Assembly: GCF_003946335.1 (NCBI RefSeq)
Contig: NZ_RHNX01000013.1
Coordinates: 1-64,000, forward strand
DNA length: 64,000 bases
From: Levilactobacillus fujinensis
GTDB lineage: Bacteria; Bacillota; Bacilli; Lactobacillales; Lactobacillaceae
Direction: 5' to 3'
Part shown: positions 1 through 64,000 of the stretch, piece by piece
Numbering within the stretch: the first letter of the stretch is position 1
How the letters are laid out: each line of letters begins with the position of its first letter
Program-made: the position numbers and the translations under genes
The notes under the pieces: generated by a model
Seen by the model: only the letters and a program-made list of their open reading frames with translations
Told to the model about the DNA's origin: nothing
Databases searched by the model: none

Positions 1-596
1 TTCGACCTAACATGTATTCCCGTCATATGTCCAAATATCGGTCGTATAAGGGCAAAGTCGGGGAAATAGCTCCCAACATCCTTAAACAGAAATTTAACGC
101 GGTTCAGCCCCTCTCAGTGCTTCACACGGATGTCACTCAAGTACGATTGGCTAATCAAAAGTGGGCTTATATTTCAGCGATTATTGATGAAGCTAGTCGA
201 AGCGTTTTGGCCGTTAAGATCAGTGCCCATCCGGATAAAAATCTTATCAAGGCGACGCTAAATTCTCTTAAGCCAAAGCTACCAGAGAATGTCTTTCCAA
301 TTCTCCATTCCGACCAGGGGTGGCAGTATCAAATGAAGAGTTACCGTCACAAGCTAAACAAGATGCATATTATTCAAAGTATGTCACGAAAAGGCAATTG
401 TCATGATAATGCGCCAATTGAGAGCTGGTTCAACCTGTTAAAACGGGAATGTCTTTATCGTCATAATCTGAAGAACCTAACGTCTTTGAGAAGACTCGTT
501 GCACAGTATGTTAAATGGTTCAACACGGAGCGCATCACTTTAATTCATGGTGGTTTAACCCCAGTCGAGTATTGTCAGAAGATGCTAGTTGCCTAG
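1..596 (+). CDS. IS3-family (IS150 group) transposase OrfB, 5'-truncated by the window
   Basis: This is the catalytic half of an IS3 transposase with an rve integrase core. The DDE residues are visible: D in LHTDVTQ, D in HSDQGWQY, and E in the APIESWFN context followed by LKRE. The C-terminal WFNTERI...GLTPVEY block is typical of OrfB. The reading frame is open upstream of the first ATG at position 12 (codons begin at position 3), so the gene continues to the left of the window. OrfB is normally produced by -1 frameshifting from OrfA, which is not visible here. The visible part has no internal stop, so the element may still be active. Confidence 0.85.
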   Translation, partial: RPNMYSRHMSKYRSYKGKVGEIAPNILKQKFNAVQPLSVLHTDVTQVRLANQKWAYISAIIDEASRSVLAVKISAHPDKNLIKATLNSLKPKLPENVFPILHSDQGWQYQMKSYRHKLNKMHIIQSMSRKGNCHDNAPIESWFNLLKRECLYRHNLKNLTSLRRLVAQYVKWFNTERITLIHGGLTPVEYCQKMLVA

Positions 597-631
597 GTTA
601 GAAAAGTGTCTAACATTTTGCTTGCACTTCA
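1..631 (+). mobile_element. IS3-family insertion sequence, right-hand part
   Basis: The left part lies outside the window. It contains the 3' part of the transposase gene, and a terminal sequence ending TTGCACTTCA at about 622-631 fits the right inverted repeat of IS150-group IS3 elements, which end in CA-3'. Without the left end, a target-site duplication cannot be checked. Confidence 0.75.
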
Positions 632-924
632 AAAACGCCGACTAACATCGTCGACACGGCCAGCTGCATCCCTGACCGCCTCCGGCTCCGGTTGTGCTCG
701 TCCATTTCAAACGTTAAATTCCAACCGAGTGCTGCATTTAGCGTAAATCAATAATGTTTCTATAAGGCATTATCCACGTTATCTTAGAACAACCACGTCA
801 GCTCATATCTGCCGGCCGGTAAGGCGATGGTTGAGCAACGTTGCCTAATTTTAGACCCAGTATCGTTGTGACAACAGTCATAATGAGTGTTTTGGAACTT
901 TCAACTTTCAATCTTCAGCAGACA
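632..924. other. Intergenic stretch with degraded dispersed-repeat sequence
   Basis: I see no convincing gene between the IS end and the gnd terminator. It holds a 30-bp segment at 800-829 that matches 36986-37015 at 26 of 30 positions. A second segment near 638-664 resembles about 50069-50094. Both look like members of a dispersed intergenic repeat family. Confidence 0.45.
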
Positions 925-959
925 ACAAAAAACTCACGGCCAGAACGACCGTGAGTTTT
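925..959 (-). terminator. Rho-independent terminator of gnd
   Basis: Arms AAAACTCACGG (927 onward) and CCGTGAGTTTT pair around a short loop. On the minus strand a T-run follows. It lies 23 bp beyond the gnd stop codon. Confidence 0.88.
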
Positions 960-981
960 CAAAATCCATTTAAAGTTAAAT

Positions 982-2424
982 TTATTGTTCTTCGTACCAA
1001 GTGTAGTGGAAGTTCCCATCGCGGTCGTTCCGTTCGTACGTGTGGGCACCGAAGTAGTCCCGTTGTGCTTGTAACAAGTTAGCAGGCAGAACTTCTGCGC
1101 GGAAGCTATCGTAGTAAGTGATAGCAGCAGACAAACTAGGAACGGGGATGCCGGCTTGAACAGCCATTGCAACCACGTCACGGATAGATTGTTGATACTT
1201 GCCAGCGATATCCTTGAAGTAGCTATCGAATAACAAGTTGGTCAACTTAGGATCCTTGTCGAAGGCATCAGTGATGTTTTGCAGGAATTGGGCACGGATA
1301 ATGCAACCGCCACGCCAGATTTGTGCTAATTCACCGAACTGTAAGTCCCAGTCGTTGGCTTCGGAAGCGAAGCGAAGTTGTTCGAACCCTTGGGCGTAAC
1401 TCATCAGTTTACCAAAGAAGAGGGCTTGACGAACTTCTTCAACGAACTTGTCCTTGTCAGCGATCTCGACATTGCCTTGCTTTTCAGCAGCTGGCAATAC
1501 CTTAGAAGCTTTGACCCGTTCGTCCTTTAACATAGAAATGTAACGGGCGTAAACGGCTTCCGTAATTACAGATTGTGGAACTTGAACGTCGAGAGCATCT
1601 TCGGAACTCCACTTACCAGTCCCTTTGTTGTTCCCACGGTCCTTGATGGCATCAACGATTGGCAAGTTCTTGTCAGCGCCTAAGTCATCCTTCCGCGTCA
1701 AAATGTCAGCGGTGATTTCGACTAAGTAGCTGTCCAATTCACCCTTGTTCCATTCTTTAAAGATGTCAGCCATATCGTCAACTGAGATCCCGGCAACGTT
1801 ACGCATGATGTTGTAGCTTTCGTCGATCAGCTCTTCATCACCATATTCGATACCGTTGTGGACCATCTTAACGTAGTGACCAGCACCGTTAGGGCCAATG
1901 TAAGTTACACATGACTTACCGTCTTGAGGTGCTTTAGCAGCAATCTTGGTCAAGATAGGTTCAACGAGATCGTAGGCTTCTTTTTGGCCACCTGGCATCA
2001 AAGAAGGACCTTGTAAGGCACCCAGTTCACCACCGGAAACCCCCATACCAATAAAGTTGATCCCGGACTTATCGAGTTCGGCGTTACGTGCCATCGTGTC
2101 GTGGAAGTTCGTGTTCCCACCATCGATCAGCACGTCACCCTTGTCGAGCAGAGGGAGCAGTTCGTGAATAACGGCATCGGTTGGCTTACCAGCCTTAACC
2201 ATCAAAAGAATCCGTCGTGGCGTTTCCAATGACTTCACGAAGTCTTCAATCTTGTAACTAGGAATCAGTTTCTTTTCGCTGTGGTCTTTCATGACTTGTT
2301 CAGTCTTACTTGCGGACCGGTTGAAGATACCTACCGTGTAACCGCGACTTTCGATGTTCAGGGCTAAGTTCTTGCCCATAACAGCCATACCAACAACACC
2401 AATATTTGCTTTTTGATCTGCCAT
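982..2424 (-). CDS. gnd: 6-phosphogluconate dehydrogenase, decarboxylating
   Basis: It oxidises 6-phosphogluconate to ribulose 5-phosphate and CO2 with NADP+ in the oxidative pentose phosphate/phosphoketolase route. The 480-residue product has the expected family length. The N-terminal Rossmann motif [17 protein letters not shown], the substrate-binding block GVSGGELGA with GPSLMPGG, and the catalytic [14 protein letters not shown] segment are intact. A longer frame runs upstream to 2502, but the ATG at 2424 (MADQKAN) has an AAGGAAGG ribosome binding site and matches family starts. Together with zwf about 4.5 kb away it supplies both oxidative steps, although the two genes are not in one operon here. 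Confidence 0.97.
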
Positions 2425-2565
2425 TAGTAACCTTCCTTTACGTTCAAAATTAGTAACGACGTTCCACTCATTAGTGTAGCATTGAACAATGTGAAAGAAC
2501 AATCATTTGTCTTATTTTTTTGAAAATCGTTAAATTTTTTCACAGCGAGTGATCAAATTGCTTAA

Positions 2566-2994
2566 TTACTGATCCCGTTGGTAGGATTTCATGTTGCGGG
2601 CAACCTTTGCCAATAACTCTTCCAGGAGTGCCTGTTCGCCAGCAGAAAGGTCCTGGGTACCAACGGCCAAGATTTGTTGTTCGTACTTCTCTAGAGCAGG
2701 ATAGACGGCTTGCCCTTTTGCTGTTGCTTGCAGGGGGCGCCGCTTCTTATTGGCGGCGTCGGTTGACCGCGTTACATAGGCGTTAGCGATTAACTTGCGG
2801 ACCGTACGTAAACAGGTCGAAGGATCGACGTGGAGCTGATCGGCCAATTCGGTTTGGGTAATGCCAGGGGTCTCGTTAATACGCATTAAGTAGATGAATT
2901 GGTTGTTCTGGAGGTCATCCGCCTGAAAAAGTTGGTTTCCCATAATGGCCGTGACCCGGGCGATTAGACCGATACTTCGAAATGAATTTGGCAT
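2566..2994 (-). CDS. MarR-family transcriptional regulator
   Basis: A 142-residue cytoplasmic winged-helix regulator. The central segment ITQTELADQLHVDPSTCLRTVRKLIANAYVTR is the MarR helix-turn-helix plus the start of the wing. The wing continues with KKRRPLQATAKG, and C-terminal helices probably form the dimer interface. An AAGGAG ribosome binding site precedes the ATG. It is divergent from the GNAT gene at 3077, and an inverted repeat lies in the 82-bp gap, so autoregulation and control of that neighbour are likely. The ligand is unknown. Confidence 0.88.
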   Translation of the reverse strand: MPNSFRSIGLIARVTAIMGNQLFQADDLQNNQFIYLMRINETPGITQTELADQLHVDPSTCLRTVRKLIANAYVTRSTDAANKKRRPLQATAKGQAVYPALEKYEQQILAVGTQDLSAGEQALLEELLAKVARNMKSYQRDQ

Positions 2995-3011
2995 ATTTTC
3001 TCCTTTTATAG

Positions 3012-3023
3012 TTGCATTTGCAA
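3012..3023. promoter_or_regulatory. Candidate MarR operator
   Basis: TTGCATTTGCAA, an inverted repeat of TTGCA with a 2-bp spacer, lies 18 bp from the marR start codon and within the shared marR/GNAT intergenic region. MarR proteins commonly bind short palindromes in their own promoters. The assignment is inferred from position. Confidence 0.45.
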
Positions 3024-3076
3024 TTAAAATGAACGATACTAGATAACATATTATAACACAGAAAGAGGATAATAAT

Positions 3077-3517
3077 ATGATTGAATGGCGAGTTAGAACC
3101 TTTAATAGCCTAACCCCAGCTGAATTCTATGATGTTGCGTTTGAACGTATTCGAACCTTTGTCATTGCGCAGCAACGCATTTATCAGGAAATTGACAAGA
3201 CGGATAAGGTGGCCAAACATATTCTGGGCTATCAGGATGGTCGATTGGTGGCTTATGCCCGGGTCTTTACTGAACAAGAACACGTCACGTTTGGTCGGGT
3301 ACTAACGATTCCGGAGCTTCGCGGACAGGGATTAGGACGACAGCTGGTCGCTCAGATTGAGGCGGAGATTCACACTGAATTTGCCGGACTTCCAATCAGT
3401 ATTGAAGCGCAGATCGATAAGCAGCAATTCTATGAAAAATTTGGTTACGAAGCGGCGGGGGATGTTTTTTTATTTAATAGTACGCCACACATTCAGATGA
3501 ATAAGGCAGCATTATAG
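3077..3517 (+). CDS. GNAT-family N-acetyltransferase, ElaA-like
   Basis: A 146-residue acyl-CoA-dependent acetyltransferase. The N-terminus (MIEWRVRTFNSLTPAEFYDVAFERIRTF is its start region) and the PHIQMNK end resemble the ElaA subfamily. The acetyl-CoA pyrophosphate loop is visible as RGQGLGRQLV at about residues 83-92. An AGAGG ribosome binding site lies 8 bp before the ATG. It is transcribed divergently from the MarR gene and closed by its own terminator, so it is probably a monocistronic gene under MarR control. The substrate of ElaA-type enzymes is not established. Confidence 0.88.
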   Translation: MIEWRVRTFNSLTPAEFYDVAFERIRTFVIAQQRIYQEIDKTDKVAKHILGYQDGRLVAYARVFTEQEHVTFGRVLTIPELRGQGLGRQLVAQIEAEIHTEFAGLPISIEAQIDKQQFYEKFGYEAAGDVFLFNSTPHIQMNKAAL

Positions 3518-3550
3518 GAAGAACGCTGATATGACGGCGTTCTTTTTCTT
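3518..3550 (+). terminator. Terminator after the GNAT gene
   Basis: AAGAACGC (3519-3526) pairs with GCGTTCTT (3537-3544) and is followed by TTTTCTTTT. Confidence 0.8.
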
Positions 3551-3762
3551 TTGAGCGGTCTGTTTACCGGAATTCGGCTGATGGTTCTATCAGAATAAAA
3601 TGACAGAAGGGTCAGCTTATAAATAATTTTGTCGCATTTTTTAAGCAAACTCCCTAATGCACAATTTAATTGCCTATACTGTTCCTCGTAAGCAACCCAC
3701 ACGAAAAAAGGTGGGTCACGAGTTGATTTCGGAGAAGGACAAACCACTAGGGGGAAAATAAA

Positions 3763-6700
3763 ATGAACAAGCCAATGACAACGAAGACGCGTTACAAGAT
3801 GTATAAAAAAGGTAAAAGCTGGATAATTGCTGGGATTGTAAGCGGTGCCATCGTTATGGCCGGCGGAAATGTTACGGCACAAGCTGATGAAATACCCGTT
3901 ACCGCAGCGTCAATGACCACCGTCACAAGTGAACAACCTACATTTGGTGAATTGGAAACAACCAGTCCAACCTTAGCGACCGACACGGTGACTGACGAGG
4001 CCCCGGTTGACGACCAAACTTCTGAGGAGACACCCGTAACGACGCCGGCAACGGATCAAATGTCAGTTGCAGGCCAAGCAGAATACAATGCGTCGGACGT
4101 CACGATTGATGCGACAGAAGCGAATGACAACCCTACAGACGAAACTGATGTAACGGACACGGCAGACGTAACAGACACAGCAGACGCAACGGACACAACA
4201 GACGCAACGGACACGGCAGACGTAACAGACACAGCAGACGCAACGGACACAACAGACGCAACGGACACAGCAGACGCAACGGACACAGCAGACGCAACGG
4301 ACACAGCAGACGCAACGGACACAGCAGACGTAACAGACACAGCAGACGCAACGGACACAGCAGACGCAACGGACACAACAGATACAACTGGTTCAGTCGT
4401 AGACACAACGAACACGACACCAGCGGAATCGGCGACGGTCACCCCGGTAGTCGACAGTACTGAAGCACCAGTTGCAAGTGCAACAGAGGTTCCAGAAAAT
4501 ATGATTCCAGAAACGCGACCGGCCGAAATCGATGAGGTTCCGTCGACTATGAGTCAAGTCAACGCTGATCATACATTGACCGCGGTGCCATTGGTCCAGG
4601 GTCAATTGGCACAGGTGCCAGCTAAGGCGGCGGTCAACATTGCGACTGTTATGAATAGTAATATTGATCAATGGATGCCAAATAAGACACTGCAACTCGC
4701 TGTCTTAGCGGCACTGCAGGGCCTGATTAGTACCAACAAGACCTGGGATAGCGTTGCTGATATTACCCAGGAAGATATCGCGCTCTTAACGGGGCTCGAT
4801 GTCAGTGGTGGTAAAGGATATGACACGTATATTGACGGCAAGACGGCCTTTTCACTGGAAGGTCTTCAATATGCAACGAGTTTAACTTGGCTCAGCATGG
4901 GGAGCAGTCTCAACATGTCACCGGGGGCTTATTTCGGAGATATTGTAGATGTTTCGCCACTGGCTAATTTACAGAATTTAGAAACATTGGATCTGCAACG
5001 CAATAAAATCACGGACATTTCACCGCTGGCTAATTTAAAAAACTTGCGGGACTTATATTTGGCTTATAACCATATTCGAGATTTTTCACCGCTGAAAGGA
5101 TTCAAAGGAGAATTGACGTATACGGGCCAATTTGTCATGTTAGATCCACTCATGATCAATGAGAAGGATCGTAAAGGTCACATGCAGGTTCAATGCGTGA
5201 CGATTGACGGGGAGGTCGTGCAACTATCAACAGGAATGGCAGTTGGGGAACCGGTATTCTGGGATCCGAATAGTGATGGGCCTCAGTACCACATGTACTT
5301 TACTGGTGGCAATCCAACACCAGATGGCAATGGTGGCATTTATTTTGACAATATTCAAGACCAGTTGCCTGGAACGACGGAATCACCATTTCCTGGATTT
5401 TCCTCGGACAACGTTGCAGTTATGCAGGATCACTACTTCTTAACGGGTAAATATGGGTCCGACTTTATCGTTATCCAGCCGTATGTGATTTCTCATGCAG
5501 CAGCGGACGTCACGGTTCACTATCAAGACGAAAATGGCCAATCTTTAGCCGACGACGTGGTATTACCCGGTGGACTCGTGGGCGAAGACTATACAACCAC
5601 GGCGCCAGAGGTTCCAGGGTACGCCTTGCAAGCCAAACCGGATAATGCGACTGGAAAATTTGGGGATGAAGCAATTACGGTTACCTACGTTTACGTGAAG
5701 GATGAGGTTCAACCACCAGTGACGCCACCGACGACACCAAGTGAACAGACGACGGTAACGGTCCATCACCAAACGGCGGACGGGAAACTGGTCGCTGCTG
5801 ACCAAGTTCTCACTGGGGAGTCGGGTGAGAGTTACACGACACAGGCGGCTACGCCAGAGGGATATGTGTTGGTGAGCACACCAGATAATGCGACTGGAAC
5901 ATTTGGCGCCGACAACGTTGAAGTGACCTATGTCTACGAACTGATTGAGACCGGTGGCGGTGACAATAGTGGCAATGGTGGCGACAACGGTAACGCCGGT
6001 AATGGTGGCGATAACAATAACAATGGTAATGACGGGGATAACGGTAATGGTGGTGAAGCGCCGGGGACCGGTAACCCAGGCGATGGTAATACTGGTGGCG
6101 AAAAGCCGGGAACTGGTAACCCAGGCGATGGTAATACTGGTGGCGAAAAGCCGGGAACCGGTAACCCAGGCGATGGTAATACTGGTGGTGAAAAGCCAGG
6201 GACCGGTAACCCAGGCGATGGTAATACTGGTGGCGAAAAGCCAGGAACTGGTAACCCAGGCGATGGTAATACTAGTGGCGAAAAGCCAGGAACCGGTAAC
6301 AACGGCGATGGTAATACTAGTGGCGAAAAGCCAGGAACCGGTAACAACGGCAATAATAGCAATGGTGGTACACCGGGAACGAGTACACCAGGTGGTGATA
6401 ATGGTAATACAGGCAGTACACCTGGTATCAACACACCGGGTAATGGGAGTGGAAATACTACAGGCAGTACGTCAGGGACCGGCACATCAGAGACTGGTCA
6501 AGGAACCGAAACAATCATTGGTGAGGTTGGCAACGCGGGCGACCTGATTACTGGCAGTACCGGCACACCAGTAGTCACAAGTCAGCCAGTGAAGCCCAGT
6601 CAAGTTAGTACGGCGGCAGTGGCTACCACACCGGCAACGGTGACCCTAAAGCCGGTGAAGGAAAGTGGCATGGGGGATAAGGGTCAACCAATCTCGGCAG

Positions 6701-6813
6701 CAACGTTACCCCAAACGGATGAAAAGCAGTCATCTACGGTCTGGGGACTTGTATTACTGACCGCAATGTGGGGGTTGTTAGGTCTACTAGGAATTAAGCG
6801 AAAGAGTCGCTAG
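3763..6813 (+). CDS. LPXTG-anchored internalin-like adhesin with MucBP domains and two repeat tracts
   Basis: A 1016-residue cell-wall protein. Residues 1-41 form a KxYKxGKxW-type signal peptide (YKMYKKGKSW followed by a hydrophobic stretch, cleavage near AQA-DE). Residues 129-206 are thirteen six-residue D[AV]TDT[AT] units. A globular region with leucine-rich repeats spans about 340-450, with LxxLxxLxL...ISPLANL units. Two MucBP domains lie at about 579-645 and 662-726. A Gly/Asn/Pro-rich stalk of 15-residue units covers about 769-860. The sortase signal LPQTDE starts at residue 982, followed by a membrane helix and KRKSR. The ribosome binding site is AGGGGG. The likely role is adhesion to mucus or plant surfaces. 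It lies between the GNAT gene and zwf, with terminators on both sides. Repeat number probably varies between strains. Confidence 0.93.
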   Translation: MNKPMTTKTRYKMYKKGKSWIIAGIVSGAIVMAGGNVTAQADEIPVTAASMTTVTSEQPTFGELETTSPTLATDTVTDEAPVDDQTSEETPVTTPATDQMSVAGQAEYNASDVTIDATEANDNPTDETDVTDTADVTDTADATDTTDATDTADVTDTADATDTTDATDTADATDTADATDTADATDTADVTDTADATDTADATDTTDTTGSVVDTTNTTPAESATVTPVVDSTEAPVASATEVPENMIPETRPAEIDEVPSTMSQVNADHTLTAVPLVQGQLAQVPAKAAVNIATVMNSNIDQWMPNKTLQLAVLAALQGLISTNKTWDSVADITQEDIALLTGLDVSGGKGYDTYIDGKTAFSLEGLQYATSLTWLSMGSSLNMSPGAYFGDIVDVSPLANLQNLETLDLQRNKITDISPLANLKNLRDLYLAYNHIRDFSPLKGFKGELTYTGQFVMLDPLMINEKDRKGHMQVQCVTIDGEVVQLSTGMAVGEPVFWDPNSDGPQYHMYFTGGNPTPDGNGGIYFDNIQDQLPGTTESPFPGFSSDNVAVMQDHYFLTGKYGSDFIVIQPYVISHAAADVTVHYQDENGQSLADDVVLPGGLVGEDYTTTAPEVPGYALQAKPDNATGKFGDEAITVTYVYVKDEVQPPVTPPTTPSEQTTVTVHHQTADGKLVAADQVLTGESGESYTTQAATPEGYVLVSTPDNATGTFGADNVEVTYVYELIETGGGDNSGNGGDNGNAGNGGDNNNNGNDGDNGNGGEAPGTGNPGDGNTGGEKPGTGNPGDGNTGGEKPGTGNPGDGNTGGEKPGTGNPGDGNTGGEKPGTGNPGDGNTSGEKPGTGNNGDGNTSGEKPGTGNNGNNSNGGTPGTSTPGGDNGNTGSTPGINTPGNGSGNTTGSTSGTGTSETGQGTETIIGEVGNAGDLITGSTGTPVVTSQPVKPSQVSTAAVATTPATVTLKPVKESGMGDKGQPISAATLPQTDEKQSSTVWGLVLLTAMWGLLGLLGIKRKSR
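4147..4380 (+). repeat. 18-bp tandem repeat encoding Asp/Thr/Ala units
   Basis: Thirteen consecutive 18-bp units encode D[AV]TDT[AT]. Several adjacent units are nearly identical at DNA level (GACGCAACGGACACAGCA type), which points to recent slippage or unequal recombination. The tract lies directly after the N-terminal region of the surface protein. Confidence 0.92.
6067..6351 (+). repeat. 45-bp tandem repeat encoding a Gly/Asn/Pro stalk
   Basis: Six 45-bp units plus a partial one encode GTGNPGDGNTGGEKP. The last units drift to GNTSGEKP and GTGNNGDGN. The tract precedes the LPQTDE anchor and is typical of a wall-spanning stalk. Confidence 0.9.
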
Positions 6814-6860
6814 GAGTAAGCGTAATGCGGACAGTTTAGCTGCCAACCTTCAGAGAAGAC

Positions 6861-6896
6861 AAAAAAGCGTCTGGGATTTTCTTTCCCAGACGCTTT
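6861..6896. terminator. Bidirectional terminator between the LPXTG gene and zwf
   Basis: AAAGCGTCTGGGA (6864-6876) pairs with TCCCAGACGCTTT (6883-6895). An A-run precedes the stem, so it can serve the minus-strand zwf gene as well as the plus-strand adhesin gene. Confidence 0.9.
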
Positions 6897-6913
6897 ACAT
6901 ATAGAGAATTAAA

Positions 6914-8401
6914 TTAATTGTTTAAACGGTAGATCCATTCACGGTGGTCGCGTTGAATAAGTTCTTCAGCAGCGGCTGGTCCCATGGAATGTGGTGTGTA
7001 GTTAGGGAATTGTGGTTCTTGTAAGTCCCAAACACGACGGATTTGATCCACGAACTTCCAAGCATAGGAAACTTCTGGCCAGCTAGAGAAGTTGGTCCCG
7101 TCACCCTTCAAGACGTCATGCAACAGACGTTCGTAAGGTTCTGGCGTTTCCTTAGACTTTTCAGCATCAACCAGGTAGTCCAACTTGATGGGTTCCGTTG
7201 AGAAACCAGCGTCGTTGGTCTTAGCATTCAATTGCAGAGAGAACCCGGCGTGTGGTTCAACGAAGATGGTCAAAACGTTGGCAGCCAGTGGCGTGTTTTG
7301 AGATTGTGGGAAGGCAAAGATATCAACCAGTGGGCGCTTGAAGACCACGTCGACCCGGGTGAATTTGTCAGCCAACATCTTCCCAGTCCGGACGTAGAAT
7401 GGGGTGCCTGACCAGCGGTAGTTGTCAAATAGTAACTTGCCGGCAACGAACGTTTCAGTCGTGGAATCTTCTGGAACGTTATCTTCGTGACGGTAGTCGG
7501 GTTGGTCGTTGATCGAACCATATTGGCCACGAACAAAGTTGGTTGCGGCGTCGGCGACGTTGTAAACACGTAAGCTCCGTAAAGCCTTGACCTTTTCAGC
7601 CCGGATATCAGTATCCGTAAAGGCAACAGGTTGTTCCATGGCTAACAGGGAAACAATTTGCATGATATGGTTTTGGACCATGTCACGTAAGGCGCCACTG
7701 TTATCGTAGTAGGAAGCCCGTTCTTCGACCCCTAATTTTTCGGAAAGGGTAACTTGAATGTTGTCAATGTACCGGTTGTTCCAAAGGGATTCAACCAGCG
7801 TGTTACCAAAACGTAAGGCTTCGATGTTTTGAATCATTTCCTTACCTAAGTAGTGGTCGATCCGGAAAATCTGTTCTTCATCGAAGGACTTGCTTAAGGC
7901 ATCGTTTAACTGCTTGGCGGAGTCGTAGTCGCGGCCAAATGGCTTTTCAATGACTAAGCGGTTGAAGGCGTCCTTGTTCGTGGACATCAGACCTTGGCTC
8001 TTCAAATCTTGAGCGATGGTGCCGAAGAATTGTGGCGCCATGGAAAGGTAGAAAATTCGGTTACCTTCCAGCTTGTACTTCTTGTCTAACTTTTCAGCGG
8101 CTTCCTTTAAAACGGAGTAGTGCGCCGTGTTGGTTACATCGTGAGCTTGGTAGTAGAAATGAGATGAGAAGTCTGAGACTTCCTTTGAGTCGGCACGGTT
8201 ACCGCTGTCGGCCAAAGACTTACGAACGGCTGCACGGAACTTGTCGTCGTCCATTGCCTGACGGGAAGTTCCAATTACTGCGAAATGGGACCGCAAGTTA
8301 CCTTTTTGATAGAGGTTAAACAGACTTGGGTAGAGTTTCCGGTAAGCCAAGTCACCAGTACCACCGAAGAACAAGAATAAAGCTTTACGTTCAGTTGCCA
8401 C
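6914..8401 (-). CDS. zwf: Glucose-6-phosphate 1-dehydrogenase
   Basis: It oxidises glucose 6-phosphate to 6-phosphogluconolactone with NADP+, the entry step of the oxidative pentose phosphate/phosphoketolase pathway. The 495-residue product has the N-terminal nucleotide motif FFGGTGDLAYRKLYPSL, the EKPFGRD block, and the substrate-binding signature RIDHYLGKE with the catalytic His. The start codon is GTG, preceded by AAGGAG at about 10 bp. The leader of roughly 150 nt back to a possible -10 hexamer (ATTATA on the plus strand at 8558-8563) contains complementary segments GCTAG/CTAGC and CCAGA/TCTGG, so it may fold. Confidence 0.97.
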   Translation of the reverse strand: MATERKALFLFFGGTGDLAYRKLYPSLFNLYQKGNLRSHFAVIGTSRQAMDDDKFRAAVRKSLADSGNRADSKEVSDFSSHFYYQAHDVTNTAHYSVLKEAAEKLDKKYKLEGNRIFYLSMAPQFFGTIAQDLKSQGLMSTNKDAFNRLVIEKPFGRDYDSAKQLNDALSKSFDEEQIFRIDHYLGKEMIQNIEALRFGNTLVESLWNNRYIDNIQVTLSEKLGVEERASYYDNSGALRDMVQNHIMQIVSLLAMEQPVAFTDTDIRAEKVKALRSLRVYNVADAATNFVRGQYGSINDQPDYRHEDNVPEDSTTETFVAGKLLFDNYRWSGTPFYVRTGKMLADKFTRVDVVFKRPLVDIFAFPQSQNTPLAANVLTIFVEPHAGFSLQLNAKTNDAGFSTEPIKLDYLVDAEKSKETPEPYERLLHDVLKGDGTNFSSWPEVSYAWKFVDQIRRVWDLQEPQFPNYTPHSMGPAAAEELIQRDHREWIYRLNN

Positions 8402-8825
8402 GAGATCGTCACTCCTTAAAGTTTAAGTACCTTAGTTATATGCATGGTGTCTACAAAAATGAGAATCCAACGATGCAATTCCGGCTAGCCAGAGATGGGG
8501 GCAACCATTCTGGGTCCGCGAGCGTCTAGCAAGTATGTCTAGACCACTTCGAAAGTTATTATACGCTACTTCTTCATGAAACGCGACCTTTTTAAAGCAA
8601 GAATTTAAATTTAGGACAACCGGTTGCAATACCTACAGAACAACGTTTTCACTAAAATGCTGTTTTCATGAAAGCATTTATATTTTCGGCAGTCGTGATG
8701 GAAGCACCTTTCTTTTGTCTGAAAAACTGAAATCGCTATCACGGCTAGTCTAACAAAAAAAGAGGATAAAGTAACGTCAAAGGAACTGTCCTGATTGAAT
8801 TTGGTAAAGGACGTGCTCGGCCACG
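8402..8825. other. Intergenic region, zwf leader and promoter
   Basis: No gene is supported here. It contains the probable zwf promoter (minus-strand TATAAT at 8558-8563) and a structured leader. An inverted repeat AAATGCT/AGCATTT lies at 8655-8661 and 8673-8679. Its role is not evident. Confidence 0.4.
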
Positions 8826-8862
8826 TAAAAACCCCGACCGGTATAGGTCCGTGGTCGGGGTT
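8826..8862 (-). terminator. Terminator of the second LPXTG protein gene
   Basis: AACCCCGACC (8830-8839) pairs with GGTCGGGGTT (8853-8862). On the minus strand the stem is followed by a T-run. Confidence 0.88.
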
Positions 8863-8970
8863 AGTGGAAAGAGTGAAAATCAGAATGTTTTGTTTAAAGG
8901 TTACTGCACACGTCACTTTGGTCCAGATTCGTTGCGATGAGAAAAAGTCCTTGTTGATCAGGTTGTGGGA

Positions 8971-11109
8971 TTAGTGACGCTTAAAACGGGCGAGACCCAG
9001 GCCGCCAAGTAAGGCGAGGCAAGCGGTACCCAGGGCGGCTAACCAACCGGATGCGCTTTCATTTGTTTGGGGTAAGCTACTTTGTTGTGCTTGTTGGGAG
9101 GCTAGCCGATGAGTCGCCGTTGGCATCAGGGCCGCTGAACCGCTCCCTTGAGTATTACCACCTTGAGAACCGGTTCCACCGGGATTAATGATATCAGCGC
9201 CACCACCGGGCGTGACAACTCCGGGCGTAACGACTCCGGGACCGGGTTCACCGGGAATCTCGGGATCAACGGGACCAGGCTCGCCCGGAATTTCAGGGTC
9301 AACGGGACCAGGACCTGGTTCAGGATTGGGGTCACCAGGATTTCCAGGACCAGGATCAACGATTACGGGTGTTTTCTTGAAAGTCAGCGTGAGCGTCTGG
9401 GGGTCTTGGCCATAAGTCCCAGTCAGCTCATCACTTTTATCGGCAACGAAAGTGTAGCCTTTTTGTGTCGTGAGGTCGCTCACGTCAAAGGCGTCACCGA
9501 TCAGTTTGCCATCGCGGGTAACGGTGTCCAGTTCTTTCCCGTCGGTCGTCATCAGCTTAATGGTTAGTTGGGGATGTGCCAACCAGTTGACCTTCCGGAA
9601 GATACGGACATCGTATTGTAGTTCAACATTGTTATCGTAGAAAACGTTAACGTACTTATCTTTTGGCCCACCAGCATAAACGAAACCATAGGGGCCATAA
9701 GTGATCCAATCATTGGCGGGGTCATTTTCGTAGATAAATGGTGTGTCGATCTGTAACTGACCATCACCGAGGTAGGTAATCGGTGCGTATTTCCCGTCTT
9801 CATTAGCGTTATAGGAATAGGGTGCCGTAAATTCTAAGGGTTCACCGAGGAAGCCCAAGGACTCAGTGGCTTTGAATGTCGCGGGTTGACCAATGACCAC
9901 ATTGATTGGGTCGTCGTTATCGTAGGACTGGCCCAATGCGGTAATCCAGGCGTCCTTTTCTGTGATGCCACTAAGCGAACTGAAGTCGGTTAAACAGTTG
10001 TTAGTAATGGTCAAATGGTTAAAACCGTAGTCACCATGACCGTTATTCATGATGGCGGTCAGCCAAGGTGCCAGCAAGGCAAGCTGCCGGTTGGTCATGC
10101 CATTTTTATTCTTCAAGTAGAGGCTGCCGGAACCGGAGAGACCAATCGATTGCATCTGGCTAGAATCAATCTGGGTGATGGCCAGGAGCGCCTCATCTGA
10201 CATCTTACCGAGGTAATTGGATGTGATAGCTAGTTCCTGAAAGCGAAGCTCGGCCAGGGGTGAAAAATCAATGTTAGCTGCAATGTTCTGATCATCTGCG
10301 ATGGTAACTAAGAAGACGATGGATTTCTTCTGCGGCAAGTATTTTAATGCGTCGATACCGGCAAAAGTCGTCACGGATTCCCCATTGCTAACTGAAACAC
10401 GTAGGGGAACTTGAGAATCAAAACCGTTGGTGCCATAACGGCGGATGACGCCATAAGTTAACGGCTCGTCGTCTTTGAGGGAGAAACCCTTCCGAACAGC
10501 CTTTTCCAAGGCGGGGTCGGCAATCGTTACTAATTCGGAGTCAGCCGGATCGGTCTGCGGTGCAACCGTTGCGGCGGTCTTAGCTAACCCAGTCGGCGCT
10601 GCCTTGGTCGTTTTCCAGGCAACAGTCGTGTCTTTTTCAGATGTTGTTGGCGCGGTTGGTGTCTTTTCTTTGGGGGCCTGAGTTGTTGCTGATGCTTCTA
10701 TAGGTTTAATTGCTTCTGTAGGTTTAGTTGTTTCTGTTGGTGTTGCTGGTTTTTCGATTGGTGCAGGCGATTCCGTTGTGGCTTCTGATGTTGTGTTTTC
10801 TGATGTAGGTGCTTCCACTGAAGAATCAGTGGTAGGCGGCGTTTCCACCGGCTGGACCGTTGACTCAGAAGTTGCGTCGGTGGTCGTGTCCGTGTCAGAG
10901 GCATCGGCCTCTGCTGGCATCGTATCTGATGTCTGAGTTGGTGTGAGGGTCACACTGGACTGATCAGTTAATGCCACACTTTTCTGCTTTTGGGTGGTCG
11001 TGGTGGCTGCCGGCTGATCGTCGGCGTGGGCTAACGTTTCGCCGCCGGCTAGAAAACCACCAGCAATGATGGCTAACACTAGGGGCGCACGCATTAGATC
11101 GTGAGTCAT
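8971..11109 (-). CDS. LPXTG-anchored internalin-like surface protein
   Basis: A 712-residue wall-anchored protein. It has an N-terminal signal peptide (about 1-29, ending near AHA-DD), then a Thr/Ser/Glu-rich linker to about residue 190. A globular segment at about 195-510 contains leucine-rich-like stretches (FSPLAELRFQELAITSN, NHLTITNNCLTDFSSLSG). A MucBP-like domain follows, starting near PQLTIKLMTTDGKELDTV. A Pro/Gly stalk repeats GPVDPEIPGEP, and LPQTNE starts at about residue 679 before a membrane helix and RFKRH. A longer frame exists, but the ATG at 11109 has an AAGGAGG ribosome binding site. It shares its overall plan with the adhesin at 3763, and zwf separates the two. Confidence 0.92.
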   Translation of the reverse strand: MTHDLMRAPLVLAIIAGGFLAGGETLAHADDQPAATTTTQKQKSVALTDQSSVTLTPTQTSDTMPAEADASDTDTTTDATSESTVQPVETPPTTDSSVEAPTSENTTSEATTESPAPIEKPATPTETTKPTEAIKPIEASATTQAPKEKTPTAPTTSEKDTTVAWKTTKAAPTGLAKTAATVAPQTDPADSELVTIADPALEKAVRKGFSLKDDEPLTYGVIRRYGTNGFDSQVPLRVSVSNGESVTTFAGIDALKYLPQKKSIVFLVTIADDQNIAANIDFSPLAELRFQELAITSNYLGKMSDEALLAITQIDSSQMQSIGLSGSGSLYLKNKNGMTNRQLALLAPWLTAIMNNGHGDYGFNHLTITNNCLTDFSSLSGITEKDAWITALGQSYDNDDPINVVIGQPATFKATESLGFLGEPLEFTAPYSYNANEDGKYAPITYLGDGQLQIDTPFIYENDPANDWITYGPYGFVYAGGPKDKYVNVFYDNNVELQYDVRIFRKVNWLAHPQLTIKLMTTDGKELDTVTRDGKLIGDAFDVSDLTTQKGYTFVADKSDELTGTYGQDPQTLTLTFKKTPVIVDPGPGNPGDPNPEPGPGPVDPEIPGEPGPVDPEIPGEPGPGVVTPGVVTPGGGADIINPGGTGSQGGNTQGSGSAALMPTATHRLASQQAQQSSLPQTNESASGWLAALGTACLALLGGLGLARFKRH

Positions 11110-11383
11110 TATAAACTCCTCCTTCAGTTGATAGGATAAATTTCTCTCTACGTACACATTATATTCGTTGAACTAACTTAAAGCTTAGTTTATGTCCCGA
11201 AAAGTGTGGATTAAGACGATTAGTTTAAAAGTGACTAGTAGTTGCTGGTTTCCGGACGGTTTTAGGGACGCCGGTGCTGATGAGTTAAGCAGGGGGAACC
11301 GAAAAACGGGTATGGTAAATTTTAACTCGTAAAATGAGAAAACAATGATAAAATTAAAAAGACAACCGAAAAGAGGAAAAATG

Positions 11384-12226
11384 ATGACACAAGATTGGAA
11401 GGCAACACCCATTACGACCGTGATGACGGGAACAGAATTAGCGGCTGATTTACGTGAACTCGGATTGACCGCCACGGATTCCTGTCTGGTCCATACGAGA
11501 TTGAGCGCTTTTGGATTCATTCCGGGTGGGGAACAAACGGTGGTGCGGACACTGCAGACCGTGTTAAATCAGGGTAACATTGCGATGCCTGCGCAGAGTG
11601 CGGATTATTCGGACCCGCGTGGCTGGCTTTATCCACCCGTGCAAAAGGACCTGCAGGCCAAAGTGGTAGCTGGCTTGCCCGGGTATGACCCGCAGACAAC
11701 ACCGATACACTATATTGGCCTGACCCCGGAGTATTTTCGCAATCAGCCCGGCGTTCACCGCAGCGGTCATCCAACCTGCTCGTTAACCGCGTGGGGTCGC
11801 GACGCCAAGTTGATTTGCGAGACAACGACGTATGACTTGCCGTTTGGGGTGAACAGTCCCTTACAAAAGCTGTATGACTTGGACGCCAAGGTAGTGTGCC
11901 TGGGAACGGATTTTGAGAGTTGTACGGCCATTCACTTAGCGGAGTCTCAACTTGCGCGCCCTCGTTTTCAGGAGAGTGCACCGGTGCTAGTTGATGGACA
12001 GACGAAATGGGTCGATTACACTGCCGTTGAGCTGGAGCCTTACGACGACTTTAATGAAATGGGCACTAAGTTCATGGCGGCCAATCAGGATAAGATTCAT
12101 GAGGTAACGCTGGCGAATGGAACGGTTCTACGTAGCTTTTCCTTGCGGGGAATCGTTGATTTTGCGCTGGCCTATTACCGGCAAAAGGATGCAGAAAAAG
12201 GCGGAATCCTTTACGAGTTGGCTTAA
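11384..12226 (+). CDS. AAC(3)-family N-acetyltransferase
   Basis: About 280 residues, matching the antibiotic_NAT fold (aminoglycoside 3-N-acetyltransferase and YokD-like proteins). Family landmarks are VHTRLSAFGFIPGG near the N-terminus, corresponding to the usual VHsSLs...G block, and RSGHPTCSLTAWG in the middle, which carries the conserved HP. The second of two consecutive ATGs (11384) lies 7 bp from AGAGG; the first is at 11381. It is alone, followed by a strong hairpin. Chromosomal family members in lactobacilli are often not proven resistance genes, so aminoglycoside acetylation is only a family-level guess. Confidence 0.82.
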   Translation: MTQDWKATPITTVMTGTELAADLRELGLTATDSCLVHTRLSAFGFIPGGEQTVVRTLQTVLNQGNIAMPAQSADYSDPRGWLYPPVQKDLQAKVVAGLPGYDPQTTPIHYIGLTPEYFRNQPGVHRSGHPTCSLTAWGRDAKLICETTTYDLPFGVNSPLQKLYDLDAKVVCLGTDFESCTAIHLAESQLARPRFQESAPVLVDGQTKWVDYTAVELEPYDDFNEMGTKFMAANQDKIHEVTLANGTVLRSFSLRGIVDFALAYYRQKDAEKGGILYELA

Positions 12227-12235
12227 GAATCATCA

Positions 12236-12288
12236 ACAATAATAGTGAGGCCAAGAACTATAAAAGTTCTTGGCCTCACTATTATTGT
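12236..12288. terminator. Strong bidirectional terminator, left edge of the A+T-rich island
   Basis: A perfect 24-bp stem (12236-12259 with 12265-12288) has a 5-nt loop. A/T-rich ends serve both the plus-strand acetyltransferase gene and the minus-strand GH3 gene. Confidence 0.9.
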
Positions 12289-12307
12289 GCATGAAAATTG
12301 ATTTAGA

Positions 12308-14599
12308 TTATTTTTTTAAGCTAGACTTAGTATTTAAATTAGTAATTAATTGTGATAAATCACTAGATTTCATAGATCCCAAGGAAACTAGGGAACTAAG
12401 CGGCATAGTAAGTGCACTTTGTAAAATGGGTTCACATTGCTGGTCAATTTTTTTCTGATCACTGGTAGAACTTTCTTGATATTGTTTTGAGGTTACATGT
12501 AACACTTCACGTAATGTCTCAAGAACCACTTTCTTTCCAAGTGGATTCTTAACGACTTTTCCAATAGCGGTGAAGCTAGTATAGTGAATTGGAATTGGAA
12601 CAGTGCTGGTAACTTGAATGTTAACGGACAGTGGAAGATTATGACTTGTAGGGCCAATAGAAAGTGTGTAAGAGTTACTTTCAACATGCCAGTTATGAAT
12701 CTGGTCGTTATAGTATGCGAAGGTTTCTTTATCTAAAGTGAATGAGACACGTTTACATTCACCTGGTTGCAGTAGCACTTTAGTAAAGTTCTTCAATTCG
12801 CGCTGTGGCCGGAGTACGGCTGATTCACCGGGTTCAACGTAAAGCTGGACGACCTCTTGGCCAGTGTAATTGCCTTCGTTCTTTACCAAACAACTAATGG
12901 TTGCTTGATCGGTATCCTTAATAGTTGTGCTGCTAGTTTGCAGATTCGAATACGTAAAGTTTGTATATGAGAGACCACTGCCAAAGGGAAAAGCAACGGA
13001 GAGTTTCTTTTTGTCATAATATCTATAACCCACAAAGATATTTTCTCGGTAGTGAACAGTGCCTTCTTCACCAGGGAAGTTAAGGAAAGATGGAGAATCT
13101 TCAAGATGATATGGATATGTTTCAGAAAGGCGACCGCTAGGATTGTTTTCACCAAAAAGTAGTTTTCCAGTGGCACTACCGACCCCCTCACCTGCTAATC
13201 CCATATTCAAAATAGCTGCTACGTTGTTCTGCCAAGGCATTTCGACTGCTGATCCGGTATGAAGAACAACAACAGTATTGGGCTGGGCTTCGGTGACGGC
13301 CATAATTAGGGCATCTTGATTTTCAGGCATAGCCATTGATTGTCGATCGGCTCCTTCAGATTCGAATGACTCTGGCAATCCCGCAAAAATTATTGCAACA
13401 TCCGACTTTTTGGCGAGAGAAACTGCTTCTTCAATCAGGGCTGAATTTGGCGTTATTTTATCTTGGTCATATCCTTGAGCGTAGTTGATATTTAGGTGCT
13501 GACTACGTGCCCAATTGAGCGCGGTATCTACGTGGTAGGAATTGACGTGGCTACTACCACCGCCCTGATACCGCGGCTTTTCGGCAAACTCACCGATAAA
13601 GGCGAGTTGTTTATCACGGTTTAAGGGTAATAGGTTATTGTTGTTTTTCATTAAGACAGCACTGTTAACTGCCAATTTAACTGCTATTTGATGGTCTTGG
13701 TCTAGATTTGTTGTGGCGTCCCGCTGTTGATTATTAATAGATTGATTGACAAAAGTTAAAATATTTAAGACGGCTTTATCGAGTATCATTTCGTCCAGTT
13801 TCCCTGAGCGTACAGCCTCAATAATATTCTTGTCTTGTGCACCGGAGCCACCGGGCATTTCTAAGTCGACACCAGCTAGTAGTCCCTTTACACGATTCTT
13901 TACGGCCCCCCAATCGGTTACAACCAAACCGTTAAAACCCCATCTGTCTCTTAAAATATCAGTTAACAAGGATTTGTTTTCTGAACAAAATGTGCCATTG
14001 AGGGCATTATAAGCACACATAATGGCGCGGGGATGGGCTTGCTTAACAACCTTTTCAAATGCTGCAAGGTAAATTTCATGGAGAGGGCGTTCCTCAATAA
14101 TCGAATTGCCGCTCATTCGGTAAGTTTCTTGATTATTTCCAGCAAAATGTTTGGTACATGCAGCAACACCTTTTCCTTGTAACGCAGTGACATAACTGCT
14201 GGCAAGTTCGCCGGTAAGGTAAGGATCCTCGCTATAATACTCAAAATTACGACCGCCTAAGGGATTACGCTTGATGTTCATCCCGGGGCCAAGGAGCATG
14301 GATACGTTTTGAGCCTGACACTCAGAACCAAGCGTTTGACCAACCAATGCTAATGATTCACGACTAAATGAGTTAGCTAAGGTTGATGTGCTGGGAAAGC
14401 AAACAGTCTGAACGCTATCATAGAGACCAAGGTTATCTTCCATTTTGTTTTGTTTTCGTAAGCCGACTGGCCCGTCACACATGAGGATGGCCGGAATTTT
14501 TTTGTCCGCAATCGGTTGAGTATGCCAGTAGCCTTGACCGGAGCACAGACTAGCTTTTTCTTCTAAAGTTAGTTTAGAAATTACATCTTTAATCTGCAT
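12308..14599 (-). CDS. Glycoside hydrolase family 3 beta-glycosidase
   Basis: A 763-residue cytoplasmic GH3 enzyme, most like beta-glucosidases. The (beta/alpha)8 domain starts with TLEEKASLCSG. The KHFAGNNQE motif is present, and the nucleophile Asp is D229 in GLVVTDWGAV. The alpha/beta sandwich domain follows, then a C-terminal fibronectin-III-like domain (PFGSGLSYTNF, GQEVVQLYV). A roughly 100-residue tail extends beyond the usual end and is unassigned. There is no signal peptide. AAGAAGGA precedes the ATG. It is divergent from the GH2 gene, sharing a 237-bp promoter region. The aglycone and sugar preference cannot be read from sequence. Confidence 0.92.
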   Translation of the reverse strand: MQIKDVISKLTLEEKASLCSGQGYWHTQPIADKKIPAILMCDGPVGLRKQNKMEDNLGLYDSVQTVCFPSTSTLANSFSRESLALVGQTLGSECQAQNVSMLLGPGMNIKRNPLGGRNFEYYSEDPYLTGELASSYVTALQGKGVAACTKHFAGNNQETYRMSGNSIIEERPLHEIYLAAFEKVVKQAHPRAIMCAYNALNGTFCSENKSLLTDILRDRWGFNGLVVTDWGAVKNRVKGLLAGVDLEMPGGSGAQDKNIIEAVRSGKLDEMILDKAVLNILTFVNQSINNQQRDATTNLDQDHQIAVKLAVNSAVLMKNNNNLLPLNRDKQLAFIGEFAEKPRYQGGGSSHVNSYHVDTALNWARSQHLNINYAQGYDQDKITPNSALIEEAVSLAKKSDVAIIFAGLPESFESEGADRQSMAMPENQDALIMAVTEAQPNTVVVLHTGSAVEMPWQNNVAAILNMGLAGEGVGSATGKLLFGENNPSGRLSETYPYHLEDSPSFLNFPGEEGTVHYRENIFVGYRYYDKKKLSVAFPFGSGLSYTNFTYSNLQTSSTTIKDTDQATISCLVKNEGNYTGQEVVQLYVEPGESAVLRPQRELKNFTKVLLQPGECKRVSFTLDKETFAYYNDQIHNWHVESNSYTLSIGPTSHNLPLSVNIQVTSTVPIPIHYTSFTAIGKVVKNPLGKKVVLETLREVLHVTSKQYQESSTSDQKKIDQQCEPILQSALTMPLSSLVSLGSMKSSDLSQLITNLNTKSSLKK

Positions 14600-14836
14600 G
14601 AATAGTCCTTCTTTTCATTAGAGTGATTTTCTGAGGGTTCCATACCGCTAGTGTACTATTAGAAGAAGAATTTATAATGGTCAAAATTAGCTATAGAGGT
14701 TACTAATTAACGTTAGTTTTGTTAGAAAAATCAAGTTAAAATTTATCCTTCAAACTGAATATCACCCTAAAGAGAACTTCAATACCTGATAAAATTAATG
14801 TGAATTGGAAAAAGGCTATACGATGGAGGGATAGTT

Positions 14837-17251
14837 ATGATAGCAAAATCTTTTAATTTTGATTGGCAAATCGTAGCCAATGAGCAACCTGGCATCATGG
14901 AATCAAGTGGAAAGAATGGTCCAAAGGTGACTCTACCATATGATGCTTTAATTGGTGAAAACAGAATAGCTGAATCGCCTGCTAAGGATAAAAAAGGTTA
15001 TTTTCCAAATAAACAGGTGACATTAGTTAAGAAATTTAAAGTCCCTGACAGTTGGCAAGAGTTATGTGCAACTTTGATGTTTGAAGGCATTTACGCTAAT
15101 AGCAAGGTGTACATTAATAATCAGTATGCAGGTGGTGAAGCAGCCGGATATACTTCCTTTAGCGTTAATCTTGATCATTTTTTGAAATATGGGGAAGAAA
15201 ACGAATTGAAGGTCGTTGCAAGAGCTATGAACGATTCGAGATGGTACTCAGGGGCTGGCATCTATCGGGATGTACGCTTATTCTTGGGGAAGCCAGTTCA
15301 CATTCCGCTAAATAAATATCGGATAACGACAGTTAGTGCAGATGATGAAGAAGCAACAGTGCGGTTTGACATGTCTGTAAAAAATGTAGAACACATGACG
15401 CATAAGCTATCGGTGGAAACACATTTATTTGATGGCGAAGGAAATCAAGTGGTTCAGGTAAGTAGTCCATTAACAATTTTTGGTGGTAATGAAGAGAAGC
15501 TACGTCAAAGGTTGATGGTTGATAGTCCTGAGCTTTGGAGTCCTAATTCGCCTAAACTCTATCAATTGATTTGTTACTTAAAAGAAAACGGTGAGGTAAT
15601 CGATCAAGTTGAAACGCCCGTGGGGATTCGGATGCTAGAAATTAGTCACAGTAAGGGCCTGCAAATAAATCACCGGACGGTTAAATTACGGGGCGCTTGC
15701 ATTCACCATGATAATGGTTTAATTGGTGCGGCAGATATTGGTGGTGCCGAAGAACGCAGAATTATTAAGCTGAAATCTGCTGGATTTAATGCGATTCGCT
15801 GTGCACATAATCAGGCTAGTCAGGCTTTGCTATCGGCTTGTGATCGACATGGCTTGTTAGTGATGGATGAATTGTCTGATATGTGGGATGAACCGAAAAA
15901 TTCGGATGATGGCGCCACAAACTTTTCAATGAACTGGAAACGAATGACGCAATCATTAGTTGAATCAGCATACAATCATCCATCTGTAATTATTTATTCA
16001 ATTGGGAATGAAATTACGACATTAAATAATCCACATGGTGCTAAGCGAGCTCGTCAAATTGGTAATTACTTACGTATGTTAGACGATACCCGTTATTTAA
16101 CTAATGCAACTAATCTATTGATTACTCTGAATGATTATTTGGCATCACAAGCAAAAGAGAATGATGGAAAATCAATGGATATTAATGAACTTATGACTAA
16201 TATGGATAAAGTTGTTAGCGAAGTTGTAAGTTCGGAGGTAACATCGGTATCGACGGAAGAAGCTTTTGATGCGGTCGATATTGCCGGATATAATTATGCG
16301 ACGTCGCGTTATGAGCTTGATGAGAATCGGTTTCCACAACGAATTATTTGTGGAACTGAAACTTACCCGCGCCAAATCGATGATAATTGGGCGCTTATGC
16401 AGAAACATCCTTACTTAATCGGTGACTTTACATGGACCGGTTGGGATTATCTAGGTGAAGCCGGCCTTGGACAATTAAGATATGAGGGTGATCAGGTGGG
16501 GGCTTTTTATGGTGAGTATCCGTGGAAGGCAGCCTATTGTGGAGACTTTGATTTGTTGGGTAATCGGCGACCAGTGTCTTACTATCGAGAGATTGTTTTT
16601 GGCTTGCGTCAGAAACCGTATATTGCAGTACGTTTTCCCTGGATCAAAAAGAAAATTAGCACACAAATGTGGGGATTTATTGATGGCATAAGTAGTTGGA
16701 CGTGGCATGGGTATGAAGATCAAACAATAACTGTCGAGGTATACGCGACTGGCGAAGAAGTCAGTCTTAGCTTAAATGACAAACTGTTAGACCGCCAACC
16801 AGTTAAACAGCATCGCGCAATTTTTGAAGTTCCATATGCGGTAGGAAATCTCACGGCGACTAGCTATCGTCAAGGAGAAGTTACTGGGGAAACGACACTA
16901 ACAACGGCTGATGAACAAGTTCAAGTGCAGGCTCAGGCAGAGCGTCAAGCGATTGTTGCGAATGACAGTGACTTGGCCTATGTTAACTTAGAGTTAGTTG
17001 ATCGAAATAAAGTTGTTAATGGTCAAGCTAATTGCGAGGTAAAAGTAACAGTTGATGGTCCCGGTGAATTGGTTGGATTAGGAAATGCTGATCCTAAGGG
17101 CGAAGAAAACTTTACAGATAGTACCTGTACTTTCTTCAATGGTAGGGCATTGGCAATAGTTAGGCCGACTGGCGCGGGTGAAATAATTGTTACAGTTCAT
17201 GCTAAAGGACAAGAGAGTCAAATTATACAAATCAAATCTGCTGAAGCCTAG
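14837..17251 (+). CDS. Glycoside hydrolase family 2 enzyme (beta-galactosidase/glucuronidase type)
   Basis: An 804-residue GH2 enzyme with retaining mechanism. An N-terminal sugar-binding jelly-roll domain contains WYSGAGIYRDVRLF. An Ig-like domain precedes the TIM barrel. The acid/base is E392 in YSIGNEI and the nucleophile is E508 in CGTETYP. The FTWTGWDYLGEAG block and a long beta-rich C-terminus (DUF4982-like) are typical of GH2 clades that are not lacZ. GGAGGG precedes the ATG. There is no signal peptide, so action is probably cytoplasmic. It is convergent with the GH78 gene. Beta-galactosidase is one option, but other beta-glycosides are equally possible. Confidence 0.88.
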   Translation: MIAKSFNFDWQIVANEQPGIMESSGKNGPKVTLPYDALIGENRIAESPAKDKKGYFPNKQVTLVKKFKVPDSWQELCATLMFEGIYANSKVYINNQYAGGEAAGYTSFSVNLDHFLKYGEENELKVVARAMNDSRWYSGAGIYRDVRLFLGKPVHIPLNKYRITTVSADDEEATVRFDMSVKNVEHMTHKLSVETHLFDGEGNQVVQVSSPLTIFGGNEEKLRQRLMVDSPELWSPNSPKLYQLICYLKENGEVIDQVETPVGIRMLEISHSKGLQINHRTVKLRGACIHHDNGLIGAADIGGAEERRIIKLKSAGFNAIRCAHNQASQALLSACDRHGLLVMDELSDMWDEPKNSDDGATNFSMNWKRMTQSLVESAYNHPSVIIYSIGNEITTLNNPHGAKRARQIGNYLRMLDDTRYLTNATNLLITLNDYLASQAKENDGKSMDINELMTNMDKVVSEVVSSEVTSVSTEEAFDAVDIAGYNYATSRYELDENRFPQRIICGTETYPRQIDDNWALMQKHPYLIGDFTWTGWDYLGEAGLGQLRYEGDQVGAFYGEYPWKAAYCGDFDLLGNRRPVSYYREIVFGLRQKPYIAVRFPWIKKKISTQMWGFIDGISSWTWHGYEDQTITVEVYATGEEVSLSLNDKLLDRQPVKQHRAIFEVPYAVGNLTATSYRQGEVTGETTLTTADEQVQVQAQAERQAIVANDSDLAYVNLELVDRNKVVNGQANCEVKVTVDGPGELVGLGNADPKGEENFTDSTCTFFNGRALAIVRPTGAGEIIVTVHAKGQESQIIQIKSAEA

Positions 17252-17304
17252 TAAGTAATTATAAAATATAGGAAGACAGGATCGGATTTGAGATAAAACT
17301 AAAA

Positions 17305-17356
17305 ATAAGGATCAACGTAGAACCACCTCTTTTGGTTGTTCTGCGTTGATCCCTAT
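17305..17356. terminator. Bidirectional terminator between GH2 and GH78 genes
   Basis: Arms 17309-17327 and about 17334-17352 (GGATCAACG...CGTTGATCC) pair with two G-U positions. A/T-rich flanks lie on both sides of two convergent genes. Confidence 0.82.
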
Positions 17357-17369
17357 TTGGTTCAATCTC

Positions 17370-20144
17370 TTATTTTAATTGTCGCAGCTGCTGGTCAAGA
17401 TCATCTAAGATTTGTTCATTGATACCAGCAACAGCTCCATACTGGAGCATGAATGAGCGTAGCGGTTGGTCGTTTAAAGCTTCTGGAACTTGACGAATGC
17501 TAGGCATGATCTTCGTGATTTTTGCAGCAGCTGTTGAATCAGCCATAAGCTCACCGATTGTGCTGTTGGTACTAAGCTGGGAAAGTAAAGCTTGGTTAGT
17601 TTCATAAGTTAAGTCATATGTTCCGGCAGTCAACCAGCATGTATGATCATGATAATCGGCAAAGATTTTATTCGTTGATTTGATAATTGTATCGGGAAGA
17701 ATAAAGGGAATTTGGATGTTGGCTTGACAGTTGAAGGGAACTGTTAATTGCAGCCGAACGTGCCAATTGTCTAAGATTTTCCAGCTAATGTGCCACTTTC
17801 CACTTGCAGAGTGATAAGTGGCGTTCGCGTGGCGTAATTTAGAATTAAGATGAGGTTGAAAACTGACGGTTTGAAAGCCGACGGAATTAGGTGACTGGTT
17901 TAGACCGGCTGCGTACCGCCAGATCCACTCAACAATAGAGCCATAGGAATAATGATTCAAACTAGACATGGAAGCAGTGATCTCACCGTTAGGATGAATG
18001 CTATCCCAACGCTCCCAGATGGTTGTGGCCCCCATCTTAACGGCATAGAGCCAACTGGGAAACTGTTCATTAAATAACAATTTATAGCTCAAACTAGAAA
18101 GGCCAATTTGCGTTAAGGTATCACCGAGAATAGATGTTCCTGTAAATCCAGTTTGAAGTAGGTCGTTATTCTGTGAGAATAAGATGCGCAATTGTTTAAT
18201 AGTTTGCGGCCGATTCTTTGTGAGATTGTATTTGAGTGCTAGTAAGAGTCCTGTTTGGGTTTGAATGCAGCAACGTCCATTAGGCGAGAAAAATTCGTCT
18301 AGTATTCGCTGGTGAATTTTATTGGCTAAGTCTTCATAGTGTTTTTGACTAGGCAGTCCTAAAAGTTTGGCAGTTTTAGCAACGATTAGGGCACTTCCAT
18401 AGTAATATATGTCGGCAATATATCCAGAATCGGTACCTCCAAAGACACTATTATCATCCTGATTAGGATTATCAAGGGCTAGCCAATCGCCCCAGTGAAA
18501 ATGGCGTTCCCAAGCGTGGGAGTCGCCGTCGACACGCTGAATATAATCCACCCAATCGTGCATGAGAGGATAGTATCGTTGGAGTAAGGTGGAGTCGCCG
18601 TAGTATTGATAAAGTGTCCAAGGCAGAATACAAGCAGCATCTCCCCACACTGAAGAGGTATTATTATCGTGTTCTACATCAGGGATGACACTTGGAATCA
18701 TTCCATGGTTTCTATTTTGCTCATAGCGCATATCTGCTAGATATTTCATGTAAAAACTGGCTGTATCACGGAAATAGGTGGCCGTAGGAGCAAAGACCTG
18801 AGCGTCACCGGTCCAACCCAGGCGTTCATCTCTTTGGGGACAATCGGTGGGTATATCCATAAAATTACTGCGCATTCCCCAATCAGTATTGTGAATAAGT
18901 TGATTGACTTTTTGATTGCCGGTTTCTAATTCACCAGAAATAGCCATATCGGAATACATAGCAAGTCCAACAAAGTCTGATTTTGAAATATTAGTGATTC
19001 CAGTTACTTTAACAAAGCGATAACCATAGTAAGTAAAGTGAGGTATTATTACATGATTCCGTCCGTCTGAGGTGTAAGCATATTCTTGTTTGGCGGTTCG
19101 TAAATTTTCACGGTAGAAGTTTCCTTTTTGCAAGGTTTCTCCGAATTGCAATTGAATATGAGTACCCCGAGGAATGTGAATGTTTAATCGGAAAATACCG
19201 GCAAAGTTCTGTCCCATGTCGAGGACCAGTTCTCCTTTTGGTGTAGATAGAATTGATTTAACGGGTACTTCTTCATGAATTGTAAGGGGGATACTTTGGC
19301 GTGCATGCAAGGACGCATGGGGGTGTGTACTGAGTTTAACCTCTAAAGTATCCTGATTTAAAGTGTCATCGCGTTTCTCACCATCATAAATACCAGAGCT
19401 AGTTATAGTACTTTGTTTAGCGGTCCAGGAGGTATCGGAGTTGATAACGCATTGACTACCATCCGTGAACTCAAGGTGAAGTTCGGCAATTAGATCCCAA
19501 GGATGATCATGAACTGGTTTGTTTAGTCCATAGCGGCCTTTGTACCAGCCATTGCCAAGAGTAATTTCAAGCTTATTTTCTTTCTGAATTGAATTGGTAA
19601 CATCATAAGTCTGGTATTGCAGCCAATTTTCATAGCTATTACATCCGGGTGTTAGGTATTCATTACCTACTTTTTTGGAGTTGAGTTGGGCGACGTAAAG
19701 GCCTAATCCGCAAATGTAAAGACGGGCTTTTTGAACTGGTTTGGTGATATTAAATTTTTTTTCAAACATAGGATGCCGAGTGTCTTGTGCATCGCACGTG
19801 AGCCATTTTCCGGACCACATTTCGTTTTCTTTGGCGGTTTCAAACCAGTTTACGTCGCTTTCTAACACACTCTTAGAATCGGTTTTAGCAAAGACCTGCC
19901 AATAATATCGAGTTCTAATAGATAGCTTTAAAGGAATAGAGAAGCCTAACGGTGAAATGTCTTGGCGCCAGTGAGAATCAAAGACCTGATGGGACAAAGT
20001 CTTGTCTTTAGCAATAATTATACGAGCGGATGTTTGTACTTTTCCTGTAACCTGTTGATCGAATTGGTAGGAAAAGGTTAGTGTGTCCAAATGATACCCC
20101 AAGGGGTTAGAAAGGTGATTTATTTGGCAATTTATAATATGCAT
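17370..20144 (-). CDS. Alpha-L-rhamnosidase, glycoside hydrolase family 78
   Basis: It would release terminal alpha-L-rhamnose from rhamnosides such as flavonoid rutinosides or saponins. The 924-residue protein follows the GH78 plan: N-terminal Ig-like domain, Bac_rhamnosid_N domain (RLYICGLGLYVAQLNSKKVG, LGNGWYKGRYG), concanavalin-like domain, the (alpha/alpha)6 barrel with the hallmark DCPQRDERLGWTGDAQ, and a C-terminal domain. An upstream frame extends to 20186, but the ATG at 20144 has a GGAAG ribosome binding site. It lacks a signal peptide. It is divergent from the GH140-like gene at 20340, and the gap holds a cre-like palindrome and the motif shared with the 23317 operon. Confidence 0.93.
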   Translation of the reverse strand: MHIINCQINHLSNPLGYHLDTLTFSYQFDQQVTGKVQTSARIIIAKDKTLSHQVFDSHWRQDISPLGFSIPLKLSIRTRYYWQVFAKTDSKSVLESDVNWFETAKENEMWSGKWLTCDAQDTRHPMFEKKFNITKPVQKARLYICGLGLYVAQLNSKKVGNEYLTPGCNSYENWLQYQTYDVTNSIQKENKLEITLGNGWYKGRYGLNKPVHDHPWDLIAELHLEFTDGSQCVINSDTSWTAKQSTITSSGIYDGEKRDDTLNQDTLEVKLSTHPHASLHARQSIPLTIHEEVPVKSILSTPKGELVLDMGQNFAGIFRLNIHIPRGTHIQLQFGETLQKGNFYRENLRTAKQEYAYTSDGRNHVIIPHFTYYGYRFVKVTGITNISKSDFVGLAMYSDMAISGELETGNQKVNQLIHNTDWGMRSNFMDIPTDCPQRDERLGWTGDAQVFAPTATYFRDTASFYMKYLADMRYEQNRNHGMIPSVIPDVEHDNNTSSVWGDAACILPWTLYQYYGDSTLLQRYYPLMHDWVDYIQRVDGDSHAWERHFHWGDWLALDNPNQDDNSVFGGTDSGYIADIYYYGSALIVAKTAKLLGLPSQKHYEDLANKIHQRILDEFFSPNGRCCIQTQTGLLLALKYNLTKNRPQTIKQLRILFSQNNDLLQTGFTGTSILGDTLTQIGLSSLSYKLLFNEQFPSWLYAVKMGATTIWERWDSIHPNGEITASMSSLNHYSYGSIVEWIWRYAAGLNQSPNSVGFQTVSFQPHLNSKLRHANATYHSASGKWHISWKILDNWHVRLQLTVPFNCQANIQIPFILPDTIIKSTNKIFADYHDHTCWLTAGTYDLTYETNQALLSQLSTNSTIGELMADSTAAAKITKIMPSIRQVPEALNDQPLRSFMLQYGAVAGINEQILDDLDQQLRQLK

Positions 20145-20220
20145 AGGACTCTTCCTTTCAACTAAATATATTGTCGGAGGTAGCATAGCATTAAAGAGGT
20201 TTACCCAGGCATTATAAATT

Positions 20221-20236
20221 AGCGAATGAAGATACT
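20221..20236. promoter_or_regulatory. 16-bp motif shared with 23264-23279, candidate AraC-regulator site
   Basis: AGCGAATGAAGATACT matches the 23264 copy at 14 of 16 positions. It lies 4 bp from a possible minus-strand -10 hexamer (TATAAT, 20211-20216) of the GH78 gene. Assignment to the local AraC protein is inferred. Confidence 0.5.
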
Positions 20237-20284
20237 AATTGGCCAATATGAATAACACGAATTAATACCTATATTAGCCAATTA
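20236..20284. promoter_or_regulatory. Long inverted repeat between GH78 and GH140-like genes
   Basis: TAATTGGCCAATAT (20236-20249) and ATATTAGCCAATTA (20271-20284) are inverted copies with one mismatch, separated by 21 bp. Its position in a divergent promoter region suggests an operator for a dimeric regulator. Confidence 0.45.
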
Positions 20285-20290
20285 AGATAC

Positions 20291-20302
20291 GAAAGCGCTT
20301 TC
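20291..20302. promoter_or_regulatory. CcpA cre-like site
   Basis: GAAAGCGCTTTC is a perfect 12-bp palindrome matching the core of cre sites. It lies 11 bp upstream of a TATACT -10 hexamer (20313-20318) for the gene at 20340, a position fitting carbon catabolite repression. Confidence 0.65.
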
Positions 20303-20339
20303 TTAACTCTGATATACTCGAACTATTAAGGAGGATGTC

Positions 20340-21875
20340 ATGATGAGACAATATGAGATGTTTGAATTGAACTATGAGGCATCGGCGCCTGTGAAATCAG
20401 AGGTAGACGTGAATTTAACTGCGACATTCAAAATTAATGGTCATGAAACGAAAGTCTATGGTTTTTACGCCGGGAATCGACAGTATAAAATTCGTTTTTA
20501 TCCGCGGAATATAGGGGAGTATTCATATACTGTTCAAGGAATTATTAAAGATTCTGGGGAAATTGACTGTAAACCAGCAGACGTAAGTAGTCACGGAATG
20601 GTTCGAGCTAAGGGAACCCACTTTCAAACCGATGATCAGAAGTGGTTTTATCCATTTGGAACGACGGTGTATGCTCTGGCACATCAGAAAGAGGAACTCA
20701 TTGATCAGACCTTTGAGTCTTTAAAGGACGCCCCGTTTAATAAGATTCGGACATGTGTTTTTCCTAAGCATTATCAGTACAATCATAATGACCCACAGTG
20801 GTTTCCGTTTAAGAAACATCAGAATAAATGGGCAGTAAATCATCCTAACTGGCCGTTCTGGAATCACCTGGACCAAATCGTCGAGCACTTAGGTAAATTA
20901 GACATACAATGCGACCTAATTTTGTTACATCCATATGATTGTTGGGGATTTTCTAATTTGAGTAAGGAACAAGTGCTGACATATTTTAACTATGTTATGC
21001 GGCGTTATGCGGCCTATCCTAATATCTGGTGGAGCTTAGCTAATGAATATGATTTATTAAAATATACAAAGGACGATTGGCTAAGTTTTGCTAATTATGT
21101 CAGTCAACATGATCCTTACCACCACCTATTAAGTAATCATCAGATGGTAATTGCTTGGGATTTTGATAATCAAGAAACCACTCATATTTGTGTTCAAATT
21201 AAAGATGTGGATTTCATTAGTCGTGATATTGTCCGCTATAAAAAGCCAATGATGGTCGATGAATGTTGTTATGAGGGTAATCTACCTGACGAATGGGGTA
21301 ATTTATCAGCGTTTGAAATGGTTGATAGGTTCTGGAAAGTTTGTTTGCAAGGCGGATATTGTACACATGGAGAAACATTCTTAGATCCAAATGATATTAT
21401 CTGGTGGGCAAAGGGTGGAAAATTAAAAGGCCACAGTATCTCACGAATTGCATTTTTGAAACGGATTATTGATCAATTACCGGGGCCACTAACTTTTGCA
21501 GGAGAAGATTTTGATGAACAAAGCTTTCACGAGTTGCAAAAAAAGATGAGTACGGGTAAAGATGCGGTGAGTCCGTTTGTTCAGTTTTTGTGTTCTCTGT
21601 CGTGGTTAGATGCCCAGAAGTTAATTAATACAAATCGTCAGTTTATTGGTCGATGCAAAGATGATCAAGTAATTGTTCAATATTACTCTCGTCACTGTAC
21701 TGCGCAAGGTACAATTAAATTACCAGCGGATAAGAAATATGCTATTGACGTAATTGACGTTTGGAAAAAAACGAGACGTCATGTTATTGATAATGTAAGC
21801 GGTGATGTTACGGTAGCCTTACCAGGAAAAGAAGGTATGGCTATCATCGCTACGCAAGAGGCAATTGAAGGTTAG
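20340..21875 (+). CDS. GH140/DUF4038-like glycoside hydrolase with DUF5060-type N-terminal domain
   Basis: A 511-residue cytoplasmic protein. The N-terminal ~95 residues form a beta-sandwich (YGFYAGNRQYKIRFYP...YSYTV) of DUF5060 type. Then comes a TIM-barrel domain of the apiosidase-like (DUF4038, GH140) group. Candidate catalytic glutamates are E236 in SLANEYD and E308 in MVDECCYEG, the strand-4 and strand-7 positions of clan GH-A enzymes. A short beta-domain ends the protein. GGAGG lies 5 bp before the ATG. It is followed 24 bp later by the AraC regulator gene. An apiosidase or a related exo-glycosidase is possible; the substrate is unproven. Confidence 0.72.
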   Translation: MMRQYEMFELNYEASAPVKSEVDVNLTATFKINGHETKVYGFYAGNRQYKIRFYPRNIGEYSYTVQGIIKDSGEIDCKPADVSSHGMVRAKGTHFQTDDQKWFYPFGTTVYALAHQKEELIDQTFESLKDAPFNKIRTCVFPKHYQYNHNDPQWFPFKKHQNKWAVNHPNWPFWNHLDQIVEHLGKLDIQCDLILLHPYDCWGFSNLSKEQVLTYFNYVMRRYAAYPNIWWSLANEYDLLKYTKDDWLSFANYVSQHDPYHHLLSNHQMVIAWDFDNQETTHICVQIKDVDFISRDIVRYKKPMMVDECCYEGNLPDEWGNLSAFEMVDRFWKVCLQGGYCTHGETFLDPNDIIWWAKGGKLKGHSISRIAFLKRIIDQLPGPLTFAGEDFDEQSFHELQKKMSTGKDAVSPFVQFLCSLSWLDAQKLINTNRQFIGRCKDDQVIVQYYSRHCTAQGTIKLPADKKYAIDVIDVWKKTRRHVIDNVSGDVTVALPGKEGMAIIATQEAIEG

Positions 21876-21899
21876 CATGAATTAATGAGGTGATTCAAG

Positions 21900-23150
21900 A
21901 TGAAAGAGCAAGAGTTACTCAGGTCTTTAAAAATATTTAGTCGTCAGATTCATTGTGCAACCGGAATGTCTAGTTGGCTGATTAATTCTGAAGAAAACAA
22001 TTGTTTCCATGTGGGCAAGTATCAGAAAGACTTTTTTAATTATCTTGACTACAACGGAACGATAAATTCATTGTTTAATGACACTGATATTCAACGACCA
22101 ATTGTGATGAGTGATCGGCTTGATCTGACTTGGGTTGCTGAATGGATCGTCTTAGATGGAGAAGCAAGGTATTTATTTGTGATGGGACCCGTATTTCTTA
22201 ATCAGGTCTCCTTAGGTGAATTGGATATACAATTGCAGTATATGCATCAGTCAATCGAAGATATTAGTTCTGCTAATGAATTGCTTAAGTCGATTCCAAT
22301 TGTTAATCGAGAAGTGCTTAATCAATATGCACAGATGCTAAATTTTTTGTTCACTGAAGAGTCAATTCAACCGAGCTCCTTTTGCTATCATAATGTTATC
22401 AAGTTAAAAAAAGAAAAAGTACAAGAGCAGAATGGACATACAACTGAAGATGATGCCGAATTAAGGATGCGAGGGGAACAGTTAATTTTAGGTGCTATCC
22501 GTCAGGGAAATATGAATTATCGACAAATTCTAGATGAACAGTGCCGGTTTTCTAATGGATTGTTGGTTTCATCTGGAACACCGCTCAGGGATGGCAAGGA
22601 CACGTTACTTATTTTTTGTAGCTTATGTGTGCGGGCGGCAATGGAAGGAGGAATGCCTGCGGCGGTTGCACAGCAACTACAAGTAAATTATTTAGATGAA
22701 ATTGAAGCAGCAACTATGTTGAGTGTGTTGACAACTATTAGTCAAAGAATGTTACAGGATTTAGTGACACGAATGCAAAAATATCGACAAAAGTCTGATA
22801 TCTCGGCTAGCGTTATTAAGTGTTGTGATTATATACAGGTTAATGTTCAAGGTGAGCTTTCAATTTCAGATTTGGCAGAACAGTTTGGATATACAAAATA
22901 TTATTTTGCGAAAAAGTTTTATAGTGAAACACATATTCATTTGAGTGATTATATTAACCAAGCGAGAGTCCAGCACGCCCAGGTGTTGTTAACAACGTCT
23001 AGACAAAGTATTCAAGATATCAGTGAAAAGTTGAATTTTGGAACTCGAAATTATTTCAGTAAAATTTTCCATCAAATTGTTGGGGTAACTCCTGTTGAAT
23101 ATCGGGATAGACAAGGACATTTAAACAATCGTTCGATTGAGAATGTGTAG
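21900..23150 (+). CDS. AraC-family transcriptional regulator of the glycoside locus
   Basis: A 416-residue regulator. The C-terminal ~100 residues carry two helix-turn-helix motifs: LSISDLAEQFGYTKYYFAKKFYSE and a second ending IQDISEKLNFGTRNYFSKIFHQIVG with the conserved GVTPVEYR tail. The large N-terminal part is a ligand-sensing region without a recognised domain; its length is typical of firmicute AraC regulators of sugar loci. GAGGTG precedes the ATG. It is co-directional with the upstream enzyme gene (24-bp gap) and followed by a terminator, then by the second enzyme operon. Local control of both operons is the natural inference. Confidence 0.88.
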   Translation: MKEQELLRSLKIFSRQIHCATGMSSWLINSEENNCFHVGKYQKDFFNYLDYNGTINSLFNDTDIQRPIVMSDRLDLTWVAEWIVLDGEARYLFVMGPVFLNQVSLGELDIQLQYMHQSIEDISSANELLKSIPIVNREVLNQYAQMLNFLFTEESIQPSSFCYHNVIKLKKEKVQEQNGHTTEDDAELRMRGEQLILGAIRQGNMNYRQILDEQCRFSNGLLVSSGTPLRDGKDTLLIFCSLCVRAAMEGGMPAAVAQQLQVNYLDEIEAATMLSVLTTISQRMLQDLVTRMQKYRQKSDISASVIKCCDYIQVNVQGELSISDLAEQFGYTKYYFAKKFYSETHIHLSDYINQARVQHAQVLLTTSRQSIQDISEKLNFGTRNYFSKIFHQIVGVTPVEYRDRQGHLNNRSIENV

Positions 23151-23154
23151 TAAG

Positions 23155-23186
23155 AGTAGCCGTGCATTGAATGTACGGCTACTTTT
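23155..23186 (+). terminator. Terminator after the AraC gene
   Basis: GTAGCCGT...ACGGCTAC arms at 23156-23166 and 23172-23182, followed by TTTTG. Confidence 0.8.
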
Positions 23187-23263
23187 GCTTCGAAACTGTA
23201 GATTTTATAGAGAAACTATTTGTTCTTTAATTAGAACCTCAAAACATGAATTCATAACCTTTT

Positions 23264-23279
23264 GGCGAATGAAGATTCT
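23264..23279. promoter_or_regulatory. 16-bp motif shared with 20221-20236
   Basis: GGCGAATGAAGATTCT lies immediately upstream of a TAGAAT hexamer (23281-23286) in the promoter of the operon starting at 23317. It is the second copy of the candidate AraC-regulator site. Confidence 0.5.
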
Positions 23280-23316
23280 GTAGAATGAATTTGTTAGATA
23301 AATGAGGTGTTAATTG

Positions 23317-25962
23317 ATGAATGAAAAAATTGAACGATTATTAGCAGGACAAATTGAAAATCATGTTGCGCCTTTCTTCTGGCAACATGGTGAATCTGAA
23401 GGGACTTTGCGTCACTATATGCAGGTGATTCAGGATTCAGGGTGCCAATCGGTTTGCATTGAAAGTCGGCCACACCCTGATTTTTGTGGACCGGGCTGGT
23501 GGCATGATTTGGACATTATTCTTGATGAGGCTCGGGCGCGGAAGATGAAAATCTGGATCTTGGATGATAGTCGTTTTCCAACAGGATTTGCTAATGGGGC
23601 TGTGTCAAAAGCGGTGCCAAGCTTATGCAGGCAAAGTGTATTTGCCAATCGGGTTGATGGGGCAGCAAATACGATGAATATTCACGTCAATGTAAGCGAT
23701 TACATACGGCCGCCGAAGATTCATCTAAGTAAGCTGGCAGCAATTGCTAAAAAGCTTTCTCCAGAGCCACGACATTTTAATAATGATAAGCTGATTAGTG
23801 TTGTTGCCGTTAATACGGTTACTAACGATATAAAGCAATTAAACACTGACAATGGCGTTTTGGATTGGAAACGACCGAGCCAGCAATGGCAAGTTTATGT
23901 AACAGGACTAACGAATGATGCTGGTGCGCATAGAAATTATATTAACATGATGAATCAACAATCGGTAAAACTATTGCTGGATAATGTGTATGAGAAACAC
24001 TATCAGCATTATCAGACTGACTTTGGTAAAACAATTGTTGGTTTCTTCTCAGATGAACCAGAGCTGGGGAATGGACAGTTATATGCTCAGAATAATCCAC
24101 TGGGGACAGAGCAAGATTTACCATGGAGTGCGGAGTTAGAACAATTATTAACAATTAGAACGGGTGATAACTGGAAAAAGCTTTTGCCATTACTATGGAC
24201 TAGTTTAGCTGACAAGCAAAAAGTTGCGGAGTTTAGAACGATTTATATGGATTGCGTAACAACTTTAGTACGAAAAGACTTTTCGAATCAGGTTGGAAAT
24301 TGGTGTCATCAGCATGGTGTGAGATACATTGGTCACGTCATTGAGGACGAAGGACAACACACTAAGACAGGTCCCGGGCTAGGCCATTACTTCCGAGCAA
24401 TGAATGGATTTGATATGGCTGGTATTGATGATATTGGTGGACAAGTTATGCCGGGAGGAGAAAGTGAGCCAAAAGTTGGTCCGATGGAGCGTGTGCGTGA
24501 TGGTGAATTTTATCACTATGGGTTGGCGGCATTAGCGGCTTCAGAAGCAGCAATTAATCCGGAAAAACATGGCAATTCACTTTGCGAAATATTCGGTAAC
24601 TATGGCTGGCAGGAAGGCGTTCACCTTGAAAAATATTTAGCAGATCACTTTTTAGTGAATGGCATAAACCACTTTGTTCCCCATGCTTTTGATCCTCATG
24701 AGTATCCGGATACGGATTGTCCACCGCATTTTTATGCGAATGGGCATAATCCGCAGTATCGACATTTTGGTCAGCTTATTCGGTATATGAATCGCAGTGC
24801 TAGTCTGATTAGTGGGGGGCATCCGGTTGTCAGTGTGGCCGTGCTCTACCATGCCGAAGCCGAATGGGCTGGTAAGAGTCAACCCTATCAAAAGATTATG
24901 CACGTATTAACAGACCGTCAGATTAATAGTCAGGTTATTCCAATCGATGTATTTACTGAACCAGAGAAGTATCGAACAGAGTTGGGACATCGATTAAAAG
25001 TCAATCAACAAGAATATCAAGCGTTAGTAGTCCCTTATGCAGAATACTTACCCGCAACGATCATTGAAGCAATTAATAAATTGCAGTCAGTTGGTTTTCC
25101 AGTCATTTTTGTTGATGGATTACCAGATGGTGTTAGCACCGGAAAGACACAGCTCAACCACGAATGCTTACAGGTGGTTTCACTTGACTCATTAGCGACT
25201 ACATTAATTAATGAAGAAATCAACGAGTTATCTATTAGCCCGGCTGACAATCGATTAAGGATTCTACATTATCATGGTGACAATGAAATTTATATGTTTG
25301 TAAATGAAGGAAAAGCACCCTATGTGGGGAAAGTAGTAGTTCCGAATAATGGTAGCTGTTACGCCTATGATGCTTATAGCAATCAAGTGTTTCCTTTAAA
25401 AGCCAACAATAAAAGGGCTAATGAAACTGAAATTCAAATCAACATTACGCCGGGGAAGAGTCAGTTTATCATTTTTGATCAGATAGATACAACCGAACTC
25501 TCTAAGACGTTTAATACAAGTGGGGTAAGGGAAGTATTGCTTAATTGGCAGCGTAGCCAATGTCATGCAATTGATTATCCTGAATTCTATAAGCAAAAAT
25601 CAGTTGTTTTACCAGACGATTTGGCCGTAGAACAGCCAAGCTTTTCCGGATATGCTGCCTATGATACAGAGATTGAAGCGCAAGCAAATGAGAAGATTAA
25701 CTTAGTTATCACAAATGCCGCTGAAGGAGTTGAAGTCTTTGTTAATCATCAGAGTTTAGGTATTCAGTTAGTAGCGCCGTACGAGTATGACTTAACGTCA
25801 AAATTAGTTGATGGAGAAAATACATTGCGAATTGAAGTGGCGACTACTTTGGAACGGGAACGCTCACAAGATGATAACTTATTTGAAAAAGAATTGATGA
25901 ACCATCAGCCGCTTTCAAAATCAGGAATTACTGGGAAGGTTATTCTATATCGCACAAAATAA
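23317..25962 (+). CDS. Large glycoside hydrolase, possibly GH106-like
   Basis: An 881-residue protein without signal peptide. The N-terminal region has PFFWQHGE, a conserved CIESRPHPDFCGPGWWHDLDI-type block and WILDDSRFPTGFANG, as seen in uncharacterised firmicute glycosyl hydrolases. Acidic motifs FFSDEPELGNG (about residues 240-250) and HVIEDEGQH (about 340) are candidate catalytic sites. The last ~120 residues look like a galactose-binding beta-sandwich (VNHQSLGIQLVAPYEYDLT). The ATG at 23317 is better spaced from GAGGTG than the upstream TTG. It heads an operon with a GPH symporter, a GH3 enzyme and a SemiSWEET. I recognise the family type but not its substrate; alpha-L-rhamnosidase of the GH106 kind is a guess. 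Confidence 0.65.
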   Translation: MNEKIERLLAGQIENHVAPFFWQHGESEGTLRHYMQVIQDSGCQSVCIESRPHPDFCGPGWWHDLDIILDEARARKMKIWILDDSRFPTGFANGAVSKAVPSLCRQSVFANRVDGAANTMNIHVNVSDYIRPPKIHLSKLAAIAKKLSPEPRHFNNDKLISVVAVNTVTNDIKQLNTDNGVLDWKRPSQQWQVYVTGLTNDAGAHRNYINMMNQQSVKLLLDNVYEKHYQHYQTDFGKTIVGFFSDEPELGNGQLYAQNNPLGTEQDLPWSAELEQLLTIRTGDNWKKLLPLLWTSLADKQKVAEFRTIYMDCVTTLVRKDFSNQVGNWCHQHGVRYIGHVIEDEGQHTKTGPGLGHYFRAMNGFDMAGIDDIGGQVMPGGESEPKVGPMERVRDGEFYHYGLAALAASEAAINPEKHGNSLCEIFGNYGWQEGVHLEKYLADHFLVNGINHFVPHAFDPHEYPDTDCPPHFYANGHNPQYRHFGQLIRYMNRSASLISGGHPVVSVAVLYHAEAEWAGKSQPYQKIMHVLTDRQINSQVIPIDVFTEPEKYRTELGHRLKVNQQEYQALVVPYAEYLPATIIEAINKLQSVGFPVIFVDGLPDGVSTGKTQLNHECLQVVSLDSLATTLINEEINELSISPADNRLRILHYHGDNEIYMFVNEGKAPYVGKVVVPNNGSCYAYDAYSNQVFPLKANNKRANETEIQINITPGKSQFIIFDQIDTTELSKTFNTSGVREVLLNWQRSQCHAIDYPEFYKQKSVVLPDDLAVEQPSFSGYAAYDTEIEAQANEKINLVITNAAEGVEVFVNHQSLGIQLVAPYEYDLTSKLVDGENTLRIEVATTLERERSQDDNLFEKELMNHQPLSKSGITGKVILYRTK

Positions 25963-25980
25963 AAGAAAGTGTGAAATATC

Positions 25981-27378
25981 ATGGTTAAGAAGAATAAAAA
26001 AACAGAAAATCCGGGGCATGTAAGCCAGCGTGATATGTGGTTATGGCAGAGTCGAGATGTCTCACGATCAGTTGTTATTCTATTTGCGGGATTTATTATG
26101 TTGTACTGTACGGATACATTAAAGATGTCTGCAGCCATTGTAAGTGTCATTATGGTTGTCAGTAAGGTTTGTGATGGGGTAGCCAATGCCTTTGCTGGAT
26201 GGATTGTTGATAATACACAGACTAAATGGGGCAAGGCCCGTCCATATGAAGTATTAATTATTGGTCTCTGGATTTCTAACTGGTTACTATTTTCGACACC
26301 GGCTTCGTTTAGTATGACAGCAAAAATTATTTGGGTATTTATCATGTACACATTGGTTAATGCGGTGTTCTATCCGATTCTTTATGCAAGTAATACGGTA
26401 TATATTGCGCGAGCATTTAAAAAGGATCAGATTGCAACTATCCAATCAATTGGTGGAATCATTATTATGTTGGCGGCCGTTATTTTTAATATTGCATTTC
26501 CAATGATGATTAAAGTTGTGGCAAACGATGGTGCTGGTTGGAGTAAATTAGCTGCCATTTGGGCGGTACCAATGATGATTATTGGGGTTCTAAGAATGAT
26601 TTTTATTCCGGAAAAATATGATATTGAAACTACAGCTAAGGAAAAGGAAAAATTGAATTGGAAAGAAGTCTGGGGGGTTCTTAAAAAGAATCGCTTTCTA
26701 TGGATTTTGGGATTCTGTGGATTCCTGTTTAACTTCGTTACGAGCATGGGAGTACAAGCCTATTACTTTAAGTATATTGCGCATAACGTTGGGATGATGG
26801 GAATCGTTAGTGCAGCAAACATTATATCTTTACCGTTAGTATTTCTGTTTCCCCGCTGGATTAAAAAGTTTTCAACTTCAAAACTGATGGTGGTTGGATT
26901 CGTGATTTCAGCATTGGGCTATCTGGTGAACTTCGTAGCTGGTGCAAATGTTCTGCTCTTGATGATTGCTCAAGTATTGGTTGGAGCCGGGAATGTTCCA
27001 TTTAGTATGCTACCTGTCCTGCTAGTTTTGGAATGTGCAGATTTCAATGAATATAAGGGCTTACGTCGGATGGAAGGAACTATGACTAGTTTTACTAATT
27101 TAACGAATATGATTGGAGCTGCGTTTGGTTCAGCTGGGTTGGGAGTATTTTTGTCAATGGCAGGCTATACGGGATCCACAGCAACTAACTCAAGTGCTTC
27201 GTTAATGGTAATCCGATTGTTATTCTCCTTGGTTCCAATGGTGTTATACCTCCTAGTCGCATTTAGTCTAATGGGCTACAACAAGCTGGATAAGCAAATG
27301 CCAACGATTCGTGAAGGGCTAAAGGCGCAAAAGGAAGAACTGGACGCTGCGAATGTGATGAAGTCTGAAGAGGAGTGA
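25981..27378 (+). CDS. GPH-family glycoside:cation symporter
   Basis: A 465-residue inner-membrane transporter of the glycoside-pentoside-hexuronide:cation symporter family (MelB/XynP type), with about 12 hydrophobic segments. Diagnostic motifs are the N-terminal WLWQSRDVSRS segment, the TM2-3 motif DNTQTKWGKARPYE, and the later ADFNEYKGLRRMEGTM. It lies 18 bp behind the glycosidase gene and 4 bp ahead of GH3, so the three are one transcript. It probably brings in the glycoside that the cytoplasmic enzymes cleave. Confidence 0.92.
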   Translation: MVKKNKKTENPGHVSQRDMWLWQSRDVSRSVVILFAGFIMLYCTDTLKMSAAIVSVIMVVSKVCDGVANAFAGWIVDNTQTKWGKARPYEVLIIGLWISNWLLFSTPASFSMTAKIIWVFIMYTLVNAVFYPILYASNTVYIARAFKKDQIATIQSIGGIIIMLAAVIFNIAFPMMIKVVANDGAGWSKLAAIWAVPMMIIGVLRMIFIPEKYDIETTAKEKEKLNWKEVWGVLKKNRFLWILGFCGFLFNFVTSMGVQAYYFKYIAHNVGMMGIVSAANIISLPLVFLFPRWIKKFSTSKLMVVGFVISALGYLVNFVAGANVLLLMIAQVLVGAGNVPFSMLPVLLVLECADFNEYKGLRRMEGTMTSFTNLTNMIGAAFGSAGLGVFLSMAGYTGSTATNSSASLMVIRLLFSLVPMVLYLLVAFSLMGYNKLDKQMPTIREGLKAQKEELDAANVMKSEEE

Positions 27379-27382
27379 AAAA

Positions 27383-29800
27383 ATGGTTAACCAAAAGTAT
27401 CAAGATACATCGTTATCACCAGAAGAGCGGGCAGAAAATTTAATGTCGCAGATGAGTCTAGAAGAAAAATTGGGTCAAATTGAGTGCTTTAGTCGAGCAC
27501 ATTTAGTTGGAAAAGACCCTAAAAAACTATATCCTCAAGGATTTGGTCAGGTATCAAATCTATTGGCTACGGCTTTGCCAGATGAAGTAAGCGTTGCAGA
27601 AATGGTTAATACAGATCAAAAATTAGCGATGAGCTTAAGTGAACATCATATTCCAGCATTATTTCACATTGAGGCCTTATGTGGTGTCTTGATTGCTAAG
27701 GCAAAGAGTTTTCCGGCCGGAATTGGGCAGGCGTCAACTTGGAATCCCCAATTGCAGCATCAACTTGGCCTTCAAATTGGAGAACAAGCTCATGCGGTTG
27801 GTATGCGCCAAGTAGCCGCGCCGGTTTTAGATATCACACGGGACCCACGCTTTGGTCGATTAGGAGAGAGCTACGGTGAGGACCCTACCTTGGCATCAGC
27901 AATGGGAACAGCCTTCGTTAAAGGCCTACAGCATGATGGTGATCTGACAAAAGGAGTTTTAGCAACTAGTAAACATTTCCTTGGTTTTCAGCATGGTGAG
28001 GGTGGAATTCACTCCGCTCGAACACCGATTGTGCCGCGTGAACTGCGTGAAGTTTATGCGAAGCCATTCCAAGCGGCTATAACTGATGGTGGATTAGGTA
28101 GTGTTATGAACTCTTATGGCGAAATTGATGGTGACCCGGTCATCAGTTCGCGGAAGATTTTAACGGATCTGTTGCGAAAAGAAATGAAGTTTGATGGTTA
28201 TGTGGTTTCAGATTACATGTCTATGGAGAGATTAAAAGATGTATTCCATACCGCATCTGACTATACCGTAGCCGGTGTTCAGTCGTTAGAAGCGGGAATG
28301 GATGCGGAGCTACCGGTTATCCACTGCTATGATCATAAGCTGATTGATTTAATCAAAAATGGTCAATTGAATCAAAAATACTTGGATCGGGCAGTTTTTG
28401 ATACACTAGTTGTGAAATTTAAATTAGGCCTATTTGAACATCCTTTTGCATTACCAGTGGAGTCGCTTAAGAAGGTCTACCAATCGGCGACCACGACTAA
28501 TAGTAGCCAAGCAGCGCAAGAGTCGTTAATCCTGTTAAAGAATGATGGCATTTTACCACTTAAACCGCAAAAGAAGACCATTGCTGTGATCGGCTGCCAT
28601 GCTGATTCAGTACGAAGTTATTTTGGCGGCTATACTTATATGGCAATGAAGGAGTCGACAGTTGGCGTCAAAGTTACTATGGCAGGAATCGATGTAGATG
28701 ATGATTCGCCGGTCAATTCCGATGCTACTAAGAGTAAGACGTATTCAGGAAGCATCGTCCATCGTCAAAACAGAGAAGTGGAAGCACTAACGCGGGACTG
28801 CTATCCACAGTCCAAGAGTTTAGTTGATGAATTGAAAGGCGATTGTCCGGATACTAAGATCACTTATGCCTATGGATATCCCTACGCGGGTAATGATCAA
28901 TCGGGATTTGAGGAAGCATTGAACATTGCGCGACAAGCCGATACGGTTATTTTAACGTTGGGTGGTAAGTATGGCTGGAATATGGCGTCGACCACCGGAG
29001 AGGGTATTGACGCAATGAGCATTAATCTGCCAGAATGCCAAGAAGAATTCTTGACCAAGGTAGCAGAACTCAATAAGCCAATGATTGGAATTCATTTTGA
29101 TGGCCGACCAATCTCTAGTGATGCCGCGGATAAATATTTGAATGCCATTATCGAGGCATGGGCGCCAGGAGAATTTGGTGGACCAGCTATTGTTGATACA
29201 TTACTTGGCAAAAAGAATCCGTCCGGGAAACTACCTGTGACGGTAGCGAGAACATCGGGTCAGCTTCCCGTTTACTATAATCATGACAACGGTAGTGGGA
29301 TTGATGCTGGCCCAAGTATGGCCTTCAATTCTTATGTAGATGGGACCCGAACACCACGATATCCATTTGGTTTTGGACTCTCCTACACGAACTTCAACCT
29401 GGGTAACTTACAAGTTGTGGGACAAGAAGTTAGTCCAGATCAGTCGATTGAATTACAAGCTGATGTGACTAACACAGGTTCGGTTCCTGGGGATGAAGTT
29501 GTTCAGCTTTATTACAGAGACCAGGTGGCCAGTGTTGTTCGACCAGTCAAACAGCTAGCTGGTTTTCAAAAAGTTTCGTTAGCGGCGGGGGAGAAAACTA
29601 CGGTAAAGTTTGTGATTCAACCAAGCCTAATGAGTTTTTTGGACTCTGATATGAACTGGAAAATCGAGGCGGGTAAATTTGAATTGATGTTGGGGACATC
29701 ATCAACTGACCTGCCATTAAGCACTACTGTTACAGTATCTAAGGATAAATTAATTGATGGGACAAAACGTCAATTTGTTGCGACTAGTGAAGCTGACTAG
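27383..29800 (+). CDS. Glycoside hydrolase family 3 enzyme (second copy in the island)
   Basis: An 805-residue cytoplasmic GH3 enzyme, beta-glucosidase/beta-xylosidase type. It has the N-terminal barrel (MSLEEKLGQIE), KHFLGFQHGEGG in place of KHF, and the nucleophile D277 in GYVVSDYMSM. The sandwich domain carries the ESLILLKNDG and GEFGG segments. A C-terminal fibronectin-III-like domain starts near PFGFGLSYTNF. It differs strongly from the GH3 enzyme at 12308, so the two are not a recent duplication. AGAGGAG precedes the ATG, only 4 bp after the symporter stop codon. Confidence 0.92.
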   Translation: MVNQKYQDTSLSPEERAENLMSQMSLEEKLGQIECFSRAHLVGKDPKKLYPQGFGQVSNLLATALPDEVSVAEMVNTDQKLAMSLSEHHIPALFHIEALCGVLIAKAKSFPAGIGQASTWNPQLQHQLGLQIGEQAHAVGMRQVAAPVLDITRDPRFGRLGESYGEDPTLASAMGTAFVKGLQHDGDLTKGVLATSKHFLGFQHGEGGIHSARTPIVPRELREVYAKPFQAAITDGGLGSVMNSYGEIDGDPVISSRKILTDLLRKEMKFDGYVVSDYMSMERLKDVFHTASDYTVAGVQSLEAGMDAELPVIHCYDHKLIDLIKNGQLNQKYLDRAVFDTLVVKFKLGLFEHPFALPVESLKKVYQSATTTNSSQAAQESLILLKNDGILPLKPQKKTIAVIGCHADSVRSYFGGYTYMAMKESTVGVKVTMAGIDVDDDSPVNSDATKSKTYSGSIVHRQNREVEALTRDCYPQSKSLVDELKGDCPDTKITYAYGYPYAGNDQSGFEEALNIARQADTVILTLGGKYGWNMASTTGEGIDAMSINLPECQEEFLTKVAELNKPMIGIHFDGRPISSDAADKYLNAIIEAWAPGEFGGPAIVDTLLGKKNPSGKLPVTVARTSGQLPVYYNHDNGSGIDAGPSMAFNSYVDGTRTPRYPFGFGLSYTNFNLGNLQVVGQEVSPDQSIELQADVTNTGSVPGDEVVQLYYRDQVASVVRPVKQLAGFQKVSLAAGEKTTVKFVIQPSLMSFLDSDMNWKIEAGKFELMLGTSSTDLPLSTTVTVSKDKLIDGTKRQFVATSEAD

Positions 29801-29848
29801 CAAGAATAGAGGAGAACATCGAAATTAATAAGTTTTAGGGAGGTAGCG

Positions 29849-30121
29849 ATGAATAGAACATTAAGTCAAGCTGGGCTGGTAACCTTCTTAGGAAGGGCTG
29901 CTTCGGTTCTGTCAATCTGTATGTATGTTGCGTATGTACCACAGATAATTGATAATTTGAATGGACAACAAGGGAATCCCCTACAACCGTTGGTAACAGG
30001 CGTAAATTGTATTTTGTGGGTCTCGTACTCTTTTTTAAAGAAAGATAGAGACTGGCCAATTATTATCGCGAACACGCCAGGAATTTTTCTGGGTATTGCT
30101 ACATTTCTGACAGCACTTTAA
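29849..30121 (+). CDS. SemiSWEET sugar transporter (MtN3/PQ-loop family)
   Basis: A 90-residue protein with three predicted transmembrane helices, the size and fold of a SemiSWEET half-transporter, which works as a dimer. The PQ motif is at residues 31-32 (YVPQI), and later landmarks are NCILWVSYS and NTPGIFLG. GGGAGG precedes the ATG. It is the last gene of the glycoside operon, 48 bp after GH3, and is followed by a terminator. The context suggests movement of a released mono- or disaccharide across the membrane, by uptake or by overflow efflux; the direction is not determined by sequence. Confidence 0.85.
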   Translation: MNRTLSQAGLVTFLGRAASVLSICMYVAYVPQIIDNLNGQQGNPLQPLVTGVNCILWVSYSFLKKDRDWPIIIANTPGIFLGIATFLTAL

Positions 30122-30133
30122 ACCGTAGCTGAT

Positions 30134-30177
30134 AAATCAAAAAAGGTTTGGAATTATTTTCCAAACCTTTTTGATTT
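30134..30177. terminator. Bidirectional terminator, right edge of the island
   Basis: AATCAAAAAAGGTTTGGA (from 30135) pairs with TCCAAACCTTTTTGATT (to 30176). It separates the SemiSWEET gene from the convergent ABC exporter gene. Confidence 0.88.
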
Positions 30178-30189
30178 AGGATAATGGCT

Positions 30190-31923
30190 TTAAACCAACT
30201 GCTCCTCAACATACTGCCGGTACAGCGGGTGCGTCGCAATCAAGCTCTGGTGCGTGCCAGAACCGGTGACGGCGCCTTTTTCGATGAAGAAGATGGTGTC
30301 AGCGTTCTTGACCGTAGCGAGGCGGTGGGCAACGATAATGATGGTCTTGGTCTGTTGTAGGCGTTCGATGGCATCTTCAATCGACTGTTCCGACGCACTG
30401 TCTAGGCTGGCCGTGGCCTCATCGAGAATGATGATCGGCGCTGGTCGTAGGAAGGCCCGGGCAATCATCAATCGCTGGATTTGACCACCAGACAAGTTTT
30501 GGGCCTGTTCGGCGAGTTCTGTGTCCAAACCGGCGGGCAAATCGTTGACGAAATCCAAGGCCGCGGCGGATGCCAGTGCCTGGTTGATCGTGTCATCGTC
30601 CGGGGTGGACGTCAGCCCGAAGACCAGGTTGTCACGAATCGTGCCAAATAGCATTGACGTTTCCTGTGAGACATAGGAGATGGACGCGCGCCACTGTGGC
30701 AAGGGAATGTCTTGCACGTTGCGGCCGGCGTAGGTGATGGTCCCGCTGTCCAAATGGTAAAAGCGCTCAATCAGGCTAAGAATCGTGGATTTTCCACCAC
30801 CACTGGGGCCAACGAACGCGGTCGTTTTCCGCGGTGCAATCGTCAGAGATAAGTCGTTGATGGTCGGGTCATTGCCAGTCTGGTAGCTAAAGTTCACGTG
30901 GTCGAAGGTGATGGCCGATGAGGTCGCGGGCACGTCGGCACTGAGCGTAGTGGTTGCTTCACCGGATTCATCGAGCAGTTCGGTCAGCGTTTGGGCCGCA
31001 CCGTTAGCAGCTCTGAATTCGGTTAGCGTCGTGCCCACGTTAGCAATCGGGGTGAGAATTTGGAAAACGTAGATGAGAAATGAGGTCAAGGTACCAATCG
31101 TGATGGCTCCACGCGAGACCATAGCCCCACCGGCGATAAAGACGAAGAAGATCGTCCCCATGAGAATGGTGAATTCAATAGGGTCAATCAAGGCGTTGAG
31201 CAACGTAATGCGAAGATTAGTCCGATATAACTGGTGAATCCGTTGCGTCAGGATTTTGATCATTGCGGGTTCGGCGTCAGAGGTTTTAATAAGTCGAATC
31301 TCGGCGATACTTTGTTGTAAGTCGGCATTGTATTTACCGAGTTGATTTTGGGTTTTATGGTATAGGCTAACCTGTTTCTTAGAAATAGGCGCAATGACCG
31401 CGCCCATCAAGCCTAAGGCCCCAATAATAATTGCCGTTAGGAGGGGACTGATGGTAAATAGAATGATCACCGATCCAACCGTTAGAAGCAGGCCGGAAAC
31501 CAGCGTGCTAACGTTGCCACTGATCAGGTCATTGATTTTTTCTGTGTCACTGCTCACGTGGCTAGCGACTTCGGCGGACCGGTGACTGTCGAAAAAGGGA
31601 ATCGGTAGCGTGACGATGTGCGCCGAAACGTTACTTCGGAGCTGACTAACGATGCGTTGACCAGCCACGCCCAAGACATAGCCGCCACCCATGTCAAAGA
31701 CGGTGGAGCCAATCAGCATGGCGACGATCAAAATAACGCTATGCGCCGAAAAATGTGTCTTAAAACTATCGACAAACGTCCGGACTTCCAGCGGGAGGAT
31801 TAGTGAGAAGGCTACCCCACAAATCGTGAGTAAGATACCACCGAAAAATAAGAATTTAGGGAAATCAATTTGATCAAATAGGGTCATGACGTTACTGCGT
31901 CGTTTTGCCTGAGTCATCAGCAT
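30190..31923 (-). CDS. ABC exporter with fused membrane and ATPase domains (MsbA/LmrA-like)
   Basis: A 577-residue half-transporter expected to act as a dimer. The six-helix membrane domain covers about residues 20-310. The nucleotide-binding domain has Walker A GPSGGGKST, signature LSGGQIQRL and Walker B IIILDEATASLD, then the switch His in VAHRLAT. AAGGAG lies 4 bp from the first ATG and 10 bp from a second (31917), so the exact start is uncertain. It is monocistronic and convergent with the island operon. Family members export drugs, lipids or peptides; the substrate is unknown. Confidence 0.9.
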   Translation of the reverse strand: MLMTQAKRRSNVMTLFDQIDFPKFLFFGGILLTICGVAFSLILPLEVRTFVDSFKTHFSAHSVILIVAMLIGSTVFDMGGGYVLGVAGQRIVSQLRSNVSAHIVTLPIPFFDSHRSAEVASHVSSDTEKINDLISGNVSTLVSGLLLTVGSVIILFTISPLLTAIIIGALGLMGAVIAPISKKQVSLYHKTQNQLGKYNADLQQSIAEIRLIKTSDAEPAMIKILTQRIHQLYRTNLRITLLNALIDPIEFTILMGTIFFVFIAGGAMVSRGAITIGTLTSFLIYVFQILTPIANVGTTLTEFRAANGAAQTLTELLDESGEATTTLSADVPATSSAITFDHVNFSYQTGNDPTINDLSLTIAPRKTTAFVGPSGGGKSTILSLIERFYHLDSGTITYAGRNVQDIPLPQWRASISYVSQETSMLFGTIRDNLVFGLTSTPDDDTINQALASAAALDFVNDLPAGLDTELAEQAQNLSGGQIQRLMIARAFLRPAPIIILDEATASLDSASEQSIEDAIERLQQTKTIIIVAHRLATVKNADTIFFIEKGAVTGSGTHQSLIATHPLYRQYVEEQLV

Positions 31924-32205
31924 CGCGCTCCTTATGTGTTGCTAATAAGTGTAGCACTTTGCAAAAAAATCTGTCATTAAATTTTAATGTTTGTACGTTG
32001 AATATTAAAATCCTCACATCAATTCACTCTTAGAACTAGTTGACCCAATTACTAATTGAAGATTAAGACTAGTTTAAGGGTGGTTAAAAAACCCTAAACT
32101 CTTGTTCGATTATGTAACGATTTTGTAAAAAATCTGTTATACTACAAGTCAGTTTAAAAAATATGCCGGTGGGTCACTGCCGGTAGACTAAGGGGTCAGA
32201 ATATA

Positions 32206-33030
32206 ATGAAGAAATTTATGGTTGCTTTGACTGGGTTAGTCACGTTGGCCACTGTCGGCGCAACGGTCCCAGCTACTGCAGTTACGCCCACGACGGCACA
32301 CGCGGCAACGAAGTCAACTTACGTTAGTCCAAGCCTGAAGGTTAACGCCATTTACACGACGTCAACGACGATTTCAGGGACTGCCACGAAGGGGTCTAAG
32401 ATTACGGTCAAGGCCACGAAGAATGCTAAGAAGAACTTGGCCAGTGGCACGGCTTCCAAGACGACTGGGAAATATACCATTAAGTTGTCCAATAAGCTAA
32501 AGAAGGACGCTAACGTCTACGTTTACGCAACGAATGCGAAGACTAAGGCTTACTTCTACCGGATCATCCGTGTACAAGCTGCTTCAACGAAGGCCGCAAC
32601 GACCACGAAGACGACCGCAGCTAAGACAACAACTACGACCACGAAGACGACCGCAACCAAGACTTCTACTAAGAAGAGCACGGCTGCTAGCTTCTCCGTT
32701 AAGACACCAACTGGGACTTGGGCTTCTAACACGGCCAACAAGTATTCCCAAAAGTTTGTCTTCAGTCAAAAGACTGGTTTTAACCAAACGCTCTATAAGA
32801 ATGGTAAGAAGGTTAAGACTTTAGTTTCTTACGCCAAGTACAGCGTAGATGCTAAGACCCCTACTTTCTGGAAGATTACTTACACGCCTAAGGGTTCTAA
32901 GACGTCCGAAACCTTCTACATGCGTTTTACTTCCGCAAAGAAGTTCAAGATTGTTAACAGCAAGAACCAAGTGATCTCAACTAAGGCCGGCGTTGCGCCA
33001 GCTACTAAGTGGACTTTCACGAAGGCTTAA
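32206..33030 (+). CDS. Secreted protein with Ig-like domain, Lys/Thr linker and unknown C-terminal domain
   Basis: A 274-residue exported protein. Residues 1-~33 form a signal peptide (MKKFMVALTGLVTLATVGA, cleavage near AHA-AT). An Ig-like (Big) domain follows at about 35-125 (ISGTATKGSKITVKAT, GKYTIKLSNKL). A Lys/Thr-rich linker (TTKTTAAKTTTTTTKTT) runs to about 160. The C-terminal ~110 residues are unassigned and contain GTWASNTANKYSQKFVF. There is no LPXTG anchor, so it is probably released or held by charge. An extended -10 (TGTTATACT, 32135-32143) and an AAGGGGT ribosome binding site precede it. The last 104 bp of the gene recur downstream at 33974. Confidence 0.85.
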   Translation: MKKFMVALTGLVTLATVGATVPATAVTPTTAHAATKSTYVSPSLKVNAIYTTSTTISGTATKGSKITVKATKNAKKNLASGTASKTTGKYTIKLSNKLKKDANVYVYATNAKTKAYFYRIIRVQAASTKAATTTKTTAAKTTTTTTKTTATKTSTKKSTAASFSVKTPTGTWASNTANKYSQKFVFSQKTGFNQTLYKNGKKVKTLVSYAKYSVDAKTPTFWKITYTPKGSKTSETFYMRFTSAKKFKIVNSKNQVISTKAGVAPATKWTFTKA

Positions 33031-33126
33031 GCATAAAAATTTAAATAAACCGTGATGGCGACTATTGGTCGTTGAAACGGAAAATGGCTCGTGAAATCTG
33101 GATGGATTTCGCGGGCTATTTTTGTC
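32927..33126 (+). repeat. 200-bp direct repeat, copy 1 (3' end of the secreted-protein gene plus terminator)
   Basis: Copy 1 matches 33974-34173 with no gaps and four mismatches. It includes the last 104 bp of the gene and its terminator (stem arms from 33087, T-run to 33126). Confidence 0.95.
33087..33126 (+). terminator. Terminator of the secreted-protein gene
   Basis: GCTCGTGAAATC pairs with GATTTCGCGGGC with G-U pairs, followed by TATTTTTGTC. The same hairpin recurs at 34134-34173. Confidence 0.8.
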
Positions 33127-33197
33127 GTGAAATGATTCTGATAAAAAGGCAAATTAGCTCGGAAGGAATGAACTGGGATGAGGTTCAAGCAAAATGA

Positions 33198-33239
33198 TTG
33201 ACTACTACGGTAATATCGCATACGATATTACCGTAGTAG
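33198..33239 (+). promoter_or_regulatory. Toxin-antitoxin promoter overlapped by a perfect 17-bp-arm palindrome
   Basis: TTGACT (33198-33203) and TACGAT (33221-33226) are spaced by 17 bp. The palindrome arms are 33202-33218 and 33223-33239 with a 4-bp spacer, covering nearly the whole core promoter. This is the expected layout for autorepression by the HTH antitoxin. Confidence 0.75.
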
Positions 33240-33251
33240 AAGGGAACTATG

Positions 33252-33545
33252 ATGGCTAACGAAATAATTGAATTTATTTATACCGATGAGTTTAAGAAGC
33301 AATGGCGAGCGTTGAACCTGACTAAGAAGCAACTGGATGACTTTGAAATGGGGATAGTTAATTATCATCGGAACTTGCCGGATAATAATTATGGGAAGAG
33401 GTTTCCTGGCAGCATCATCAAAGGTACAGGTGGTGCATATAAGTATAGGTATTCTGATCCTGATAGTAGTCAAGGCAAAAGTGGCAGTTATCGAACTATT
33501 TATTTTGTGGCCCAAGCTAGTCAACTTTGGTTTTTGGAAATCTAG
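33252..33545 (+). pseudogene. RelE/HigB-type toxin, truncated by an in-frame amber codon
   Basis: The visible frame gives about 97 residues (start ATG at 33252, or 33249) with KKQW, RFPGSIIKGTGGAYKYRYSDPDS and SYRTIYFVAQASQLWFLEI, fitting the RelE-like toxin family. It stops at TAG 33543-33545. In the same frame the sequence continues as KKNQKESLSNQEKSDLREF..., which matches the conserved family ending (IYxKNEKENLSxxEKxxL). The TAG therefore appears to replace a Tyr codon. The continued frame would end at TGA 33648-33650, overlapping the antitoxin start by 8 nt. The toxin is probably inactive or depends on readthrough. Confidence 0.8.
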
Positions 33546-33642
33546 AAGAAAAATCAAAAGGAATCCCTCTCGAATCAAGAAAAATCTGACTTGCGAGAAT
33601 TTTCTAGACAGTTAGGTATGAAAGGAAGGAAAGAAAGTAAAA

Positions 33643-33951
33643 ATGACTGATAAAACAACTGCATTACAAAGAAGCATTCGTCAAGCCACTGCTGCATTAA
33701 ATGGTGATTCATCAATGGTCACCGTGCATGAAGTGTCGATAAAGCCGGCACCGCAGTACAATGCAGCTGAGATTAAAGCGATTCGTTCAGAAGTTAATGT
33801 GACACAACGAGTCTTAGCAAACGTTCTTTCCGTTTCCCCACGGACGGTTGAAGCTTGGGAGAGTGGCAAGTCGCGACCGAGTCGTAGTGCCAGTCGGCTG
33901 TTGCAGCTTATTCAGAAACAGCCGCAGATTCTTGACTTAATTATGAGTTAG
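33643..33951 (+). CDS. HTH-domain antitoxin (HigA/NadS type)
   Basis: A 102-residue DNA-binding antitoxin. The C-terminal half is a Xre-type helix-turn-helix: AEIKAIRSEVNVTQRVLANVLSVSPRTVEAWESGKSRPSRSASRLLQLI is the region, with the recognition helix around SPRTVEAWE. The N-terminal half probably contacted the toxin. GGAAGG lies upstream. The order toxin then antitoxin is that of HigBA-type modules. It likely binds the palindrome at 33202-33239. The gene remains intact while the toxin is truncated. Confidence 0.88.
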   Translation: MTDKTTALQRSIRQATAALNGDSSMVTVHEVSIKPAPQYNAAEIKAIRSEVNVTQRVLANVLSVSPRTVEAWESGKSRPSRSASRLLQLIQKQPQILDLIMS

Positions 33952-33973
33952 TTTGATTTGACCTTCCAAAAGA

Positions 33974-34173
33974 TTACTTCCGCAAAGAAGTTCAAGATCG
34001 TTAACAGCAAGAACCAAGTGATCTCAACGAAGGCCGGCGTTGCGCCAGCTACTAAGTGGACTTTCACGAAGGCTTAAGCATAAAAATTTAAATAAACCGT
34101 GATGGCGACTATTGGTCGTTGAAACGGGAAATTGCTCGTGAAATCTGGATGGATTTCGCGGGCTATTTTTGTC
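33974..34173 (+). repeat. 200-bp direct repeat, copy 2 (remnant of a paralogous secreted-protein gene)
   Basis: Copy 2 encodes the last 34 residues of the secreted protein with two synonymous changes, then the same downstream region and terminator. Homology may extend left to about 33960 (TFQKIT against TFWKIT) across an in-frame 51-bp deletion at a TTACTT microhomology. It is a gene remnant with no start. Confidence 0.88.
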
Positions 34174-34507
34174 AGGACAATTAAACTAATTTAAGTGAGG
34201 AGCGTGCCAGCTGGATGAGCGCGTCTATCGAGGCAGTTGTTCTGGTGTGGTTCCGGCTACTCAGAAGTTAAGCCAACCAACTTTAATTACACTCAGAATT
34301 TGCGGCGATTAAGTTGTGCTTAAACCGGATGGGTTGTATTCTGCCAGTGGAACGGTCATTTGACGGCGGTTCCACACACTAAAATTAAAAATGAAAGCAG
34401 GAAATGCGATATGCGTGACGTTAGTTTTGCCAGCCATTTGGCGATGGTTGCGGCCTCAGAAATGAAGGGAAGATCCAGATATAGGCAACAAATGAATCGG
34501 GGTTTAT
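34174..34507. other. Intergenic region before the ABC operon
   Basis: No gene is convincingly supported. An inverted repeat GTGGAAC/GTTCCAC lies near 34347-34376. A 44-codon frame starting at 34411 has a possible ribosome binding site but no recognisable product. The rest resembles degraded intergenic repeat sequence. Confidence 0.35.
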
Positions 34508-34513
34508 TTGATT

Positions 34514-35278
34514 ATGGAAAATGTTTTAGAGGTCCAGCATCTTAGCAAGACCTTTGTAACGCACAAGGACAGTTTTCACGCGGTCACTGACGTTTCTTTT
34601 AGCATTCAGCCGGGTGAAGTCGTCTCCTTGTTAGGACCTAACGGCGCGGGCAAAACGACCATCGTGTCCATGGTGGGCGGATATCTCCTGCCAACTAGCG
34701 GGACCGTTTTGATCAATGGCGTCGACCGCTACAAGACGCATGAAAAGCCCAAGGTTGGCGTGGTGTTGGGCGGTGACTTGGGATTCTACGGTCGTGCGAG
34801 TGCGCAAGCCAACCTGTTGTTTTTCGCGGACCTGGCACGGATTCCACGGCGCGAGCAACGCCAGGAAGTTCAGCGCGTCTTACAGGTCGTGGACTTGGCA
34901 AATGTGGCGGAGAAGAAGGTGCAGTTCTTCTCTAAGGGGATGCGCCAACGCTTACACATTGCCCGGGCACTCTTGGGGAACCCACCGTTATTATTATTGG
35001 ATGAACCAACGAGTGGGTTAGATGTTGAGATTGCCAATGAGATTCACCAGACAATTCGGCAGTTGGCGGACGCCGGCGTGGCGGTACTCCTGACCAGTCA
35101 CACCATGAGCGAGATTGAAATGCTGGCCGACCGGGTGCTCCTGTTTGGGGCCGGAAAAATCTTTACGACGGGAACGGTTGCCGAAATTGTTGCCCAATCA
35201 AAGGTTCATCATATTGACCGAGCGGCAACTTTAGAGGAATCTTACCTGGCACTGGCCCCCATGCTAAGGAGGCCCTAA
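34514..35278 (+). CDS. ABC transporter ATP-binding protein
   Basis: A cytoplasmic ATPase subunit of about 254 residues. Walker A is GPNGAGKTT, the signature is FSKGMRQRLHIARAL (a variant of LSGGQ seen in ABC-2 exporters), Walker B is LLLLDEPTSGLD, and the switch His is in LTSHTMSE. The start may be the ATG at 34514 or the TTG at 34508, which is better spaced from GGGG. It is followed after 2 bp by the first permease gene and forms a three-gene operon. The substrate is unknown; antibiotic or bacteriocin export are common for this type. Confidence 0.9.
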   Translation: MENVLEVQHLSKTFVTHKDSFHAVTDVSFSIQPGEVVSLLGPNGAGKTTIVSMVGGYLLPTSGTVLINGVDRYKTHEKPKVGVVLGGDLGFYGRASAQANLLFFADLARIPRREQRQEVQRVLQVVDLANVAEKKVQFFSKGMRQRLHIARALLGNPPLLLLDEPTSGLDVEIANEIHQTIRQLADAGVAVLLTSHTMSEIEMLADRVLLFGAGKIFTTGTVAEIVAQSKVHHIDRAATLEESYLALAPMLRRP

Positions 35279-35280
35279 CC

Positions 35281-36015
35281 ATGCGGTTTCTTCGCTTGTT
35301 TTGGTTTCATTTGAAGCTCTACGCGTCCAACCAATACTTCTTCTGGTTAACACTCTCGAGTACGGCGTCAATTTTTCTCTTACAGTACGTCATGGCCTAC
35401 GCGACGCACAATTTGAGTGATCCCAACCTGTGGGTCCGTAGTGGTGTCTTTGGTCTGTGGTCCTCGGCGACCACGGCGGCGGGGGCCATCGGTTTTCAAC
35501 GGTATCAGGGGACGCTCCGTTATATCACGAACACCCGTATTGATAATCGCCTCTCGCTGGCCGCACTCCTATTACCGGCGGCTAGCTTTGGCTTACTGGC
35601 CTTTCCCGTGGCTTACGGTCTGGCCGTGATTTTAAGAACGGGTCACAGCAACCTTTCCTGGCATTTGGTGGTGATCATGGGATTGCTGTGGTTAGCGGCG
35701 GCACTGATGGATCAGTTGATTGCCTCATTTTTCGTGTTAACGGTCAATGCAATCGTTTACGAGGAGTTGGTCACGATTCCACTGCTCTTATTGTCAGGAC
35801 TGTTTGGGTCGTCACCAGTAGTGCGGCCGCTGTTAAATGTGGGCGAGTGGGTCATCCCGATTGCGGTGCCCGTGAATCGGTTATTAAATGAGCAGGTCAC
35901 CGTCAACTGGGTAGGTTTCCTGTGCAGCTTGGTGTTGTGGACGATATTGACCCTGGTATTGTCTGGCCGAATTTTACGGATTGCCAAGCGCACTGGCAGC
36001 GTGGGGGTGATGTAA
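35281..36015 (+). CDS. ABC-2-type permease subunit (first)
   Basis: A 244-residue membrane protein with about six hydrophobic segments. It is the size expected for an ABC-2 permease encoded next to its ATPase. It starts 2 bp after the ATPase stop and is followed after 1 bp by a second permease, so the three are translated as a unit. No substrate-specific motif is recognisable. Confidence 0.83.
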   Translation: MRFLRLFWFHLKLYASNQYFFWLTLSSTASIFLLQYVMAYATHNLSDPNLWVRSGVFGLWSSATTAAGAIGFQRYQGTLRYITNTRIDNRLSLAALLLPAASFGLLAFPVAYGLAVILRTGHSNLSWHLVVIMGLLWLAAALMDQLIASFFVLTVNAIVYEELVTIPLLLLSGLFGSSPVVRPLLNVGEWVIPIAVPVNRLLNEQVTVNWVGFLCSLVLWTILTLVLSGRILRIAKRTGSVGVM

Positions 36016-36016
36016 G

Positions 36017-36733
36017 ATGTGGCTACAATTTACGTCATTACCTTATTTGCAAAATTGGCGAACGGCATTTGTCAATTTCATGCTGATTCCCTTTATTAAC
36101 CTGGCCTTGCTGGTGCTGATCGATTCGCAGTATACGAACGCCTTCAACTGGTCGGTGGCCGTGGCCGCCATTGTGATTGCCAGCGGCGGACTAGCAATGG
36201 AAAACATGACGGGGCTGTTCGTCATGGATCGTGACTTGGGAATTGATCGCGAATTGGTGGTTCAACGACCGTTTTCATTCGCCTATTGGGGTGGCAAGGT
36301 TGCGGCTGCGGCCGTCACTAGTCTACTCTCAATCAGCGTGAACCTTTTGGTCTTACTCGCGTTTGGTGCTCCGGTTCAGCTATTACTGCGGGCAATCGCA
36401 ATGACACCACTGATGATTTTTTCGGGCGTGGTGTTGGGCTTTTTCTGTGGCGTGGCAGCCTGGAAGAATAGTAATCCCTATTTTTACTTGAATCTGATTG
36501 GGGCGCTAACGACCATTGTGTCGGGCGCACTGGTCGTCATCACCAAGTATCCGGTATGGTTGCGGTTGTTTAGTCGACTATTTCCGTTCTCACAGACGAT
36601 TGGCTTTGTCATCACGGGAAAATCGCCATGGTATTTAGACTTGGAAATCGATATCTTGTGGGGCATCGCGGGTGGCCTGATCTACCTGATTCAACTGCGC
36701 GCAACGTTAAAGAATGCGGTGCATGTGTGGTAG
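36017..36733 (+). CDS. ABC-2-type permease subunit (second)
   Basis: A 238-residue membrane protein with six hydrophobic segments; MDRDLGIDRELVVQRPFSFAYWGGK precedes the middle helices. It is the last gene of the exporter operon and pairs with the preceding permease as a probable heterodimer. No obvious terminator follows directly. Confidence 0.83.
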   Translation: MWLQFTSLPYLQNWRTAFVNFMLIPFINLALLVLIDSQYTNAFNWSVAVAAIVIASGGLAMENMTGLFVMDRDLGIDRELVVQRPFSFAYWGGKVAAAAVTSLLSISVNLLVLLAFGAPVQLLLRAIAMTPLMIFSGVVLGFFCGVAAWKNSNPYFYLNLIGALTTIVSGALVVITKYPVWLRLFSRLFPFSQTIGFVITGKSPWYLDLEIDILWGIAGGLIYLIQLRATLKNAVHVW

Positions 36734-37016
36734 GAAAGTGGGCTTAAGGTAGTTGCACTGCGGCTGCCAAGGATTCCGCCTGGTGTGGGGACGCTCCGGA
36801 CTGAGAAGCGGTCCTCTGACTTGATTTGAAGCCGTGAAGAACACGCGTCTCCAAAGGCGGTCGTGGTGTACGCTGGCTGAGGCATCAACTAACATGCTGC
36901 CAGAAGACATCAACGTAAGCCGCGAGGGCGTCAGATATGAGCTCAGGCGTATCTTCTTCCATCAGCTTGGTCCGCACCTTTTTCTAGCCCATATCTGACG
37001 GTCGGTAAGGCAATGC
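36734..37016. other. Intergenic region with dispersed repeat elements
   Basis: There is no gene. AGCCCATATCTGACGGTCGG (36986 onward) is part of the 30-bp repeat shared with 800-829. An inverted partial copy (GTCAGATATGAGCT) lies near 36932-36945, so the two could form a large hairpin. Confidence 0.5.
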
Positions 37017-37054
37017 AAAAAACAAGGAGTCTGGGAAAAAACCCCAGACTCCTT
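37017..37054 (-). terminator. Terminator of the metal ATPase gene
   Basis: AAGGAGTCTGGG (37024-37035) pairs with CCCAGACTCCTT (37043-37054), with a T-run on the minus strand. Confidence 0.88.
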
Positions 37055-37115
37055 TGCTATCTCCAAATTAACGTTGCCGAAACGTGGGACAAGTTAGTTC
37101 AATTTGAGAAACGAT

Positions 37116-39017
37116 TTAGTTCGTCGCCAACTGTTGGGCAACTGGCTTGGGACTCTTAGCAATGCTGGGATGGTATCCAATCAGACGCATCGCATTGAAG
37201 ATGACGATCAGGATGGAAGCCTCGTGGACGAACATCCCGCTGGCCATGTAGATGTAACCGTAGACCAGGCCAATCAGTAGGAAGATAACGACGCCAATGG
37301 CAATCGTGATGTTTTCCTTGGTGTTGGCAGAGGTCTTCTTGGCAAGGCCGACCGCGTGATTCAAGGCGGTAAAGCTGGATTGCATCAGGACCACGTCGGC
37401 CGTTTCGATGGCGACGTCGGTCCCACCACCCATGGCGATACCAACGCTGGCAGTGGCTAGGGAAGGACTATCGTTAATGCCATCGCCAACGAAGGCGACT
37501 TTGCGACCCATGTCTTGGAACTTTTTAACGAAGGTAACCTTGTCGGCTGGCAGTAAGTCAGCGTGAACTTCATCGATGCCCAGCGATTCCGCAACCGCTT
37601 GGGCAGTGGCCTGGTTATCACCAGTTAACATAACGAGGTGCTTGATACCTTGGCGTTTCAAGGCAGCTAAGGCGCCCGGAACTTCTGGCCGAACCGTATC
37701 TGCAACACCTAGGATGAAGGCTAAGGCACCTTGGTACCCAACGAGGACGGTGGATTGACCTTCGTCTTGCATGTGATGCAGGTCAGTGAGCTGTTCGGCG
37801 GTCAAATTGATGCCGTTATCTTGCAGCAAAGCCGCGTTGCCGACGTAGAGGTCGTGATCGGCCCATTTGCCGACCATGCCGCGGCCCTTGATGGTTTCCG
37901 TCTCAATGGTAGCGGCGTCGTCCTTGATGTGGGCGGCAAGATTGGTAGTGATGGCTTGTGCTAAGGGATGATCGGAAGTCTTTTCAATTTGAGCAACACC
38001 GGCCAATAAACTTTGGTCATCGGTGTAAGTCTGCATGTCAGCGACGGTCATTTTACCCGTGGTCAACGTCCCGGTCTTGTCGAAGACGATGGTGTCGACC
38101 TTGGCGAGACTTTCGACCACGTCGCCACCCTTGATCAGGATGCCGTTCTTGGCGCCGTTACCGATACCGGCAACGTTAGAGACGGGAGCACCAATAACCA
38201 GGGCTCCAGGGCAACCAAGAACCAGGACGGTGATGGCCAAACGGAGGTCGCGGGAGAAAACGAAGACTAGAATGGCGATGATTAGGACGGCTGGCGTGTA
38301 GTATTGGGCAAATTTATCAATAAATTTTTCGGCGGGGGACTTGGTATCTTGGGCTTCTTCGACCAGTTCGATAATCTTAGAGAAGGTCGTTTCGTCCCCG
38401 ACTTGGGTGGCTTCAATCTGTAAGGTGCCACTTTCGACCATGGCACCGGAGAAAACACCGTCGCCGTCAGCCTTGTTGACGGGACGCGATTCACCGGTAA
38501 TGGAGGCTTCGTTGACGTAACCAGTACCGTCGATGACTTTACCGTCGACAGGAACTTGACCACCGGCCTTGACTAAGACCACGTTGCCTTCTTCCAGATC
38601 GTCCACGTCGACTTCTTCGGTCGTACCATCGTCCCCGACGAGGAGGGCGGTTGTTGGGGCCATTTCGGTTAGGGATTGGATAGCGCCCCGCGTCTTAGCG
38701 AGCGTCTTTTGTTCAAGGTAAGAACCGAAGAGAAAGAGGAAGGTCACAATGGCAGATTCTTCAAATTCCCCGATAGCAAACGCCCCGATAACGGCGATAC
38801 CAACTAACAATTCGATACTGAAAACTTTCGCTTTGAGCGCGCTGATGGCCCGAAGAATGATGGGGGCAGCGGCGATGACGGAAGCGATGATCCAGGCCAC
38901 GTCGGTAACATAAGAAATGTGGGTGAACCAGGTGTTAAGGAAGCCGACGATGATGAGACCGGCTGACCAGAAGGTGATTGGATTTGTATGTGCGTAGATA
39001 TAACGTTGAAGTGCCAT
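37116..39017 (-). CDS. P1B-type heavy-metal-translocating ATPase with CPG motif
   Basis: A 633-residue membrane pump. It starts directly at the membrane domain, with no N-terminal HMA domain. The actuator motif TGES is at 174-177, the phosphorylated Asp is D313 in DKTGTLTTG, and the GDGINDSPSLA hinge is present. The ion-path motif in helix 6 reads GCPGALVIG (residues 268-276), i.e. CPG instead of CPC. The C-terminal helix has HEASILIVIFNAMRL, resembling the HEGG...LN segment of Zn/Cd pumps. Metal specificity is open; Cd/Zn/Co or Mn are possible. The promoter carries an FNR-type box, as does the HMA-Dps operon. Confidence 0.9.
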   Translation of the reverse strand: MALQRYIYAHTNPITFWSAGLIIVGFLNTWFTHISYVTDVAWIIASVIAAAPIILRAISALKAKVFSIELLVGIAVIGAFAIGEFEESAIVTFLFLFGSYLEQKTLAKTRGAIQSLTEMAPTTALLVGDDGTTEEVDVDDLEEGNVVLVKAGGQVPVDGKVIDGTGYVNEASITGESRPVNKADGDGVFSGAMVESGTLQIEATQVGDETTFSKIIELVEEAQDTKSPAEKFIDKFAQYYTPAVLIIAILVFVFSRDLRLAITVLVLGCPGALVIGAPVSNVAGIGNGAKNGILIKGGDVVESLAKVDTIVFDKTGTLTTGKMTVADMQTYTDDQSLLAGVAQIEKTSDHPLAQAITTNLAAHIKDDAATIETETIKGRGMVGKWADHDLYVGNAALLQDNGINLTAEQLTDLHHMQDEGQSTVLVGYQGALAFILGVADTVRPEVPGALAALKRQGIKHLVMLTGDNQATAQAVAESLGIDEVHADLLPADKVTFVKKFQDMGRKVAFVGDGINDSPSLATASVGIAMGGGTDVAIETADVVLMQSSFTALNHAVGLAKKTSANTKENITIAIGVVIFLLIGLVYGYIYMASGMFVHEASILIVIFNAMRLIGYHPSIAKSPKPVAQQLATN

Positions 39018-39082
39018 ATGATGTACGTTCCTTTCTATACTGTTCTTTGGCTATGAGTTCTTGTGTCCTTGTTTATGTTCCC

Positions 39083-39127
39083 ATTATGCCTTGGGCCAGC
39101 AGAAATTAACTTGATGCGAATCAAGTT
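39083..39127 (-). promoter_or_regulatory. FNR-type box with class II promoter geometry (metal ATPase)
   Basis: TTGATGCGAATCAA (39111-39124) is a perfect TTGAT-N4-ATCAA box, extended to AACTTGAT...ATCAAGTT. On the minus strand the -10 hexamer CATAAT (39083-39088) follows after exactly 22 bp, which centres the box at -41.5. Confidence 0.75.
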
Positions 39128-39419
39128 GGCGAAATTAACGTTATTTTTTTACAAGTTAGTGCAGAGAGTCGGCAACCACGGCCGGTTAAAGACGGCTGCT
39201 GGTGAGAACGACATGCTATGGCGATATCGCCACAGTTTGCTTGGCTACAACACTAATCTATGAATAAGACCTATCTATCAATGATCAAAGCTCCTTAGAC
39301 TCGTAGGTTACCAGCCGAATTTTCGGAGTAGTGGTCTATGATGACTGAGGATGAAAATTAGACTGTATTTATATTCGAATTAAAGTTCTTTTTGATTCAT
39401 ATCTGAGTATATTTGTAGT
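39128..39419. other. Intergenic region before the DinJ/MazF-like module
   Basis: No gene is supported between the ATPase promoter and the antitoxin promoter. A perfect 14-bp palindrome TGGCGATATCGCCA lies at 39219-39232 with no obvious gene to serve. Confidence 0.35.
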
Positions 39420-39433
39420 AGTATAATGATACT
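39420..39433 (+). promoter_or_regulatory. Candidate operator over the antitoxin -10 box
   Basis: AGTATAATGATACT is an inverted repeat (AGTAT-N4-ATACT) containing the TATAAT hexamer at 39422-39427. Another AGTAT half-site lies at 39406-39410. Autoregulation by the DinJ-like antitoxin is inferred. Confidence 0.5.
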
Positions 39434-39448
39434 TGGAGGTGGAAGGTT

Positions 39449-39739
39449 ATGGAAGCTAAGGAGCATGCTAAGAAGAAAGTTCAAATTAATATCGACAGAG
39501 AATTAGCTGATGAAGCTGAAACGGTTTTTGAAGATATCGGGCTAAATCAAACAAGTGCATTGACTGCTTTTTATAAAAAGGTTGTAGCAGAGGGAGGAAT
39601 GCCGTTTGATTTAAAGCAAACACCAGAGCAACGCGCAAATCGTCGACTACGCGGAGCTTTGAAAGGTATTCCTGTCCAAAAGTTAGAGAATCGCAAACAA
39701 GTGGAAGCGTGGTTTGAAGATGAATCCCAGGACTATTAA
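39449..39739 (+). CDS. RelB/DinJ-family antitoxin
   Basis: A 96-residue protein. The N-terminal KKKVQINIDRELADEAETVFEDIGLNQTSALTAFYKKVV segment is the ribbon-helix-helix DNA-binding and dimerisation region of DinJ-type antitoxins, and GGMPFDL follows as in the family. The C-terminal half (EQRANRRLRGALKG...) probably wraps the toxin. GGAGGTGG precedes the ATG. The downstream toxin gene overlaps its 3' end by 20 bp. Confidence 0.85.
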   Translation: MEAKEHAKKKVQINIDRELADEAETVFEDIGLNQTSALTAFYKKVVAEGGMPFDLKQTPEQRANRRLRGALKGIPVQKLENRKQVEAWFEDESQDY

Positions 39740-40073
39740 ATCGCGAGACAGTATTAGTGTTTATATTAGTTTTATTGTTGGTCGTGAGGGTAAGCGACGG
39801 CCAATTTTGGTACTCTCCGTTCACGGAGAAGAGCTCTATTTTTATCAGCTAACGAGTCAGTACAAAAGTAAATCAAAAAAAATCAAAAGTCAGTATTACC
39901 CCTTGAAAAATTGGCAGGAAGTCGGTTTAAAAAAAAAAACCTATGTTGATATCGGACTTATTAGAAGTGTGAATAGGTTGGATTTGGATAAAATTACCCG
40001 GATTGGCCATTTAACGGTGACTGATCAAGATGGATTGGCCGACTTTATTTTGAGATTTAAAATGAATATGTAG
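39720..40073 (+). CDS. MazF/PemK-like toxin
   Basis: About 117 residues. The core GREGKRRPILVLSVHGEELYFYQLTSQ resembles the GKRPVLVVS segment of MazF/PemK endoribonucleases, and IGHLTVTDQDGLADFIL resembles their C-terminal helix region. The start at 39720 (or TTG 39714) overlaps the antitoxin gene, which indicates translational coupling. If the family call is right, it is an mRNA-cleaving toxin neutralised by the DinJ-type partner, a non-canonical pairing since DinJ usually partners YafQ/RelE-fold toxins. Confidence 0.65.
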   Translation: MNPRTIKSRDSISVYISFIVGREGKRRPILVLSVHGEELYFYQLTSQYKSKSKKIKSQYYPLKNWQEVGLKKKTYVDIGLIRSVNRLDLDKITRIGHLTVTDQDGLADFILRFKMNM

Positions 40074-40576
40074 ACTAACAGGACGTACCAAAATTTACAA
40101 GGCTGCTGAAAAAGTTTGCAGTTTTAGAAAGAAAGCCTAAATAGTCAGGAGCATGGGTCCTTACCGATGTTGCTGACTACTTGAGCAGCCAGTGGGAATT
40201 TATTGAAATGACCATTTCGCTTTTCAGCAATCTCGAATTTACAGGTGGGCCTTTTAGGATGCTACTGTGCAAGACTTGGTAATCTATTTGTTTGATTATT
40301 TTCTACATAGAAGCGACATATTATATGCCCTGGCGTGACGTTGTTTAAAGAGCTTAATTGCCTTTTTCTTGCGTACTTGGCTTCAGTGAAATTTAGCATA
40401 ATCCGTTGGCGCATGAGAACTAACAGGTATATTTTATCGAGATTTCTTTGAAGTTTGACCAAAACGGCAATAAACCGTGTTTTTTTTAAAATATTGGAAG
40501 CTTTGTCACCCGTCGTTCATTGTATGAATGGTCAATTCATGCTATTCTAGCCTCAATCAGAGAGGGAGAATATAAG
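40074..40576. other. Intergenic region of about 500 bp
   Basis: I see no intact gene on either strand. Near its end is a plausible promoter for the following gene (TTGTAT at 40520-40525, 17-bp spacer, TATTCT at 40543-40548). The spacer contains an inverted repeat ATGAAT-N5-ATTCAT at 40524-40540. The rest may be decayed mobile or repeat sequence. Confidence 0.4.
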
Positions 40577-41395
40577 ATGAAAAAACCACTTAAACTTTTA
40601 TTGACACTAGCCTTGGTTACTGTCGGGGCAGTCGCATTACCAGTCACGGCGCAAGCCAAAACGACGTATCAGATCACTTCTAAGTTTGTTGACGACGTGC
40701 CTTATACGACGAATATGAAGACAGTGAAGTCCGGCGGCTATATCTGGAATGCGCGCCACACGAAGAAGCTGCACAATTTGAAAAATTATCCGTACACGCG
40801 ATGGAACGTGACCAATATTGTCACGAAAAAGCAGAATGGGAAGGCCGTTAGCTATTATTACGAGCTGACCAGTAAGACCAATCCTAAGGTGAAGGGTATT
40901 GCCTGGAGCAAGTACTTCACGAAGATCATTGCCCAGAACCCGGCGTCGTTTAGTTCCGATGCGGCTTATCTGAAATACATTCAAACGGATCCGTCGCAAC
41001 GCCTGACACGGGCGATTCTGAAGCTGTACCCGAATGTCACGGTGAGTGCAAAATTGTCGGCGTATGCGAATACGGGGGCTTATAGCTATATTCAGAAGCC
41101 GGTGGGGTTTAAGAACGTAATCAACATCAGCTATATTCAAAATTCCCAGCCGGCAATTGGCCTCTGGAGTACCATGGGTCAACCCGTGGCACCGCGTATC
41201 AAGACGATGACGGCACAATTAGATGCAATGGGGTATACGGCGGCTAAACGGGCATCGTTTACCGGAAATATTGGGATCTTTATCGCAGATGAAGCGAATG
41301 ATGGGGACAATTCCCAGGACGGTCTGCCAACGCGCGACGAGTCAGAGGGGCAAATGACCAGTTATGGGATGGTGCTGGCGACGCCGACGAAGTAG
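40577..41395 (+). CDS. Secreted protein of unknown function
   Basis: A 272-residue exported protein. A signal peptide ends near AQA-KT (MKKPLKLLLTLALVTVGAVALPVTAQA is the region). The first mature part contains GGYIWNARHTKKLHNLKNYP, which resembles short surface-layer-associated repeat segments of lactobacilli. The rest is unassigned, and the acidic ADEANDGDNSQDGLPTRDES precedes the end. The start at 40577 is chosen over an upstream in-frame ATG because GGGAG and the signal peptide fit it. Its last 116 bp overlap a convergent frame at 41280-41789. Confidence 0.78.
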   Translation: MKKPLKLLLTLALVTVGAVALPVTAQAKTTYQITSKFVDDVPYTTNMKTVKSGGYIWNARHTKKLHNLKNYPYTRWNVTNIVTKKQNGKAVSYYYELTSKTNPKVKGIAWSKYFTKIIAQNPASFSSDAAYLKYIQTDPSQRLTRAILKLYPNVTVSAKLSAYANTGAYSYIQKPVGFKNVINISYIQNSQPAIGLWSTMGQPVAPRIKTMTAQLDAMGYTAAKRASFTGNIGIFIADEANDGDNSQDGLPTRDESEGQMTSYGMVLATPTK

Positions 41396-41789
41396 CTGGC
41401 AGATGAAACCTAACTGGTGAGACGTGTTCGGCGTTATTTCGTGCGACTTGAAACGCATGTATGATTGGAAGAAAATGAGCCAGTTCCGCTGAATCCCAGC
41501 GATAGATCGTAAAGATGGCTAGGTCTGGTACCGCTCCCGGGTTAAACATCTCTGTCGGAGAAACCTCGTGTTCGTAGGCAGTGTGGAGGTCAAATCGGGC
41601 GGAAATTTGACCCAGGGCGTCTGCCATTTGAAGAATAATGCCGGCGCCCCGAACGTCGACGGACAAATCAGTCGCAGTTGGGTTGTCGTCGTAGAAAGTG
41701 AGGACGGGTCGGCCATTAGCCTGAGGACTGAAGGAGAACAACTTGAAGATCAGATAATTCTGGAGTAGTTGGAAATCGAGCGTTGGCAT
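41280..41789 (-). CDS. Hypothetical protein overlapping the convergent secreted-protein gene
   Basis: A 169-codon frame with AAAGGA about 9 bp before the ATG. The N-terminal ~120 residues look protein-like (LQNYLIFKLFSFSPQANGRPVLTFYDDNPTATDLSVDV is its start region). The C-terminal ~40 codons overlap the plus-strand gene in antisense and have an unusual His/Pro/Arg composition, suggesting that an original stop was lost. I do not recognise the family. It is probably a real but 3'-altered gene. Confidence 0.5.
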   Translation of the reverse strand: MPTLDFQLLQNYLIFKLFSFSPQANGRPVLTFYDDNPTATDLSVDVRGAGIILQMADALGQISARFDLHTAYEHEVSPTEMFNPGAVPDLAIFTIYRWDSAELAHFLPIIHAFQVARNNAEHVSPVRFHLPATSSASPAPSHNWSFAPLTRRALADRPGNCPHHSLHLR

Positions 41790-41843
41790 GGGCAGCCGTC
41801 CTTTCGCTAAAGCGTTATTCTTAATACCATACCAAACGGATGT

Positions 41844-41895
41844 AAAAATCCCGTAAAGACAGCGTTAATTTTCACTGCCTTTACGGGATTTTTTA
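41844..41895. terminator. Terminator downstream of the GH31 gene
   Basis: AAAATCCCGTAAAG and CTTTACGGGATTTT arms pair around an A/T-rich loop. It separates the GH31 gene from the hypothetical gene at 41789. Confidence 0.85.
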
Positions 41896-41935
41896 ATTGC
41901 TGGTTAAACTGTTAAAGAACTTGCTTAATTAATAT

Positions 41936-44239
41936 CTAAGCGTGGTAACTCTGGCTAGCCGCATCGTAAGTCAACGTGACGGACTTGGCTGGCAGGTCGA
42001 CTGTAATCGTCTGGTAGACCGGCTTGAAGCCACTATGAGTCAAGGTGACAGTAGCGTCACCATCTTTCACAGTGACCAAGTAGCGGTTGAACTCACCATC
42101 TTCGTAGTTGAAGTCACTGCCATTGTCTTGGTAGTGTTCGTAGCTGGCGTTTTGACCAAATGCCTTGAAGGTCATGGTCGTGTCAGGCGTGTCGGCAACG
42201 TGGCTGACTTCCTGTCCCCATGGTAATAAGGTATCCTTCTTGATAAACAGTGGCAATTTCGCCAATGGTGCGTCGACAAGGATGTCTTGGTTGCCAGGAT
42301 ATTCGCGGTTGTTCCAGAAGTCGATCCAGTTACCAGCTGGCAAGTAAACGGTCCGGTTGACCTTGGACTTTTGCACGATGGGGGCGACTAAGACGTTGTC
42401 ACCAACCATGAATTCGTCGTCAAGATCCCGCACACGAGCGTCCTCTGGGTAGTTTAAAACCAAGGGCCGCATGATTGGCAGGCCGTTCATCGATTCTTGC
42501 GCGAACAGATCGTAGAGGTAAGGAATGAAGCGGTAACGCAACTTCAGATACTTCCGGTAAATGGACAACGTGGGTTCGCCGAAACTCCATGGCTCCTGAT
42601 GACGCGTCCCCATAGCCGCGTGATTCCGTAGCAAGGGACTGAAGATAGCGGCTTCGATCCAACGGGTCAAGAGTTCAGCTGAGGTATCGGAAGCAAATCC
42701 GCCGATGTCGGTCCCAACGAAGCTAAAGCCACTCAGACCGAGGTTGCAAAGTTGTGGAATCATCATTTGAATGTGGGGCCACATGCTACGGTTATCCCCA
42801 GTCCAAACGGTCGAATACTTTTGGGTACCAGCGTAGGCTGCCCGGGTGATGACGTAGGGCCGTTTGCCTTGTTGCTCTTTCAGTCCCGTATAGGTTGCCT
42901 TAGCCATGTTGTGGCCGTAGACGTTGTGCATCTTCTTGTGCGTTGATGGGGTGTCTTGGTCGTTGAAGACCACGTCGTCTGGGATCTCACCCTCAAACGT
43001 GGCGGGTTCATTCATATCGATCCAGACACCACCGACGCCCATATCGGTCAAAAACTTGTTGTTATTGGCCCACCATTTGCGGACGTCGGGCCGACCGAAG
43101 TCAGGGAAGGCGGAGTCACCGGGCCAAACTTTGTTGATGTAGACCTTACCGGCTGGCGTTTTGACAAAGTAGTTATTCTTGATGCCTTCGGCGTACTTGT
43201 CGTAGTCGGGGTCCTGCTTAACACCGGGGTCGATGATCGGAATGACCTTGATGCCTTGGCCCTTTAAGCTGCTGACAAATTTCTTAGGATCGGCGTACTT
43301 AGCCTTGTCCCAGGTGAAGACACGGTAGCCGCGCATGTAATCGACGTCAAAGTGAATGGCGTCACAGGGAAGGTCGTTTTTCTTCATGGTGTCGGCAATC
43401 TCTTGGACTTCATCTTCGCTGGCACTGTAGCCCCAACGAGATTGTTGGTAACCCAACGTCCACTTTTGCGGCAACGGCGTGCGGCCGGTCAGGTAGGTGT
43501 AGTTGGTGACCACGTCCTTCAACGTTTGACCGCCAATGATGTAGTAGTCGAGGTTCCCGTCCACGGCGGAGTAGAAGTAATAGTGGTCGCTTTCCTTACC
43601 CATGTCGAAGTGGCTCTTGTAGGTGTTATCGAAGAACAGACCATAGGGATGACCGTTCTTCAAGCCCAGCATGACGGGGATGGACTTGTAAATGTTGGGT
43701 AGAATTTCCAACTGGGGAGACGGATTATCCACGTTCCAGTTGTCGTATTCGAAGCCCCGTTTGTCGAGGTAGCCGGTCTTGTCACCCAGGCCGTAGAGGT
43801 GTTCGTCGGCTGCTAGGGTCTTAACGACTTCATAGTAGCTGGAGTTGGCCTTGACGGTGGACTTAGTGACACTATGGCCTTCAGCTTCGACTAACCGTTC
43901 GTGAACCTTGTCGACCCCTTTGTCGAGGAGGGCCCGTTCGCCACGGAAATCAGTGACCAGAGCATTGCCGTTGGCGTCGTAAACGTCGATGTGGCGTTCT
44001 GCGTCAAGGTTAATGGTCAACGCACTAGTGGTTAATTCGTAGTGATCGCCGGCATCGGTCAGTTTGAAATCGGTCGCGGTCTGTTTGTTGCCTTCGATGG
44101 CGTAGGAATTTCCGTCGTTACCGCGGTATTCGAACACTCGGACGATGGCAGGCGTCAGGACGGTCAACTGGAGATCGTGGTCGGGATAGTGAAACGTAAC
44201 GGTTTGATCTTTTTGTTGATAAGTTGGTAAAGCAGTCAT
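41936..44239 (-). CDS. Alpha-glucosidase, glycoside hydrolase family 31
   Basis: A 767-residue cytoplasmic enzyme. An N-terminal galactose-mutarotase-like domain precedes the TIM barrel. The nucleophile Asp lies in GVWIDMNEPATF, and the acid/base region follows in the SGFSFVGTDIGGF block. C-terminal beta-domains complete the fold. AAGGAGAT precedes the ATG. It lies downstream of the MalT-like transporter on the same strand (208-bp gap) and is probably controlled with it by the divergent LacI regulator. Hydrolysis of maltose/isomaltose-type oligosaccharides is likely. Confidence 0.93.
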   Translation of the reverse strand: MTALPTYQQKDQTVTFHYPDHDLQLTVLTPAIVRVFEYRGNDGNSYAIEGNKQTATDFKLTDAGDHYELTTSALTINLDAERHIDVYDANGNALVTDFRGERALLDKGVDKVHERLVEAEGHSVTKSTVKANSSYYEVVKTLAADEHLYGLGDKTGYLDKRGFEYDNWNVDNPSPQLEILPNIYKSIPVMLGLKNGHPYGLFFDNTYKSHFDMGKESDHYYFYSAVDGNLDYYIIGGQTLKDVVTNYTYLTGRTPLPQKWTLGYQQSRWGYSASEDEVQEIADTMKKNDLPCDAIHFDVDYMRGYRVFTWDKAKYADPKKFVSSLKGQGIKVIPIIDPGVKQDPDYDKYAEGIKNNYFVKTPAGKVYINKVWPGDSAFPDFGRPDVRKWWANNNKFLTDMGVGGVWIDMNEPATFEGEIPDDVVFNDQDTPSTHKKMHNVYGHNMAKATYTGLKEQQGKRPYVITRAAYAGTQKYSTVWTGDNRSMWPHIQMMIPQLCNLGLSGFSFVGTDIGGFASDTSAELLTRWIEAAIFSPLLRNHAAMGTRHQEPWSFGEPTLSIYRKYLKLRYRFIPYLYDLFAQESMNGLPIMRPLVLNYPEDARVRDLDDEFMVGDNVLVAPIVQKSKVNRTVYLPAGNWIDFWNNREYPGNQDILVDAPLAKLPLFIKKDTLLPWGQEVSHVADTPDTTMTFKAFGQNASYEHYQDNGSDFNYEDGEFNRYLVTVKDGDATVTLTHSGFKPVYQTITVDLPAKSVTLTYDAASQSYHA

Positions 44240-44447
44240 AACAAGGTATCTCCTTTTTCTCTTACTCTTCTCTATTATAGAACTAGTTTGAAATTTTGTT
44301 TTTGGTGCCGGTAGTCGGTTCTGTCGTTTTATCGGTCGACAGGTATGGGCTGGTAAGCTGGGGGCGAAACTTGAAACCGCGCAAGTGCCGAGTCTTCAAG
44401 CCTGGCCTTCCGCTGAGCTAGAGCGCGACCGTTTTTAAGCAATACAA
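44240..44447 (-). other. GH31-transporter spacer with a dispersed-repeat copy
   Basis: On the minus strand AGCCCATACCTGTCGACCGA (ending near 44351) resembles the repeats at 800-829 and 36986-37015. No gene is seen. Confidence 0.35.
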
Positions 44448-45872
44448 CTAGGCAGCAGCCTTATCAGATAAGTCCTTTTGTGGCTTGTCGGCTTTGATCA
44501 CACTGATGGCAACGACGGCGATCAACATGGAGATACCGGCAACTAACATCATGCCGGGCATGGACTTGCCGACCATCCGGAACACCAGGAAGCTGGCAAC
44601 GGAAGCGATAATTTGTGGCAAGCAGATGGTCCCATTGAAGATTCCGATGTAAGAACCTTCATTTGACCCGTCCAGAGATGACGTGAAGATGTTGAAGGGT
44701 TCCACGTGAACCGTGAAGAAGCCGATACCGATCAGACAGAATGGCAGAATCAATAGGTATTGATTGTGGATGAAGAAGACCCAAATTAAGCCAACGGCGA
44801 AGCACGCAATTCCGAAGCGGTACCAGAATTTCCGCTTGAGTGGGTTGGTATGTGACAAGACCAAGAAGCCATAAAGTACGGCGGCCATGGACTGGATGAA
44901 GGTTAAGATCCCATACCAGTTACCGGCAGCTTGATAGCCAGCGGAAGCGGCATTAGCCGTGTGCCAAACGTTTTGAGCGATGGCTCCGGTCGTGTAGGTC
45001 CACATGTATTGAATCCCAATCCAAGCGAACATTTGAACAACGGCGACTTCCCATAAGGCTTTAGGTGCTTCCTTGATCAATTTCCAAAGTGGCTTGGTAT
45101 TCTTGTGTGCTTGAGGGTCAATGTGGTGATAGAGCGCGTAAGTGTCGGGGTCGTATTCCTTGACCGTGTGAATGGTGTAGGCGGAAATACCTAACAGAAT
45201 AGCCGCACCAATATAGAAGGCTAAGCGAACGGACAAAGGAACGACACCTTTTTTAGCGGTGTTGGCGACACCGAAGAAAGTCAGGATGAATGGTAACAAG
45301 GTAGCGAGGACACCACCAAGATTACTGAAGGCTTGTTGCCATGACCAGGCTTTATCCTTTTGCTTTTCGTTGACCATGTCCCCGATAATCATCCGGAAGG
45401 GTTGCATACAGATATTGCTGGACAGGTCCATGAAGAGAATGGCGATGGCCCCGAAGACCAAGGCCGCCATGGAGGCGTAACCGAAGCCAAATGAGCCGGC
45501 GTTAGGCAGCAAGATCATGACTAAAGCGGCAACGGGTGCACTGAATAACAGGTAAGGCATCCGGCGGCCAAAACGGTTCCAGGTCCGGTCGGAATATTTC
45601 CCAACTAACGGTTGAACGATCAAGCCGGCCAGTGGGGGAAGAATGAAGAACAGTCCCAGATTGGTTGGGTTAGCACCGATGGTCTGGAAGATTCGACTCA
45701 TCTGTGAGGATTGCAGTGAGAAAGCCATGTTGACCCCACAGAAACCGAACGTAATGGCAAATAGTGTTTTCAATGGTAAATTAGGCAGGGAGTTCGCAAG
45801 TTGCTTGGTCTTAGATGGGGCGGCCGCAGTGACTTTGTGATTTCCCAGCGAGTTCGTTGCTGGTTGATTCAT
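44448..45872 (-). CDS. MFS maltose/oligosaccharide symporter (MalT-like)
   Basis: A 474-residue inner-membrane protein with about 12 helices. The GLIVQPLVGKYSDRTWNRFGRRMPYLL segment is the conserved loop 2-3 of the SLC45/GPH-like MFS maltose transporters of lactobacilli. It faces the LacI gene, with two operators between them. Downstream is the GH31 gene. The context supports uptake of maltose or a related alpha-glucoside that GH31 cleaves inside the cell. Confidence 0.88.
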   Translation of the reverse strand: MNQPATNSLGNHKVTAAAPSKTKQLANSLPNLPLKTLFAITFGFCGVNMAFSLQSSQMSRIFQTIGANPTNLGLFFILPPLAGLIVQPLVGKYSDRTWNRFGRRMPYLLFSAPVAALVMILLPNAGSFGFGYASMAALVFGAIAILFMDLSSNICMQPFRMIIGDMVNEKQKDKAWSWQQAFSNLGGVLATLLPFILTFFGVANTAKKGVVPLSVRLAFYIGAAILLGISAYTIHTVKEYDPDTYALYHHIDPQAHKNTKPLWKLIKEAPKALWEVAVVQMFAWIGIQYMWTYTTGAIAQNVWHTANAASAGYQAAGNWYGILTFIQSMAAVLYGFLVLSHTNPLKRKFWYRFGIACFAVGLIWVFFIHNQYLLILPFCLIGIGFFTVHVEPFNIFTSSLDGSNEGSYIGIFNGTICLPQIIASVASFLVFRMVGKSMPGMMLVAGISMLIAVVAISVIKADKPQKDLSDKAAA

Positions 45873-45939
45873 GATAAGGACATCTCCTTGAATTTAAATA
45901 ATTGCGATTTCTTTCAACACCATCATACTAGCACGTTAC

Positions 45940-45951
45940 GTAAACGTTTAC
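45940..45951. promoter_or_regulatory. LacI-type operator 1
   Basis: GTAAACGTTTAC is a perfect palindrome in the transporter/lacI divergent region. On the minus strand a TATGAT hexamer (45922-45927) lies just downstream, so binding would block transporter transcription. Confidence 0.78.
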
Positions 45952-45971
45952 AATGCCTATTTCAAAGGAGT

Positions 45972-45983
45972 GTAAACGTTTAC
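45972..45983. promoter_or_regulatory. LacI-type operator 2
   Basis: A second exact GTAAACGTTTAC, centred 32 bp from the first, about three helical turns, so both sites face the same side of the DNA. It also fits the cre consensus, so CcpA could bind too. Confidence 0.75.
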
Positions 45984-46051
45984 GTTTTTAGTTAGGAAAA
46001 TCGGGGCATTAAGGCTATAATGAGATTATATTGAAGTTAGGTGGGGGACGT

Positions 46052-47023
46052 ATGAAACCAACCATTAAGGATATTGCCGCCGAATCGGGCGTATCAATTG
46101 CCACCGTTTCACGAGTGCTGAGCCATAAAACGGGAACGTATAGTGAAAAAACACAGGCTAAAATTTTAGCCGTGGCCAAGCGGCTGGGCTACCGAAAAAA
46201 TTCAACCGCCGTGGAATTGGTTAAGAAAAAAGCGGCGGTTATTGCGCTGATCATCAACGCAACGCCAACCAACTTCTCCACACAGATCATCGACGGAATT
46301 CAGCGCCGCGCCAGTGAATTGGGGCAAGGCGTGATTATTTTGTATGCGGGCAATCGTAATGCTGAACTGCAGCACCAAGCAATCGTGACGGCGCTGGAGC
46401 GGGCGGTGTCGGGAATCTTACTGGCAGCGATTGAGCCGGATACGGAAGACTTGACGCTACTAAAGGAATCGCACGTACCGTTCTGCTTCGTCTCAGTTTA
46501 TTTGGGTACCGATAAGGTCCTATCCGTCAGTTCGGATAACGAAAAGTTGGCGGCGACCACGACGGACTACCTACTCGATCGCGGCCACACGCACATTGGC
46601 CTCGCGGGGGTCGACACCTACCATACGGGGAGTCAGCGAATTATCGGCTACCGGCGGGCGTTGGCAGCGCACGGAATTCAGGAAACGACGATCAAATACG
46701 GCGATTACAGTTACGAATCAGGTCGTCAGTTGTTAGCAGAATTTCTGCCATTAAAAGTGACGGCCATCATTGCGGCCAGTGACATGGTTGCGGCCGGCCT
46801 ACTGAATGCAGCGCAGGAGGCAGGTATCGCGGTACCAGAGCAGCTGTCGTTGATCAGCATCGATGGAACCGACATTTGTCGCATCACCACGCCAGCGCTA
46901 ACCAGTCTGACACAAGACTTCTATCAGATTGGTGCGCAGAGTGTGGACCGGGTGATGGGCGAAAAGGCAGCGACGTTTGTGCCGGTTAAGCTGGTGGCGC
47001 GTGGCAGTGTCAAAAGACTGTGA
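46052..47023 (+). CDS. LacI-family repressor of the alpha-glucoside locus
   Basis: A 323-residue regulator. The N-terminal HTH is TIKDIAAESGVSIATVSRVLSHKTG with the hinge helix following near KRLGYRKN. The periplasmic-binding-protein-like effector domain runs to the end (DMVAAGLLNAAQEAGIAVPEQLSLISIDG is typical). The ATG at 46052 has GGGGG upstream; a TTG at 46031 is less likely. A TATAAT hexamer lies at 46016-46021. It is divergent from the MalT-like gene, with two operators between, so it probably represses both. Confidence 0.92.
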   Translation: MKPTIKDIAAESGVSIATVSRVLSHKTGTYSEKTQAKILAVAKRLGYRKNSTAVELVKKKAAVIALIINATPTNFSTQIIDGIQRRASELGQGVIILYAGNRNAELQHQAIVTALERAVSGILLAAIEPDTEDLTLLKESHVPFCFVSVYLGTDKVLSVSSDNEKLAATTTDYLLDRGHTHIGLAGVDTYHTGSQRIIGYRRALAAHGIQETTIKYGDYSYESGRQLLAEFLPLKVTAIIAASDMVAAGLLNAAQEAGIAVPEQLSLISIDGTDICRITTPALTSLTQDFYQIGAQSVDRVMGEKAATFVPVKLVARGSVKRL

Positions 47024-47060
47024 TAAAAGGCGATTAGCCGGTGAGTATTAAGGCTGTTAA

Positions 47061-47100
47061 GCGGAGCTAGTTGCCTTTTAGCACCACGTTTCGGCCATTT
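47061..47100 (+). repeat. Dispersed intergenic repeat, short copy
   Basis: GCGGAGCTAGTTGCC...ACGTTTCGGCCAT closely matches 49769-49807. It lies just after the lacI stop codon and before its terminator. Confidence 0.6.
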
Positions 47101-47114
47101 AAAATGAGAACTAA

Positions 47115-47158
47115 AACACAAAGGACCGCGACAATTCCGCCGCGGTCCCTTGTTGTGT
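47115..47158 (+). terminator. Probable terminator of the lacI gene
   Basis: AAGGACCGCG (47121-47130) pairs with CGCGGTCCCTT with flanking ACACAA/TTGTTGTGT. The T-run is weak. Confidence 0.65.
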
Positions 47159-47263
47159 AAAGATTGTAAAGGGTAAGTATAGATTCAGTTTTCTCGAACA
47201 TCCGTTTGCTTTTGCATGCTAAACTAAGAAAACAGCAAAATAGAAATAAGTATCATTGCCGGG

Positions 47264-47443
47264 TCACTTGTCGTCAGGTGTCTTCCGATTGAAAATTAAA
47301 ACGATGGCACTGACAAAGAAAACGCCAGCCAAAACGTAAAGCAGAAGCGTATACGCTGGTAGAAAATTGGCGGCCACGGTGGCTAGCAATAATGAAAAAA
47401 CAAATAAACAGCCGACTCCGATTCGGCGAAGTTGTGTATTCAT
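47264..47443 (-). CDS. Small two-helix membrane protein
   Basis: A 59-residue protein with two hydrophobic segments (GCLFVFSLLLATVAANFL and LLLYVLAGVFFVSAIVLIF) and a charged C-terminus. The start at 47443 has GGGGTG upstream. It lies downstream of dps but after that gene's terminator, so it has its own promoter or partial readthrough. The function is unknown. Confidence 0.65.
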   Translation of the reverse strand: MNTQLRRIGVGCLFVFSLLLATVAANFLPAYTLLLYVLAGVFFVSAIVLIFNRKTPDDK

Positions 47444-47475
47444 TGAAATCACCCCTAAATTTAGTATAGGGGATA

Positions 47476-47517
47476 TGAAAAGGGAACGCCAGCACCTCGC
47501 AGTGCGCTGACGTTCCC
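47476..47517 (-). terminator. Terminator of the HMA-dps operon
   Basis: GGGAACG-CAGC arms pair with GCTG-CGTTCCC (47482-47517), with a T-rich tail on the minus strand. Confidence 0.8.
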
Positions 47518-47530
47518 TCAAAGTTAAAGA

Positions 47531-48091
47531 TTAGTCCTCGTCATCATCGTCTTCTTCGTCCAGACCGTCGCGGGCATCGTTGCCCAAGACAGCTTGGAGT
47601 TCACGGATGATGTGATTGTTTGTGCCCCGCAGGCCAACCAAGAAGCTGGCTAAGGCTGGACGGTCTTCCTTTTCGGCGAGCTTGATGGCCCGGTCGATAA
47701 AGAGATTGTGCGTATCTGCATCACGAACCAACTCGCTGATTTGGTCTTCGGCGCTGAGGTACTTCTTGTCGCCGCCTTCTTGCAGCATAGTGTAGTCGTG
47801 GAATTCCTTAGTGGTTGTGGAGACCGTTTCGCCCTCGTCCAAGAGGTGTTCACCCAAGGCGTCGAATTGATCGCGGTAAGTGTCAATGTAGTCGCTGAGT
47901 AAGCTGCGCACGCTCAAGGCTAAGGGGCCTTTGACGGACCAGCAAACCTGGTGGAACTTCACGATGGAAATGTGTAGGTTGGCCAGAATGTGGTTGGTCA
48001 TGGCACCGGCTGTTGGGACGTGGTGGTCGTGTTCAGTCTGGGCTTGTTCAGCAGCATAACGGTCTTCAATAGTAGCGGTAGTTGTAGTCAT
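47531..48091 (-). CDS. dps: Dps-family ferritin-like protein
   Basis: A 186-residue mini-ferritin that would store iron and protect DNA or the cell from peroxide. The ferroxidase region is visible as KFHQVCWSVKGP followed by DQFDALGEHLLDEGE, the two Dps signatures. The C-terminus is a run of Asp/Glu (DEEDDDDED), which argues against direct DNA binding by a basic tail. AAAGGAAG precedes the ATG. It follows the HMA gene by 31 bp in one operon under an FNR-type box. Confidence 0.9.
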   Translation of the reverse strand: MTTTTATIEDRYAAEQAQTEHDHHVPTAGAMTNHILANLHISIVKFHQVCWSVKGPLALSVRSLLSDYIDTYRDQFDALGEHLLDEGETVSTTTKEFHDYTMLQEGGDKKYLSAEDQISELVRDADTHNLFIDRAIKLAEKEDRPALASFLVGLRGTNNHIIRELQAVLGNDARDGLDEEDDDDED

Positions 48092-48122
48092 TGGATGAAC
48101 TTCCTTTCAGGTCTTAAGCGGC

Positions 48123-48350
48123 TTAGAGGGCTTTAACTTTAGAACTCTTAACGGTGTAGCCGAGGTCAGTGACCGTGTCGGCTAAGCTTTCGGCAGTGAC
48201 AGTTGCGTCATCGAATTCGGCTTTGATCTTGCTGGCGTTGAACAGAACCTTAACGTCCTTCACACCATCTTTTTTACTGAGCGCTCCCTCAATCTTGGTC
48301 ATGCAAGATGGGCAGGTCAGATCGTCTAATTTCATGGTTACTTTACTCAT
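48123..48350 (-). CDS. HMA-domain metal-binding protein
   Basis: A 75-residue ferredoxin-like heavy-metal-associated domain. The metal site is TCPSCMTKIE, a CxxC motif near residue 13, with the expected beta-alpha-beta spacing. It resembles CopZ-like chaperones, but the local context is dps rather than a copper ATPase. It could serve the P1B ATPase at 37116, which lacks its own HMA domain and shares its promoter architecture. GAGGAGG precedes the ATG. Confidence 0.88.
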   Translation of the reverse strand: MSKVTMKLDDLTCPSCMTKIEGALSKKDGVKDVKVLFNASKIKAEFDDATVTAESLADTVTDLGYTVKSSKVKAL

Positions 48351-48378
48351 AATTAAAACCTCCTCAGGTTTTGCGTTT

Positions 48379-48394
48379 GTCTTGATTACAAGAC
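48379..48394. promoter_or_regulatory. Second palindrome near the HMA-dps transcription start
   Basis: GTCTTGATTACAAGAC (GTCTTG-N4-CAAGAC) lies just downstream of the -10 hexamer, where a bound repressor would block initiation. The cognate protein is unknown. Confidence 0.45.
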
Positions 48395-48396
48395 CT

Positions 48397-48440
48397 AGTA
48401 TACGGGTCAGCTCTCGAAAAGAACTTGACTCAAATCAAGT
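48397..48440 (-). promoter_or_regulatory. FNR-type box with class II promoter geometry (HMA-dps operon)
   Basis: TTGACTCAAATCAA (48425-48438), inside ACTTGA-N6-TCAAGT, is one base from TTGAT-N4-ATCAA. On the minus strand TATACT (48397-48402) follows after exactly 22 bp, as in the ATPase promoter. Confidence 0.72.
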
Positions 48441-48591
48441 CGGGTAAAATTTTTTACTTTTTATTGAAATAATTATGAGAAGTTGCCCATAAATGCCGTT
48501 TTAACAGCCTTTTTAATGACTTAACCGTTTCGGATTTTTCTAGAATATGCGACAATGAGGGGTGGAATCTAGAAAAAGTGAGGGACAGTAA

Positions 48592-49758
48592 ATGTGGAAG
48601 ACCAGAAAGGAAGTCAGTTTAGCGGGGATTCTCTCGGCAACGTTGCTACTTAACGCCGCTGCCGCGTGCATGTGGCCGCTAACGACTGTTTATATGCATA
48701 ATCAGCTTCATCAAACGTTGGCGTTAGCCGGGGTGGCCCTGTTGGGGATGTCGCTCTGTATGATCCTGGGAAATTGGCTGGGGGGCGTCTTATTTGATAA
48801 ATGGTCGCCGTTTATGTCGGGGGTCGTGGGAACACTCTGTTCCTTTATTCCGATGGTCTTGCTGATTTTCTTTCATGGTTGGCCGATATTTGGTATTATG
48901 CTACTCTTTATTGGGTTGGGTGACGGCATTGTCATGACCGTGGTGAACTCGTTTGCGGCGAATGTGACCCAGATCAGTAGTCGCCGGGTATTCAACTGGC
49001 TTTACATTGGCATGAATTTAGGGGTCGTCGTGGGAACACTGATGGTCGGTTACTTGATGGATCACGGTGTGCAACTGGTCTTCATTGCGGCCAGCATCTG
49101 CTACGCGGTACTGTTGATTATCTTCATCGCCGATTTCCGAATGGAGATTGTGCGGGAGACCACTCACCGCGAAAAAGGGCCGGCCAAGCCAGCTCAGTTA
49201 AACTTAATTTGGCTGATAGCGCTATTGGTATTTTGCATGTACCTCAGTTACTCGCTATGGGAAAGTGTGATTTCGGTCCACATGACCAACTTAGGCATTT
49301 CCTTTGAGCACTACAGCTTGCTCTGGACATTGAACGGGTTATTGATCGTGTTCGGCCAACCGTTGGCTAATCGTATCGGGACTTATTTTAAGATGAGTTC
49401 GCAGATTGCAGTGGGATCGCTGATTTTTATGCTATCTTTTTTGCTGTTGGTATTTGCCAAGAGTTACGCGATGTTTGTGGTGACGATGATTATTCTGACG
49501 GTCGGTGAAATGACCGGTTTCCCAGGCATTCCAGCGTGGATCGATTCGCTGGCGGGCGACAACGATAAGGGGAAATTCCAGGGAATTTATAATATGGCGA
49601 TTTCCTTTGGCCGAGCGGTCGGACCGTTGTACGGTGGGCTGATTATTGAATACGGCAACTACCAGTCATTGTTCTGGTCGGTCACGGCATTTATGTTACT
49701 GGCACTGGCGGCGGTGATGATTCGGAATCGATTGAACTTGGCTAAATCAAATAAGTGA
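48592..49758 (+). CDS. MFS efflux transporter (MdtG-like)
   Basis: A 388-residue membrane protein with about 12 helices. The loop 2-3 motif appears as GNWLGGVLFDKWSP, a variant of the MFS A motif. It is monocistronic with a GAGGGAC ribosome binding site, a terminator and a dispersed repeat downstream. The family exports drugs or metabolites; no substrate can be assigned. Confidence 0.83.
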   Translation: MWKTRKEVSLAGILSATLLLNAAAACMWPLTTVYMHNQLHQTLALAGVALLGMSLCMILGNWLGGVLFDKWSPFMSGVVGTLCSFIPMVLLIFFHGWPIFGIMLLFIGLGDGIVMTVVNSFAANVTQISSRRVFNWLYIGMNLGVVVGTLMVGYLMDHGVQLVFIAASICYAVLLIIFIADFRMEIVRETTHREKGPAKPAQLNLIWLIALLVFCMYLSYSLWESVISVHMTNLGISFEHYSLLWTLNGLLIVFGQPLANRIGTYFKMSSQIAVGSLIFMLSFLLLVFAKSYAMFVVTMIILTVGEMTGFPGIPAWIDSLAGDNDKGKFQGIYNMAISFGRAVGPLYGGLIIEYGNYQSLFWSVTAFMLLALAAVMIRNRLNLAKSNK

Positions 49759-49768
49759 TAAATGGGGA

Positions 49769-49807
49769 GCGGAACTGGTTGCCCTTTGGCGTACGTTTCG
49801 GCCATAT
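49769..49807 (+). repeat. Dispersed intergenic repeat, short copy
   Basis: GCGGAACTGGTTGCC...ACGTTTCGGCCAT closely matches 47061-47100, again a few bases after a stop codon and before a terminator. Confidence 0.6.
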
Positions 49808-49824
49808 AAACTTGAATAATAAAT

Positions 49825-49855
49825 GAGCCTGGAAGTTTGTTCCAGGCCCTTTTTC
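49825..49855 (+). terminator. Terminator of the MFS gene
   Basis: GCCTGGA (49827-49833) pairs with TCCAGGC (49841-49847), followed by CCTTTTTC. Confidence 0.85.
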
Positions 49856-50208
49856 GGTAGTTAGCTAAAGGTTGAAAACCAAAATGGTCACCTTAAGCTT
49901 ATGAGTCCAAGAATTGTCGCCGCTAAGTTAGGGGCAATGGTCGTACGCCGACTGCCAGAAGTTGGGAAACGCCTCCAGTCAAAGGACGGTTTCCGGCTCA
50001 CCCGAAGGCCGCAAAAGAGTAGGCGTTTCTCGGATCGCCCCACAATGTAAGCCGGAAAGAACGTCGACTAATACCGGCGACACGGCTATGGTCAAATACG
50101 GAAGGATTATTAATCCCGTTATAGCTGATTTCCCTGAATCGAATGCAAGTAGTTGTGAATCGGCACAACTGGCGTAACATTCGAAAGTACATAAGGGAGG
50201 TTTTCATC
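49856..50208. other. Intergenic region before the AAA ATPase gene
   Basis: No gene is supported. Segments near 50069-50094 resemble 638-664. The GC-rich repeat-like sequence at 49960-50060 has no recognisable product. Confidence 0.35.
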
Positions 50209-51402
50209 ATGCTAATTGATTTTACGTTGACTAATTTTCGTTCGTTTAAGGATTCCGCGACACTTTCGCTGACGGCGACGGGTGGGACGTTACAGCGGCC
50301 GCAAAAGACACTCACCGTAGATAATCAATTAAGCCTGTTGAAATGTGCAGCTATTTTCGGTGCTGCAGGTGCCGGAAAGAGCACACTCTTAGCTGGGTTG
50401 GCAGTTCTTCAGCGGTTAGTGGTCACCCCAACTGAACAGATTGCCGACAACCTGCCCTTTGACCCATTTCGATTTGATGAGGGCTCTAAAAATGGGCAGA
50501 CGGATTTCGTTGTTAACTTTACGCGGGGGAATCGTCGCTATCGGTACGTTCTCAGCTATGACGCAACTCACGTGATCAACGAATCCCTTGCGCAAACGAT
50601 TGGCACAGACTATGAAGTTCTTTTTGTCCGTGAAAATGGTGAAATTACACAATTTCCAGCCGATCAAGCGGTCGCAGTGGCCAATACGCGGCCCAATATG
50701 CTCCTGTTGTACACGCTTCAGAACTGGAATTACGGACCAGCTATTGCTGCTTTTCGCTGGTTTAATGAAGATCTGTTGGTACTGGAAAAGCGACCGAACG
50801 CCAGCTTAGTGGTTGACGATTGGGTGATTAGCCAACTGATGCAGTATCTTCAGGCCGTGGACAGCGAAGTTGCAGGAATCGCGCAACACCAGGTGGCAGT
50901 CCAGTTTTTAGATGGTTCGGCATTTACTCGACCCGATTTATATCTCATTTATGAAAAATACAATGAGGAGGGGGAAGTCATCGGTACGGATGAACTGCCT
51001 CTCCAGCAGGCTTCCTTAGGCATTCAAGAATTGGTGACGTTGGGACTAACCATGATTGCAGTACAGCGGGCACCGTATCCGCAAACAGTATTGGCCGATG
51101 AATTCGCTCTTGCCGTACAGCCTATCGTGGTCGAAGCCCTACTGGAATTGTTGAACTCGACGGCTAATCGCAGCCAACTGATTCTGGTATCCAACCAGCC
51201 ACTCTTAATTGAAGAAACATTGAGTTCCGACCAAATTTTTTTGGCCGAAAAGAATTATCGTGGTGAGAGTCAGTTACTGCCACTGACGACGGTTACGGAG
51301 ATGCCATTGACCCGGCCGGTAGATGTGACGGGGTTACAAGTGGCCTTGGATCCCTATCTACTCCAAAATAAAAAGGCGTCGGTCAGCCCATTTCAGGGTT
51401 AA
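50209..51402 (+). CDS. AAA-family ATPase (AAA_15/AAA_21, OLD-like without Toprim)
   Basis: A 397-residue protein. The N-terminus MLIDFTLTNFRSFKDSATLSL and Walker A GAAGAGKST are typical of SMC/OLD-like AAA_15 ATPases. The signature region reads SLGIQELVTLG, and the Walker B segment is VLADEFALAVQP, where family members usually have a DEID/DEF...LHP pattern; the His is replaced by Gln. AAGGGAGG precedes the ATG at 50209. No nuclease or RloB partner is adjacent, and the next gene is convergent. Some relatives act in phage defence, but nothing here shows that. Confidence 0.75.
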   Translation: MLIDFTLTNFRSFKDSATLSLTATGGTLQRPQKTLTVDNQLSLLKCAAIFGAAGAGKSTLLAGLAVLQRLVVTPTEQIADNLPFDPFRFDEGSKNGQTDFVVNFTRGNRRYRYVLSYDATHVINESLAQTIGTDYEVLFVRENGEITQFPADQAVAVANTRPNMLLLYTLQNWNYGPAIAAFRWFNEDLLVLEKRPNASLVVDDWVISQLMQYLQAVDSEVAGIAQHQVAVQFLDGSAFTRPDLYLIYEKYNEEGEVIGTDELPLQQASLGIQELVTLGLTMIAVQRAPYPQTVLADEFALAVQPIVVEALLELLNSTANRSQLILVSNQPLLIEETLSSDQIFLAEKNYRGESQLLPLTTVTEMPLTRPVDVTGLQVALDPYLLQNKKASVSPFQG

Positions 51403-51413
51403 TGCACGCCTAA

Positions 51414-52160
51414 CTAGTCGACTAAAAATCCTTGATGTTGTAAAGCCGTTAGAATGGCGGCTCGTTGTTGCGGGTCACGGCTCATTTCGCTGATAATGTG
51501 GTGGGTAAATGTCTCATCGCGTTGATGACTGTTTCGTGCGTGATAGTAATCCGAGATGAGGTGGTCGTAAGCCACTAACGACGGATCATTGTTAGTCAAT
51601 CGCTGGTAGCCATTGTTGAAATGCATGAGCGCTTGGGGTAATCGTGGCTTTTGTTCTGGCTGTTCAGCAGGATGGCCGATAGCGAGACCTAAGACGGGGA
51701 AGGTCAGTGGTGGTAGGCCCAACAGGTCGATTACTCGCTGCGCACCGTTGAGAATGCTCCCCATAATGGTGCTGCCAAGGCCCATGCTCTCGCCAGCCGT
51801 CACGATAGCTTCCGTCGCGATAGTGGCGTCAAAAATACCAGCCAGTAGCTTGTCGAGGCTGTGTAGGTTAGCTGTGGTCGTAGCGGTCACCGGTGTCAGT
51901 TGTTGATTACGATATTGGTCAGCGACCATGACAAAGTAATGGCCAGCCTGCACCAACCACTGATGACCGGTAATGTCAGCTAATATGGCCAATTTCGTCG
52001 GATCGGTCACACTGATAATACTGTACTGTTGAGAGAAGGTGCTAGTAGCGGCATGCTGAGCGGCGGTGACGAGCGTGTCGACCTCCGTTGCTGTCAGCAG
52101 TTGGTTGGTAAACTGACGAATACTACGGTGAGCCATGAGTGTGGTCAACGTGGAATTCAT
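51414..52160 (-). CDS. NADPH-dependent nitroreductase/flavin reductase (NfsA/Frp-like)
   Basis: A 248-residue FMN oxidoreductase. The N-terminal MAHRSIRQFTNQLL segment and the middle GLGSTIMGSILNG block are the nitroreductase FMN-binding motifs, and the C-terminal extension fits the Frp/NfsA group. It would reduce flavins, nitro compounds or quinones in the cytoplasm. Its ATG overlaps the NrdI-like stop codon (ATGA), so the two are translationally coupled; reduced flavin supply to the flavodoxin is a plausible link. Confidence 0.88.
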   Translation of the reverse strand: MNSTLTTLMAHRSIRQFTNQLLTATEVDTLVTAAQHAATSTFSQQYSIISVTDPTKLAILADITGHQWLVQAGHYFVMVADQYRNQQLTPVTATTTANLHSLDKLLAGIFDATIATEAIVTAGESMGLGSTIMGSILNGAQRVIDLLGLPPLTFPVLGLAIGHPAEQPEQKPRLPQALMHFNNGYQRLTNNDPSLVAYDHLISDYYHARNSHQRDETFTHHIISEMSRDPQQRAAILTALQHQGFLVD

Positions 52161-52627
52161 GCCTGCGCCACTTCCTTAGCGCGTGCGACTAGGGCATCAT
52201 AAACGCGTGTCTCGTCACGGGGAACACCGCGTAATTCATAATTGGCGACGAAGGGGACGTTGAACTGTTGTGCATAGCGTTTCGCGGTTAGGCAGTATTG
52301 TTCGTTGAAATTACGGTTACCACTACCGACAACGCCGAGAAGCTGACGCGCGTTGTTATCATAAGCGATATATTCGCCCATAACGTTAGTCATCAGTTCC
52401 TTTACACCATTGTCGATGCCATTCCCACCGTCGAGGTAGGTCGGTACAAAGCAAAAGTAAGGCCGCGTTTCATCTGAAAAATCACTAGCTTCACTGATTT
52501 CCTTAGATTCAATCTCAGGAAGGTCGGCATCGACGGCATGCTGTTTGGCAGCGTAAGCGGTCAGATGTTCAACAAAGCTCCGAGTATTGCCCTCAATCGA
52601 AATAAATAATAGTCGTAAAGGTTGCAT
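52157..52627 (-). CDS. NrdI-like flavodoxin
   Basis: A 156-residue flavodoxin-fold protein. SIEGNTRSFVEHL is the phosphate-binding loop of the NrdI family, and GVVGSGNRNFNEQYC is the second FMN loop. NrdI activates the manganese class Ib ribonucleotide reductase NrdF, but no nrdE/nrdF genes are in the window, so this may be a stand-alone paralogue. The ATG at 52627 has a GGAGG ribosome binding site; an upstream frame reaches 52672. It is the first gene of a two-gene unit with the nitroreductase. Confidence 0.82.
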   Translation of the reverse strand: MQPLRLLFISIEGNTRSFVEHLTAYAAKQHAVDADLPEIESKEISEASDFSDETRPYFCFVPTYLDGGNGIDNGVKELMTNVMGEYIAYDNNARQLLGVVGSGNRNFNEQYCLTAKRYAQQFNVPFVANYELRGVPRDETRVYDALVARAKEVAQA

Positions 52628-52733
52628 GTTTTTTCCTCCGTTTTCGCCAGATTCTTTAGTCCTAGTGTACACGGATTTTAGTGGGAATGCTCTTAAGATT
52701 TTAAGGATGGTTGGTGGAAGGTGGATTCGCGAC

Positions 52734-52762
52734 TTGTCAATTTTTAAACGATATGCTATCCT
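52734..52762 (+). promoter_or_regulatory. Promoter of the ABC-F leader transcript
   Basis: TTGTCA (52734-52739), a 17-bp spacer and TATCCT (52757-52762) give a start site near 52769 and a leader of about 240 nt. Confidence 0.6.
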
Positions 52763-52797
52763 GTAGCTACTTTAAGAAAGAACGAGGTATTCAGCCG

Positions 52798-52809
52798 ATG
52801 CGTAACTAA
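52798..52809 (+). CDS. Possible three-codon leader peptide (M-R-N)
   Basis: ATG CGT AAC TAA follows a GAGGT sequence by 9 bp in the leader of the ABC-F gene. Short upstream reading frames that sense ribosome stalling are known to control ABC-F resistance genes. Translation of this one is not proven. Confidence 0.4.
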   Translation: MRN

Positions 52810-52894
52810 TTCAATCCACAAATGTTAGTCAGCTTCATCACCGTTAAGGGGTGGAGTGGGCCTGCAATTGGGATTGATGGGTTACGCCGACTGA

Positions 52895-52948
52895 GTTGCC
52901 AAAGCAACCAGTGGGCGCCATTTCCAAACGGAATGCGGCCACTTTTTT
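52895..52948 (+). terminator. Attenuator-like terminator in the ABC-F leader
   Basis: A small hairpin GTTGC-CAAA-GCAAC (52895-52907) is followed by a stem of AGTGGGCGCCATTTCC (52910-52925) with GGAATGCGGCCACT (52930-52943) and TTTTTT. An upstream AGTGGGCC near 52855 could pair with GGCCACT as an antiterminator. It precedes the coding start at 53009. Confidence 0.65.
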
Positions 52949-53008
52949 CATACTTAAAAATTGGTCGTTTAGACCCACAATCCCTGCTTACAAAAGGGGG
53001 ACGACTTT

Positions 53009-54526
53009 TTGACACAATTAACTTTAACGAATTTAACGAAAACGATCGCGGGAGTCACATTATTTACTGTTGATCACTTAACGGCCCAAGCGGGGGACCA
53101 TGTCGGTATCATTGGCGCCAATGGGACCGGGAAAACGACCTTGGCACGAATCATCAGCGGCCAAGATACGGACTTTAAAGGGCAACGCAACGTGACGGCG
53201 CCAGTGACCCTGGTGCCACAGATTGCGCCGACTGCAGGACGTTCCGGTGGACAGAGCATGTTAGACCGAATTCGTGCGGCGTTAGCACAACGACCGGAAA
53301 TTTTGATTTTAGACGAACCGTCAGCCAATTTGGACGACGACCATCAGCGTTGGTTAACGGAACAACTGGGCCATTTCAATGGATTACTGATTGTGATTTC
53401 TCATGACCGGGACCTACTGACCAACGTGGCGACACAAATCTGGTCACTTGAAGAACACACCTACACCCAGTACAACGGCGGCTTTGCGAACTTTGAGGTC
53501 TATCGCGAGCAGCGCCGGCAGAACACGTTGTCACAGTATCAACATGAGCAGCGAGAACGCCGTGAGTTACAACAAGCGGTTCAGGCACGCCATGAAAAGG
53601 CTGCGCGAGTTCGTAAGGGCAGCAAGCGTATGAGCGCCATGGAACGTGCCAATAGCAAATCCGTGCGGGAACAGAATGCGGGTAAAATGGAGCGTGGTGC
53701 CCACGCACTGCAAGAACGGGCGGACCGACAGACAACGACGGTGAAACCACACGAAACGGCAGGGTTGAAGCTGGTGGCGACAGACTTACCACCGGTGACC
53801 GGAAAATATTTGGTCACGGTGGACGACCTGCATTTGACTCGTGGTAAGCACGACTTGCTGCACCACGTTAAGTTGCGGATCAAGCCGGGTGAGCGAGTTG
53901 CTTTAGCAGGGCCAAATGGGAGTGGTAAATCAACTTTGATCGACGCTATTTTAGCCCATGCGCCTCAGACTCGGTTGGCGCCGAGTGCGCGGGTTGGCTA
54001 CTTCCATCAGGATATGACGGAATTGCCGCTGGATAAGACCGTGTGGCAGGTCATCCGGACCGCAACGGCATTGGACCAGAACCGGACGCGTCAAATTATG
54101 GGCGCGTTTGGTTTAACGGCTAAGTTTTACGACCGGCTAGTGGGTGACCTTAGCGGTGGTGAGCAGGTCAAACTCCAGTTACTGACAATTTTGGTCAGTG
54201 CCAGTAACTTACTGATTTTGGATGAACCGACGAACTACTTGGACTTGCCAGCTTTGCGGGCATTGGAGGACTTTCTTCAGGGCTACCCCGGCACGGTACT
54301 CTTTGTGGCGCATGATCAAACGTTTCGGCAACACGTGGCGACGCGGACACTGGAGCTTGCTGACCACCAATTAGCAGATCCAGAACAAACGCCAATTGGG
54401 ACGCCAGTGACCGATCTGCCACGCTTACAGTTTGCGTACGATCAAGCGATGATGGCCCCAGAGTTAGATACGCAACGATTAAAGGAACTTCGTGAACAGA
54501 TTGCGGCAATCAAATCGTCAAAATAG
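53009..54526 (+). CDS. ABC-F-type ribosomal protection protein
   Basis: A 505-residue soluble protein with two ATPase domains and no membrane segment. Domain 1 has Walker A GANGTGKTT and a shortened helical region leading to RSGGQ and LILDEPSANLD. An Arg/Lys-rich interdomain linker follows (about residues 165-245). Domain 2 has GPNGSGKST, LSGGEQ and LLILDEPTNYLD. The short first domain resembles antibiotic-resistance ABC-F groups (Msr/Vga/Lsa/VmlR). The start codon is TTG with GGGGG upstream. The leader contains a putative 3-codon reading frame and an attenuator, so drug-induced expression is plausible. Confidence 0.88.
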   Translation: MTQLTLTNLTKTIAGVTLFTVDHLTAQAGDHVGIIGANGTGKTTLARIISGQDTDFKGQRNVTAPVTLVPQIAPTAGRSGGQSMLDRIRAALAQRPEILILDEPSANLDDDHQRWLTEQLGHFNGLLIVISHDRDLLTNVATQIWSLEEHTYTQYNGGFANFEVYREQRRQNTLSQYQHEQRERRELQQAVQARHEKAARVRKGSKRMSAMERANSKSVREQNAGKMERGAHALQERADRQTTTVKPHETAGLKLVATDLPPVTGKYLVTVDDLHLTRGKHDLLHHVKLRIKPGERVALAGPNGSGKSTLIDAILAHAPQTRLAPSARVGYFHQDMTELPLDKTVWQVIRTATALDQNRTRQIMGAFGLTAKFYDRLVGDLSGGEQVKLQLLTILVSASNLLILDEPTNYLDLPALRALEDFLQGYPGTVLFVAHDQTFRQHVATRTLELADHQLADPEQTPIGTPVTDLPRLQFAYDQAMMAPELDTQRLKELREQIAAIKSSK

Positions 54527-54656
54527 GGCATTGCGGGTGGATAGTTCACAAGAAAACGCTTACTTCTAAGTTTTTCTAAATTTACACTTACGAAAAGATT
54601 TTTTTTCTGGTAGAGTAATCCATTGTGTTTTGAAATGAAAGTGAGTGTGAAAACAA

Positions 54657-56090
54657 ATGGATTCAGTACAAAGTAGCCAACCCGAAATGGCGAAAAAAGC
54701 GCGGGTACAAGTGGCCCATCCCATGCTTGCTATGATGGGAATGCTTATCGGGGGCTTTGTCGGCATGTTTTCCGAGACGTCCCTAAACATTGCTCTGCCC
54801 CAATTGATGGCGCAATTAAACGTGTCAACGGCTACGGTTCAGTGGTTGGTCACTGGGTATATGTTAATGGTGGGGATCGTTCTACCACTATCAAGTATTT
54901 TAACGAAATGGTTTACGACGCGACAGGTTATCTTGTTTGCGTTGGTTGATTTTACGGTCGGTGCGATTATTTCGGCTTCTGCGCCCGGTTTTGGCGTGTT
55001 GCTCTTCGGTCGAATGGTCCAAGGAATTGCGACCGGACTGATTTTGCCACTGATGTTTACGGTTGCCATGCAGATTTTCCCACCTTACAAGTTGGGGGCT
55101 GCGATGGGGATGGTCGGTTTGGTCATTATGTTCGCTCCAGCTGTGGGGCCAACCTTAGCCGGTATCGTCTTGGGCGTCGCTTCTTGGCGGTGGATTTTCT
55201 GGCTATTTGTGCCATTCTTGGTCATTGCCTTTGTATTTGCCGTTACGTCACTGAAGAATATTGCTAAAGTGACGCGGCCAAAGGTCGATTTCTTATCCAT
55301 CATCCTGTCCACGATTGGGTTTGGCAGCTTGGTTCTCGGTGTTAGCATGGCTAGTGACCGAGGCTGGGGTTCTGCTATCGTGATTGGTGCTTTGATCGTT
55401 GGCATTCTGGTCTTAGCTTGGTACACCCACCGTCAATTGACGATGGAGAAACCAATCTTGAATCTACGCGCCTTTGCCATTCCGGGATTCCGGATTGGAG
55501 CCGTTTTGGTTATGATCAACTTCGGCATTATTCTGTCTGCTATGTACCTGTTACCCATGTACATTCAAAAGGGATTACTGGTACCGGTTGCTTTGACCGG
55601 GGTGATCATGTTCCCCGGTGGTGTGATGAACGCCGTGGTCTCCGCCGTTTCTGGTCGGTTGTATGACCAAGTGGGGGCCCAGATGCCTGCTCGGATTGGC
55701 TTTATTATTTCAATGGTTGGGGCCTTGATGTTGGCCTTAACGTCATCGGCGACGGCTATTTGGTACATTATTTTAGCTCACGTCATTTTGATGATTGGGG
55801 CACCGCTTGCGATGTCACCATCGCAAACACATGGGTTGAACGCACTGACTGGTCCAATAGCGGCTGATGGGAGTGCCATCATGAACACGTTGCAACAAAT
55901 CGTGGGAGCCATTTCCACAGCGATTGCCACGAGTCTGTTGGGAATTGGTCAAGCAGTGTACATTGCGACCGGCGCGAACCATGCGGCTGGTGCGTTCGTT
56001 AACGGAACGCATTACGGTTTCTACTTCACGTTCGTCTTGGCATTAGCCGGGTTCTTACTGGCGCTGCGGTTACCAAAGGCTGAAAAATAA
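54657..56090 (+). CDS. MFS drug efflux protein, DHA2 family (EmrB/LmrB-like)
   Basis: A 477-residue membrane protein with about 14 hydrophobic segments. SLNIALPQLM in helix 1 and VQWLVTGYMLMVGIVLPLSS in helix 2 are the DHA2 landmarks, and motif C appears as GPTLAGIVLG. It directly follows the ABC-F gene (130-bp gap) and may be induced by similar drugs. The ribosome binding site is weak (AAAGTGAG). A strong terminator follows. Confidence 0.9.
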   Translation: MDSVQSSQPEMAKKARVQVAHPMLAMMGMLIGGFVGMFSETSLNIALPQLMAQLNVSTATVQWLVTGYMLMVGIVLPLSSILTKWFTTRQVILFALVDFTVGAIISASAPGFGVLLFGRMVQGIATGLILPLMFTVAMQIFPPYKLGAAMGMVGLVIMFAPAVGPTLAGIVLGVASWRWIFWLFVPFLVIAFVFAVTSLKNIAKVTRPKVDFLSIILSTIGFGSLVLGVSMASDRGWGSAIVIGALIVGILVLAWYTHRQLTMEKPILNLRAFAIPGFRIGAVLVMINFGIILSAMYLLPMYIQKGLLVPVALTGVIMFPGGVMNAVVSAVSGRLYDQVGAQMPARIGFIISMVGALMLALTSSATAIWYIILAHVILMIGAPLAMSPSQTHGLNALTGPIAADGSAIMNTLQQIVGAISTAIATSLLGIGQAVYIATGANHAAGAFVNGTHYGFYFTFVLALAGFLLALRLPKAEK

Positions 56091-56129
56091 AATAAATGAT
56101 GTCTGCACCTGAACTATGTAGGGTGTATG

Positions 56130-56180
56130 AAAGACGGTATCACCAGGATCTCAATGAGAACTGGTGATACCGTCTTTTTA
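56130..56180. terminator. Strong terminator after the DHA2 gene
   Basis: AAGACGGTATCACCAG (56131-56146) pairs with CTGGTGATACCGTCTT (56161-56176), followed by TTT. Confidence 0.92.
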
Positions 56181-56250
56181 GGCCATAAGTACTATTTCAA
56201 AATTGATAAAATCAAGTTGGGAGCATCAACGCGATTTCACGGTTGCCAAC

Positions 56251-56763
56251 CTAATGACCAATGAATGATGCGGGCCGTTGCGTCCCATAGTCGTAAGTCG
56301 CATCGATCGTCATTCTTTTTGGTGTAAAGACGCCAACCCTGTGCCCCCGTTTTTCATAGGTCTTGAGAACGCGGTAACGGTGACCCTTGATAGTTTGGTG
56401 GCCAATCCACATTTGTGGTAGTTTGTCATAGTAGTGCTGGGCAGTGTTAAGCTGATAACTCGGTTGTGCATGTGGGTGATTGAAACGCTTGACGACGATC
56501 CGGTGATAGCCTTTAGATTTGAAAGTAAAAACTGCGGGTTTACCCCCAAAGCGTTTACCATTTTTTTCTAAGTGGTAGCTAATGCTGTGTGGTTTAATTT
56601 GAACGACCGTATAGATTTTCTCTGACGGATGGTACTGTGTCCAAGTTCCCCGTAGTGCTGTCGGAACTGCAGTGGCTGTTTGTTTGGCCAGGGCAGTCGA
56701 GCCACCGGTGATGACGAGTAGCATGGCAACGGCCCCTAATAGTAGATTGAGTTTAAGCTTCAT
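56251..56763 (-). CDS. Small secreted protein of unknown function
   Basis: A 170-residue exported protein. The signal peptide (MKLKLNLLLGAVAMLLVI, cleavage near ALA-KQ) is followed by a segment beginning LRGTWTQYH that looks like a small beta-barrel or lipocalin-like domain common in secreted lactobacillar proteins. The mature part is rich in His, Lys, Arg and Tyr. The ATG at 56763 has GGGGTG upstream. Confidence 0.75.
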   Translation of the reverse strand: MKLKLNLLLGAVAMLLVITGGSTALAKQTATAVPTALRGTWTQYHPSEKIYTVVQIKPHSISYHLEKNGKRFGGKPAVFTFKSKGYHRIVVKRFNHPHAQPSYQLNTAQHYYDKLPQMWIGHQTIKGHRYRVLKTYEKRGHRVGVFTPKRMTIDATYDYGTQRPASFIGH

Positions 56764-56954
56764 AAATGGAATCACCCCTTTAGCACAATTATACAGTTAA
56801 ATAGCAACTAAACAACCCTATAAAAAAAGTCGTCATTATACTATTTATAATTAGCGATAGTTACGGGTGAGGACCGGTCGATTTCAAATAAAATGCGTCA
56901 AATATTGAAGTATAGCTGAGCTTTTAGCTTGCCAATCAAGGAACCAAATCATCA

Positions 56955-57884
56955 TCAGATCAGATTACTCAGCGTAAAAATTAACGGGATGGTGACTAGG
57001 CAAAGAATCGTTGATAGGCTCATCAGTGTGACAGCAGGACTTGTGTCGCCATGTGCTTGCAAAGTAAAGAGAACTACGTTGCCAGCAACCGGACAAGCGC
57101 CCATCAATACCGTGGTGTAGAGCGGGATACCCTGAACACCGAATAATCTTAGGATTAGGAGCATGATGATGGGAAAGAGTAAATTTCGGAGCAAAAGTGG
57201 TCCCCACAGCCTGTGGTCAAGCGTGTGACGATTTAATTTAACCGCGGCCAAGCTATTCCCGATGACAATCATGGACAACGGCGTGTTGATTGAGCTGACG
57301 TAGGTGATGGTCTGATTGAGCAGACTGGGGAGGTGAAGGCCACTGACGAAGATGAGCAGGCCAACCGCGATGGCCACGATGTTGGGATTCAAAAGAATCT
57401 GGTGCCAGTTAATGCGCCGGTCGCCGGTTTTATGCGGTGTGAACAGAGTAATGCCGTGAGTCCAGCAGAAAATGTTGAAGCCGGCTAGTGAAGCGACCGC
57501 AAAGAAAACACCGTTGCTGCCAAAAAGAGCACTGGCAAGGGGAACGCCCATGAACCCCGCGTTGGAGTAGACGGAGCCGAAGCGCATGATGCGTTGCAAA
57601 TTAGTGTCGGCAACGTGCTTAAAAACAAGATGGGTTACGATGACCATAACGCCGTATGTGAGGAGAATACCAAGCATGACCCAGGCCAAGGCCTGCAGGC
57701 GACTCACAGAAAAGCGTTGTTCAAAGGCGTTGACGATGAGGCAGGGTGATACCACGTAAAGTAAAATATTCGTGAGATCGGTGGCAGTTTGGCCATGCAT
57801 GAACCCCAACTTGTTGATGAGCAGACCGATGGCCATCAAAATAAACATTAGGGTAATCTGGCTGGTTAATTGGCCCATATCCAT
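56955..57884 (-). CDS. AEC-family (auxin efflux carrier) transporter
   Basis: A 309-residue membrane protein with ten hydrophobic segments. The first helices contain GLLINKLGFM and NILLYVVSPCLI, typical of AEC carriers, and VLMGACPVAGNVVLF lies in the second half. Family members in lactic acid bacteria include malate permeases, but no malolactic gene is near. GAAGGA precedes the ATG. The substrate is open. Confidence 0.88.
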   Translation of the reverse strand: MDMGQLTSQITLMFILMAIGLLINKLGFMHGQTATDLTNILLYVVSPCLIVNAFEQRFSVSRLQALAWVMLGILLTYGVMVIVTHLVFKHVADTNLQRIMRFGSVYSNAGFMGVPLASALFGSNGVFFAVASLAGFNIFCWTHGITLFTPHKTGDRRINWHQILLNPNIVAIAVGLLIFVSGLHLPSLLNQTITYVSSINTPLSMIVIGNSLAAVKLNRHTLDHRLWGPLLLRNLLFPIIMLLILRLFGVQGIPLYTTVLMGACPVAGNVVLFTLQAHGDTSPAVTLMSLSTILCLVTIPLIFTLSNLI

Positions 57885-58126
57885 TGTGCATCCTTCTTTC
57901 TAAGGAATATTATGTGGTCGCTTTCGGGAAAGTGTCAATGCCATTTCATACATCGTAGTCGGTAACTGTGGAAAACACCTAAATGTAGTTGGCCTAAATC
58001 ATCGTTGGTGTTCAAAAGGCAGGTCTAAAATTAATGCAGGACAGATTGTTGTTTGGGCAAAAATAGTCATATAATGAATGTGGGTGGTGCGGGGCCACCG
58101 ATTCATAGGGTAGGAGGACAGGTTAG

Positions 58127-58342
58127 ATGCGCATTAACCGATTTTTTTATCGATCCGGTGACTTCTGGGCTGGGTTGATAGCATTGATTGTTGGTTTTGG
58201 GGGATTATCACCGATTGCCGCTGACTTTTTTTATTGGATATTTTCCGTTGCATTACTGATGGTAGGTGTCTACGAACTGTTTCGTGGATTGACCAACAAC
58301 CAGTCAACGGATGACAAGGAGCATAAAAAGCATGATGTTTAA
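58127..58342 (+). CDS. Small two-helix membrane protein, first of a tandem pair
   Basis: A 71-residue protein. FFYRSGDFWAGLIALIVGFGG and IFSVALLMVGVYELFRGL are hydrophobic segments, and the C-terminus is charged. AGGAGG precedes the ATG. The downstream gene overlaps its end by 11 bp and encodes a protein of the same plan (FYKSVDFWSG). The function is unknown. Confidence 0.7.
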   Translation: MRINRFFYRSGDFWAGLIALIVGFGGLSPIAADFFYWIFSVALLMVGVYELFRGLTNNQSTDDKEHKKHDV

Positions 58343-58523
58343 TAGTCATTTTTATAAATCCGTTGATTTTTGGAGCGGTGTATTGATTCTGTTACTGATG
58401 GTCTGGGACATCATGCCAGTTCGTTTAACTAGCGTGTTCTGGTGGGTCTCACTGGCCTTAGTTGTCGGTGGTATTTACTACGTGTTTAAGGGATTGTTCG
58501 GCGCCAAAAAAGTTACGAAGTGA
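58332..58523 (+). CDS. Small two-helix membrane protein, second of a tandem pair
   Basis: A 63-residue protein starting MMFNSHFYKSVDFWSGVL, clearly related to the preceding protein. Two hydrophobic helices are followed by GLFGAKKVTK. Its ribosome binding site AAGGAG lies inside the upstream gene, so the pair is translationally coupled. They may form a heterodimer. Confidence 0.7.
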   Translation: MMFNSHFYKSVDFWSGVLILLLMVWDIMPVRLTSVFWWVSLALVVGGIYYVFKGLFGAKKVTK

Positions 58524-58524
58524 A

Positions 58525-58570
58525 AATTTAGAGGCGACACTTGCTTAGGTGAGGGTTGTCTTTTTTTTAC
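58525..58570 (+). terminator. Probable terminator of the small membrane-protein pair
   Basis: A bulged GGCGACAC...GTTGTC stem is followed by eight T residues. The stem is imperfect. Confidence 0.5.
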
Positions 58571-58578
58571 AAAAAATG

Positions 58579-58702
58579 AGAGTGGGACATAAGGCGGTTA
58601 GTTTGCGAGCATTAACGTGATAGCAGGAATTATGCCTGACTCTGGCATAATTTTTGCTATCGGGTTAAGCGCAACAAACTGCCTTATGTCCCACGTTTCG
58701 GC
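58579..58702. repeat. Long inverted-repeat element with nested hairpins
   Basis: GTGGGACATAAGGC (from 58582) pairs with GCCTTATGTCCCAC (58681-58694), and nested arms include ATTATGCC/GGCATAAT around a 7-nt loop and TTTGC-type inner stems. ACGTTTCGGC follows at 58693-58702. It is the fullest member of the dispersed repeat family seen at 47061, 49769 and 37076. Confidence 0.75.
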
Positions 58703-58720
58703 ACCATAGTGGCGTAAATA

Positions 58721-58766
58721 AAAGTTGCTCCTTTCAGAATTATTAGATTCTGAAAGAAGCAACTTT
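58721..58766 (-). terminator. Terminator of the CorC-like gene
   Basis: AAAGTTGCTCCTTTCAGAAT (58721-58740) pairs with ATTCTGAAAGAAGCAACTTT (58747-58766) with one mismatch. T-rich sequence follows on the minus strand. Confidence 0.85.
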
Positions 58767-58798
58767 TTGAGTTATGTCCCACTCTTTTCCCTGTATCT

Positions 58799-60172
58799 TC
58801 AGTTTTCTTTATCATCCTTGTCATTAGTGTCGTGGAATTCAATCTGTTTTTGTGGTTGATTGACCGTGACTTCTAACCAATTGATGAATGAGTTTTCGTA
58901 ATCGAGAATCTTCAGATCGAAGTTTTCCAAATGAATAACATCGTTGACCTTCACATCAGGATAATTATCGATGATGTAACCGGCCATTGTGACGGTCTCG
59001 GTTGATTCGAATTCTTTGATATCAACGTTGAAGTACCGTTCGAAATCGTAAGTCGTCATTTTCCCATTGACCTGGAACGTGCCACTGGGTTGCTTGAAGA
59101 TGTATTGGTCATTGGCATCGTCGATTTCATCACGGACAGTTCCGAACAATTCTTCGTAAATATCCTTGTCGGTAATGATTCCGGAAGTCCCACCGTATTC
59201 GTCAACGACGACCACGATAGGAGTACGCTTCTTGATCATTTGTTGTAAGACTTGCGTAATCGGTGTTGTTTCTGGTGTTGTCGAGATGTCGCGAATCAAC
59301 TTATCCACGCGGACGTGGGAGTCAACTTGTTGTTGACGAATGAGGTCATAATTGTAAACGTAACCGAGAATTTTATCCTTATCGTTATCAGCAACCACAG
59401 GCAATCGACTAAAACGTTCTTGCAGGTAAACAGTCAATGCTTCCTTGACGTTGGACGTGATGTCAATAACAACCAGTTGCGTTCGGTCAATCATGATATC
59501 TTTGGCAACCTTGTCGTTTAATTCGAAGGCCCGTTGCATGTAAACCAAGTCGTTCTTTTCTAGCTCGCCACCTTCCACGGCACTGCGTGAAAGGTTTAAG
59601 ATTTCCGCTTGAGAGAAGACTTCGTCACTTTCATTAGCGACTTTCAAGCCCATCATTTTGACCACCCCGGAAGCACTGGTATTGAGTAACCAGACAAACG
59701 GGTAGAACAAAACGTGGCAGTAGTGTAACGGCGTGACGATGAGCATCAATACCTTCATTGGCATGTCGATAGAGATGTTCTTAGGGACGATTTCGGTAAA
59801 GACAACTTCTAAATAAGTTAAGACCAGCACCCCGACAATTACGCTGAGCGTATGTGCCGTGGCCGTGTTCAGATGAGCAGGGGCGATTCCGCCAAGTAAC
59901 AGGTCAACGAAGAACGTTTCCCCAATCCACCCTAAAATAATTCCGGCGAGGGAAACCCCCACTTGTGTCGTTGATAAATATTCATTTAAGTTGGTGACCA
60001 TTTTCATGGCCCGATTAAGCTTAGTCGATGGCTTGTCCAATGCCGCAATCTTTTCTTCCAAAGCACTTGGACGCGTCTGAACCAAAGCAAACTCGCAGGC
60101 AACAAAGAAAGCTGCAAAAAAGAAGGTAATTAAAATAATAATTAGATTCACAACTATCTGACCGCTATCCAC
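58799..60172 (-). CDS. CorC/HlyC-family membrane protein (CNNM domain, CBS pair)
   Basis: A 457-residue protein. The N-terminal DUF21/CNNM domain has about four hydrophobic segments (to residue ~200). Two CBS domains follow (around IMIDRTQLVVIDITSN and PITQVLQQMIKKRTPIVVVVDEYGGTSGIIT). The C-terminal CorC_HlyC domain is GTFQVNGKMTTYDFERYF onward, and an acidic tail ends the protein. The start codon is GTG with AGGA upstream. Such proteins are linked to magnesium or cobalt efflux; the old name haemolysin is not supported functionally. Confidence 0.9.
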   Translation of the reverse strand: MDSGQIVVNLIIILITFFFAAFFVACEFALVQTRPSALEEKIAALDKPSTKLNRAMKMVTNLNEYLSTTQVGVSLAGIILGWIGETFFVDLLLGGIAPAHLNTATAHTLSVIVGVLVLTYLEVVFTEIVPKNISIDMPMKVLMLIVTPLHYCHVLFYPFVWLLNTSASGVVKMMGLKVANESDEVFSQAEILNLSRSAVEGGELEKNDLVYMQRAFELNDKVAKDIMIDRTQLVVIDITSNVKEALTVYLQERFSRLPVVADNDKDKILGYVYNYDLIRQQQVDSHVRVDKLIRDISTTPETTPITQVLQQMIKKRTPIVVVVDEYGGTSGIITDKDIYEELFGTVRDEIDDANDQYIFKQPSGTFQVNGKMTTYDFERYFNVDIKEFESTETVTMAGYIIDNYPDVKVNDVIHLENFDLKILDYENSFINWLEVTVNQPQKQIEFHDTNDKDDKEN

Positions 60173-60381
60173 ACATCATTCCTCATTTCATATCGTTCTA
60201 TCTCTTTATTATAGCGCGTCTTACCGCCTTTTCACAGGGGGTGAATTGTAGCAAATTCTACCCTTTCTAAGTTCGCTTAGCAACCGAACAGACGAAAAAA
60301 GTCAGAGAAAGAATGGATTGCTTAACGTTTTGACCAAAAAGGACTAGACTAAATTTAGTAACATCAAAGGAGATTTTGATT

Positions 60382-60744
60382 ATGGCAGATACACCAAAGG
60401 AAAAAGCAGCAACAGAAACCGTTGATATTCCAGCAGAAGATGTGGAAAAGGCAGCGAAGTTGATTCTGGATCCGGGGTATGTGACGAAAAAAGACCTACC
60501 AAAGATGGCAGATTTAGCCTGGGCAACCGCGCTATCTGATGCTGTAACTAAGTATTTCTTAAACGACGACGATGACCATGACCCGTACGTTTACTTCGAG
60601 CAGTTCGACTTTGATGGTGGGGACATCGATTCTATTATCTTCAACATGGATATCATTAAGACTAGAGACGACGCTTTGCACGACCTAGCAGAAGCTCTAG
60701 ACGAAAAAATTGTGAACAACGAAGTTCAACAAACGACCTATTAA
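60382..60744 (+). CDS. Small acidic protein of unknown function
   Basis: A 120-residue soluble protein with a strongly acidic composition (NDDDDHDPYVYFEQFDFDGGDID). An AAAGGAG ribosome binding site and its own terminator support a real monocistronic gene. The ATG at 60382 is preferred to the TTG at 60376. I do not recognise a domain. Confidence 0.7.
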   Translation: MADTPKEKAATETVDIPAEDVEKAAKLILDPGYVTKKDLPKMADLAWATALSDAVTKYFLNDDDDHDPYVYFEQFDFDGGDIDSIIFNMDIIKTRDDALHDLAEALDEKIVNNEVQQTTY

Positions 60745-60763
60745 TTCGTTACTTGGAAATAAG

Positions 60764-60800
60764 AGTGAGTCAGAGATAATATCTCGGACTCATTTTTTTA
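60764..60800 (+). terminator. Terminator of the acidic-protein gene
   Basis: TGAGTCAGAGAT (60766-60777) pairs with ATCTCGGACTCA (60781-60792), followed by a T-run. Confidence 0.88.
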
Positions 60801-61182
60801 TATATTATGGCTGATTTATAATGTCACCTTAGTCAATGGTAAACACTAAAGATAATATAGCGGAATTGACTATTGGAAGTGAATGTAGCAGCTGGATTGC
60901 TGGTGTGGGGGAATAACGCGAGATGATGCAGTACTTGTGTATGAAAACGTTGCCCGTAATAATGAGCTCATAACCGCCTAATTAACGGCGAATTCAAGAT
61001 TAATTAGGTGGAATTATTTGGCTACCCAGTCTGCCGAGAGTGTCTAGAAACAGTAGGCACTTTTCATATTTTGTTATAACATGTACGTAGACTTATATAT
61101 GAAAAACAATTCTATTTTTGATTAGAATTAATTAACGAGGTTTAGTGTTTATACAGCGCCTCGGCTCTCAGGGGAAAAAGAT
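60801..61182. other. Intergenic region upstream of the glycosyltransferase locus
   Basis: No gene is supported. CCGCCTAATTAA (60974-60985) and TTAATTAGGTGG (61000-61011) form a 12-bp inverted repeat with one G-U pair. CGAGG/CCTCG near 61136-61161 could form a hairpin in the leader. An AT-rich segment at 61065-61110 may hold the promoter. Confidence 0.4.
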
Positions 61183-62256
61183 ATGCAAACCTTTGGTGTA
61201 CTCATTCCGGCACTTAATCCGGATCAAAAATTAATCGACCTGTTGCACCAGTTACTGGTTAGCAACGGGCCAATTTCAACGATTCTAATAGTTGACGATG
61301 GAAGTAGCGCGGCTCATCAACTGATTTTTAAGCAAATTGAAAGTATGCGTGATTCGCGATTACACGTATTACACCACGATCATAATCGCGGCAAGGGTGC
61401 AGCCCTAAAGACCGGCTTTCAATTTTATCTCGATCAGGCCACGCCGGTAACGGGAGTGGCGACCATGGATTCTGATGGTCAACATACGGTAGTGGCGTTA
61501 GAAAAATGTTTAGCGTTAGCCGGTCAGCGTCCAGGTGATCTGGTCATTGGTGCCCGTAAGTTTACGGAGGATATTCCGTTTCGAAGTCGGTTTGGCAATT
61601 TGCTAACGGATGGGCTGGTCCGACTAATCACGCACCAAACGATTAGCGATACGCAGACGGGATTGCGGGTCATTCCAATGAGCTACGTCCATTAATTGAT
61701 TAATTTTCCTGGTGAACGGTTTGAATTTGAATTTGATATGCTATTAGAAGCTAAAAAGTATGACGTGACCATCAGTGAACAGCCTATTCCGACGATTTAT
61801 CTCGATGGTAATTCCTCGTCTCATTTTCGGGTTATCCGAGATTCCGTTGCCATTTATTCACGGTTTCTAAAGTTTTCGGCGAGTGGTTTGATGTCGTTTT
61901 TGGTGGATATTGGTTTGTTCACCTTACTAATGAGCCTCATTGGCAATCATTCGCTGCGGACCATCATGGTGGCTACGGTCATTGCACGGTTATTATCGGC
62001 AATCGTCAATTACTTGTTGAATCGACACATGGTGTTTGGCAATGCCGGTGAGCAAACGCTGCTAAAGTATGGTGCGTTACTTGCCGTGCAGACGGTTGCA
62101 TCTGGTTATTTGACACACGGGTTAACCGTTTTGTTGCCATTTGGTTCCGCACACTGGGCCCCGACGGTCGCTAAGATGTTGGGGGACTTCTGTCTATTTC
62201 TGATCAGTTACTACATTCAAAAGAATTTGATTTTCAAAGAGGGACAGCATGTCTAA
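61183..62256 (+). pseudogene. GT2-GtrA bifunctional glycosyltransferase, interrupted by an in-frame TAA
   Basis: Codons 1-170 encode a DPM1-like GT2 domain (VDDGSS, RGKGAALKTGF, TMDSDGQH). Codon 171 is TAA (61693-61695). The same frame then continues without shift as LINFPGERFEFEFDMLLEAKKYDV, the expected remainder of the GT2 domain, followed by a four-helix GtrA membrane domain. A CAA-to-TAA change would explain it, since Gln would fit the context. Both parts stay open, and a TTG directly follows the stop, so two separate products cannot be excluded. Its end overlaps the next gene by 8 bp. The intact protein would transfer a sugar to a lipid carrier. Confidence 0.8.
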
Positions 62257-64000
62257 TAAGCGTCGAGCAGTTTACATTTTAGCCATCGTTTTGTCGGTGA
62301 TCTATTTATTGTGGCGGGTATTTTTTACTATCCCGTGGCATGCTAATATTTTTACGCTAATTTTTGCGTTGCTCTTAGTTATTAGCGAAATCTTATCTAA
62401 CTTCACCGGCTTCATCCTAATTTTCTTCCGGATGTTAGCGACACGTAAAAAACAAGACATTACCATTCCGGATTACGATCCAACACAAACGGTGCCTGAC
62501 GTCGACTTAATTATTGTGACCCATAACGAAGAAGTTGAATTGTTACGAAAAACGGTGAATGCCGCTACGTTCATTGATTATCCGGATAAAAGTAAAGTTC
62601 ACGTCGTCATTTCTGATGATGGGAACCGACCGGAAGTTAAGGCACTAGCTGAGCATTACCACGTCGGGTACTCTGGCGTGATTAATAACAAGAAGGCCAA
62701 GTCCGGTAACATCAACAGTACGATGGCTAAGCTAGATTCGCCGTTGTTTGTGATTTTTGATACGGATATGATTCCGTTCTCGGGGTTCTTAAATGCCACG
62801 GTTCCCTTATTTCAGGAAAACTTTCGACAACTAGAAGAAGATCCGGATAATACCGAACCATTGGGCTTCGTGCAAACACCGCAAAGCTTTTATAACGCCG
62901 ACATTTTCCAGTTCAATTTATTTTCCGAAAAGGTAATTCCTAACGAACAGGATTTCTTTTCTCGGGACGTCAATGTCCTCAACGGGGGCAATAAGCGGGC
63001 GTTGTTCACCGGGTCCAATGCGGTCTTCCTGCGTAAGGCTGTGGATGAAGTCGGGGGCTTTCCGACCGATACCATTACTGAAGACTTTGAGTTGGGAACC
63101 ATGCTGAACATGGAGGGGTATATCAGCCTAGCGACAAAGGTGCCTGAATCTAGTGGGATTACGCCAATTGACTTAAAAGGGGTCATTAAACAGCGGACCC
63201 GCTGGGCGCGAGGCGTTATTCAAAGCTGTCGGAACCTGCATATCTTTACGAACCCGAAGCTGTCTTGGATCAACCGACTGATTTTGATCAACACCTACTT
63301 TTATTGGTGGGCGTTCTTCCGGCGCATGGTCTACATTACTGCGCCAATTCTATATGCGTTATTTAAAATTCAAGTTGTTAATGCTAATTTCTGGGTCTTA
63401 ATGGTTGTATGGGCTCCAGGGTACTTCCTTCTCCACTATGTGATGGGGGACACCTCGGGCATGCACGAAACCAACGGGAAGATTCGAAATGAACGTTGGG
63501 GTGAAGTGCAGGAAACCTTTTTTGCACCGTACCTCTTTATTCCAGTCCTTCTGGAAACCTTGGGGATTAAAGCTAAGAAGTTTAAGGTGACGTCGAAGAA
63601 CGTCACCATCTCGCTAAAGGATCGGCTGTACATCCTACCGTACTTCTTCCTTTGGGCGATTACCCTGCTTTCCATCATTAAGTTTAACTATGGAAAATAT
63701 GGATCAGAAATTTTAGTCGGTAGTGTTATTACGTTCTGGCTATTAATGCACTTTATTAATTTAAGTATGTGCCTATTTATTGCTATGGGGCGCCGGGTCT
63801 ACCGAAAGAACGAGCGGTTTACCCGGCAGATTTCTGGCCAGGTTCGTCGCGACCAGACCTGGCATCCATTTACCACGGAAGATGTCTCTGAGGGGGGGAT
63901 TGCGTTTACCATGCCTAAAGATAGTGGCATTGAACTCAAGGAAGGCGATAAAATCGATTTCCAATTAGAGTACCGGCACGAGGAAATCATCCTGCATGGT
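62249..64000 (+). CDS. Cellulose-synthase-like GT2 with PilZ domain, 3'-truncated by the window
   Basis: 584 residues are visible and no stop is reached. Two N-terminal helices are followed by a processive GT2 domain: DDG at 123-125, DTDM (D171, D173), TED at 277-279 and QRTRW at 315-319, the D, DxD, TED and Q(Q/R)xRW motifs of BcsA-like synthases. More helices follow, then a PilZ-like domain from about 514, with RKNER (RxxxR) and DVSEGG (DxSxxG), the two c-di-GMP-binding motifs. The ATG overlaps the GT2-GtrA stop. The likely role is c-di-GMP-controlled exopolysaccharide synthesis. Confidence 0.88.
   Translation, partial: MSNKRRAVYILAIVLSVIYLLWRVFFTIPWHANIFTLIFALLLVISEILSNFTGFILIFFRMLATRKKQDITIPDYDPTQTVPDVDLIIVTHNEEVELLRKTVNAATFIDYPDKSKVHVVISDDGNRPEVKALAEHYHVGYSGVINNKKAKSGNINSTMAKLDSPLFVIFDTDMIPFSGFLNATVPLFQENFRQLEEDPDNTEPLGFVQTPQSFYNADIFQFNLFSEKVIPNEQDFFSRDVNVLNGGNKRALFTGSNAVFLRKAVDEVGGFPTDTITEDFELGTMLNMEGYISLATKVPESSGITPIDLKGVIKQRTRWARGVIQSCRNLHIFTNPKLSWINRLILINTYFYWWAFFRRMVYITAPILYALFKIQVVNANFWVLMVVWAPGYFLLHYVMGDTSGMHETNGKIRNERWGEVQETFFAPYLFIPVLLETLGIKAKKFKVTSKNVTISLKDRLYILPYFFLWAITLLSIIKFNYGKYGSEILVGSVITFWLLMHFINLSMCLFIAMGRRVYRKNERFTRQISGQVRRDQTWHPFTTEDVSEGGIAFTMPKDSGIELKEGDKIDFQLEYRHEEIILHG

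Follow-up and report, generated by a model that had tools for sequence, protein, structure and literature searches.

The FNR box of Escherichia coli, TTGATNNNNATCAA, and the base contacts Glu209, Ser212 and Arg213 are named in PMC4505428, and the FF-41.5 class II promoters of FNR are like the promoters described here in the box, in the Glu/Ser/Arg of the recognition helix and in the position of the box over the -35 region. The two systems differ in that the FNR cluster has four cysteines (PMC4505428) whereas Flp, the FNR-like protein considered here, has two in all, and in that FNR targets belong to anaerobic metabolism whereas the boxes here precede genes for metal handling and a ferritin. 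FNR-like proteins known from lactic acid bacteria are Lactobacillus casei FLP and the FlpA/FlpB pair of Lactococcus lactis. The L. casei protein is said to act as a disulfide switch by means of two cysteines, and L. lactis flp mutants are reportedly zinc-poor and peroxide-sensitive. FlpA is placed under metal homeostasis in section 12 of PMC3616900, and FlpS of Streptococcus suis is an FNR-like activator, also of a Gram-positive, which differs in its targets, the arginine deiminase genes (PMC5039431). Although Flp proteins occur in many genomes of the family, the literature searched offered little on what they control in lactobacilli; what emerges here is a small candidate regulon with a precisely defined site and an invariant promoter geometry.

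The window analysed comprises 64,000 nt of the food lactobacillus Levilactobacillus fujinensis (contig NZ_RHNX01000013.1, assembly GCF_003946335.1, forward strand 1-64,000), and contains two promoters of this kind with the following features:

37116-39017, minus strand: P1B heavy-metal ATPase without an HMA domain (633 aa, C-P-G motif)
39083-39088, minus strand: CATAAT, -10 hexamer of the ATPase promoter, separated from the box by 22 bp (39089-39110)
39111-39124, no strand assigned: Flp/FNR-type box of the ATPase promoter, read as TTGATGCGAATCAA (coding strand TTGATTCGCATCAA)
47531-48091, minus strand: Dps/ferritin-like protein, second gene of the HMA operon (186 aa, PF00210)
48123-48350, minus strand: HMA-domain metal-binding protein (75 aa, PF00403)
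48397-48402, minus strand: TATACT, -10 hexamer of the HMA-dps promoter, separated from the box by 22 bp (48403-48424)
48425-48438, no strand assigned: Flp/FNR-type box of the HMA-dps promoter, read as TTGACTCAAATCAA (coding strand TTGATTTGAGTCAA)

The initial annotation had claimed that both promoters share the box at identical spacing. Direct reading of the window found the boxes, the -10 hexamers and the intervening 22 bp of both promoters as listed, and the claim proved even understated, since the boxes are conserved upstream of orthologues and their dyad extends further, to ACTTGATTCGCATCAAGT and ACTTGATTTGAGTCAAGT on the coding strand. Judged from the -10 hexamers, the box centre would lie at -41.5 in both promoters. 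Bare TTGAN6TCAA occurs at 4 sites in the window against 1.91 expected, a count that is not significant (12/100 shuffles reach 4), and of the complete unit of box, 22 bp and YANNNT there are two copies, where 60 first-order Markov simulations gave 0.18 on average and 2 at most. By statistics alone, two complete units in one window are only suggestive; it is conservation that decides.

The Crp/Fnr-type palindrome of class II promoters, TTGA-N6-TCAA, was found within 300 bp upstream in 80/80 ATPase orthologue loci (57-97% identical), the upstream distance being taken from the start of the tblastn match. With duplicates collapsed, which left 72 or 73 distinct promoters among the 80, a -10-like YANNNT stood at an offset of exactly 22 bp in 72/72 distinct ATPase promoters; the runner-up among offsets 10-35 was 27, with YANNNT in 18/72. 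Box and spacing were present in 70/72 first-copy HMA genes of the 80 named loci having at least 250 bp upstream, the misses being L135 and L144, and offset 22 was found in 81 of the 84 distinct HMA promoters; when all 102 HMA genes were considered, tandem copies and further genomes included, 12 were without a box within 250 bp. As a control, the unit was scored for the other ORFs of the same loci, and 1/1040 carried it. The same ORF-based scoring was positive for 69/83 ATPase ORFs, 9/68 Dps ORFs and 11/19 Flp ORFs, values kept down by the automated choice of starts, by the limit of 300 bp and by operon-internal genes. The initial annotation had named a lack of boxes upstream of orthologous genes as evidence against its claim; conservation was found, and the claim stands. 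A chance origin of the box pair and of its equal spacing might be argued from the 1.9 bare boxes expected per window and from at least one simulated window that reached two complete units, but this is refuted by conservation of 80/80 and 70/72 at fixed spacing against the control ORFs, which leaves coincidence vanishingly improbable. Furthermore, the best -35 match was 2 of 6 or lower in 55/73 promoters (35/73 in one shuffle), and such a poor -35 region is what an activated promoter would be expected to show. The arrangement found is that of class II promoters, with the box 22 bp from the -10 hexamer, at a predicted position of about -41.5 and without a good -35.

A search of the genome for a Crp/Fnr gene, which the initial annotation had recommended, found flp at G000:C71:30479-31177, on a contig other than that of the window. 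Its product matches PF00027 and PF13545. Two PF00027 (cNMP_binding) proteins are encoded in this genome, and the E..SR FNR-type helix occurs in Flp alone; for PF13545 there are five further partial matches, one of them above the cut-off (C52). An alignment and a tree were built from 74 Flps, one interrupted frame (72 residues) of the 75 extracted having been left out. The equivalents of FNR Glu209, Ser212 and Arg213 are present in 74/74, 73/74 and 74/74 of the aligned proteins, respectively. The L. fujinensis Flp has two cysteines in total, 17 and 115, which are both kept in 74/74 Flps and form the sole widely shared cysteine columns; the four N-terminal cluster cysteines of FNR proper, a [4Fe-4S] oxygen sensor, are not found in it. 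With its Crp/Fnr domains, an N-terminal cysteine and a cysteine ending the sensor domain, the L. fujinensis protein fits the Flp class, whose defining pair of cysteines is that of L. casei FLP. In the tree, the Levilactobacillus Flp sits on a long branch and groups with unlinked and linked Flps, joins of a type that the program warns may be false. A structure model built from 13 linked Flps (mean pLDDT 74.2, pTM 0.50; other four models 48-52) was set aside for low confidence. This two-cysteine Crp/Fnr protein is the most likely regulator of the boxes.

In many relatives, as well as on plasmids, Flp homologues adjoin ATPase, HMA or dps genes; the gene order where they are linked is ATPase-HMA-Dps-Flp with one box per operon, and in 37/78 family genomes no more than 15 kb separates the ATPase gene from a Flp homologue. 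At E<=0.001, Flp-like proteins were detected in 99/151 family genomes. Across the 151 genomes, Flp and the ATPase occur together in 76, Flp alone in 18, the ATPase alone in 2 and neither in 55 (Fisher p=9e-23, relatedness of the genomes not corrected for), and the 18 genomes in which the cut-off applied detected Flp and no ATPase mean that Flp must serve other purposes as well. Stand-alone flp genes have a box and spacing of their own in 8/28 cases. In Levilactobacillus, flp carries its own box in 0/6 and is unlinked to the target genes, and the link to the promoters therefore rests on the relatives, the recognition helix and elimination. Taken together, conservation, the flp gene of this genome, the adjoining homologues, the FNR base-contact residues and the poor -35 support the Crp/Fnr (Flp-like) class II activator put forward initially, and it is highly probable that Flp, as a single dedicated activator of this type, uses both boxes as its operators.

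The box could instead be the operator of a different regulator, for example a metal sensor of ArsR, MerR or CopY type, with its FNR likeness incidental. Metal targets of such a kind are usually run by these sensors; no Crp/Fnr gene adjoins the targets in Levilactobacillus, and on two of the plasmids read the cassette has a gene for a CsoR-type metal-sensitive regulator close by. However, the box matches the FNR box given in PMC4505428, it takes the place of a missing -35 at a constant distance of 22 bp, and the gene that recurs next to the targets encodes a Crp/Fnr protein, which makes another regulator very unlikely. Flp might also bind the boxes as a repressor, or a cross-acting Crp/Fnr paralogue might be involved, in place of class II activation by Flp: the congeners G015, G053 and G135 have a second Flp-like gene (38-39% identity) with a different box adjoining, and the L. 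fujinensis genome encodes a second cNMP_binding protein (C27). Yet a second Flp-like gene was not found in this genome at the 38-39% level, the C27 protein has Val in place of the contact Glu, a change that PMC2610375 ties to another base, and activation is indicated by the place of the box, which covers the -35 region where no -35 is present, so that repression or cross-action appears improbable.

For activation by Flp, the box, spacing, conservation, linkage and contact residues are read in the sequences, and binding, activation, signal and metal are inferred. Flp would bind the palindrome ACTTGAT-N4-ATCAAGT via its FNR-like recognition helix (E196, S199, R200) and, positioned some 41.5 bp upstream of the transcription start, would exert class II activation of promoters whose -10 is good but whose -35 is unusable. 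The predicted targets of Flp are the metal-export ATPase and the HMA metal-binding protein with the Dps ferritin and, in Levilactobacillus, also a YhgE/Pip-like membrane protein. The two cysteines of Flp are its only ones and are kept in 74/74, which makes a thiol-based switch probable, operating either by a disulfide or by binding of a thiophilic metal. The data suggest that expression of the metal pump, the metal-binding protein and the ferritin, which protects DNA, is turned on jointly by one small activator.

Regarding the pump itself, S-P-C is the metal motif of P1B-4 ATPases as a rule. This class includes CoaT (PDB 7qbz/7qc0) and the PmtA Fe2+ pumps, and 7qbz is the closest solved chain to the window ATPase. 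The lack of an HMA domain in this ATPase (domain search) and the HE-S motif of its last helix may be shared with the class, in which that motif is HEG-S/T; the orthologues read HEASIL in 71, HEGSIL in 3 and other HE-x-SI in 6 of 80. In contrast to the aligned CoaT chain, which has S-P-C, the S-P-C motif is absent from the orthologues and C-P-G stands in its place in 80/80, which is unusual compared to the pumps aligned here; a named subclass for C-P-G was not found in the literature searched, which included the accessible part of PMC10654040. A role of the HMA protein in serving the HMA-less ATPase is plausible only, the constant ATPase/HMA/dps neighbourhood in other genera being the one observation in its favour.

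The ATPase was detected on 411 of 72,556 plasmid records, including those of Enterococcus, Lactococcus, Leuconostoc and Listeria, and boxes at 22-bp spacing were present on 6/6 plasmid stretches read. With the ATPase plasmid-borne, the Flp signal and metal would bear on the metal tolerance of food and environmental strains. Tentatively, and with slightly more doubt than conviction, we propose a horizontally moving Gram-positive metal-defence cassette composed of the C-P-G ATPase, the HMA protein, Dps and a dedicated Crp/Fnr activator with two cysteines, and carrying as many as four class II boxes of one kind, in which the Flp thiol switch would sense metal or peroxide and turn on export and sequestration together. 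If true, a Crp/Fnr-based metal or peroxide defence would stand beside the MerR, ArsR, CsoR and PerR types. No description of an ATPase-HMA-dps cassette with repeated boxes, or of its regulon, was found in the literature searched, a search outside which most subscription papers fell, the primary FLP/FlpA papers included.

The L. fujinensis genome contains 138 TTGAN6TCAA sites, of which 33 distinct ones were read with their flanks and checked for a -10 at 22 bp. YANNNT occurred at this distance in the two window promoters, L028 and L008; the last (CACTAT at 22 bp) was taken as chance. Five other CTTGAN6TCAAG sites lie in this genome, four within ORFs and one in an intergenic region without the spacing. 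L028 is a third promoter, located before the gene of the YhgE/Pip-like membrane protein, and its box and spacing are present in 24/30 Levilactobacillus loci.

Two promoters in the window, described by the initial annotation as sharing an FNR-type box (TTGAN6TCAA) at identical class II spacing (-41.5), were read directly in the sequence, and each box, -10 hexamer and 22-bp gap lies exactly at the stated position. The features concerned are the following.

37116-39017, minus strand: P1B heavy-metal ATPase gene (TIGR01525, 566.7 bits)
39083-39088 (minus strand) and 39111-39124: -10 hexamer (CATAAT) and box of the ATPase promoter
47531-48091: Dps/ferritin-like protein gene, second in the HMA-dps operon
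48123-48350: HMA protein gene, first in the HMA-dps operon
48397-48402 (minus strand) and 48425-48438: -10 hexamer (TATACT) and box of the HMA-dps promoter

The host genome is a Levilactobacillus, and the nearest named ATPases (97% identical) are those of L. koreensis, L. andaensis and L. enshiensis; a profile search gave no HMA domain match in the window ATPase. The window holds 4 box sites against 1.91 expected. Units comprising box, 22 bp and a YANNNT hexamer number 2; 60 simulations averaged 0.18 such units, with 2 in the largest. By themselves, these sites are weak evidence. Two short overlapping ORFs at 39449-40073 resemble, by eye, a RelB/DinJ-type antitoxin and its partner gene.

Conservation was assessed in the best 80 of 131 ATPase loci found, from named organisms at 57-97% identity, covering 16 genera plus some Lactobacillus rows (29 Levilactobacillus-like rows, one Sporolactobacillus, and Pediococcus, Lactiplantibacillus, Lentilactobacillus, Loigolactobacillus, Companilactobacillus, Weissella and more). 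Boxes are indeed conserved upstream of the orthologous genes, a point on which the initial annotation had made its reading depend: an exact box precedes the ATPase within 260 bp in 79 of the 80 loci and within 300 bp in all of them, and first-copy HMA genes carry box, 22-bp gap and -10 hexamer in 70/72 cases, with no box within 250 bp in 2/72. YANNNT stands at offset 22 in 72/72 distinct ATPase promoters, the next commonest offset in the range 10-35 reaching 18/72, and the unit occurs within 300 bp upstream of 1 in 1040 other ORFs (at least 120 aa) of the same loci, used as a control. Within the 29 Levilactobacillus rows, the bases between box and -10 drift, while box, flanks and -10 are almost fixed. 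In Levilactobacillus loci with both operons, approximately 1-9 kb separate the two; many other genera have HMA-dps directly after the ATPase, with a box of its own. A second tandem HMA copy without its own box was observed in six Levilactobacillus-like loci (L072, L075, L076, L077, L081 and L094). The ATPase promoter stretch is identical in four loci from different genera (L107, L109, L110 and L112), pointing to recent horizontal transfer or to a plasmid in common.

The best -35 match (spacers of 16-18) reached at most 2/6 in 55/73 distinct promoters, compared with 35/73 in one shuffle. With a good -10, a weak -35 and a box covering the -35 region at constant distance, these promoters have the predicted layout of class II activation.

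Control of this kind by Crp/Fnr proteins is known, and the Flp-like gene that the initial annotation proposed to look for was found outside the window, on contig C71 (30479-31177). Its product, Flp, has the only PF00325 match in the genome and the only full-length PF13545 match (five partial ones lie elsewhere), and PF00027 proteins number two, on C71 and C27. Residues Glu209, Ser212 and Arg213 of FNR, described in PMC4505428 as making major FNR-box contacts, are matched in Flp by E in 74/74, S in 73/74 and R in 74/74 sequences. The C27 protein reads T-P-V-S-L-S-R at the recognition-helix position, and Val at the Glu209-equivalent place goes with another base, according to PMC2610375. In 37/78 genomes a Flp homologue is found no more than 15 kb from the ATPase, and the gene order is frequently ATPase, HMA, Dps, Flp; the Lactiplantibacillus loci that were read have flp and HMA-dps transcribed divergently, the box lying in the gap between the two. 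Of 151 family genomes (Flp E<1e-20, ATPase E<=1e-180), 76 have both genes, 18 Flp alone, 2 the ATPase alone and 55 neither; one ATPase-alone exception (L160) has boxes at both ATPase and HMA close to a contig end, and the other is a genome 65% complete. Given this linkage, co-occurrence and the E/S/R contact residues, with Val instead in the C27 protein, Flp is the best candidate regulator in the genome, and conservation and linkage together argue for the proposed class II activation by a Crp/Fnr protein. Counting against Flp, an own box precedes 0/6 Levilactobacillus flp genes, which are also unlinked. An own box at 22-bp spacing precedes 8/28 of the flp genes that do not neighbour HMA and Dps and 12/36 of the linked ones. 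The Levilactobacillus Flp branch is long, flagged as possibly misplaced, and groups with linked and unlinked Flps. Three congeners carry a second Flp-like gene (L187, L189 and L191, in G053, G015 and G135) preceded by an AT-rich box that either faces the other way or lacks the 22-bp spacing; no such gene was found in the present genome at that similarity level, and a site resembling its box, TTGATAATTATCAA, occurs there (L020, C18:31970).

Flp differs from FNR in lacking the FNR-type cysteine set, and its two cysteines are invariant in 74/74 sequences. In L. casei FLP, two such cysteines reportedly join in a disulfide, and flp mutants of L. lactis are said to be zinc-poor and peroxide-sensitive; because of these features, the likeliest input would be a thiol switch in Flp answering to oxidation or thiophilic metals. 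The metal-site motif of the ATPase is C-P-G in 80/80 orthologues, in contrast to S-P-C in the aligned P1B-4 pump and C-P-C in the aligned copper pump; no named subclass for C-P-G ATPases was found in the literature looked at. Likewise, a description of a Flp metal-stress regulon was not found in the literature searched; FlpA is named under metal homeostasis in PMC3616900, so part of the regulon may already stand in its tables.

A search of 72,556 plasmid records placed the ATPase in 411 (E<=1e-150); in 390 of these the identity is below 60%. The six plasmid stretches read all have a box at 22-bp spacing before the ATPase, and that of Carnobacterium has four, one each ahead of dps, flp, HMA and ATPase. 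Five of the stretches have an annotated Crp/Fnr gene; the sixth (L. plantarum) has an IS30 element upstream of HMA, and its gene table may be incomplete. The gene table of a Listeria plasmid (PMC5663981) places Dps, Crp/Fnr, Lgt, copper chaperone and P-type ATPase near one another.

Among 33 own-genome box sites checked, a third unit at 22 bp, absent from the initial annotation, was identified (L028 1501-1542, C93:33360) before a large membrane protein gene with ABC2_membrane_3 and DUF3533 over cut-off, which we read as YhgE/Pip-like. The stretch was matched in all 35 genus genomes, mostly in its coding part; in the 30 loci compared, a box lies within 420 bp upstream in 26 and at 22 bp from a -10 in 24, with no box in 4, and the boxes differ in core and distance. 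This third promoter supports a genuine small regulon.
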